From contig CALUWL010000012.1 in assembly GCA_944324445.1 (NCBI GenBank), forward strand, positions 1 through 35,143: 35,143 nucleotides of DNA, written 5' to 3'. The position numbers were made by a program, and so were the translations under genes. The DNA comes from Candidatus Gastranaerophilales bacterium (GTDB taxonomy: Bacteria; Cyanobacteriota; Vampirovibrionia; Gastranaerophilales; Gastranaerophilaceae). Positions 1 through 35,143 of this stretch are shown piece by piece. The notes below the pieces were generated by a model. That model had not been told where the DNA came from. It was given only the letters and a program-made list of their open reading frames with translations, and ran no database searches. Numbering within the stretch: the first letter of the stretch is position 1; the number at the start of each line of letters is the position of its first letter.

Positions 1-1
1 C

Positions 2-42
2 TTCCTGCCATAGACGGCATTTTCTTGAGGAATTTCTGCCGT
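2..42 (-). other. Overlapping inverted repeats, possible structured leader RNA
   Basis: Several complementary blocks share bases. TGCC (6-9) pairs with GGCA (16-19), enclosed by TTCCT (2-6) with AGGAA (28-32). Alternatively ACGGCA (14-19) pairs perfectly with TGCCGT (37-42). The two folds use the same 14-19 segment and cannot coexist. The block lies just downstream of the candidate leftward promoter, the position expected for an attenuator or riboswitch-like leader. I do not recognise a known RNA family, and short stems can arise by chance. Confidence 0.3.
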
Positions 43-44
43 AA

Positions 45-77
45 TTTATACACTATCACTTCAAAGGATGTTGTCAA
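45..77 (-). promoter_or_regulatory. Possible leftward promoter at the window edge
   Basis: Read on the minus strand, a perfect TTGACA (plus-strand 72-77) is followed by the AT-rich element TGTATAAA. A -10 of TGTATA would give a 19-nt spacer and TATAAA a 21-nt spacer, both longer than ideal. It points off the left edge, so the gene it serves is not visible. The -35 is strong and the -10 is uncertain. Confidence 0.35.
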
Positions 78-216
78 CTAAATTTTAAAATGGCTTTAAA
101 CCTTTGTTTGTTGGATAATGTTTGGTCGTGGAATGATTTATCCCACAATTTATATAGTATTACATAAATATTTTTTTTCAACTTTATGAAATTAAAATTT
201 ACAAAAGTTTATATAT

Positions 217-1219
217 TTAATTTTGGAATTGTTCGGGGTAATTTAGCTTCAATTCCTTGATTATGTTGTATGTATTTTTTTCTGCACCTTTTAAGTTAAG
301 GTGATGGGATGTATTATACATATATTTTTTATCAAATAAAAAATCTTCAGGATTACCTATGAAATTAATTCCTAGTTTTGTAAATACATTTTTTATCTCT
401 TTTATATTATCAAGCTGTTTTTTATCAATATTTTTATGCTTGTACATAGCAGGATAAATCATTATTACTATTGCTTTTTTGTCTTTGCAATAGTCTATAA
501 ATTCAAATAATTTTTTGTTTTTTAGTATTGATTCTTCTGTTGGTAAATCAAATATGAATTCTTGCTCGTAAAATTCTAAATCTTCTTTTGTTTCTTTGTT
601 TAATGTTGTATTTCCGTATATGTTAAATGAGCAATATGAGTATACATTTTGTTTATCGCATATTTTAAAATCAGTTTTTCTGTTTTTAGTTGGAAAGTCT
701 GATATATGTCTTATCCAATAGTTAAAAATTTTTAATTTTTCTTTTATGCTTAATTTTTTATAGTTTAAAAAATCCTTTGAAATATAATATTCTATTTCTT
801 CCTTGGAACATATGCTATCCACTGTTTTATCACCTGCGTAATATGTATATTCCAGGGGCATGAGAACAATATCATTTTTTTGAATAATTTCTTTTGGAGG
901 AATGAAAATGTAATTTTTTAAGCCTCCGTGAGTTGCATAATTTATAACAGGAAGATTTAATTTTTTTTTCAAGCAATTTTGAATTTAGTCCAAACATTGC
1001 GTTTGAACCGGAAACTATAATAATTTTCTTTTTGTTTTTGTGTTTATCGGCGTAATTTTTCTTTAACTTGTACCAGCTGTATATCATTTCTGCATCTTTA
1101 TTATTAAAATAATTTTTTTCAACCATTAAAGAAAAAGTTAAAAACAAAACAACTACAATACAAATTGTCCCTATAATGGAAATTAATAGTTTTATTAAAA
1201 AAAGCTTATATTTGTTCAT
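217..1219 (-). pseudogene. SGNH/DltD-like membrane protein, frameshifted at an A9 tract
   Basis: Two consecutive minus-strand frames make one recognisable protein if one A is removed from a run of nine (plus-strand 961-969). The first frame (1219 to about 970) gives a short cytoplasmic tail, one membrane segment (about residues 7-32) and a VSGSNAMFG block (about 69-77) like the nucleophile block of SGNH/DltD-type proteins. The second (about 968-217) continues with LPVINYATHGG and ends with an NTSHHLNLKG block like the family's C-terminal catalytic region. The second frame has only a TTG without a ribosome site. The gene start at 1219 has AGGAATAAGAAATG, inside the end of the MBOAT gene. The fused product would be about 330 residues, a likely partner of the upstream MBOAT in O-acylating an extracytoplasmic polymer. 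It could be a real mutation, phase variation, transcriptional slippage or an assembly error. Confidence 0.7.
961..969 (-). repeat. A9 homopolymer at the frameshift site
   Basis: On the coding (minus) strand this is nine consecutive A residues. Eight (or eleven) would join the upstream frame ending L-L-E-K-K to the downstream frame beginning L-N-L-P. A ribosomal -1 slip would go in the wrong direction; loss of one A by polymerase or replication slippage restores the frame. Confidence 0.85.
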
Positions 1220-1229
1220 TTCTTATTCC

Positions 1230-2663
1230 TTAAAAATTAAAGTATATGAATGGAGAGAAATATTCGATGTTTGTTATTTGGAATATATATAAAATCAGTA
1301 TTACAAGAGAAATAGCCACATAAAAATTTGTAGGTTTAAAATTTTTATATAATAATTTAGTGTCTCTGAAAATCAAGTATATTAAAATTGCAACACCCAA
1401 AATTAAATATATTGTCCAAGTGTTTTCATAAGTTCCATGCTCAAATGTAAATCTTATATGAGATATTTTTGGTAATATAAAACCGTTCAATCCAAGAAGT
1501 CCTTTTAGTATATTTTTTACGGAATCAAAATTTTCAGCTCTAAAAAATATCCAAGTTATATTTATAAAAATAAAAGTAATAAGCCAAGATAATCCCTTAG
1601 GTAGTTCAATTTTAGCTTTTTTCCATAATCGATTAATAACTATTGCTATACCATGTAAAGCTCCCCAAATTACAAACATCCAGCTTGCACCATGCCACAG
1701 ACCGCCAATTAAAAATGTTAAGAATAAATTTCTGTATGTCTTATATTCACCTATTCTGTTTCCGCCTAATGGGATATATATGTAATCTCTTAAAAATCTT
1801 GATAGTGTTATATGCCATCTTCTCCAAAAATCTTGAATATCTGTTGCTATATATGGATTATTGAAATTTTCAGGCAGGTTTATGTTAAACATTTTACCTA
1901 AACCTAAGGCCATGTCTGTGTATCCTGAAAAATCGTAGTAAATTTGAAATGTGTAGCTTAATGTAATATAGATGGCTTCAATAAAAGACAATTCTATATT
2001 TGTACTATATCCCCACTGTACAATATTTGCAAGGTTGTCGGCAACGATGACCTTTTTAAAAAGACCTATCAAAAAAAGAAATACCCCTTGTGATATATTC
2101 TTCCAATTTACAAATTTTGTTCTTGGATTTTGAAATTGAGGTATCATTTCTTTGTGATGAACTATTGGCCCTGCTATTAATTGCGGAAAAAACACTATAA
2201 AAAGCGTATAGTATAAAAAATCATATTCTTTTGTAAGTTTTTTATATGAATCTACAAGATAAGCTATTTGTTGAAAAGTGTAAAAACTTATTCCTATAGG
2301 TAACACTATTTTTAGTAAATTTATATTCAAATGAAAAATTGTATTGAAATTGGATATGAAAAAATCCATGTATTTAAAATATCCTAGTAATAAAATATTA
2401 CCTGTAATACCTATTGATAAAATAATTTTTCTGCTTACTTTGATTTTATCTGCGCATAGTGCGCTCGATATAGCAAAGTTAAATATAATTGAAAATATTA
2501 ATATTAAAACATATTTTGGATTTGCGTATCCGTAAAAAAATAATGAGGCTAAAATCAACCATATAATAGCCATTGTAACCAGATGTTTTTTGTTTAAAAA
2601 GTAATAAATTGTTATTACAATCGGACAAAAAATAAATATAAAATTAATACTGTTAAAAAGCAT
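1230..2663 (-). CDS. MBOAT O-acyltransferase, AlgI/DltB-like
   Basis: A 477-residue polytopic membrane protein with the MBOAT signatures: FPQLIAGPIVHH near 159-170, DFWRRWHITLSRFLRDY near 278-294, and the likely catalytic histidine in GLWHGAS (His324). Members move acyl groups, usually acetyl or D-alanyl, across or onto extracytoplasmic polysaccharide or teichoic-type polymers with an SGNH partner; the broken SGNH gene follows directly. The start codon lies 3 nt after the serC stop (TAG-TAA-ATG), so its ribosome site (GCAAGG) is within serC, implying translational coupling. Length and topology fit AlgI-type proteins. The acceptor polymer cannot be told from the sequence, and no alginate or teichoic acid genes are in view. 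Confidence 0.9.
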   Translation of the reverse strand: MLFNSINFIFIFCPIVITIYYFLNKKHLVTMAIIWLILASLFFYGYANPKYVLILIFSIIFNFAISSALCADKIKVSRKIILSIGITGNILLLGYFKYMDFFISNFNTIFHLNINLLKIVLPIGISFYTFQQIAYLVDSYKKLTKEYDFLYYTLFIVFFPQLIAGPIVHHKEMIPQFQNPRTKFVNWKNISQGVFLFLIGLFKKVIVADNLANIVQWGYSTNIELSFIEAIYITLSYTFQIYYDFSGYTDMALGLGKMFNINLPENFNNPYIATDIQDFWRRWHITLSRFLRDYIYIPLGGNRIGEYKTYRNLFLTFLIGGLWHGASWMFVIWGALHGIAIVINRLWKKAKIELPKGLSWLITFIFINITWIFFRAENFDSVKNILKGLLGLNGFILPKISHIRFTFEHGTYENTWTIYLILGVAILIYLIFRDTKLLYKNFKPTNFYVAISLVILILYIFQITNIEYFSPFIYFNF

Positions 2664-2666
2664 TTA

Positions 2667-3764
2667 CTACCTTGCATTTTCCTTTTCAAATTTTTCCATA
2701 AAATCAACCAGCGCTCTAGCGCCTTCTATTGGCATTGCGTTATATAGAGAAGCGCGCATACCGCCTACTGTTCTATGTCCTTTTAGTTGAACAAGTCCTT
2801 CTTTTGAAGCTTCTTCTATGAATTTTTTGTCCAGTTCATCGGAACCTGTAATAAAAGGTATATTCATTAATGAACGAGAAGAAGGTTCAACTGTTCCTTT
2901 GAATAGTTTTGATTTATCAAGAAAATCATATAAGATTTTTGCTTTTTGTATATTTATTTCTTTCATTTTTTCTAATCCGCCGATTTTTTTAAGCCATTTA
3001 AATACAAGGCCGCAAATATATATACCGTAAGCGGGCGGTGTATTATAGAGGCTGTCGTTATCGGCATGGGTTTTATATTTTAACATTGTGGGACACCAAG
3101 AAGGCAAATCATCTCTTATTAAATCTTCTCTGATTATTACTATTTGAACTCCTGCCGGGCCAACATTTTTTTGTACTCCGGCATAAATTAAACCGTATTT
3201 TGTAACATCAACAGGTTCTGATAAAAAACTTGAAGACATATCTGAAACTAAGATTTTACCTTTTGTATTCGGAAGTGTATTGAATTTTGTTCCGTATATC
3301 GTGTTGTTTTCACAAATGTAAACATAATCAGCTTCAGGAGTTATATCAAGATTTGAGCAATCAGGAATATAGGAAAAATTTTTATCTTCAGAGGTTGCAA
3401 TTTTATTTATTTTTCCGTATTTTTGAGCTTCAATGTAGGCTTTTTTTGCCCATTGACCGGTTACAATGTAGTCTGCTACCCCGTTTTTTAGAAGATTAAT
3501 TGGTACCATTGAAAATTGTAAATGTGCTCCGCCTTGCAGGAAAAGAACTTTATAGTTGTCAGGAATGTTCATCAGTTCTCTTAAATCTTTTTCTGCCGTT
3601 TTTATAATATTATCGTATATTTTTGAACGGTGAGACATTTCCATAACTGACATGCCTGAATTTTGATAATTAAGCATTTCATCTCTTGCTGTTTCTAAAA
3701 CTTCAACAGGTAAAACAGCCGGTCCTGCTGAAAAATTATAGACTCTGTTATATTTGTTTAACAT
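2667..3764 (-). CDS. serC: Phosphoserine aminotransferase
   Basis: A 365-residue class-V PLP aminotransferase that converts 3-phosphohydroxypyruvate and glutamate to phosphoserine in serine synthesis (and can act in PLP synthesis). The N-terminus NFSAGPAVLP, the loop MEMSHRS near 41-47, GQWAKKA near 103-109 and the Schiff-base lysine in GVQKNVGPAG (Lys199) are all present, and length is typical. A strong AAGGAG ribosome site lies before the ATG. It sits 16 nt after miaB and 3 nt before the MBOAT gene, in one leftward transcription unit. No serA or serB is visible in the window. Confidence 0.96.
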   Translation of the reverse strand: MLNKYNRVYNFSAGPAVLPVEVLETARDEMLNYQNSGMSVMEMSHRSKIYDNIIKTAEKDLRELMNIPDNYKVLFLQGGAHLQFSMVPINLLKNGVADYIVTGQWAKKAYIEAQKYGKINKIATSEDKNFSYIPDCSNLDITPEADYVYICENNTIYGTKFNTLPNTKGKILVSDMSSSFLSEPVDVTKYGLIYAGVQKNVGPAGVQIVIIREDLIRDDLPSWCPTMLKYKTHADNDSLYNTPPAYGIYICGLVFKWLKKIGGLEKMKEINIQKAKILYDFLDKSKLFKGTVEPSSRSLMNIPFITGSDELDKKFIEEASKEGLVQLKGHRTVGGMRASLYNAMPIEGARALVDFMEKFEKENAR

Positions 3765-3780
3765 TTTTTATCTCCTTTAT

Positions 3781-5097
3781 TTATATACTTTTTGCAAAAC
3801 AGCACCAAGTTGAAACTCTTTCAATTTTAGCGTCTACAAATTGTCCGATTTCATAATTTTTATCATCTGTTAAATGGACAACCTTGTTATTTCTTGTTCT
3901 GCCTTGAAAAACCCCGTCTTTTATTCCGTCAATTAAAATTTCCATTGTTCTTCCGATATATTTTTCGTTGGATTTTAAATGTGCGGATTTTACTTTGTCA
4001 TTTAAAATTTGCAGGCGTTTTTTCTTTGTTTCTTCGTTAATAAATAAATCAGTCATTTTGCCTGCTTTTGTAATCGGGCGAGGTGAATATGCTGCCGTAT
4101 TTGAATAATCAAGCTGAAGTTCATCTATTGCTTTAATTGTATCTAAAAATTCTTCTTCCGTTTCACCCGGAAAACCTGCAATAAAATCAGATGTAATTGT
4201 AACATCTTTTATATTTTTTCTTATTTTTTCAACAATTTCTCTATATTGGCTAACGTTGTAGCGTCTGTTCATTGCTTTTAGGACTCTATCGTTGCCTGAT
4301 TGCATTGGTATATGAAAACATTCACATATTTTTTTAGAATTTTTAACAGTTTCAATTACTTCATCTGTTATATCGGTAGGATATGAGCTTGTAAAGCGAA
4401 TTCTAAAATTGCCTTCCAATTTATCCAATTCTTTTAATAAAGTTGCAAAATTAGGCTTTCCTTCAAGATTTTTGCCGTAGCTATCAACATTTTGACCCAA
4501 AAGAGTGATTTCTTTGTAACCTTTGGATAAAATTTCTTTAGCTTCTTTGATAATTGCTTCTATGCTTCTTGAGCGCTCTCTTCCTCTTGTATATGGAACA
4601 ACGCAATATGAGCAGAAATTGTTGCATCCTTCCATAATAGATAACCATGCGTTAGTGCTTTTAACTCTTTTTATATCATAGTCTTTTTCTTCTATGGCGC
4701 TTTTTTCTTTTGTTGCACAAAGTCTTTTATCTTCTGTTTCTTTGAGCAAACTTGGTAATTCGTATATATTTTGAGGGCCTATTACTAAATCAAGATAAGG
4801 GAATTTTTTTAAAAGTTCTTCGCCTTCAAGCTGCGCAACGCAACCTGCTATAGCTATTTTTGTTGATTTATTTTGTTTTTTTCTTTCTTTTTTAATTCTT
4901 CCCCAATTTCCAAGGCGGGAATATGCTTTGTCTGCCGATAATTGTCTTATAGCGCAGGTATTTACGATTAATAAATCAGCGTCGTTTTCATCATTGGTTT
5001 GTTCATATCCAAAATGAGAAAGCATGCCCAGTATACGTTCTGTATCATACTTATTCATTTGGCAGCCAAGAGTATCTATATAAATTTTCTTTGTCAT
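3781..5097 (-). CDS. miaB: tRNA-2-methylthio-N6-dimethylallyladenosine synthase MiaB
   Basis: A 438-residue methylthiotransferase adding the ms2 group to i6A37 of tRNAs, using two [4Fe-4S] clusters. The N-terminal domain has Cys12 (TLGCQMN), Cys48 (NTCAIR) and Cys86 (AGCVAQ). The radical SAM domain has C-x3-C-x2-C at Cys158, Cys162 and Cys165, followed by YTRGRERSR. The last ~65 residues resemble the TRAM RNA-binding domain. The NTCAIR and YTRGRERS forms favour MiaB over RimO or MtaB. The start overlaps the upstream stop by 4 nt (ATGA), with AGGAG about 10 nt before it. Confidence 0.95.
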   Translation of the reverse strand: MTKKIYIDTLGCQMNKYDTERILGMLSHFGYEQTNDENDADLLIVNTCAIRQLSADKAYSRLGNWGRIKKERKKQNKSTKIAIAGCVAQLEGEELLKKFPYLDLVIGPQNIYELPSLLKETEDKRLCATKEKSAIEEKDYDIKRVKSTNAWLSIMEGCNNFCSYCVVPYTRGRERSRSIEAIIKEAKEILSKGYKEITLLGQNVDSYGKNLEGKPNFATLLKELDKLEGNFRIRFTSSYPTDITDEVIETVKNSKKICECFHIPMQSGNDRVLKAMNRRYNVSQYREIVEKIRKNIKDVTITSDFIAGFPGETEEEFLDTIKAIDELQLDYSNTAAYSPRPITKAGKMTDLFINEETKKKRLQILNDKVKSAHLKSNEKYIGRTMEILIDGIKDGVFQGRTRNNKVVHLTDDKNYEIGQFVDAKIERVSTWCCFAKSI

Positions 5098-6398
5098 ACT
5101 ATATGAGCTCCTGGAACATGTTCTAATCTTTCCATTCTTTCTTTTAGTGCGCCGGATGGAGCATAATAAGGGTCAACAGTCATTATTTTTGCCGCTATAT
5201 TGGGGTAAAAATAAATGAACCTTAATTCACTATCTGTTAAGGGTTTTTGAGTATGAACGTTTGCATAGCGGGCAAGTTCAAGAATATTTCTTGCTTCATC
5301 TTCATCGTGAAATTCAAGTTCAAGCCCCTGAAAGACATTTCTAAAACCTTTAATCCCGCCGTATTCTCCGACTGTTATCATTCTTCCTGTTTCGATTATT
5401 TCAGGTTCGCCTCTTCCAAGCTCTTCAAAATCATATAGTTCATAGTTTCTTCTATCTTTTAATGCACCGTCTGCGTGGATTCCTGATTCGTGTGCAAATG
5501 CGTTTGCGCCGACTGCAACCTGATTAATTGGAATTGGTACTCCAAAAGCATAGCTTGTGTATTTGGCTAATTTCCATGCTTTTGAAATATCGATTTGAGG
5601 ATCAATTTTGTATCTGTCTTTAAAACCGCTTGATTTTGTTATTGCAAGTAAACATGAAACTAAATCAGCATTTCCTGCTCTTTCTCCCATACCGTTTATC
5701 GCTGTATTAATCCAAGCATCGACTCCGGCATCAATTGCAGCACGTGCACCCATAACAGAGCAAGCTACTGCCATACCTAAATCGTTATGAAAATGCAATT
5801 CTATATCCATTTGGGTTTCTTTTGCAATTTGGTATATTCTGTCATAAGCTTGTGTGGGGTCGTCAAAACCCAATGTGTCGCAATATCTGAATCTTGTGGC
5901 ACCATATTTTTTGCATTCTTTAGCGTATTCAATAAGATAATCTAAATCAGACCTTGAAGCATCTTCTGCATTTACTCCGATTATTTTTGCATTTTGATCA
6001 ACTGCTTCATTTATTGCTTCTAATGTATCATTTAATATATCTTTTTCGGTTTTTTTACCTTGGTATTTTCCAACTATCATTTGTTTTGATGTGGATTGGC
6101 TTAAATTAATGTATTGCAATTTGGGAACATTGTTAAATGATTCTTTGACATCATTTTTAATGGCTCTCATCCAACCTGAAAGTTTGGTTTTGTTGATAAC
6201 ACCTCTTTCGACAAGTTCAAGATTACCGTTTAAATAGTTTATTTCATGTCTTGTTGTGGGAAAACCAAATTCTGATTGATTTATACCCATTTCATTTAAC
6301 ATTAAATTAATTATTGTTTTTTCAAGCTTAGCAAGACCTAGTCTTGAAGTTTGGACGCCGTCTCTGTTTGTAACGTCGACAAATTTAATATAGTTCAT
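5094..6398 (-). CDS. NifV/LeuA-family acyl-CoA-condensing synthase (homocitrate synthase-like)
   Basis: A 434-residue TIM-barrel enzyme of the HMGL-like superfamily, which condenses acetyl-CoA with a 2-oxo acid. Seen: TNRDGVQTS (10-18, catalytic Arg12/Asp13), EDASRSD (145-151), metal-binding HFHND (202-206), NGMGERAGNADL (235-246) and HESGIHADG (303-311). The EDASR form is typical of homocitrate synthases. At 434 residues it is longer than most NifV (about 380) but lacks the ~120-residue leucine-feedback domain of long LeuA. The first motif is TNRDGVQ rather than the usual TLRDGEQ. No other lysine, leucine or nitrogen-fixation gene flanks it, so the 2-oxo acid substrate is unknown. The ribosome site GAGGG precedes the ATG. 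It heads the leftward unit with miaB and serC. Confidence 0.82.
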   Translation of the reverse strand: MNYIKFVDVTNRDGVQTSRLGLAKLEKTIINLMLNEMGINQSEFGFPTTRHEINYLNGNLELVERGVINKTKLSGWMRAIKNDVKESFNNVPKLQYINLSQSTSKQMIVGKYQGKKTEKDILNDTLEAINEAVDQNAKIIGVNAEDASRSDLDYLIEYAKECKKYGATRFRYCDTLGFDDPTQAYDRIYQIAKETQMDIELHFHNDLGMAVACSVMGARAAIDAGVDAWINTAINGMGERAGNADLVSCLLAITKSSGFKDRYKIDPQIDISKAWKLAKYTSYAFGVPIPINQVAVGANAFAHESGIHADGALKDRRNYELYDFEELGRGEPEIIETGRMITVGEYGGIKGFRNVFQGLELEFHDEDEARNILELARYANVHTQKPLTDSELRFIYFYPNIAAKIMTVDPYYAPSGALKERMERLEHVPGAHIV

Positions 6399-6426
6399 TT
6401 TTCCCTCAAATCTTTTAAGTATAAAA

Positions 6427-6435
6427 ATTATATCA
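6427..6435 (-). promoter_or_regulatory. Extended -10 promoter for the leftward unit
   Basis: The minus strand reads TGATATAAT, a perfect extended -10 (TGn-TATAAT), about 30 nt upstream of the NifV/LeuA-like start. No good -35 is present, which is normal for extended -10 promoters. It is the only clear promoter upstream of the five-gene unit. Confidence 0.6.
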
Positions 6436-6490
6436 CAATGGCTTTATGAGTTGACTAAAATTTTATGTTAAGAATGTTTAAGATAGAGGG

Positions 6491-6518
6491 TTGCATTATT
6501 TTTAAAATATATTACAAT
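6491..6518 (+). promoter_or_regulatory. Rightward promoter for the unknown gene at 6566
   Basis: TTGCAT (6491-6496), a 16-nt spacer and TACAAT (6513-6518) make a reasonable sigma-70-type promoter, with initiation expected near 6525. A second TATAAT at 6531-6536 could serve instead. It is divergent from the extended -10 at 6427-6435. Confidence 0.5.
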
Positions 6519-6565
6519 AGTCATATAGATTATAATTTTAGTTTAGTCATCTTTTGAGGTAAGAA

Positions 6566-7372
6566 GTGCAAATAAATAATCTTACAAAATGCTGTAAACC
6601 AAGACACTTTGGTAGTACTGCATCAGATTCTGTCTCCAACGGAAAACGTGTACGATACAAGCATTATGAGGAGATGGATAATGACATATTGCGCGTGCGT
6701 TGTTTAAGAAAAGCGTGTAGTATCGTGCAAAGCGGTGGAAAGTTAAAATTGCGAGATTCGCTGCCTGCAATCACAGCAACAATTATAGGAACAAGTTTAG
6801 CATTAGCCCAACCCGGGAAATTAGCAAGCAAAGCTGCAAAAGGGTTGGGTTTTTTAGCCACTGTTGCAGCGCTTGATTTGGGTTTTGAGAAATTGGCATC
6901 GTTTGATTCTAAGGTTGAGCAAAACTTCAAGAAATCCGGCAGATATGATAAAAAGACTATCGATATGGGCGGGTTTATATTGGGATTATCAGCTGGTTTT
7001 GGGATGCTAACAGGCGTGCTTGCACTTCCTAAAATCGGAAATAAATTGCTTAACGGCAATTCAAAAGTTTCCAGATTTTTATCAAGCGAAAAAGATAAAT
7101 TGGTTTCTGAATTGAATTCTTCAAAATTCGGTCAATTTGTACAAAATTCAGTCAATCCTTTTTTAGATAAACATAAAAAAGTTTCGAAATTTTTAAAGGT
7201 CGGACTTCCTTTAAGCGCTATTTTTGGTGAAGCATTTGCTACAACTGCATTGAACAATTCTTTATCGCATGATATTAGTAAAATTGCCACTGCAAGCTTT
7301 GCCAAAGCTAAATTAATTCAAAAGGAAGCAAGAGACCATTTTGATAAAATAGATGCAATCGAAGTTAAATAA
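6566..7372 (+). CDS. Protein of unknown function with N-terminal FG motif
   Basis: A 268-residue protein I do not recognise. It starts at GTG behind a good ribosome site (GAGGT, 6 nt away). The first ~65 residues are basic and polar and include HFGSTASDS. Three to four hydrophobic helices follow (about 67-83, 91-107, 133-154 and 213-230), so membrane association is likely. The C-terminal third is charged and helical. The F-G-S near the N-terminus recalls the SFGGSA segment of the 626-aa protein at 21177-23057, but I see no overall similarity. It is a single-gene unit with its own promoter and a strong terminator. The frames on the opposite strand here are shadows. Confidence 0.75.
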   Translation: MQINNLTKCCKPRHFGSTASDSVSNGKRVRYKHYEEMDNDILRVRCLRKACSIVQSGGKLKLRDSLPAITATIIGTSLALAQPGKLASKAAKGLGFLATVAALDLGFEKLASFDSKVEQNFKKSGRYDKKTIDMGGFILGLSAGFGMLTGVLALPKIGNKLLNGNSKVSRFLSSEKDKLVSELNSSKFGQFVQNSVNPFLDKHKKVSKFLKVGLPLSAIFGEAFATTALNNSLSHDISKIATASFAKAKLIQKEARDHFDKIDAIEVK

Positions 7373-7392
7373 AGTATAGTTAATTTACTTAG

Positions 7393-7424
7393 TTAAAAAG
7401 CGCTTATTATTAAGCGCTTTTTAA
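7393..7424. terminator. Bidirectional intrinsic terminator
   Basis: A perfect inverted repeat: AAAAAGCGCTTA (7395-7406), loop TTAT, TAAGCGCTTTTT (7411-7422), extendable by two A-T pairs each side. Runs of A and T flank both arms, so it can stop transcripts from the gene ending at 7372 and from the convergent gene ending at 7430. Confidence 0.93.
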
Positions 7425-7429
7425 TGTAT

Positions 7430-9124
7430 TTAATTACTTGTGTCTTTGTATATTTTGTATACTTTTCCGCTTTTTATTTGTTTAAATTCTTTTTTATTGT
7501 CCAGGTCTGTTATTTTGGTTCTTGTTAAAATGTATACGTTTTTGCGTTTGTTTTTGTTTATGTATTTTATTAGTTCATCATAGTTATCTTTGTTGCTTGT
7601 TACTATGTATTTGATTTTCTTTTCAGGATTTAAAATTGAATATTTTGCGCTAAAACCATAAGTTACTGTTTGAGAATTTTTTTGTTGATTTATAAACGTT
7701 GCGTATTCAACAAGTTCATCTTGGGCAAAGCTTGTATAATATGGTATTCCAAAATCACAGGTAACATATACTGCGCCTACCATTAGTGCAAGATGAAAAA
7801 TAAAAGTTTGAAATAATTTGTTTTTCTTAATTGAATCAAACGTATAAAGTGAAATTATTAATATATAAATTAATGATGGAACTGCAAAAGTTGTTGCATT
7901 GTCTATATAAAATTCAATATCGTCAGGTAAAATTGCTTTATAAATAAGAGCAAAAACTATGCCCAAAAATGATACAGAAGCAAACAGAATTGAATTTATA
8001 TAGTTTGATATTTTTAATTCTTTTTCATTTTCATTGTATTGAATTGCTCTATACCAAAGATTTCCAATGATAAGAGATAGAGCAGGAAACATTGTCAAAA
8101 TATATGGCGGGAGTTTTGTACTTGCGCTTGAAAAAAATAAAAACACACAAATTGCATAGATATAGGCAAAAACCATAGCTTTTTTGTCGGGAGTATCTAT
8201 TTTAAATTTTTCTTTAAATTTAATCTTGTTTATTATTTTTTTAATGTCTTTTATTAAAACAACTATAAAATTGAATGTCCAAGGAATTAATCCTGCCATA
8301 AGTATTGGTACATAGAATAAAAACGGTTGTTTTCTTCCAAGTCCTTCTGAGTTTAAAAGCCTTGCAAAGTGATGCTTTAGAATGTACATATTTATCCAAT
8401 CAGCACCATAAGCTTTATAAATTAATATATGCCAAGGTAGGGATATAATAAGAAATATTATTAATCCGGGCAAAATATATATTGGTTTAAAAAGTTCTTT
8501 GATTTTTCCGAAAATTAAATACGTGAAAAATACTACCATAGTAGGAACAGCAAGCCCTATGAAGCCTTTAGCTAGAATAGATACAGCCATAAAGAAGTAG
8601 CCGAAATACCAGCATATTTTTTTATTTTTTTCTTTTTCGATAAATAAAGGCAGTACTGCACAATATATAGCACACATCGAAAATACCATAAAATTAAGGT
8701 CTAATATTGCGACATGAGTAAAAACCAAAAACCAAGCTGAAGCTAACAACACACTTGCTGATAAAAATCCGTATAATTTATCATTTAAGATTTTTTTTGC
8801 AAAGAAATATGTGAATAGAACCCCAAAACTCCCGACCATACCTGTTGCAAATCTGCTTGCAAAGATACTTTGGGCATTAAAAAATTTAAAAGATAATACA
8901 TTTAACCAGAAATACAAAGGGGGTTTTTCTAAAAAAGGTTCAAAATTTAATATTGGAGTTAAGTATTCTTTCGTAAGATACATGTATTTACTCATATTTA
9001 CGTATCTTGTTTCATCTATATCGATAAGAGGATATATCCCTATATTGGAAAAAATAAAAAGAATACATCCTAAAATTAACAATAATATATAGCAAGGTTC
9101 TATATCTATTTTTTTGTCGTTCAT
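7430..9124 (-). CDS. ArnT-like membrane glycosyltransferase (GT39/GT83 type)
   Basis: A 564-residue polytopic protein. After the first membrane helix comes the extracytoplasmic acidic motif DIDETRY (35-41), then FEPFLEKPPLYFW (61-73), the hallmark of ArnT/PMT-like transferases that take a sugar from a polyprenyl-phosphate donor and place it on lipid A, protein or another outer-face acceptor. About 11-12 hydrophobic segments follow, and the last ~110 residues form a soluble domain. The donor and acceptor cannot be told. The start codon abuts the mazG stop (TAA-ATG) with GAGGA inside mazG, so the two genes are translationally coupled; a functional link is not obvious. Confidence 0.85.
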   Translation of the reverse strand: MNDKKIDIEPCYILLLILGCILFIFSNIGIYPLIDIDETRYVNMSKYMYLTKEYLTPILNFEPFLEKPPLYFWLNVLSFKFFNAQSIFASRFATGMVGSFGVLFTYFFAKKILNDKLYGFLSASVLLASAWFLVFTHVAILDLNFMVFSMCAIYCAVLPLFIEKEKNKKICWYFGYFFMAVSILAKGFIGLAVPTMVVFFTYLIFGKIKELFKPIYILPGLIIFLIISLPWHILIYKAYGADWINMYILKHHFARLLNSEGLGRKQPFLFYVPILMAGLIPWTFNFIVVLIKDIKKIINKIKFKEKFKIDTPDKKAMVFAYIYAICVFLFFSSASTKLPPYILTMFPALSLIIGNLWYRAIQYNENEKELKISNYINSILFASVSFLGIVFALIYKAILPDDIEFYIDNATTFAVPSLIYILIISLYTFDSIKKNKLFQTFIFHLALMVGAVYVTCDFGIPYYTSFAQDELVEYATFINQQKNSQTVTYGFSAKYSILNPEKKIKYIVTSNKDNYDELIKYINKNKRKNVYILTRTKITDLDNKKEFKQIKSGKVYKIYKDTSN

Positions 9125-9886
9125 TTAGTCCTCGTTTTCCGTAATAGTTTTGACTTTTGACCAAAGTTCATTGTATTCTTCGAAAGTTAGCTCATCTAAT
9201 TTTTTTTGACTTAGCTCTTCCAATTTGTTAAATCTTTTTATAAATTTTTTATTTGCTTTTGATAAAGCAAGCTCCGGATCTATGTTGTTCCATCTTGCAA
9301 CATTAACAAGAGAAAAAAGAATATCTCCAAGTTCTTCTTCTTTTTCTTCTTTTGTTTTGGCTTGTTTAAATTCTTCAATTTCGCTTATAAAGCATTCCAT
9401 AACTTGTGCATTATTTTTCCATTCGAAACCTGCTCTAGCTGCTTTTTTGGATATTTTCATGCAATATAAAAGAGCAGGCAGGGTTGATGGAATACCGTCT
9501 AAAATTCTTTTTCTTTCTTTTTTTTCTTCAGCTTTTAATTTTTCCCAATTTTGAAGAATTTTTTTTGTATCATTTGTTTTTTCTTCACCAAAGACATGGG
9601 GATGTCTGTGTATTAATTTTTCGTTTAAAAGTTTTGCTACATCTTGAATGTTAAATTCATTGTTGTCGTCTGCTATTTGAGAATGCAGCACAACTTGTAA
9701 AAGAACATCTCCGAGCTCTTCTTTTAAATGCTCGATATTGTTTTCATCAATTGCTTCTGCTGCTTCATAAGCTTCTTCGAGCATGTTTTGTCTTATTGTT
9801 TTGTGGGTTTGCTCTCTATCCCATTTGCAGCCGTTTGGAGAGCGAAGTATTTTTACCGTATTTATTAATTCTTCTAAATAATTCAT
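9125..9886 (-). CDS. mazG: Nucleoside triphosphate pyrophosphohydrolase MazG
   Basis: A 253-residue two-domain MazG, close to the E. coli length. It hydrolyses NTPs/dNTPs to monophosphates and pyrophosphate as a house-cleaning enzyme. The N-terminal all-alpha domain has CKWDREQTH (20-28), EEAYEAAEAI (37-46) and EELGDVLLQVVLHS (56-69), and the C-terminal copy has EEELGDILFSLVNVARW (about 185-201). The acidic E-E-x-x-D residues that bind magnesium are present in both. The ribosome site AAGG precedes the ATG. First gene of a two-gene unit with the ArnT-like gene. Confidence 0.95.
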   Translation of the reverse strand: MNYLEELINTVKILRSPNGCKWDREQTHKTIRQNMLEEAYEAAEAIDENNIEHLKEELGDVLLQVVLHSQIADDNNEFNIQDVAKLLNEKLIHRHPHVFGEEKTNDTKKILQNWEKLKAEEKKERKRILDGIPSTLPALLYCMKISKKAARAGFEWKNNAQVMECFISEIEEFKQAKTKEEKEEELGDILFSLVNVARWNNIDPELALSKANKKFIKRFNKLEELSQKKLDELTFEEYNELWSKVKTITENED

Positions 9887-9903
9887 TTTTTGCCTTTTTG
9901 AAT

Positions 9904-9912
9904 ACTATAGCA
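9904..9912 (-). promoter_or_regulatory. Extended -10 promoter for mazG
   Basis: The minus strand reads TGCTATAGT, an extended -10 with one mismatch in the hexamer, about 18 nt upstream of the mazG ATG. No clear -35 is present. Confidence 0.45.
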
Positions 9913-10002
9913 CAGATACAAATTGTTTTATACTTTACTAAAGATATTTTTAATATAAAATTAACTTATATTAACTGTTTTTAGATAAATTAGAGGAGAA
10001 TT

Positions 10003-11325
10003 ATGGAATACCTACATCAAATTGTTTCCAATAATGCAATTTTAACTTCCGCAATAATTTTATTGGTTGCTTATGTTTTTATTGCTTGGGAAAAAATTCC
10101 AAAAGTTGTTATTGCTCTTTTGGGAGGTTCGCTGACTTTATTTTTAGGTTTACTTGCAACCGAAAAAACGCATGACAATCTTGCGTCTTACTTTGTTTCT
10201 TTCATTGATTTCAATGTAATATTTTTACTTGTTTCAATGATGATAATCGTTCATATTGCATCAAAATCAGGCATGTTTACTTGGCTTGCAAATGAAATTT
10301 TAAAAAAGACAAAAGGTAAACCAAAACTTGTTTTGGCAGCTTTAGCGGTATTCACTGCTGTTGCATCAGCTTTTTTGGATAACGTTACAACAGTTATTCT
10401 TGTTATGCCGATTACGTTTGCCGCTTGTAAATTACTTGATATCAGCCCGATTCCTTTTTTGATTAGTGAAATTTTCTGTTCAAATATCGGTGGTACTGCA
10501 ACTTTAATCGGTGATCCGCCGAATATTATTATAGGTTCTGCTGCAAATTTCAGTTTTATGGATTTTATAAGAGAATTAACAGGTGTTGTGCTTGTTATTA
10601 TGTTTGTTGTAATAGCTTATTTGATTTTTATTTATAGAAAAGATCTTAAATCTTCACCTGAAAAAATGGAATTGGTTTCAAAGATTGATAATTCTACATC
10701 GATCACTGATATGAATTTGGCTATTCGCTCGGGCGTTGTGCTTTTACTTGTAATATTAGGATTTATATCTCATGATATATCTCATATACCTACATTCTTA
10801 ATTGCTATGATAGGAGCAAGTGTTCTATTGATATTTGAAAAACCTGCAGAAGTGTTGGTTGAAGTTGAATGGAATACAATATTTTTCTTTGTAGGTTTGT
10901 TTATAATTATAGGTGGTTTGGAACAATCCGGCGGTATTGCTTTAATGGCAAAATGGTTGTTGGAAGTTACTCAAGGTTCGCAAACGGCAACATCTATGAT
11001 AATTCTTTGGGCATCAGGAATTTTATCAGGAATTATTGATAATATTCCATATACTGCTACAATGGCGCCAATGATTGCAACAATTGAACAAACAATGGGT
11101 CATGCTTATGCTCATCCTTTGTGGTGGTCTTTAGCGCTTGGTGCATGCCTTGGTGGAAATATGACTATAATCGGTGCGGCAGCTAACGTTATAGTTTCTG
11201 AAAATGCTGCAAAAGCTGGCTGTCCGATTTCATTTATGAAATTTTTAAAATATGGTATAATCGTTACTATGATATCTTTATTGATATCTACTGTATACAT
11301 ATATTTTAGATTTTTAGTTCATTAA
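10003..11325 (+). CDS. ArsB/NhaD-type ion transporter (IT superfamily)
   Basis: A 440-residue inner-membrane transporter with about 11-12 helices. It has the duplicated ion-transporter architecture: FLDNVTT (124-130) and [15 protein letters not shown] (161-175) in the first half, with matching [12 protein letters not shown] and [13 protein letters not shown] in the second. These motifs mark the ArsB/P-protein/NhaD group, which moves arsenite, sodium or organic anions. No ars genes are nearby, so the substrate is open. A strong AGAGGAG ribosome site precedes the ATG. The stop overlaps the ruvB start by one base (TAATG), suggesting a two-gene unit. Confidence 0.88.
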
Positions 11326-12389
11326 TGATTATTCAAGATAACGAAAATAAAAAAACAAATAAAGCACTCAAGCAGTCTAATCCTGACTTGAGTGCTTCTT
11401 GTAATCAAAATGAAGAGGGATATGAAAAAAATATTCGTCCTTTGAGTTTTGATGATTATATAGGTCAAACTTCCATTAAAGAAACTTTAAAAATTTCAAT
11501 TGAAGCAAGTAAAAAAAGAAATGTTCATCTTGATCATTTATTGTTCTATGGCCCTCCGGGACTTGGAAAAACAACACTTGCAAGCATTATAGCGCATGAA
11601 TTAAATACTAATATAAAAATTACTTCCGCTCCATCTATTGAACGCCCGAGAGACATAATCGGGATTTTAATGCAGATGAAAGAAGGAGAGGTTCTTTTTA
11701 TTGATGAAATTCACAGGTTAAATAAAATAGCTGAAGAAATTTTATATCCTGCTATGGAAGATTTTGTTATAGACCTAACAACAGGAAAAAGCCAAAGTGT
11801 TAAAACTGTAAGAATTCCAATTCAAAAATTTACTTTAATTGGGGCAACAACTAAAGCGGGTGCTCTATCCGGTCCTTTGAGAGATAGATTTGGTATAATT
11901 CATAGGTTAGAATTTTATACGGCGGAAGAGCTGAGTCAAATTGTAAAAAGAACAGCTAAAATATTAGAATTTAAAATTGATGCCGATGGCGCTATGGAAA
12001 TTGCTAAGCGTTCTCGCTGTACTCCTCGTATTGCAAATCGTTTGGTTAAAAGAAGTGCTGATTGGGCTATTGTTAAAGGTGATGGGGTCATAACAAAAGA
12101 AGTTGCAAAGGCTGCACTAACTGCTCTTGATATAGATGAAATTGGACTTGATGTAACAGATAGAGCCTTGCTTAAACTTATGATAAATTCTTTTGAAGGC
12201 GGGCCCGTTGGAATTGAAACGCTAGCGGTTGCTTTAGGGGAAGATATTAGAACAATTGAAGATGTTTATGAACCTTATTTAATTCAGCAGGGTTTAATTG
12301 CAAGAACCCCCAGAGGAAGAAAAGCAACTAAATTTGCTTATGAACATTTAGGTTATAAGATAGAAACCTCGCAGCTGGGTTTATTTTGA
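11325..12389 (+). CDS. ruvB: Holliday junction branch-migration helicase RuvB
   Basis: A 354-residue AAA+ ATPase that drives Holliday-junction branch migration with RuvA. Seen: the [12 protein letters not shown]-terminus (38-48), Walker [10 protein letters not shown] (76-84), Walker B LFIDEIH (124-130), sensor segment [18 protein letters not shown] with the arginine finger, and the C-terminal winged helix ending [16 protein letters not shown]. Residues 1-35 are a polar extension before the usual start point and contain an 11-bp inverted repeat at DNA level. The ATG overlaps the transporter stop. No ruvA or ruvC is nearby. The 3' end overlaps the convergent gene by 9 nt. Confidence 0.96.
11362..11397 (+). 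repeat. Perfect 11-bp inverted repeat inside the ruvB start region
   Basis: AAGCACTCAAG (11362-11372) and CTTGAGTGCTT (11387-11397) are exact reverse complements with a 14-nt loop. The repeat falls in codons for the non-conserved RuvB N-terminal extension, 37 nt after the transporter stop. No T-tract follows, so it is not a classic terminator. Confidence 0.75.
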
Positions 12390-12749
12390 TTTTTTTATAA
12401 ATAATTTTTTAACTGCTTCAATTATATGCTTGGGATTGCCGCTTTTTGGGATAGTATTGTTTTCTGCGCAAGTATAAAGTAAAATTTGATTAATAACCCT
12501 ACTTGGGTTAATCGGGCTTCTAGATTTTATTTCAATAGCTTCGTTACCTATTTTAATTAAGATTCCTTCGCCGCCTCTATTTTTTAATCCTGATAAAATA
12601 ACTTCATCCGCTTTTAAAAGTGTAGACATCTGAGGGCATTCGACAATTGTTTTTGTTTTTTTGATAATGCTTTCTATGTCGCTTTGTTTTAGCGTTTTTG
12701 TTAAGCTCGGGTCTATTTTTAATTTTGCTTTAAAAGTTATGTCATTCAT
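12381..12749 (-). CDS. Small protein of unknown function
   Basis: A 122-residue soluble protein I do not recognise. It is lysine/isoleucine-rich and looks alpha/beta ([12 protein letters not shown] at the start, [21 protein letters not shown] in the middle), with two cysteines and no membrane segment. It is last in the leftward run behind the DUF374 gene, 21 nt after it. No ribosome site is visible; a TATAAT sits 3 nt before the ATG, too close for an ordinary leaderless start. Its 3' end overlaps the convergent ruvB end by 9 nt. An in-frame span with a single plausible start and no competing frame supports a real gene. Confidence 0.65.
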
Positions 12750-12770
12750 ACTATTATAAAAACATGCGAA

Positions 12771-13451
12771 CTAATTTTTTTGCTTTAAGTATTTTTTATA
12801 ATTTTTCTTTAGATCTTCGTATAATTCTTTTAAATCGTTTTCGATTTTTAAGCGAATTATTTCAACTTCTTCTTTTGTTGGATTTTGAGGAACTTCAATC
12901 GGATTTCCGAACACCATAACAAGGTTTGTACCTATTAATGGGAATCTAAATTCATCCCACGAATTGAATTTTAAAAATCTTTTTTGAGGACTCCAATATA
13001 CAGCAGGAACTATGGGAACGTTTGCCATTTTAGCGATTTCAATTATTCCTTTTTTAACTACTCTGTTTGGACCTTTGGGGCCATCTATTGTTAAAGCTCC
13101 GTTTATGTCTTCATTTTGTATTCTTTTAATTAATTCAAGGCTTGCTTTTGTTCCGCCTCTTGTTTTGGAACCTCTAACGGTTTCAACTCCTACTGCGTTT
13201 GCAGCGCGAGATATGATTTCGCCATCTTGTGAGCTGGACACCATAATACAGGTTTTTCTATTTAGATTACAAGAAAAAACTCCGCATTGATGAGCATGCC
13301 ATAGGGCAAACATACATTTTTCTTTAGGATAATTTATGCATTTGCATTTGTAGAAAATTTTTTCCAAGCGAAATAAATTGACAACCAAAAAGCACATCAA
13401 TTCTGTTCCGTATTTTTTCTTTAATTGTTTGAATTTTTTTGCTAATTCCAA
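12771..13451 (-). CDS. DUF374 lysophospholipid acyltransferase-like protein
   Basis: A 226-residue member of the DUF374 group of the LPLAT superfamily. The acyltransferase H-x4-D-like pair is represented by ALWHAHQ (His52) and SSSQDGE (Asp76); the next motifs are TVRGSKTRGG (91-100) and TIDGPKGP (121-128). This group is linked to acylation of lipid A-like or other envelope lipids, but the substrate here is unknown. The start is TTG, chosen because TTAGGA lies just before it and the family N-terminus begins there. It follows the his fusion by 20 nt on the same strand. Confidence 0.85.
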   Translation of the reverse strand: MELAKKFKQLKKKYGTELMCFLVVNLFRLEKIFYKCKCINYPKEKCMFALWHAHQCGVFSCNLNRKTCIMVSSSQDGEIISRAANAVGVETVRGSKTRGGTKASLELIKRIQNEDINGALTIDGPKGPNRVVKKGIIEIAKMANVPIVPAVYWSPQKRFLKFNSWDEFRFPLIGTNLVMVFGNPIEVPQNPTKEEVEIIRLKIENDLKELYEDLKKNYKKYLKQKN

Positions 13452-13471
13452 TTTTCCTAACCTTTCAGAGT

Positions 13472-14704
13472 TTATTTTTTTGTTCTTGAAGTTAAATTGT
13501 TTCTAATATCATCGATTGTAACATTGTTTTTGGACATAAAAACAAATAAATGATACAACAGTTCGGCTCCTTCCCAAGCAAGCCCTTCGGTTTGTTCAAA
13601 ATTTACAGTTTCAAAAGCTTCTTCCATTATTTTTTTCTTTAACATGAAATCATCTTTAAATAATGTTGTAGTGTAGCTATTTTGAGGCATTTTTTCTTTT
13701 CTGTCTTCAATAAGTTCATATAATTCTTCAAATGTAAAATCTTTATCTTGAAAACAGCTAAATCTGTTAAGATGACAAGAGTTGCCCTTTTGTCTTACTG
13801 TAAATAATATTGCATCTCTATCGCAATCATATTTGGCATTTAGCAGTTCTTGGTAGTTGCCGTGTTTTTCACCCTTTGTTCTAAGAGCATTTCTTGAACG
13901 TGAAAAATAGGTGCAAATTCCTTCTTTGAATGATTTTTTAAGGGATTCTTGATTGCTGTATGCTAACATTATAACCTGTCTTGTCATTTTATCTTGAACA
14001 ATGGTTGGAATTAAACCGCCTTGTTTTTCAAAATCTAAACAAGCGCAAAAAGCGTCTTCAAGGGTTATTTTGCCTGTATAAATGCACATGCCCAGTTGTG
14101 AATTTATATTGTTTTTTTCAAGTTCAACTATTTCTTCAAGAGAAGAAATGCCGCCTGCTGCTGTTATAGGTTTTGACGTAGAAGATGCAATTTGTTTTAT
14201 AAAATTAATATCAGCTCCTTGCATCATGCCTTCTCTTTCAACTACTGTAAAAACAAAGCCTGAACAATAGTCTTCAAATCTTTTGACATAATCCATTGTT
14301 GAAAATTCACTAACTTCCATCCAGCCTTTTGTTGTTATTTTTCCATCTCTTGAATCAATTGCAACAAGAACTTTTGACTTTGGAAGTTTAGATAAAAAAT
14401 CTTCGCTTGCAGCTGTTCCTATGATTATTTTTTTAGCGCCCCATGAAAGAACTTTTTTGGCTTTTTCTATTGTCCTGATTCCGCCGCCAACTCTTGCAGG
14501 AGCAATTTTACAAATCTTTTTTATGAGTTCTTCGTTGTTTTTGCCTGTATTTAATGCGCAATCAAGGTCAATAACTGCGATTTCGCCAAAGCGGGAGTAA
14601 TATTTTGCAATATCTAAAACATCTTCTCTTTCTAAAACCTTGTTTTTGCCTTGTTGTAGTTGAACTGCTTTTCCGTCCATTAAATCAATGCTTGCTACAA
14701 TCAT
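13472..14704 (-). CDS. hisA-hisIE: HisA-HisI-HisE trifunctional histidine biosynthesis protein
   Basis: A 410-residue single frame joining three enzymes. Residues 1-~225 are HisA (ProFAR isomerase): Asp7 in IDLMDGK, VGGGIRT (72-78) and Asp117 in VAIDSRDGK. Residues ~228-325 are HisI (PRA-CH): LIPTIVQD, FSRSRNALRTKGEKHG, metal site DCDRD (292-296), and cysteines 293, 310 and 317 in CHLNRFSCF. Residues ~330-405 are HisE (PRA-PH): MEEAFE (360-365) and EGAELLYHL (378-386). HisE, HisI and HisA catalyse steps 2, 3 and 4 of the pathway, so one polypeptide would carry three consecutive reactions. All key residues appear intact. A good AGGAG site precedes the ATG. HisI-HisE fusions are common; addition of HisA at the N-terminus is unusual to my knowledge. 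No other his gene is in view. Confidence 0.93.
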   Translation of the reverse strand: MIVASIDLMDGKAVQLQQGKNKVLEREDVLDIAKYYSRFGEIAVIDLDCALNTGKNNEELIKKICKIAPARVGGGIRTIEKAKKVLSWGAKKIIIGTAASEDFLSKLPKSKVLVAIDSRDGKITTKGWMEVSEFSTMDYVKRFEDYCSGFVFTVVEREGMMQGADINFIKQIASSTSKPITAAGGISSLEEIVELEKNNINSQLGMCIYTGKITLEDAFCACLDFEKQGGLIPTIVQDKMTRQVIMLAYSNQESLKKSFKEGICTYFSRSRNALRTKGEKHGNYQELLNAKYDCDRDAILFTVRQKGNSCHLNRFSCFQDKDFTFEELYELIEDRKEKMPQNSYTTTLFKDDFMLKKKIMEEAFETVNFEQTEGLAWEGAELLYHLFVFMSKNNVTIDDIRNNLTSRTKK

Positions 14705-14714
14705 TTTATTACTC

Positions 14715-15722
14715 CTAATTTAAGATGTTATCTATACAATCCCAGTTGAATTTGCGGTAATCGTTGGTTTTGTTTTCTTTATTAAAAAATTCTTGAATTT
14801 TTTCTTCGGGTTCATTTTTTTTGTAGTTAAATATGTTAAAACTATCTATATTGAGTTCTTCAGTTATGGTTTCAATTTTTTTATCGTATATAAGTGCAAA
14901 AGTTTTTGTTTTTAGTGCATGAGATATTAATACCCCATGCAGCCTTGTTGATATCATATATTTTGCATTGTTTACAATTTCTATTGTTTTATCAATTGTT
15001 TGATTTGGAATGTATTTTGCTTCAATGCCTTTGTTATTAAGAATCTCAATAAAATCTTTGCATATTTTTTCATCTATTTCATTCTGAAAAGAAAAGACAC
15101 TTATTGTTTCATTTGTTTTAATTAATTTAATTGCATTAGCAAGGTCATCTAAAAAATTTTTATTTAGTCCTTTGAAATTTCTTAGTTGGATGATTATGCC
15201 TTTTTTATTTTGACATATTTCAATATCCTGCACAATTGAATATACAGGATCAGATACCAATTGCGCATTTAATTTCCAGTTTTTTAAAAGATTTAAGCTG
15301 TTATTATCTCTAACTGAGATAAAATCAGCGGTTTTTAGTATATTTTTTGTGATAAACGTTTGAATATTGCCTCTAATAGGTTCAATTCCTTGAGCAAAAA
15401 TAATTACCTTTTTGAAAAGTAATTTAGCAAGGATAATAATTGTTAAATAATAAAATAAACTAAAATTGCTTGTTTTATTTTGCAATAGACTGCCGCCACC
15501 TGATATAAGAACATCGCAATTAATTATTGCTTTTAGGATTTGGGGAATTTTTTTGTAATTATACGTTTTAACGTTGTATCTTTTTTTTACTTCATTTTTA
15601 TTGTTGCATAAAACTGAAACATCGTATCCCAGTTGTTTTAAGTGGTTTGAAAGAGCAAAAAATATTGCTTCATCCCCAAAATTATTGAAACCGATATAAC
15701 CCGATACCAATGCTCTTTTCAT
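14715..15722 (-). CDS. csaB: CsaB-type polysaccharide pyruvyl transferase
   Basis: A 335-residue cytoplasmic, GT-B-like pyruvyl transferase. Seen: SGYIGFNNFGDEAI at the N-terminus, LISGGGSLLQ (73-82), FAQGIEPI, ISVRDNNS, and the C-terminal RLHGVLISHALK motif typical of CsaB. CsaB adds pyruvate to an envelope polymer; in Bacillus, Negativicutes and cyanobacteria this makes the ligand for SLH-domain surface proteins. No SLH protein is in the window. The ATG has no visible ribosome site; a TATGAT lies 11 nt upstream, so its leader may be very short. It is divergent from the SDR gene and leads into the his fusion 10 nt downstream. Confidence 0.88.
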   Translation of the reverse strand: MKRALVSGYIGFNNFGDEAIFFALSNHLKQLGYDVSVLCNNKNEVKKRYNVKTYNYKKIPQILKAIINCDVLISGGGSLLQNKTSNFSLFYYLTIIILAKLLFKKVIIFAQGIEPIRGNIQTFITKNILKTADFISVRDNNSLNLLKNWKLNAQLVSDPVYSIVQDIEICQNKKGIIIQLRNFKGLNKNFLDDLANAIKLIKTNETISVFSFQNEIDEKICKDFIEILNNKGIEAKYIPNQTIDKTIEIVNNAKYMISTRLHGVLISHALKTKTFALIYDKKIETITEELNIDSFNIFNYKKNEPEEKIQEFFNKENKTNDYRKFNWDCIDNILN

Positions 15723-15771
15723 ATATATGTTTTATCATAAAATTTAATATTTTAAAAGTTTTTAAACTTTC

Positions 15772-15800
15772 TTGTACATTTTTTGTATTTAAAATAAAAT
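15772..15800 (+). promoter_or_regulatory. Promoter placing initiation at the SDR start codon
   Basis: TTGTAC (15772-15777), a 17-nt spacer and TAAAAT (15795-15800) end 7 nt before the ATG at 15808. Initiation would fall on or next to the A of the start codon, and no ribosome site is present, so the mRNA may be leaderless. Confidence 0.5.
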
Positions 15801-15807
15801 ATTCTTT

Positions 15808-16611
15808 ATGGATAAGAATATTTTAATAATCGCTTCAAATTCCGAACTTGCTTTGGAAACCATAAAAGAGCTGAAGAGTAAAAATTTTAATATATATGCT
15901 ACATCAAGAAGAACAGGGCTTATTGATGAACATGTGCATGAATTTTATCTTGATGTTACACAAGAGATGGATTTTATTCATTTAAAAGAAAAATTTTATA
16001 ACATAAAATTTGATACAATAATTAATTTTGCCGGAATTGCTATAGCAGGAGCAGTTGAGGAGTTAAACGAGTTTGAGTTAAAAAAACAACTGGAAGTTAA
16101 CTTGTTTGGCTTGCTTAGAATTATTAAATATTTTTGCCCGTATTTAAAAGAAAACGGAAAATTAATTAATGTTAGTTCAATGGCGGGGTACGGCATTTTT
16201 CCTTTTTTGAGTCCTTATTGTATTTCAAAAGCTGCATCCGATATTTTGCTTAATTTATATTCAATTGAAAGTAATGTTAAAGTTGTTTCTATTCGCCCCG
16301 GAGCTGTTGCAACCAAGTTTTGGGATTCTTCTTTGGAGTTAAATAAAGGAATATTGGAAGAAAAAAATGAAAAATTTGAAGCTGAAAAAGAATTTTTGGT
16401 GAAAAATGCTGAAAAAAATTCTCTAAAAGCACTAAATCCAATTTATGCAGGTAAAAAAATTGCCGAAATTGTGCAATTAAAAAATCCAAAGTCTGTGTAT
16501 AATATAGGTTTGGATGCTAAAGTTGCAAAATTGACCAGATTTTTACCACAGGATATGGTTAATTTTTTAATTAAATCAATTTTAAAAACAAGAATATCAA
16601 GAAAGAAATGA
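15808..16611 (+). CDS. Short-chain dehydrogenase/reductase (SDR)
   Basis: A 267-residue Rossmann-fold oxidoreductase. The catalytic set is present: Asn98, Ser123/124 in NVSSMAG, and Tyr137-x3-Lys141 in SPYCISKAA. NFAG (73-76) and SIRPGAVATKFW after the active site are also typical. The glycine-rich nucleotide motif is degenerate: ASNSELALE replaces TGxxxGxG, so cofactor preference is unclear. Substrate unknown. The stop overlaps the radical SAM start by 4 nt (ATGA), so the two probably act in one pathway. Confidence 0.88.
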   Translation: MDKNILIIASNSELALETIKELKSKNFNIYATSRRTGLIDEHVHEFYLDVTQEMDFIHLKEKFYNIKFDTIINFAGIAIAGAVEELNEFELKKQLEVNLFGLLRIIKYFCPYLKENGKLINVSSMAGYGIFPFLSPYCISKAASDILLNLYSIESNVKVVSIRPGAVATKFWDSSLELNKGILEEKNEKFEAEKEFLVKNAEKNSLKALNPIYAGKKIAEIVQLKNPKSVYNIGLDAKVAKLTRFLPQDMVNFLIKSILKTRISRKK

Positions 16612-18014
16612 CAAACAAACAAAAAATATTTTTTATATATCCTCCTTCTCCAATTATGAACAGGGAAGACAGATGTCAACAACCGACATCTGATATGACA
16701 ATTATTCCGCCTCTGCCTCCTGTTGATATGATGAGCTTATCAGCAATAGCTAAAAAAAGAGGATATGAAACAAAGTTTAAAGATTATAGTTTAAAAAATG
16801 AAAACGTTTATGATTTTTTAAGGGATTTAAGAGTATATAAACCCGATTTTCTTGTTTTAAATATAGCATCTACTACTTTAGAAAAAGATTTATCTATCTT
16901 AACGCAAGCGAGAGATTTGCTTGAAGATACCGTAGTTATTGTAAAGGGTGCAATATTTAATTTTAATTCTTATGCTATATTGCAGCAATATCCGGAAATT
17001 GATATTGCGCTAAGAGGCGAAATCGAGCCTGCTTTTGATGAAATTATTCAGTATAAAGATTTAAAAGATGTTAAAGGAATTACTTATCAAATAGATGAAA
17101 AAATTGTTTCAACATCAGATAGAGACCTTAGCGACAATTTAGATTATCTTCCTTTTTTAGATAGAGATTTGATTGATAATTCTATCTATATAAGACCCGA
17201 TATTAAAAAACCTCAAACAATAATTAGGGTTTCAAAGGGGTGTCCTAATCATTGTTTTTTCTGTCTTGCAACTCCTCTTAACGGCAAAAATGTTCGCTAT
17301 AGGAGCGCAGAGCTTGTTTTAGATGAAATTAGAGAATGTGTTTTAAAATACAATATTAGAAATTTTATTTTTTGGTCTGATTTGTTTAATTTTGATAACG
17401 GTTGGGTTCAAAGGCTTTGCAGACTTATTATTGATTCGGGTTTAAAAATTAATTTTTCTGCAAATACAAGAGTTGATACTCTTGATTTTGAAACCTTGCA
17501 GTTGTTGAAAAAAGCAGGCTGCACTCTATTATCAATAGGAATTGAAAGCGGTTCGCAGGAGCTGCTTGATAAAATGGGCAAAAGAATAACGCTTGAGCAA
17601 ATTGAAAAAGCAATAGATATGATAAATAAAGCTCGTATTCAAATTTACGCTTATTATGTTATAGGCCTGCCTTGGGAAACAAAAGAAACTATTGAAAAAA
17701 CTTATAAATTTGCAAAAAAATTAAATACTCAATTTGCAAGTTTTTATACGGCAACCGCTCTATTAGGGACAAAATTTTATGATTATGTAAAGAAAAACAG
17801 ACTTGGCGAAATAAACTATGAAAAGCCGTATTTTATTCCAACTGTTAAATCTTATAGTCTTACCAGTGAAGAAATATATAAATATAATCAAAAAATGAAT
17901 AGAGATTACTATTTAAGACCATCATATATTTTAAAAATGGCAACAAATATTAATTCTATAACAAAGTTTAAAACTTATTATGATACTTTTATTAAACTTG
18001 TTAGAAAAGTTTAA
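16608..18014 (+). CDS. Radical SAM protein with B12-binding-like N-terminal domain
   Basis: A 468-residue protein of the BchE/HpnJ-like layout. The N-terminal ~150 residues resemble a cobalamin-binding Rossmann domain (FFIYPPSP at the start, FLVLNIASTT, IVKGAIF, ALRGEIEPAF), but the B12-ligand motif DxHxxG is not seen; the corresponding place reads KDYSLKN. The radical SAM core carries C-x3-C-x2-C at Cys212, Cys216 and Cys219, then the elongator-protein-like barrel with SIGIESGSQELLDKMGK and YYVIGLPWET. The C-terminal ~100 residues are unassigned. The reaction is unknown; family members make C-methyl or ring-forming changes on lipids, pigments or natural products. Coupled to the SDR by an ATGA overlap. 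An 8-bp inverted repeat lies at 16670-16692 inside the frame. Confidence 0.85.
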   Translation: MTNKQKIFFIYPPSPIMNREDRCQQPTSDMTIIPPLPPVDMMSLSAIAKKRGYETKFKDYSLKNENVYDFLRDLRVYKPDFLVLNIASTTLEKDLSILTQARDLLEDTVVIVKGAIFNFNSYAILQQYPEIDIALRGEIEPAFDEIIQYKDLKDVKGITYQIDEKIVSTSDRDLSDNLDYLPFLDRDLIDNSIYIRPDIKKPQTIIRVSKGCPNHCFFCLATPLNGKNVRYRSAELVLDEIRECVLKYNIRNFIFWSDLFNFDNGWVQRLCRLIIDSGLKINFSANTRVDTLDFETLQLLKKAGCTLLSIGIESGSQELLDKMGKRITLEQIEKAIDMINKARIQIYAYYVIGLPWETKETIEKTYKFAKKLNTQFASFYTATALLGTKFYDYVKKNRLGEINYEKPYFIPTVKSYSLTSEEIYKYNQKMNRDYYLRPSYILKMATNINSITKFKTYYDTFIKLVRKV

Positions 18015-18854
18015 TTATTTAATTAATGTTAAAGTGAATCCCATAATCAAAAGTCCCAATACAACTCCTGATATTGAGTAGTGTCCGGTGTCATAGTCTT
18101 TTGACAAAGGAAGAAGGGTGTCGAGTGAAATATATGTCATTATTCCTGCAACAAGTGAGAATAAAATTCCGATGCACATTGTTGGAAATAAAGTTTTGAT
18201 TACTATAAAACCAACAACGCCTCCTATGGGTTCAGCCATGCCGGATAGAAAAGAATACAAAAAAGCTTTTCTTTTGGAGTGCGTTGCTTGATAAACAGGA
18301 ATTGAAATTGCCATGCCTTCAGGGATGTTGTGTATTGCTATCGCAATAACTATGCCTATTCCAAGCATAACATCCTCGGATGTTAAAAAGAATGTTGCAA
18401 GTCCTTCTGGTAAATTATGAATTGCAACAACAATTGCTGTTAAAATTCCTGCTCTTTTTATTTTTCCGATTGAAATTATAGCGTTTTCATCTTCTTTGCA
18501 GTCTGTACTATCTTCATGTTTTTCGTTTGCGCCGAGTTGTTTTGTGAACATTTGACCCTGCAGGTGATCAGGTATGAAATAGTCTATTAATACCGCTAAT
18601 AAAATGCCAATTGCAAAGAATATTACAGATAAAAACAGAAAACTTTCACCCATTTGATTTTTTATCATTTCGCAAGATTCAGGATATAAGTCGACAAGAG
18701 AAATAAATAACATTACTCCTGCTGATAAGCCCAATCCGAAAGATAAAAATTTAAGAGAGTTTTCTTTTATAAAAAAAGTAATAAAACCGCCAAGAACTGT
18801 GGAAAGTCCTGCCAGAGTAGATAAAATTAACGCTATTAAATATGATTTTTCCAT
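18015..18854 (-). CDS. ZIP-family divalent metal transporter (ZupT-like)
   Basis: A 279-residue, eight-helix ZIP transporter for uptake of zinc and related divalent metals. The metal-binding motifs are HNLPEG (146-151, TM4) and HNIPEG (175-180, TM5), with GMAEPIGG (205-212) in the next helix. The cytoplasmic loop between TM3 and TM4 is acidic with a few His and Cys (about 95-130). The gene ends one base after the convergent radical SAM stop, with no terminator between. The ATG lies exactly 6 nt after an extended -10 and has no ribosome site, so the mRNA is probably leaderless. Confidence 0.92.
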   Translation of the reverse strand: MEKSYLIALILSTLAGLSTVLGGFITFFIKENSLKFLSFGLGLSAGVMLFISLVDLYPESCEMIKNQMGESFLFLSVIFFAIGILLAVLIDYFIPDHLQGQMFTKQLGANEKHEDSTDCKEDENAIISIGKIKRAGILTAIVVAIHNLPEGLATFFLTSEDVMLGIGIVIAIAIHNIPEGMAISIPVYQATHSKRKAFLYSFLSGMAEPIGGVVGFIVIKTLFPTMCIGILFSLVAGIMTYISLDTLLPLSKDYDTGHYSISGVVLGLLIMGFTLTLIK

Positions 18855-18860
18855 ATAAAA

Positions 18861-18869
18861 ATTATAGCA
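18861..18869 (-). promoter_or_regulatory. Extended -10 promoter six bases before the ZIP start
   Basis: The minus strand reads TGCTATAAT, then six bases (TTTTAT), then ATG. Initiation would fall at the start codon. No convincing -35 or ribosome site exists. Confidence 0.65.
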
Positions 18870-18914
18870 TTAAAAAATTAAATCAAATAAAAAGAGTAAT
18901 TATTCAAATATCAT

Positions 18915-18943
18915 TTGACCCTTGGGTTTTGATTAATTAAAAT
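18915..18943 (+). promoter_or_regulatory. Promoter for the secreted protein gene
   Basis: TTGACC (18915-18920), a 17-nt spacer and TAAAAT (18938-18943) make a good sigma-70-type promoter about 35 nt before the ATG at 18978. Confidence 0.6.
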
Positions 18944-18977
18944 AAAATTAAGGTTAGAATTATTTGGAGTTTGGCTA

Positions 18978-19388
18978 ATGAAAAAGATTATATACTTATT
19001 TTCGATTTTATTAATTACACAAAGTGTTTTTGCGCTTGACACCGTTTTTGATTCTATGGATAAAGCCACAGAAGTTAAGCTTGCTCCCGCGATAAATACA
19101 ACAAAAAGTACTACTTCAACCACAAATATTAACTCAGTTTATAGATCAACATCTATCAAGGAAGAAAAATTCAATAATGCGCTTGTAAATCTTGATGATG
19201 CGCAGGTTGAATTAAGACAGGAATTAGCGGTTTTAACTTCTAAATACAATGAAGCTTTAAATGAAAAAGCTAAGGCTATTGCTAATTGCAAGGCTTTAAA
19301 AAAAGAAATAAATCAAATAAATAAAAAAATGAAAAACGTAGATAAATCAAAAAAAATGATAAATAAAAATTTGCAAAGCGCTCAATAA
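18978..19388 (+). CDS. Small secreted coiled-coil protein, function unknown
   Basis: A 136-residue protein with a clear Sec signal peptide (basic start MKK, hydrophobic core to about residue 17, likely cleavage after VFA near residue 19). A Thr/Ser-rich linker follows (about 40-55), then a long lysine-rich helical stretch (about 60-130) with heptad-like spacing, predicted coiled coil. No domain is recognised. It should be periplasmic or surface-exposed. The start has a GGAG ribosome site. A perfect hairpin covers the stop codon, so it is probably its own transcript, separate from the sigma gene 95 nt downstream. Confidence 0.8.
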   Translation: MKKIIYLFSILLITQSVFALDTVFDSMDKATEVKLAPAINTTKSTTSTTNINSVYRSTSIKEEKFNNALVNLDDAQVELRQELAVLTSKYNEALNEKAKAIANCKALKKEINQINKKMKNVDKSKKMINKNLQSAQ

Positions 19389-19416
19389 TGTCATCATCTA
19401 TATACATGATGACATT
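19387..19416 (+). terminator. Hairpin at the end of the secreted protein gene
   Basis: AATGTCATCAT (19387-19397) and ATGATGACATT (19406-19416) are perfect reverse complements with an 8-nt loop. The left arm includes the last bases of the stop codon. A T5 run comes only after a further 9 nt, so termination may be partial; it could also stabilise the 3' end. Confidence 0.6.
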
Positions 19417-19483
19417 GTAGTGTGCTTTTTGGACAATATAAAACATAGACAAAATTTGACATTGGGGATTTTAAGAGCTAAAA

Positions 19484-20308
19484 ATGAGTCAGACAGCAGA
19501 CATTGATTCATATAAAAAAATAACAAGACTTTCAGACGAGCAAATAGCAGATCTTTGGGAACAATATTTACAAGACAGGACGAAAAAGTCCGTTAGAGAT
19601 AAATTAATTGTACAATATATATACCTTGCAAGATATGTTGTGGGAAGAATTAAGGTAAATTTGCCTCCGAGCTTTTCTTTTGATGATGTCGTATCTTTTG
19701 GAATAGAAGGTCTTATTGATGCAATAGAAAAGTACCATCCTTCTAAAGGTGCCAAGTTTGAATCTTATGCTTTAATGAGAATTAGAGGAGCAATAATAGA
19801 TAAAATTCGCTCATCCGATTGGCTGCCTAGAACACTAAGAAGAAAAATAAAAGAAATTAAAATTGCAACAGAAAGATTAAAACAGCAAATAGGCAGAGCT
19901 CCTACCGTTAAGGAAATTGCTGATGTTATGGGTTTAACCGAAGATAAGATTAATGAAATAATGTCAGCTGATGTTACGGTTAATTCTATCTATGATAAAA
20001 AAGGTACAGGAGAAGATAGTGTTGAAATAATTGATACGATTGAAGATGAAAATTCTCAACGCCCTGAAGATAAAATTGAAAAAATAGATGCTAAAAAAGA
20101 ACTAGAGCAAGCCTTAAAAAAACTTCCCGAAAGAGAAAGAACTTTGCTTGTATTCTATTATCATGAAAACATGACTTTAAAAGAAATTGGCGAAGCAATT
20201 AATGTATCTGAATCTCGTGTTTGTCAGTTACATGCTCAAGCTATTATGAAATTAAGAAATATATTATCTGCAAATAGAACTGAAAGACTTAACAAAAGTA
20301 TTATTTAA
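19484..20308 (+). CDS. fliA: FliA/WhiG-family sigma factor (sigma-28 type)
   Basis: A 274-residue group 3 sigma factor. Region 2 covers about 40-120 (DKLIVQYIYLARYV; SFGIEGLIDAIEKYHPSKGAKFESYALMRIRGAIID), the sigma-28 hallmark SSDWLPRTLRRK follows near 112-123, region 3 is about 125-170 and region 4 (LPERERTLLVFYYHENMTLKEIGEAINVSESRVCQLH) covers about 210-250. This family directs RNA polymerase to late flagellar genes, or to other regulons in non-motile bacteria. A FliO-like gene at 25812 supports flagella. No FlgM anti-sigma is adjacent. The likely ribosome site is AAGAG. It precedes tpiA on the same strand but tpiA has its own promoter. Confidence 0.88.
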   Translation: MSQTADIDSYKKITRLSDEQIADLWEQYLQDRTKKSVRDKLIVQYIYLARYVVGRIKVNLPPSFSFDDVVSFGIEGLIDAIEKYHPSKGAKFESYALMRIRGAIIDKIRSSDWLPRTLRRKIKEIKIATERLKQQIGRAPTVKEIADVMGLTEDKINEIMSADVTVNSIYDKKGTGEDSVEIIDTIEDENSQRPEDKIEKIDAKKELEQALKKLPERERTLLVFYYHENMTLKEIGEAINVSESRVCQLHAQAIMKLRNILSANRTERLNKSII

Positions 20309-20318
20309 TTTTATTTTG

Positions 20319-20327
20319 TGATAAAAT
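20319..20327 (+). promoter_or_regulatory. Extended -10 promoter for tpiA
   Basis: TGATAAAAT is an extended -10 with one mismatch, lying 37 nt before the tpiA ATG and just after the sigma gene stop. Confidence 0.45.
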
Positions 20328-20364
20328 AACTTCCGGTAAGTATTTTTAATAAGGAGTTATTATT

Positions 20365-21135
20365 ATGACAAGAAGACCCATTATTGCGGGCAATTGGAAA
20401 ATGAATAACAATAAGGCAGAAGCTAAAGAATTGACTGATGGTATTATGTATGGGGTTAGTCAACTTGACGCTGCTAAAATGCCTGAAGTTATTTTGGCGC
20501 CTACTTATACAGCTTTATGGCAAGTTTATGATTTAATTAAAAATGAACCTAAAATCTCGCTTGCGGCTCAAAACGTTAATCCTAATCCTTCAGGAGCTTA
20601 TACCGGTGAAATTTCTCTTGATATGCTTGCTGATTTTAAAGTTAAATTTGTAATCATAGGGCACTCTGAACGCAGACAAATGTTTGGCGAAACTGATGAA
20701 TTTATTAATCAAAAAGCTCGTGCTATTTTAGCAAAAGGTTTAGTTCCTATTATATGCTGCGGCGAAACATTAGAACAAAGAGAACAAGGCGTTACTGATA
20801 AACATTTAGCAAATCAAATTACAAAAGCATTTGAAGGAATTTCTGCTGATGATGCTAAAAAATCAGTTATCGCTTACGAACCTATTTGGGCAATCGGAAC
20901 AGGTAAATCTTGTGATGCAGTTGAAGCAAATAGAACCATAGGTGAAATTAGAAATGTTATTAAAAAACTATATGGTGAAAGCGTTTCAGATGAAATTAGA
21001 ATTTTATATGGTGGCTCTGTTAAACCTTCAACTATAGTTGAACAGATGGCACAACCTGAAATAGATGGTGGTTTAATCGGCGGTGCATCTTTAAAAGCAG
21101 ATAGCTTTATTGAATTAATTAAAGGTGCTATGTAG
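20365..21135 (+). CDS. tpiA: Triosephosphate isomerase
   Basis: A 256-residue TIM barrel interconverting dihydroxyacetone phosphate and glyceraldehyde 3-phosphate. Catalytic residues are present: Lys12 in GNWKMN, His100 in IIGHSERR and Glu172 in AYEPIWAIGTGK, plus the phosphate-binding GGSVKP near the C-terminus. Length is normal. A strong AAGGAG ribosome site lies before the ATG and a strong intrinsic terminator follows the stop. No other glycolytic gene is adjacent. Confidence 0.98.
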   Translation: MTRRPIIAGNWKMNNNKAEAKELTDGIMYGVSQLDAAKMPEVILAPTYTALWQVYDLIKNEPKISLAAQNVNPNPSGAYTGEISLDMLADFKVKFVIIGHSERRQMFGETDEFINQKARAILAKGLVPIICCGETLEQREQGVTDKHLANQITKAFEGISADDAKKSVIAYEPIWAIGTGKSCDAVEANRTIGEIRNVIKKLYGESVSDEIRILYGGSVKPSTIVEQMAQPEIDGGLIGGASLKADSFIELIKGAM

Positions 21136-21148
21136 TTTTAATTAAATA

Positions 21149-21178
21149 AAAAAAAGGAGGCGATTGCCTCCTTTTTTT
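21149..21178. terminator. Bidirectional intrinsic terminator
   Basis: AAAAAAAGGAGGC (21149-21161), loop GATT, GCCTCCTTTTTTT (21166-21178): a perfect 13-bp stem with A and T runs on both sides. It serves tpiA and the convergent 626-aa gene, whose stop codon (21177-21179) overlaps the right arm. Confidence 0.95.
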
Positions 21179-23057
21179 AGTCGTCTTTTTCTTTCTTTTC
21201 TTTTGCTTCTTCTTTTATGTCTTCTTTTATTTCTTTAATTTCTTCTTTAATTTCTTCTTTGATTTCTTCTTTGATTTCTTTAATTTGCTTATTTTTTTCT
21301 TCCATATGTTTTTTGATTTTTTGTTTTAATTTTCCTGCAGGTTTTACCATTAGAACAGGGACAAGGAAGCGAACTACAAGAGTAAATATTGTTAATGATT
21401 TGAACTTGCTTAATTTTTTGCCGTAAGTCGATGCAAGTTTTTCTGCAATTTGTTTTACTTGAGCTGTATCATTTATATCTATGCCTTTTTTGATTATAGC
21501 TTTTGCAATGCCTTCAGGATTGTTCAGTTTTTTGCAGCTTTCTTTTATTACTTCTTTTAAGTTATCTACTTGTTTTCCTTGTCTGATTTCTTGTGCAAGT
21601 TTTGAGATGTTTTCTTGAAGAATTGTTGAATACCTATTTTCACCTTTTTTGATTAATCCGTCAAGTAAAGTATCAAGTGCCAATGCACATGTGCTTGAAA
21701 CCAGTGTTACAAGTACTGATTGTATATTTAGGCCTAATTTTTGATCTGGGTCAATTTTTTTGGAACGAGCTGTGTTCTGTACCCAGTAACATGTAAGCAA
21801 TGCTGATTCTATATCAGCCATTCTGGCACTTGGTTTTTTTGTTTTTGCAAGGATGTTTACTGCTTTTTCTCCAAAATTACTCATAGAGGCGCTTTCAATT
21901 GTTTTTGCTATATTATCAATTAAAATGCCTGAGGCAGAACCTGTGAATGATATTTGTTTAGAGCTTTTATTTAAATAATTTTCAAATTGCTTTTGTACAT
22001 TTTTAAAGTTTTCAGATGCACCAAGAGTTGTATTCGAAAAAGCATAATTTTTTCTTTCTGATTTTTGTTGCTGCATTTCAAGGGTTTTCTTTGCAAATAT
22101 AAATGCAACAACCCCCGGAAGTAAAAGACTTGCAACTTTTGCTTTTAAAATTGCAACAGGAGAGCCTGCAATATTTTTCCAGAATGAATCATAAGCTTCG
22201 CTTAAGGTTGATTTATCATTTATTCCTTGGAAATTTTCTTTAAGTTTTTTAAGGAAATTAGGATTCTTTTTAAATATATCTATATGCTTTTTACATGTTT
22301 TAACAAGTTCTTCTGCTTTATCTTTAATTGCTTCTTCTGTTGGTTCAAAATCTATTTTTTTGAAGAATTCTTTTACTGCTTTAGTAAATTTTTCTATGCC
22401 TTGATTTTCTTTAAATGCTTTTTTTGCAAGCTGCATTTTATCTTTAAATGCGTTGTGCTCTTTTTTAAGAACATCTTCTGCCAGTTCTATAGCTGTTCGC
22501 GAAGTTTTATCTACAACTTTTATTTCTTTTAAATCGTCTGATATGTTAATTAATTTTCTGTTGTTTTTAGTTATATCGACAGCTTTTTTGATTATTTTTC
22601 CGCTTATAGTGAAACTTAAAAAACTTCCTAAAAATGCTTGTAAGAAGTTTTTTGTTGCAATCATTTGTTTGTCTTTTTCATCGGTATCTTTTGTTTTTAA
22701 AACAAGTAAGGGTTTTAAAATACCAGCTATAAGCATTGAATAAATAGCGTTATATGCAGCTTCATTATCAAAAACAAAGTCGATAACTTTGTTTAAAGGA
22801 CCGTTTTGAATAAATGTATCACCAGCTTTATTTGATAGCTCTGAGAGTTTTTGGCTGATTTTTGCATTGTTTTTAACACCGTTTACTATTTTTGTAGCTT
22901 CTGAAACTGCAGACCCGCCGAAGCTTACTGCCTGTGCGGGTCTTATTGTATTATTCTTAGTGTTATTTTTATGCTCGTCAAATTCGTATTGTCTTAAATT
23001 AAGACTGTTATTTGTTGCTTGCTTATTAGTTAGCGAATATTTATAATTAACTTTCAT
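21177..23057 (-). CDS. 626-aa protein of unknown function with an internal duplication and KEEI tail
   Basis: I do not recognise a family. A polar N-terminus (1-40) leads to AVSFGGSAV (about 43-51); a matching ISFTGSAS occurs near 369-376. Each is followed, some 50-60 residues later, by similar segments (A-x3-I-x-S-x-L, a K/D-rich turn, then a hydrophobic L-x-S stretch), suggesting a tandem duplication. Hydrophobic helices lie near 102-115, 138-155, 305-322, 455-475 and 570-585. Between the two copies is a lysine-rich helical region. The last ~45 residues are K-E-E-I type 4-residue repeats, which should form a charged single helix. The ATG lies 6 nt after a TATATA box, with no ribosome site. 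Probably membrane-associated and lineage-specific. Confidence 0.8.
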   Translation of the reverse strand: MKVNYKYSLTNKQATNNSLNLRQYEFDEHKNNTKNNTIRPAQAVSFGGSAVSEATKIVNGVKNNAKISQKLSELSNKAGDTFIQNGPLNKVIDFVFDNEAAYNAIYSMLIAGILKPLLVLKTKDTDEKDKQMIATKNFLQAFLGSFLSFTISGKIIKKAVDITKNNRKLINISDDLKEIKVVDKTSRTAIELAEDVLKKEHNAFKDKMQLAKKAFKENQGIEKFTKAVKEFFKKIDFEPTEEAIKDKAEELVKTCKKHIDIFKKNPNFLKKLKENFQGINDKSTLSEAYDSFWKNIAGSPVAILKAKVASLLLPGVVAFIFAKKTLEMQQQKSERKNYAFSNTTLGASENFKNVQKQFENYLNKSSKQISFTGSASGILIDNIAKTIESASMSNFGEKAVNILAKTKKPSARMADIESALLTCYWVQNTARSKKIDPDQKLGLNIQSVLVTLVSSTCALALDTLLDGLIKKGENRYSTILQENISKLAQEIRQGKQVDNLKEVIKESCKKLNNPEGIAKAIIKKGIDINDTAQVKQIAEKLASTYGKKLSKFKSLTIFTLVVRFLVPVLMVKPAGKLKQKIKKHMEEKNKQIKEIKEEIKEEIKEEIKEIKEDIKEEAKEKKEKDD

Positions 23058-23063
23058 GGTACT

Positions 23064-23069
23064 TATATA
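23064..23069 (-). promoter_or_regulatory. Possible -10 box six bases before the 626-aa gene
   Basis: The minus strand reads TATATA, six bases (AGTACC), then ATG at 23057. No ribosome site or good -35 is visible. The spacing matches the other leaderless candidates in this window. Confidence 0.4.
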
Positions 23070-23121
23070 AAAACACTAAAGATTTATTTTTGCTAGTACT
23101 TTAAAATTTTTGTAACATTTT

Positions 23122-24099
23122 TTATATTTTCAAAAGGCTTTTATTTATTGAGTTTACATAGTTTTCTATTTTATTTACGATTATTTTTTCAAAATTTATA
23201 TTAAAAATATTATTTATCTCATTTATAAAAAAGCATGGACTTGTAATGTTTATTTCTATTATTTTTCCGTCTATTACATCTAATCCTGCCATATAAATTC
23301 CATCTTGTTCAAATTTTTCTTTTACAATTTTTTCTATTTGTTTTTCTTTTTCTGTTAATTGCGCAAATTTTAATGTGTCTTTATTGTGTTCGTTAAATTT
23401 AAAATCGTTGTTTGTTGCAACTTTTGTAACGCAATAGTCGAAAATTTCTCCGCAAATATATATAAGTCTTTTATCTCCGTTTTTAATTTCAGGAAGATAT
23501 TCTTGAACCATGACTGCTGTTTTAAAATCATTGGTTGCTGTTTTTATAATCGTATTTATGTTTTTATCTGTACTGTTAAGGTAAAATACTCCCGAACCAA
23601 AGCATCTGTTTAGCGGTTTTATTATAATTTCGCCTTTTTTAAATAAAAATTCTTTAATTACTTTTTCATCTGATGCAACAATGTTATCCGGTATTATTTC
23701 TTGAAATTCGTTAATATAAAGCTTTTCGTTTTTTTCTCTTATTGCTTTTGGCGAATTCATTACAATTGTATCTTTGTTTTGAATTGAAGATAGTATATAG
23801 CTTGCATTGATATAATCTATATCAACAGGCGGATCTGGTCTAAAGAAAATTAAATTAAAATCATTGAGATTTTTCTTGATATATAATTCTTGTTTTTTTA
23901 TATCGTTATTTTCGATGTATGTTTCAAAACAAAATGCAAAAGGATTATTCCTTTCTTGAAAGAGTTTGTTTTTTAGGGTTATATATACCTTGTATTCTCT
24001 GTTTAAAAATTCCCATACAAGCCAAAAGTTTGTAACCAGTTTGTTAAATTCAAAGTATTTAAATTCAATATCATCTATAATAATTAATATATTTTTCAT
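23122..24099 (-). CDS. gshB: Glutathione synthetase-like ATP-grasp ligase
   Basis: A 325-residue ATP-grasp enzyme resembling GshB, which joins gamma-glutamylcysteine and glycine. Seen: FFRPDPPVDIDYINASYIL (about 95-113), NSPKAIREKNEKLY (about 119-132), ATP-binding IIIKPLNRCFGSGV, VQEYLPEIKNGDKRLI (about 203-218), and the metal-binding GLDVIDGKIIEINITSP (about 278-294). Length fits GshB (about 315). The glycine-rich lid is altered (LNRCFGSGV rather than LDGMGGxSI), so the substrate may differ. No gshA is in the window. The ATG is 6 nt after a perfect extended -10 with no ribosome site. It is divergent from the operon starting at 24143. Confidence 0.82.
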   Translation of the reverse strand: MKNILIIIDDIEFKYFEFNKLVTNFWLVWEFLNREYKVYITLKNKLFQERNNPFAFCFETYIENNDIKKQELYIKKNLNDFNLIFFRPDPPVDIDYINASYILSSIQNKDTIVMNSPKAIREKNEKLYINEFQEIIPDNIVASDEKVIKEFLFKKGEIIIKPLNRCFGSGVFYLNSTDKNINTIIKTATNDFKTAVMVQEYLPEIKNGDKRLIYICGEIFDYCVTKVATNNDFKFNEHNKDTLKFAQLTEKEKQIEKIVKEKFEQDGIYMAGLDVIDGKIIEINITSPCFFINEINNIFNINFEKIIVNKIENYVNSINKSLLKI

Positions 24100-24105
24100 A
24101 AAGTG

Positions 24106-24114
24106 ATTATATCA
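24106..24114 (-). promoter_or_regulatory. Extended -10 promoter for the GshB-like gene
   Basis: The minus strand reads TGATATAAT, six bases (CACTTT), then ATG. A weak -35, TATACA, lies 17 nt upstream (plus-strand 24129-24134) and overlaps the -10 of the divergent promoter. Confidence 0.65.
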
Positions 24115-24130
24115 AATAAAAAATTTAGTG

Positions 24131-24136
24131 TATAAT
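24131..24136 (+). promoter_or_regulatory. -10 box for the rightward ten-gene run
   Basis: TATAAT (24131-24136), six bases (AATCTT), then ATG at 24143. No ribosome site is present. The expected -35 position (24108-24113) falls on the -10 of the divergent GshB-like promoter. Confidence 0.6.
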
Positions 24137-24142
24137 AATCTT

Positions 24143-24349
24143 ATGAGAAAATGTCCTTTTAAAAATGATACATGCGATGAAAATTGCGCATTATTTATAA
24201 AATCAGATGAGCTTAATGAGTTAGTAGTAAATAGACTTAAATCCATAGGGGTAATTACTTGTGAGGCAGATGGTATTTGTTCATTAAAGAATATGGCATT
24301 GGCTCAAAGCAGATTTATATTTGAAAATACAAAAGTTTTTAAAAATTAA
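24143..24349 (+). CDS. Small Cys-rich protein, function unknown
   Basis: A 68-residue soluble protein starting MRKCPFKNDTCDENCALF. Cysteines occur at 4, 11, 15, 40 and 46 (C-x6-C-x3-C, then C-x5-C), a pattern suited to a zinc or Fe-S site. I chose the ATG at 24143 over the GTG at 24128 because the GTG abuts the TATAAT promoter box (24131-24136), and the ATG lies exactly 6 nt after it. No homologous family is named with confidence, although CPF-x(n)-C-x3-CALF openings occur in small uncharacterised bacterial and phage proteins. It leads the long rightward run. Confidence 0.72.
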   Translation: MRKCPFKNDTCDENCALFIKSDELNELVVNRLKSIGVITCEADGICSLKNMALAQSRFIFENTKVFKN

Positions 24350-24361
24350 TTGGAGAATGAG

Positions 24362-25408
24362 TTGTTTAGAGAAAACATTATTACTGAATTAAAGGAAAAA
24401 ATTAATCAAAATCCTTTAGATATTGAAAACCATAAAAATCTTGCAAATTATTATATAGGAAGCAATGATTTAAATAGCGCAATGGTTGTATATAAAAATA
24501 TATTGGAAATTGCCCCTAACGATTTTCAATCTTTAATTAATCTTGGAAGTATATGTTTTTATAAAAAACTTTATATGGAAGCAATTGACTCTTATAAAAA
24601 AGCAATTGCGGTTGAACCGGATAATTATGCTGCATATTATAATATTGGAAATATATATGCTGAGATTGAAAATTTTGAATTAGCTTTAGAAAATTATGAA
24701 AGAGCAATTAAATTATCTCCCGAAAAACCTGAAATATATAGTGCTCTAGGGTATTTATATCAAGATATGGATAGTTTAGAACAGGCTAAAAAGTTTTATT
24801 CAAAGGCGATTGAATTAGACCCTGTAAATCATGAGTATTATATAAATATTGCAAATATAGAGCAAAAAGAAGGAAATAATATAGAAGCTTTGACTAATTA
24901 TGAAAAAGCTTGCGAATTATGCCCTAAAGATGAAAAAGCTGTTTTATGTCTTGCAAATTCTTATGCTGTGATTAAAAATTTTGATAAAGCGCAGAAATAT
25001 TTTGATAAAGCTTTGGAAATAAATCCAAATTATTATTCGGCATGGGTATGTAAGGCTATTGCAATGTGTGATAATAAACAATCGCAGGACGCTATCGAAC
25101 TATTAAAACAAGCTATTGAAATTGAACCTGAAAAACCAAATGCATACATTTTGCTTGCAAACATTTTAGTTGATGAAAAAAGATATGAAGAAGCATTATT
25201 AATATACAAAACCGTATCGCAGATATTAACTAAGGATGCTAAAATTTCGGCGTTCATTGCAAATACTTATGTTATGTTAAATGATTACGAACAAGCGTTC
25301 CGTTATTATAAAAAAGCCATGAAACAAGCGCCTAAAGATAATGAAATTAAGCTTATATACATTGAAATGGCAAATAGTTATATAAATTCAAAAATGAAAG
25401 GTAAATAG
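24362..25408 (+). CDS. TPR-repeat protein
   Basis: About 348 residues, almost entirely nine consecutive 34-residue tetratricopeptide repeats, with the usual W/Y-x2-L/I-G-x2-Y and A-x3-Y-x2-A-I-x-L/I-x-P spacing. No signal peptide or membrane segment, so it is likely a cytoplasmic scaffold. The frame opens at a TTG at 24350 directly after the previous stop, but the TTG at 24362 has a GGAG ribosome site 6 nt before it and is preferred. The stop abuts the next ATG (TAG-ATG). Partners unknown; position suggests a role with the Tic20-like and FliO genes. Confidence 0.88.
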   Translation: MFRENIITELKEKINQNPLDIENHKNLANYYIGSNDLNSAMVVYKNILEIAPNDFQSLINLGSICFYKKLYMEAIDSYKKAIAVEPDNYAAYYNIGNIYAEIENFELALENYERAIKLSPEKPEIYSALGYLYQDMDSLEQAKKFYSKAIELDPVNHEYYINIANIEQKEGNNIEALTNYEKACELCPKDEKAVLCLANSYAVIKNFDKAQKYFDKALEINPNYYSAWVCKAIAMCDNKQSQDAIELLKQAIEIEPEKPNAYILLANILVDEKRYEEALLIYKTVSQILTKDAKISAFIANTYVMLNDYEQAFRYYKKAMKQAPKDNEIKLIYIEMANSYINSKMKGK

Positions 25409-25810
25409 ATGAGCCCTACTTTTCAAGATAGAATAATTTCGCTTTTAGCATATTTTACATTTGGAATATTTAGTATTATATGGATAATTTTTGCTAATAT
25501 GACAAAAAAAACAATGAGCACTTTTTTATCTTTTAATTTATATCAGGCAATTTTCATCTCTGTTGTTTTAGCTGTAATTTCTTATATATACAGTATTGCG
25601 ATTAATATTTTGAGCGTAGTTCCGTTTATAAATAATATTGCAAGATGGTTTGATGTGTTTTTTAATCAAACTCCTCTTTATTTTACATTTACCATGTCAG
25701 GTTTGCTCGTTACGATTTTAGTTGTGTATTTATCAATTATGTCTTTATTAGGTAAAAAAGCATACATTCCTGTTGTTTCAGATATAATTTCTTCAAATTT
25801 CGGAGGATAA
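25409..25810 (+). CDS. Tic20-like membrane protein
   Basis: A 133-residue protein with four hydrophobic helices (about 10-30, 40-65, 66-80 and 90-115). The DRIISLLAY start, the middle FLSFNLYQAIFIS and the end GKKAYIPVVSDII match the conserved points of the cyanobacterial Tic20 family (DR near the start, F-x-x-x-x-x-QA-I, and G-x-x-A-x-I-P-x-[VI]-S-D). In chloroplasts Tic20 belongs to the inner-envelope import complex; the bacterial role is not established. It starts immediately after the TPR stop, with AAAGG before it. Assignment is by motif reading only; a generic small membrane protein remains possible. Confidence 0.62.
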   Translation: MSPTFQDRIISLLAYFTFGIFSIIWIIFANMTKKTMSTFLSFNLYQAIFISVVLAVISYIYSIAINILSVVPFINNIARWFDVFFNQTPLYFTFTMSGLLVTILVVYLSIMSLLGKKAYIPVVSDIISSNFGG

Positions 25811-25811
25811 T

Positions 25812-26231
25812 TTGTATAAGTTTTTTTGTATTTTTAATTTTTTAATGTTTGGAAATTACGCTCTGGCTGAGCAATTAGCCGAAAATGAAGAATTGAAAAA
25901 TGCTTTAAATCAAAACGTTTATGAACCTAATTTTTTCAGTTTATTTTTAGGTTTATTTTTAGTTATTGCTTTAATATATTTAACGGGTTTTATATATCAA
26001 AAATTAACTAAAGTTAAAATAAACCATATTTCAGAAAGTGTAAATAAAACAGAAATTATATCTACAACTCCTTTGGGGCAGGGGAAAAATATTCATGTTA
26101 TAAAGATTAATGAACAATATTTATTAATAGGCTCGACACAAAATTCGATTTCTGTGCTAAAAGAATTGGACAAAGATTATATTATAAATAAAATAGGTGA
26201 TGATAATGAAAACAGTGAAAATCGGCAATAA
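25812..26231 (+). CDS. fliO: Flagellar biosynthesis protein FliO-like
   Basis: A 139-residue protein: signal-like hydrophobic N-terminus (1-19, ending YALA), short periplasmic piece, one membrane helix (about 42-63), then a cytoplasmic domain with STTPLGQGKNIHVIKINEQYLLIGSTQNSISVLKEL, the FliO pattern (PLG-x-G-K-x-[IV]-x-V-[IV]-x-[IV]-x-x-x-[YW]-L-L-[IL]-G). FliO assists assembly of the FliPQR export gate of the flagellar type III system. The start is TTG behind GGAGG. It overlaps the NeuB-like gene by 26 nt. FliP/Q/R are not adjacent, which is unusual. Confidence 0.75.
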   Translation: MYKFFCIFNFLMFGNYALAEQLAENEELKNALNQNVYEPNFFSLFLGLFLVIALIYLTGFIYQKLTKVKINHISESVNKTEIISTTPLGQGKNIHVIKINEQYLLIGSTQNSISVLKELDKDYIINKIGDDNENSENRQ

Positions 26232-27066
26232 ATCAATTGGGGATAACAAGCATCCGTTTATTATAGCTGAAATCGGGATTAATCATAACGGTTCAATAAA
26301 TAATGCAAAAAAATTAATAAATATCGCTCATCTTTTTGGTTGCGATGCGGTTAAATTTCAAAAAAGAACGGTAGATAAAGTTTATACAAAGGATGAACTT
26401 TTGATGCCCAGACAAAGCGTTTTTGGTCAAACGAACGGGGATTTGAAAAGAGGACTTGAATTTGGTTATGAAGAATATAAACAAATAGACACTTATTGTA
26501 AGGAGCTTGGAATACTTTGGTTTGCTTCTGCATGGGATATTGATAGTGTTGATTTTTTAGAAGAATTTAATGTTTGTGCTCATAAAATTCCATCAGCTCT
26601 TATTACTAACATTGAGCTTTTAGAACATATTAAAAAAACAAATAAACCAATTTTGCTTTCTACAGGAATGTCTACTATGGAAGAAATCGAGCAAGCAGTT
26701 AAAATTGTTGGTTTGGATAATACGATAATTTTTCATTGTACTTCGACTTATCCTACTCAAAATAATGAAATTAATTTAAGAGTTATACCTGTTTTAAAGG
26801 AGAAATTTGATTGTCCTATAGGATACTCCGGACATGAAAAAGGTATCGTTCCTTCAACAATTGCTGTTGTCATGGGGGCATGCGCTGTTGAAAGGCATAT
26901 AACTTTAGATAGAACAATGTGGGGATCTGATCAGGCGGCAAGTTTAGAACCTGAAGGATTAAGAAAACTTGTTAGAGATATTAGAAATATAAATGATTTT
27001 ATGGGAGACGGCATAAAAAAAGTTTATGAATCAGAACTTCCCATAAAAAAGAAACTCAGGAGATAA
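26206..27066 (+). CDS. NeuB-family nonulosonate synthase lacking the SAF domain
   Basis: A 286-residue TIM-barrel synthase that condenses phosphoenolpyruvate with an N-acyl hexosamine or hexose (phosphate). Seen: FIIAEIGINHNGS (about 17-29), DAVKFQKR, WFASAWDIDSVDFL, HKIPSALITN, ILLSTGMSTMEEIE, HCTSTYPT, IGYSGHEKG, VERHITLDRTMWGSDQAASLEP. Family members run about 340-350 residues with a C-terminal SAF (antifreeze-like) domain; this one stops at SELPIKKKLRR, the linker just before SAF. The ATG at 26206 is chosen over GTG 26197 because AGGTGA lies 5 nt before it. Followed 2 nt later by a KdsC-like phosphatase, suggesting a phosphorylated nonulosonate product. No CMP-transferase (NeuA) is nearby. 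Confidence 0.85.
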   Translation: MKTVKIGNKSIGDNKHPFIIAEIGINHNGSINNAKKLINIAHLFGCDAVKFQKRTVDKVYTKDELLMPRQSVFGQTNGDLKRGLEFGYEEYKQIDTYCKELGILWFASAWDIDSVDFLEEFNVCAHKIPSALITNIELLEHIKKTNKPILLSTGMSTMEEIEQAVKIVGLDNTIIFHCTSTYPTQNNEINLRVIPVLKEKFDCPIGYSGHEKGIVPSTIAVVMGACAVERHITLDRTMWGSDQAASLEPEGLRKLVRDIRNINDFMGDGIKKVYESELPIKKKLRR

Positions 27067-27068
27067 TA

Positions 27069-27569
27069 ATGTTAAAACTTTCAAATAAGATTAAAATGGT
27101 TGTAAGTGATTTTGACGGTGTTTTTACAGATGGGTCTATTTATATATCCGAAAAAAATGAAGTGCAAAAAAAATTGAATTTTAAAGATATAATGGGTGTA
27201 TCTTTAATGTTGAAAGCAGGAATTGATTTTGGCATAATTTCAGGAGAAAAAAGCAATATTTTAAATTATTTTGAAGATAAATTCGGTGTCAAAGAAATTC
27301 ATGGCGGAATAAGACAAAAGGGTATTGTTTTAGCCGATATAATGCAAAGATATAATTTAAAATCAGATGAAGTGTTATATATAGGCGATGATATAAATGA
27401 TATACCGGCATTTGATTTGGTTGATTATAAAATTGCACCTAAGAATTTAAATCCGATTTTATCTGTTTCCGTTGAAGGTTTGCAGATAACCGATAATTTT
27501 GGCGGAAACGGCGCAATAAGAGAAATTGCCGATATTTTAGTTAATATAAAGCAAAATGTATGTTCTTAA
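27069..27569 (+). CDS. KdsC-like HAD phosphatase
   Basis: A 166-residue HAD phosphatase of the KdsC/NeuB-associated type. Nucleophile motif DFDGVFTDG (Asp14, Asp16), IISGEKSN (motif II), IGDDINDIPAF (motif IV) and GGNGAIREI near the C-terminus, the last characteristic of KdsC-type tetramers. It likely removes phosphate from the product of the NeuB-like enzyme, as in Kdo or KDN-phosphate pathways. Its AGGAGA ribosome site is made of the last codons of the NeuB-like gene. It overlaps the TPR gene by 10 nt. Confidence 0.9.
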   Translation: MLKLSNKIKMVVSDFDGVFTDGSIYISEKNEVQKKLNFKDIMGVSLMLKAGIDFGIISGEKSNILNYFEDKFGVKEIHGGIRQKGIVLADIMQRYNLKSDEVLYIGDDINDIPAFDLVDYKIAPKNLNPILSVSVEGLQITDNFGGNGAIREIADILVNIKQNVCS

Positions 27570-29260
27570 AAATTTTTAAATATTTTTATAATTTATTTTT
27601 ATCTGTCGAAACTTTTAATCGTCAGATAAATCACTATAAATTAATTTCAAAAGAACCGGCGCTTCCTTCTTATGCGTATATAAATTGGGGACTGTATTTA
27701 ATAAATGCAGGCAAAAAAGAAAAAGGAATTGAAAAATTAAAACAAAGTGTTTTGATGAATAAATCAAATCCTGAGGTATATCTGAATTTAGGGATTGCTT
27801 TGGCTCAAGACGGTAATTTTGATGAGGCTTTAAAAAATTTTAGAAAAGCTGTCCGCTTGGATAAAAATAACGCTCGTGCTTGGGGATATTTAGCGGGGAT
27901 TTACGCTGAAACTAATGACAAGATACTTGCTAAAAGTGCATTTGAAAAATCTTTGAAATTGGATAGAACAAATCCTATAACATATTATAATTACGGTATA
28001 TTTTGCTTAAAAAATAATCAAAAAGAAACATCAAAATCTCTTTTTAGAAAAGCTTATATATTGGATTCAACGAACGTTGCTCCGCTTTTAATGTGGGGAA
28101 TTATTTTATTGCAGGATGAAGAATATAAAAGCGCTTTATCTAAATTTGCAAAAGTTTTATCTCAAGAACCTTTTCATACTGAAGCCTTATATATGAGCGG
28201 ACTCGCTGCACTTAAACTTGGTTATTATAATGATTGTATAGAATTTTGTAAAAAATGTGCAGGTCTAAAACCGGAAAAAACCGAAAATTATATTTTAATT
28301 GTTGAAAGTTACTTGAATTTAAAAGATAAAGAAAATTGTTTGAATAGTTTTAAAAAATATGAAACTTATTGTTCAAATGATTGGAAATATTATAATTCTT
28401 GGGGTGTTGCGTTGCAGAATTTTGAAATGTGGGATGAATCCATAGATAAATTCAGAAAATCTATAGAATTAAAGAATGATGAATATATTTCACATAATGC
28501 TCTTTCGTATTCTTTAGTTAAAATTGATAAACTTGATGAAGCAAAGATAGAAATTGAAAACGTATTAAGGCTAAATTCTGAATTTGCAAGTCCTCATTAT
28601 AATCTTGCAAAAATATTAATAAAAGAAAAAGATTATAAATCTGCGATTGACAGTTTCAAAAAAGCACTTTCTCTTGATGCTTCGCTAAAGCAAATTTATT
28701 TTGATATTGCGCTATGCTACCATTATTTGAATGATTCAAAAAATGCGGTTAAATATTGGCTTAAATCTGCAGACTATGATAAAGGCAATCCTCAGGTATA
28801 TGTCAATTTGGCTCTTTGTTATTTGAATGATTTTAATGATGAGCTTAAGGCTTTGCGTTATATAAGAACGGCTTATGAACTTGCAAGAAATGATTTTGAT
28901 GTTGTATTTAAATACGGTTTAATATTGTTTAAAACAAATGATATATATAGAGCAAAAGAAAAATTAGAAGAAGCAATAAAACTAAATTCTGATGTTTCTC
29001 TTGCTCATCTTGCTCTTGCAGAATGCGAGCTTAAATTAAATAATCCCAAAAAAGCTCTTGAATATCTTGATAACTGTAGTGATGATATAAAAGAGAAAAG
29101 AGACTATTTAACCATTAAATTGTACACTTTGATTGAAATTCAAAAGAATAGTGTCGATAAAGAAGAATTAAATAGTGCAATTGTTGAAATTTGTGATAAA
29201 ATAATTGAAGCATTTGGATTTGACGAAGCTATTAGTGAAATAAGAAAACAATATTCCTAA
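27560..29260 (+). CDS. Large TPR-repeat protein
   Basis: A 566-residue protein. After a hydrophobic-basic start (MFLKIFKYFYNLFLS), about 14 tetratricopeptide repeats run from residue 35 to 540. No catalytic domain is seen, so an O-GlcNAc-transferase-like TPR glycosyltransferase is not supported. The N-terminus could attach peripherally to the membrane. It overlaps the phosphatase by 10 nt and lacks a clear ribosome site, implying coupling. It may scaffold glycan or secretion components; this is inference from position. Confidence 0.88.
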   Translation: MFLKIFKYFYNLFLSVETFNRQINHYKLISKEPALPSYAYINWGLYLINAGKKEKGIEKLKQSVLMNKSNPEVYLNLGIALAQDGNFDEALKNFRKAVRLDKNNARAWGYLAGIYAETNDKILAKSAFEKSLKLDRTNPITYYNYGIFCLKNNQKETSKSLFRKAYILDSTNVAPLLMWGIILLQDEEYKSALSKFAKVLSQEPFHTEALYMSGLAALKLGYYNDCIEFCKKCAGLKPEKTENYILIVESYLNLKDKENCLNSFKKYETYCSNDWKYYNSWGVALQNFEMWDESIDKFRKSIELKNDEYISHNALSYSLVKIDKLDEAKIEIENVLRLNSEFASPHYNLAKILIKEKDYKSAIDSFKKALSLDASLKQIYFDIALCYHYLNDSKNAVKYWLKSADYDKGNPQVYVNLALCYLNDFNDELKALRYIRTAYELARNDFDVVFKYGLILFKTNDIYRAKEKLEEAIKLNSDVSLAHLALAECELKLNNPKKALEYLDNCSDDIKEKRDYLTIKLYTLIEIQKNSVDKEELNSAIVEICDKIIEAFGFDEAISEIRKQYS

Positions 29261-29275
29261 ATAAAGAGGTATGAA

Positions 29276-30538
29276 ATGGGGATAATAGTACAAAAATTTG
29301 GCGGCACATCAGTTGCAGACAGTGAAAAAATTAAAAATGTTGCAAATGCAGTAATTAAAGAAAAGCTCAATGGAAACGATGTTGTAGTTGTTGTTTCTGC
29401 TATGGGTCATACAACTGATAATTTAGTTAAGTTGTCTAAAGAAATTACAACTATGCCAAACCCTAGAGAAATGGATGTATTGTTATCTACCGGTGAATTG
29501 ATTTCAATGTCGCTTTTAGCTATGGCGATTAATGAATTGGGCTATGATGCTATTAGCTTAACTGGTGCACAAGCTGGAATAAGAACAGAAAACTGCCATA
29601 TGCATGCAAGAATATTGGATATTGATACTGTAAGATTAAAAAAACATTTAAAAGAAGGCAAAATTATAGTTGTTGCCGGTTTTCAAGGTTTTTGTGATGA
29701 TTGCGATATAACAACATTAGGAAGAGGCGGCTCGGATACAACGGCGGTTGCTGTTGCGTGTGCTTTAAATGCAGATAGATGTGATATTTATTCTGATGTC
29801 GAAGGTGTTTATACGGCTGATCCTCGTGTAATCAAGACAGCAAAAAAATTAAAAGAAATTTCTTATGATGAAATGCTAGAACTGGCAAGAGTAGGAGCAA
29901 ATGTTCTTCATCCTCGCTCGGTTGAAGCTGCAAAATTAAACAATATGAAAATGAGAGTAAGAAGCTCTTTTAAACTTGATGATTTAGGAACTTTAATAAT
30001 AGGAGTTGATGAAATGGAATTAAATAAACCGGTTACAGGTCTTGCATGTGATAGTTCGCAAGTCAGAATAGTTATATGTGATGTTGAGGATAAGCCCGGT
30101 AATGCTGCTAAATTATTTAATTTGCTTGCAGGTGAAGATTTGAGCGTTGATATGATTATTCAATCTTATGCAAGAAATTCTAAAAATACCAACGATATTG
30201 CTTTTACAATAGCAAAAAGTGATATGCCAAAATTTGAAGCAATTAAAGATAAAATAAATGATATAGTAAATGCCAGCAATATTTTCATTGACGAAGATAT
30301 TGTAAAAGTGTCAATAGTAGGCGCAGGCATGATAGATAGACCCGGCATTGCAGCAAAAATGTTTGATACTTTGGCAAGCAAAAATATAAACATTAAAATG
30401 ATTTCAACAAGTGAAATTAAAATCAGCTGTCTTGTTGAAAAGAAATACAGCGAGCTTGCAGCATGTGCTCTATGTTCCGTCTTTAATCTTGATGGAGCTG
30501 AAGTAGCTGATGTTAAGGGTGATTTACCTTCAGTTTAA
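29276..30538 (+). CDS. lysC: Aspartate kinase
   Basis: A 420-residue aspartokinase, first step of lysine/threonine/methionine and diaminopimelate synthesis. Seen: VQKFGGTSVAD (5-15), STGELISM, TLGRGGSDTTAVA, SDVEGVYTADPR and ANVLHPRSVE, with two C-terminal ACT domains (about 265-340 and 345-410; the second starts VSIVGAGMIDRPGIAAKMF), typical of feedback-inhibited enzymes. An AGAGG ribosome site lies 6 nt before the ATG. Part of the long rightward run. Confidence 0.96.
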   Translation: MGIIVQKFGGTSVADSEKIKNVANAVIKEKLNGNDVVVVVSAMGHTTDNLVKLSKEITTMPNPREMDVLLSTGELISMSLLAMAINELGYDAISLTGAQAGIRTENCHMHARILDIDTVRLKKHLKEGKIIVVAGFQGFCDDCDITTLGRGGSDTTAVAVACALNADRCDIYSDVEGVYTADPRVIKTAKKLKEISYDEMLELARVGANVLHPRSVEAAKLNNMKMRVRSSFKLDDLGTLIIGVDEMELNKPVTGLACDSSQVRIVICDVEDKPGNAAKLFNLLAGEDLSVDMIIQSYARNSKNTNDIAFTIAKSDMPKFEAIKDKINDIVNASNIFIDEDIVKVSIVGAGMIDRPGIAAKMFDTLASKNINIKMISTSEIKISCLVEKKYSELAACALCSVFNLDGAEVADVKGDLPSV

Positions 30539-30543
30539 ATTTT

Positions 30544-31869
30544 ATGATTGAAAAAATCGAAGAATTTCTAAAAAAATACAACATCAAAAATGATAATGTA
30601 ATTATAGGTTGTTCAGCAGGACCTGATAGTGTAGCGCTTTCATGTGCTATTTCTTTATTAAAGAATAAGTATAATTTAAAAATAATTCTTGCTTATTTTA
30701 ATCATAATTGGAGAATAGAAGAAGCAAAAAAAGAAGAAATTTTTTGCAAAGAATTAGCTAAAAAAATTGGCGCTGATTGTGTTATAGATAGAGCTTGTAA
30801 AAATGCTAAAAAAAATGAAGAAACTGCAAGAAAATTAAGGTATGATTTTTTTGAAGCTTGTGCAAAAAAGTATAATTCTAAAATAGTAATGCTTGCGCAT
30901 AATAAAAATGATAATATTGAAACTCTTATTTATAGAATTATAAAAGGTACTTCAATAACGGGTTTAACCTCTATTCCTGAAAACAGAGATATTTATTTTC
31001 GTCCTTTTTTATCTGTTGAGAAAAAAGAAATTTTAGATTTTTTAAATAAAATCAATCAACCTTATCTCATTGATTCTTCTAATTTTGATGTGGTCCACAA
31101 AAGAAATTTAATAAGAAAAGAAATATTGCCTTTGTTTGAAAAAATAAATCCGAATTATATAAATTCAATAGATAATTTAATAAAAAATTCAATTGCTTCA
31201 AGAAAAATTATTGATAAATCATTGGTTGATGTAAAAAAATGCCTGTTTATTGAAGATAAAATAATAAGAAGCAAATTTATTTTGCTTAGTCAAGAATATC
31301 GATTTGAAGTTTTGAACGATTTTTTGGGTGCTTATCTTAAAAATAGAGATTTTAAAACGATATCAAGGTTTGATGAATTTATTTTAAATAATTCAGATAA
31401 AAAAGTATCTTTAAATTCAAATAAGTTTTTAAAAATTAAAAACGATTTTATTTTTATTGTTGAAAAAAAAGAAAAAATAAATGATGAAATTTTAATTAAT
31501 GGTGTCGGTGAATATAATTTTTTGAATCTGACTTTTAAAATTGAAAAATGTTCTAATTTGCCTGTTAATTTTCCGGCTTCATCAGATAATTGCTGTTATT
31601 TATCTTTTAGTGAAGATATTTTTCCGCTTAAATTACGCCATAGAAAAAACGGTGATATTTTTATTCCCTTAGGTTTAAAAAATGGTAAAATGAAATTGAA
31701 AGATTATTTAATTAATCGAAAAATACCTCAAGAAAAGAAAGATGAACTTGTTTTGCTCTGTAAAGACAATGATGTATTGTGGGTTTTGGGCGAAAAAATC
31801 GGCGAAAAATATAAATTTAAATCAACAGAAGGGTTTTATTTAAGTTATTTTAAAAAAGGTGAATTATGA
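30544..31869 (+). CDS. tilS: tRNA(Ile)-lysidine synthase
   Basis: A 441-residue TilS that converts C34 of the CAU-anticodon tRNA-Ile to lysidine. The ATP-pyrophosphatase P-loop reads GCSAGPDSVAL (22-32; SAGPDS in place of the usual SGGxDS). YFNHNWR, AHNKNDNIET and DSSNFD near 175-180 follow, and the C-terminal domain has LRHRKNGDIF and LKDYLINRKIP. Length is standard. The stop overlaps hpt by 4 nt (ATGA). No clear ribosome site before its ATG; it begins 5 nt after lysC. Confidence 0.93.
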   Translation: MIEKIEEFLKKYNIKNDNVIIGCSAGPDSVALSCAISLLKNKYNLKIILAYFNHNWRIEEAKKEEIFCKELAKKIGADCVIDRACKNAKKNEETARKLRYDFFEACAKKYNSKIVMLAHNKNDNIETLIYRIIKGTSITGLTSIPENRDIYFRPFLSVEKKEILDFLNKINQPYLIDSSNFDVVHKRNLIRKEILPLFEKINPNYINSIDNLIKNSIASRKIIDKSLVDVKKCLFIEDKIIRSKFILLSQEYRFEVLNDFLGAYLKNRDFKTISRFDEFILNNSDKKVSLNSNKFLKIKNDFIFIVEKKEKINDEILINGVGEYNFLNLTFKIEKCSNLPVNFPASSDNCCYLSFSEDIFPLKLRHRKNGDIFIPLGLKNGKMKLKDYLINRKIPQEKKDELVLLCKDNDVLWVLGEKIGEKYKFKSTEGFYLSYFKKGEL

Positions 31870-32396
31870 AAGATATAAAAGATTTAAAGGTTTTGATAGA
31901 TTCTAAAAAGTTAAATGAAAGAATTGTTGCTCTTGCTGATGAAATAAATTCTCATTATGGTGAAAATGAACCTCTTACATTGATTTGTATTTTAAGAGGT
32001 GCGGTTATGTTCTTTACAGAACTTTCAAAGCATTTAAAGATGCCTGTTAAAATGGAATTTGTTACTTTATCAAGTTACGGTAATTCTGAAAAATCGACAG
32101 GAAAAGTAAAAGCGGTCAATCTTGCGATTCCAGATTTGGAAAATCAAAAAGCGCTTATTGTGGAAGATATTATTGATACGGGCCTTACATTGGATTTTCT
32201 TTTGAAATTTATTAAAACAAATTGCAAAGTAAAAGATGTTAAATTAGCTGTTCTTTTTGATAAAAAGTGTGCAAGAAAATTTGATATAGAGCCTGATTTT
32301 TCAGCATTTGAAATTGATGATAAATTTATAGTAGGTTTTGGTCTTGATTATAACGGTTTTTATAGAAACCTTGATTATATAGGCTATTTTGAATAA
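31866..32396 (+). CDS. hpt: Hypoxanthine phosphoribosyltransferase
   Basis: A 176-residue purine-salvage phosphoribosyltransferase. The PRPP-binding motif is ALIVEDIIDTGLT (96-108); also seen are ICILRGAVMFF (40-50), TLSSYGNS and FIVGFGLDYNGFYRNLDYIG near the C-terminus. It is coupled to tilS, a pairing common in bacteria; ftsH, the usual third gene, is replaced here by the convergent spmB. It ends 2 nt from the spmB stop with no terminator. Confidence 0.94.
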   Translation: MKDIKDLKVLIDSKKLNERIVALADEINSHYGENEPLTLICILRGAVMFFTELSKHLKMPVKMEFVTLSSYGNSEKSTGKVKAVNLAIPDLENQKALIVEDIIDTGLTLDFLLKFIKTNCKVKDVKLAVLFDKKCARKFDIEPDFSAFEIDDKFIVGFGLDYNGFYRNLDYIGYFE

Positions 32397-32398
32397 TT

Positions 32399-32932
32399 TT
32401 ATAAAAAGAAAACAGAGCAAATCCAAACAGCTGCAATTAATCCTGTGATATCAGCTAAAATTCCTGCTAAAAGCGCATGTCTGAATTTTTTAATTCCGAC
32501 TGCTCCAAAATATACTGAAGCAACATAAAACGTTGTTTCAGAGCTTCCTGTTATAACTGCCGCTAATTTTGTTGCATAGGAATTAGCGCCTGTTTGATTA
32601 ATTACATCGGATAAAACCCCTAATGTAGCTGAGCCTGATAGGGAGCGTGTAATCATTAAAATTGTTGTTTCAACAGGGATTTTAAAGTAATCAAGCAGGG
32701 GTTTTAAAATATTTTGAAGTAATTCTATTGCTCCGCTTGCTCTTAACATTGCAGTACACACCATTATTGCAACAAGGTAGGGTATAATTTTAACTGCAAT
32801 ACTGAAACCTTCTTTTGCTCCTTCTATAAAATTTTCATAGGCAGGAGTTTTTTTGTAAATTGCATAGCACAATATAATTGTAATAATGAGGGGTAAAATA
32901 TATATAGAAAGCGTGTTTAAAAATTTAATCAT
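32399..32932 (-). CDS. spmB: SpmB-like membrane protein
   Basis: A 177-residue membrane protein with five or so hydrophobic helices of the nucleoside-recognition/Gate type. IIPYLVAIMVCTAMLRASGAIELL and TRSLSGSATLGVLSD are conserved SpmB segments. In Bacillus SpmA and SpmB affect spore core dehydration, but the pair also occurs widely in bacteria that do not sporulate, where the function is unknown. The start overlaps the spmA stop by 4 nt. Confidence 0.88.
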   Translation of the reverse strand: MIKFLNTLSIYILPLIITIILCYAIYKKTPAYENFIEGAKEGFSIAVKIIPYLVAIMVCTAMLRASGAIELLQNILKPLLDYFKIPVETTILMITRSLSGSATLGVLSDVINQTGANSYATKLAAVITGSSETTFYVASVYFGAVGIKKFRHALLAGILADITGLIAAVWICSVFFL

Positions 32933-33504
32933 TTAAAAAACCTTTCTAATATTTTTACAAAAATTAAAGCTGAAATAAAAGCAATTGATGTTACAATAAG
33001 TGTCGGAATGATTATTTGAGCGGGGTTATTCATTCCGCTTGCTGTAAGAATTGCAAGTACTACAGCAGGAACTATTTGAAAACCGGCTGTATTTATTGCA
33101 AGAAAGGTGCACATAGAATTTGTCGCTTGATTTTTATTTTCATTTTCTTTTTGCATATCTTCCATTGCTTTTATGCCAAAAGGTGTTGCAGCATTGGTTA
33201 GTCCCAAAGCGTTTGCGCTTATATTAAGTGCGATATCTGATATTGCTTCATTATTATTTTTTAAATCAGGAAAAATTAAAAGCAGAGGCTTTTTAATCAT
33301 ATTTGAAAAAAGATTCATAAGTCCTGATACTTTTGCTATATTAACTATCCCAAGCCAAAATGCCATAATCCCTATTAATCCGATAGCAATTTCAACTGCT
33401 TTTTGGCTTGATTTAAGCATTTCGTTAACTACAATATCAACTTTGCCGTTTATTATTGCACATACAAATGAAATAAGAATTAAAAATATGAATATATAGT
33501 TCAA
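32929..33504 (-). CDS. spmA: SpmA-like membrane protein
   Basis: A 191-residue Gate-domain membrane protein. The LNISANALGLTNAATPFGIKAME segment (about 93-115) and FLAINTAGFQIVPA (about 132-145) are the SpmA signatures. The start is TTG behind AGGA, which overlaps the stop of the repeat-rich gene upstream, 9 nt away. Forms a coupled pair with spmB. No sporulation genes are in the window. Confidence 0.9.
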   Translation of the reverse strand: MNYIFIFLILISFVCAIINGKVDIVVNEMLKSSQKAVEIAIGLIGIMAFWLGIVNIAKVSGLMNLFSNMIKKPLLLIFPDLKNNNEAISDIALNISANALGLTNAATPFGIKAMEDMQKENENKNQATNSMCTFLAINTAGFQIVPAVVLAILTASGMNNPAQIIIPTLIVTSIAFISALIFVKILERFFK

Positions 33505-33513
33505 AAATTTTTC

Positions 33514-35143
33514 CTATGAATTGCTTTGAAATTTGTTATTAAAGTATTCTTCGCCGCCAGATGTTATTGTGTATTTGATTGATTCTTCTGTTTCAATTGT
33601 CTTTATGTAATTTTTGCTAATTAAAGCTTCAACTACTGACATGTCTGCAATTTTACCTGTTGCAGGAAACAGTTTAGAATTTAAAAATTTCATCGTGAAA
33701 TTTTCATTGCGGAGCGTATGTTTAATATAATACGCACATATTAAAAATTGGTCAATAATTTCATTAGTGTTAAAGCCGGAAATATATAAATTAAAATCAA
33801 TTACAAGCTCAGGTTGTTTTTGTACATCTTGAATAGGTTCAGGTTCAGGTGTTTGCGTTTGAATCGGTTCTTGTTCAATTTGTATTTCTTGAATAGATTG
33901 TTTTTCTGTTTGTTGTGGTTCTATTGTATCTTGATAGAATATTGTTTCTGCTTGAAGCTTTACTTGAGGTGTTTGATTATTTTCATCTTTGTTTTCTTCA
34001 AGGTTTATTTGAATTTCTTCAAGAGATATACTTTCTGCTTCTTCTTCATTTTTGATTTCTTGTTTGTTTAAATTTTCTTTTATTTCAGTGTTGGTTTCGT
34101 TTGTTGCTGAAAACGAGTTTTGAATATTTGTGCTGTTATTTGATTTTATTGATATAATGTCATTTGTTGCGTTTTGTTCATTGGTATTAAAAATGTTATC
34201 AAGTTTAATTTGGTTTTCGTTTTGATAAATTTCTTTTTCGTTTGTTTGTTCAATTTTAATTTCTGGGGGTTTTTGTTCTTTTATATCAAAATTTATTATA
34301 TTATCATCTTCGTTGATATTTTGCGTGTTTTCACTGCTTGATTTGATACTAATTATTTCTTTTGTTTCTGTATCTTCTTTGGATAAATCTATTGAATTTA
34401 TTTCATTTTGTGCAAGCATAAGTATTTCTGCTATCTCAGGTTTAAGATTAGTGTCTTGAATTGTAATTTCCGGTTTTTTTGCATTATTGTTGATATCTTT
34501 TGCTTCTGCTTTTTCATTGGAAATTTGAATGGGTTTATAAGCTGTTTTTTGGAAAGATTCTTCGTTTTGCTGTATATTTTCTTCAATTGTATTTTGAATT
34601 AGATTTTGAGCCGGTTGTTCTTGCTGTTCAACTGGTTGTTCAATTGGCTGTTCAATTGGTTGTTCGACTTCCGGCTCAATTTTTAGTTCAATTGCTTGTT
34701 CAGTTGGCTGTTCAACAATTTCTTCCAATTTAGCTGTGTTTGTTGGAATTTGTTCTTGTGTTTGTTGCTCAATTTGTTGCTCAATTTGTTGTTCAACTGG
34801 TTGTTCAACTGGTTGTTCAACTGGTTGTTCAACTGGTTGTTCAACAGCTTTTTCTAATTGAGCTGTGTTTGTTGGAATTTGTTCTTGTATTGGTTGTTCA
34901 ATTGGTTGTTCAATTGGTTGTTCAATTGGTTGCTCAATTGGCTGTTCGACTTCCGGCTCAATTTTTAGTTCAATTGCTTGCTCAGTTGGCTGTTCAACAA
35001 TTTCTTCCAATTTAGCTGTGTTTGTTGGAATTTGTTCTTGAACATTTTCAAATGTCGGTTTTTCAATTTCTTCTTGAATTGGTTTTTGTTCTATTTCTTC
35101 AATTGCCGGCTCAGAACTTTTGATTACTTCCTTTTGAGGCTCG
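33514..35143 (-). CDS. Partial E/Q/P repeat-rich protein with C-terminal winged-helix-like domain
   Basis: The frame is open to the right edge (no stop through 35142), so the true start is outside the window; at least 542 residues are visible. The N-terminal part seen here is V/I-E-Q-P four-residue repeats (about 34600-35040) interrupted by a longer unit containing IPTNTAKLEE and ELKIEPEVEQP. A long acidic, Asn/Gln/Ser-rich low-complexity stretch follows. The last ~97 residues (33517-33807) are compact: FNLYISGFNTNEIIDQFLIC, then ALISKNYIKT and KYTITSGGEEYFNN, resembling a winged-helix fold. No signal peptide is visible. I read it as an intrinsically disordered tail with a possible DNA- or protein-binding C-terminus. 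Function unknown; it precedes spmA by 9 nt. Confidence 0.8.
   Translation of the reverse strand, partial: EPQKEVIKSSEPAIEEIEQKPIQEEIEKPTFENVQEQIPTNTAKLEEIVEQPTEQAIELKIEPEVEQPIEQPIEQPIEQPIEQPIQEQIPTNTAQLEKAVEQPVEQPVEQPVEQPVEQQIEQQIEQQTQEQIPTNTAKLEEIVEQPTEQAIELKIEPEVEQPIEQPIEQPVEQQEQPAQNLIQNTIEENIQQNEESFQKTAYKPIQISNEKAEAKDINNNAKKPEITIQDTNLKPEIAEILMLAQNEINSIDLSKEDTETKEIISIKSSSENTQNINEDDNIINFDIKEQKPPEIKIEQTNEKEIYQNENQIKLDNIFNTNEQNATNDIISIKSNNSTNIQNSFSATNETNTEIKENLNKQEIKNEEEAESISLEEIQINLEENKDENNQTPQVKLQAETIFYQDTIEPQQTEKQSIQEIQIEQEPIQTQTPEPEPIQDVQKQPELVIDFNLYISGFNTNEIIDQFLICAYYIKHTLRNENFTMKFLNSKLFPATGKIADMSVVEALISKNYIKTIETEESIKYTITSGGEEYFNNKFQSNS
34661..34758 (-). repeat. 98-bp direct repeat, copy 1
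   Basis: Matches 34943-35040 with one difference (T at 34699, C at 34981), offset 282 bp. It encodes the IPTNTAKLEEIVEQP to EPEVEQ unit. Confidence 0.95.
34777..34950 (-). repeat. Tandem 12-bp repeats coding VEQP/IEQP
   Basis: Two blocks of 12-bp units, read on the plus strand as ACTGGTTGTTCA (about 34796-34845) and ATTGGTTGTTCA (about 34891-34945). They code four-residue VEQP and IEQP units. Each block is nearly homogeneous at DNA level, pointing to recent slippage or unequal recombination. Confidence 0.9.
34943..35040 (-). repeat. 98-bp direct repeat, copy 2
   Basis: Second copy of the 98-bp unit. Its last 27 bases (35014-35040) also occur at 34732-34758 and at 34861-34887, giving three copies of the core. 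Confidence 0.95.

Follow-up and report, generated by a model that had tools for sequence, protein, structure and literature searches.

Several histidine biosynthetic enzymes are multifunctional proteins that unite steps of the pathway, among them fungal HIS4 (HisIE joined to HisD), HIS7 and HisNB. Five his gene fusions were catalogued by Fani et al. (2007), none of which combines HisA with HisIE (PMC1963479). HisIE itself is represented by the structures of the Shigella protein (6j2l) and plant HISN2 (7bgm); HISN2 contacts the N9-phosphoribosyl group through its WTKGETS loop, whose Trp packs on the adenine, and uses Asp237 as a metal ligand, and although this enzyme is a fusion of HisE and HisI, its two active sites lie more than 40 Å apart with no tunnel between them (PMC8102479). 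A different fate of histidine genes is documented in the Actinomycetaceae, in which his or trp genes were lost differentially and dN/dS rose to 0.09-0.15 in the barrels PriA, SubTrpF and SubHisA2 (PMC5404923).

The window analysed here, a stretch of 35,143 nucleotides from the genome of a Candidatus Gastranaerophilales bacterium, a gut-dwelling relative of the Cyanobacteria, carries a single gene for HisA, HisI and HisE (Table 1), apparently a his gene fusion so far undescribed, which recurs across much of one bacterial class. Like HIS4, HIS7 and HisNB it is a multifunctional his protein drawn from several pathway steps, but unlike them it falls outside the published five. Our literature search found no report of a HisA+HisIE fusion, which agrees with the comment in the first-pass annotation that the arrangement is not a standard one; a search of the literature for histidine auxotrophy in Gastranaerophilales likewise found nothing relevant.

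Architecture of the fusion

The frame given in the ORF list coincides exactly with the gene in Table 1 and runs for 410 codons from an ATG to a stop. Three Pfam domains score above their gathering thresholds: His_biosynth (residues 1-214, 1.5e-48), PRA-CH (residues 246-319, 3.6e-27) and PRA-PH (residues 326-407, 1.9e-14). Full-length homologues in sister genomes are 94-96% identical to it. In an AlphaFold2 model built from an alignment of 50 sequences (pLDDT 91, pTM 0.88), residues 1-224 superpose on HisA/PriA (Z 32, rmsd 1.6 Å) and the remainder is matched by HisIE structures, so that the triple fusion reported at first pass is genuine. In the alignment the HisI part starts at LDFEK, the usual start of free HisIE, so that HisA passes into HisI almost without a linker.

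Table 1. Features of the fusion and its immediate surroundings, in window coordinates.
Feature	Position	Strand	Evidence
hisA-hisI-hisE fusion gene, 410 aa	13472..14704	-	ORF, Pfam domains, sister-genome homologues
HisA (beta-alpha)8 barrel, residues 1-221	14042..14704	-	Pfam, fold (Z 32), residue tally, alignment to 1qo2/4x2r/4axk
HisI (PR-AMP cyclohydrolase) domain, residues 222-322	13739..14041	-	Pfam, alignment, residue tally
HisI nucleotide-binding loop, residues 275-284 (W275R, T280K, S281H, T284Y in O1)	13853..13882	-	Residue tally
HisE (PR-ATP pyrophosphatase) domain, residues 323-410	13475..13738	-	Pfam, residue tally
HisE metal ligand, residue 381 (D381E in O1)	13562..13564	-	Residue tally, homology to Asp237 of HISN2
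CsaB-type polysaccharide pyruvyl transferase, upstream neighbour in conserved synteny, yardstick gene	14715..15722	-	Pfam, NCBI models, synteny
DUF374 protein, downstream neighbour in conserved synteny, yardstick gene	12771..13451	-	Pfam, synteny
20-nt gap, fusion stop to DUF374 start	13452..13471	-	Synteny

The C-terminal 190 residues have the domain order of HisIE and carry the protein past the cut-off of the NCBI HisIE equivalog NF002747 (195.7 against 187); what sets it apart from HisIE is the N-terminal barrel and, in the window's clade, changes to the HisI substrate loop and to one HisE ligand together with absence of the pathway. With HisA and PriA (1qo2, 3zs4, 5a5w) it shares a complete barrel (Z 32 to M. 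tuberculosis PriA), equivalents of D8, D127 and T164, and glycine-rich phosphate-binding motifs, but it differs from them in being fused to HisIE, in a family-wide Glu at the position of D169, and in falling below the NCBI HisA equivalog cut-offs (169.3 bits for TIGR00007, cut-off 228.95). The curated NCBI models would label the whole protein HisIE and overlook its HisA part, and automatic annotation of a genome carrying it would report hisA as missing.

Distribution and gene order

Mapped across the Vampirovibrionia, as the first-pass annotation had proposed, the fusion proved widespread: full-length copies occur in 64 of 240 genomes sampled from the class, spread over five families (f1, f2, f3, f4 and f9), and families f5-f7 of the same sample have HisA and HisI as separate, unfused proteins. 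In the window's own family 114 of 383 genomes gave a match, nearly all of them (about 110) with the full-length fusion. Several assembly projects contributed the 29 GTDB contigs in which the full-length frame also appears, and these belong to Gastranaerophilales, with animal gut samples as the source of several, or to uncultured bacteria; this contig scan detects close relatives only, and the genome counts cover the class. We conclude that the fusion is ancient. An error of sequencing or assembly joining hisA to hisIE, which the first-pass annotation had raised as a stop or start codon lost between them, found no support and has a negligible probability, given dozens of independent genomes, some with the fusion inside his clusters; recurrence of the full-length frame in both collections excludes a lost stop.

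In most carriers the fusion is the sole source of HisA, HisI and HisE and often stands beside hisD, and in HisD-positive members of the window's genus that keep it, no strong HisA-like match other than HisF accompanies it. Examples from f3 and f4, with partner genes named by eye, show a his cluster of the order hisG-hisC-hisB-hisH-hisF-[hisA-IE]-hisD. The usual order in the window's genus, with partners named in the same way, is csaB-[hisA-IE]-hisD-DUF374, the fusion and hisD overlapping or abutting. Two members of the family have, in place of the fusion, a compact his operon of canonical type in which hisA and hisIE are separate genes (L098, G253:C9, 6101-13091; L100, G237:C10, 866-7210), possibly a replacement by transfer.

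Loss of the histidine pathway around the fusion

Pathway loss was judged on four genes, HisG, HisD, HisB and HisF, by targeted searches of genomes that are all draft MAGs. None of the four was found in the window's genome (G000), where the PF00977 search matches the fusion and no HisF; both sister genomes and named control genomes gave hits in the same searches. The genus is represented by 28 genomes: an identical set of 14 contains HisD and HisG, nearly all of these 14 have HisF, and 13 of them have HisB. Seven others retain an intact fusion without any of these partners, and a further seven have neither fusion nor partner genes. A composite HisG+HisB+HisF query agrees with the single-gene absences.

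The seven orphaned fusions of the genus form two clades, O1 (G000, G167, G172, G185 and G249; assembly completeness 93-99%) and O2 (G206 and G248), and three genomes of another genus (O3: G175, G182 and G393) likewise carry the fusion with HisG, HisB, HisF and HisD all absent. A tree built from five flanking proteins places O2 beside a pathway-positive genome with 100% support, apart from O1; since O3 belongs to another genus, the fusion has been orphaned independently at least three times. The gap between the fusion and DUF374 is where hisD lies in pathway-positive relatives. The five O1 genomes all lack hisD at the locus and have junctions of similarly short length, so that by parsimony the gene was lost before they diverged. 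A single intact his gene is thus no proof of histidine prototrophy. With the pathway lost three times, and with pathway-positive sisters as controls, the orphaned fusion offers a natural experiment in the repurposing of an enzyme, and its retained activity and current role are therefore directly testable.

Two loci stand apart from these lineages. G430, in which HisB, HisF and HisD were not found, was not counted as a further orphan: its fusion lies next to a HisG that is short and divergent and to a purA-like gene (L129, 3830-8410), and every tested residue is intact. G246 has an in-frame stop in both the fusion and hisD (L093, G246:C117:9445-11918) and lacks HisB, possibly a pathway decaying now or the result of MAG errors.

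Active-site residues

The residue tally took as its reference set 49 further fusions, whose genomes contain HisD wherever its presence was examined, and the ten orphans were set against it. The catalytic residues tallied are invariant in the reference set except for T280 (48 of 49, with a single T280S), while altered catalytic residues occur in all ten orphans. The first-pass annotation had described all catalytic motifs of the three enzymes as present, and this holds for part of the protein only. The HisA site is intact (D7, D48, GGG73-75, R77, D117, W128 and T153): the catalytic D8, D127 and T164 of T. maritima HisA correspond to D7, D117 and T153, conserved in 49/49 HisD-positive relatives and in O1, and the beta-8 phosphate motif is present as GMCI/GMAL. 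At the position of D169 (D176 in Salmonella) the window protein has E158 instead of Asp, a change that is probably tolerated because Glu stands there in 49/49 HisD-positive fusions. HisI keeps its Zn ligands (C294, C310 and C317), the base H311, and D293, D295 and D297, and HisE keeps the metal ligands E361, E362, E365 and E378.

What departs from the expected motifs is the HisI substrate loop W-x-K-G-x-T-S and the last HisE ligand. Residues 275-284 read RTKGEKHGNY in O1, fixed in 5/5 genomes, against WTKGETSGNT, and the Trp and Ser of this loop are conserved in 49/49 HisD-positive relatives, the Thr in 48/49. In the HisE signature EExxE + ExxD all four Glu are retained and the last Asp is replaced by Glu in 5/5 O1 genomes. 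The orphaned lineages differ in which domains are broken. All three Zn cysteines of HisI, together with its base His, have been substituted in O2, where HisA and HisE remain intact at the residues tallied; O3 has lost two HisE glutamates and one HisI aspartate. One O3 fusion (G182, L099, 6667-7812, reverse strand) has a degenerate HisA barrel, but its frame of 381 codons is unbroken and the Zn cysteines of HisI are conserved, and in this genome HisI may be the part retained.

Purifying selection after pathway loss

Within O1 the pairwise dN of the fusion is 0.027-0.043, dS 1.05-1.47 and dN/dS 0.018-0.034, dS being near saturation so that the absolute ratios are uncertain. The five flanking genes gave dN/dS of about 0.02-0.17, higher than the fusion in nearly every pair. 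A maximum likelihood codon branch model agrees: on branches inside O1 the omega of the fusion is 0.008, compared with 0.037 for the fusion in the rest of the genus and 0.017-0.059 for the O1 flanking genes. A functionless gene would show dN close to dS, unlike the O1 fusion, which is under strong purifying selection after loss of its pathway. The stem of O1 is faster (omega 0.069, p = 0.005), and the ratio of fusion to flanking protein branch lengths is about 1.2 on the stem and about 0.25 on the tips. Since some flanking genes likewise give high and noisy stem values, and the acceleration is modest, a burst on the stem followed by constraint is suggestive only.

The closest precedent for the orphaned fusion is PriA of the Actinomycetaceae (PMC5404923), where a HisA-type barrel was also retained and altered after his gene loss. 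Unlike that case, O1 is without both the his and the trp pathway, and its dN/dS is low all the same.

Possible roles of the orphaned fusion

For pathway-positive relatives a trifunctional role is the obvious reading of the sequences: the fusion, as their only copy of these enzymes, would presumably convert PR-ATP through PR-AMP and ProFAR to PRFAR, and the ancestral fusion would have done the same. For the window itself, the first-pass idea of a protein working in histidine synthesis is unsupported, with four partner genes absent and the HisI and HisE sites altered, as is the suggested channelling of ProFAR from HisI to HisA; even in HISN2 the sites have no connecting tunnel (PMC8102479). The explanation we favour, and hold to be somewhat more likely than not, is that an ancient trifunctional fusion serving steps 2-4 of the pathway was co-opted in O1 after the pathway was lost. 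A new use is probable because the pathway is gone, the protein is held under strong selection and its active sites are altered.

Other accounts of the orphaned fusions have to be weighed against co-option. A serious rival, although we regard it as rather unlikely, is that the fusion was already moonlighting in its pathway-positive ancestor, as a nucleotide sensor, a scaffold or the catalyst of a side reaction, and has kept this role alone. Such a role would suit both the retention of the fusion in three independent lineages and the unusual Glu at the D169 position throughout the family, but the intact domains are not the same among the orphaned lineages, and seven members of the genus have lost the fusion entirely. 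Improbable, in our judgement, is a histidine pathway that is still complete, its missing genes lying on a plasmid or in a stretch that never enters MAGs. All the genomes are draft MAGs, and plasmids are often omitted from MAG bins; against this, all five O1 assemblies, which are of high completeness, lack the same four genes, no close match to the fusion was found in viral and plasmid collections, nor to hisD in the viral collection, and the O1 HisI loop and HisE ligand are altered. It is further disfavoured because O2, without any Zn ligand or general base in HisI, cannot have a working HisI.

We think it just as doubtful that the orphaned gene is a decaying relic of recent pathway loss whose frame is merely unbroken as yet. 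This description suits the O3 orphans (g14), whose branches are long and whose HisE and HisA have broken residues, and G246 with its in-frame stops, but it is disfavoured for O1, where the loss predates a divergence of dS > 1 and dN has since reached only 0.03-0.04. Use of the HisA barrel as a phosphoribosylanthranilate isomerase (TrpF), in the manner of PriA, has a precedent among actinobacterial HisA homologues (PMC5404923), and TrpF (PF00697) is absent from G000 and from 27 of the 28 genus genomes. TrpC (PF00218) is, however, absent as well, from G000 and from all genus genomes but one, and there is consequently no tryptophan pathway for the barrel to serve: a pathway lacking only TrpF was not what we found. 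We rejected this role as highly improbable, unless a non-homologous TrpC exists.

Under co-option, the O1 ancestor would have lost the rest of the histidine pathway and retained the fusion. The HisA barrel, with its full E158-type site, most likely would still perform an Amadori-type isomerisation or bind a ligand, perhaps a phosphoribosyl-amine-like substrate, and the nucleotide pocket of HisI and the metal site of HisE would have been retuned. We infer a new function with HisA chemistry as its core. That a trifunctional his enzyme has become a new enzyme, combining an unchanged HisA site, a re-specified HisI pocket and a modified HisE metal site, acting on a nucleotide or phosphoribosyl-amine under stronger constraint than its neighbours, and with pathway-free retention begun independently in the two other lineages, seems to us an evenly balanced proposition. 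Counting against co-option, the intact domain differs among the three orphaned lineages, and O3 has a broken HisE and, in one of its genomes, a broken HisA as well; the O3 orphans look more like decay.

Other features of the loci

Between DUF374 and ruvB the window encodes a 122-aa protein with no Pfam match (12381-12749, reverse strand), which occupies the same place in all five O1 genomes (43-59% conserved) and was not seen at that place in the other genus loci examined. A citrate/arsenite-type transporter at 10003-11325 (forward strand) has the magnetosome protein MamN as its best NCBIfam match; at 182 bits, against a cut-off of 500, assignment as MamN was rejected. In two pathway-positive members of the genus (L080, 500-2121; L081, 498-2127) hisG directly adjoins a mazG-like gene for a nucleoside triphosphate pyrophosphohydrolase.
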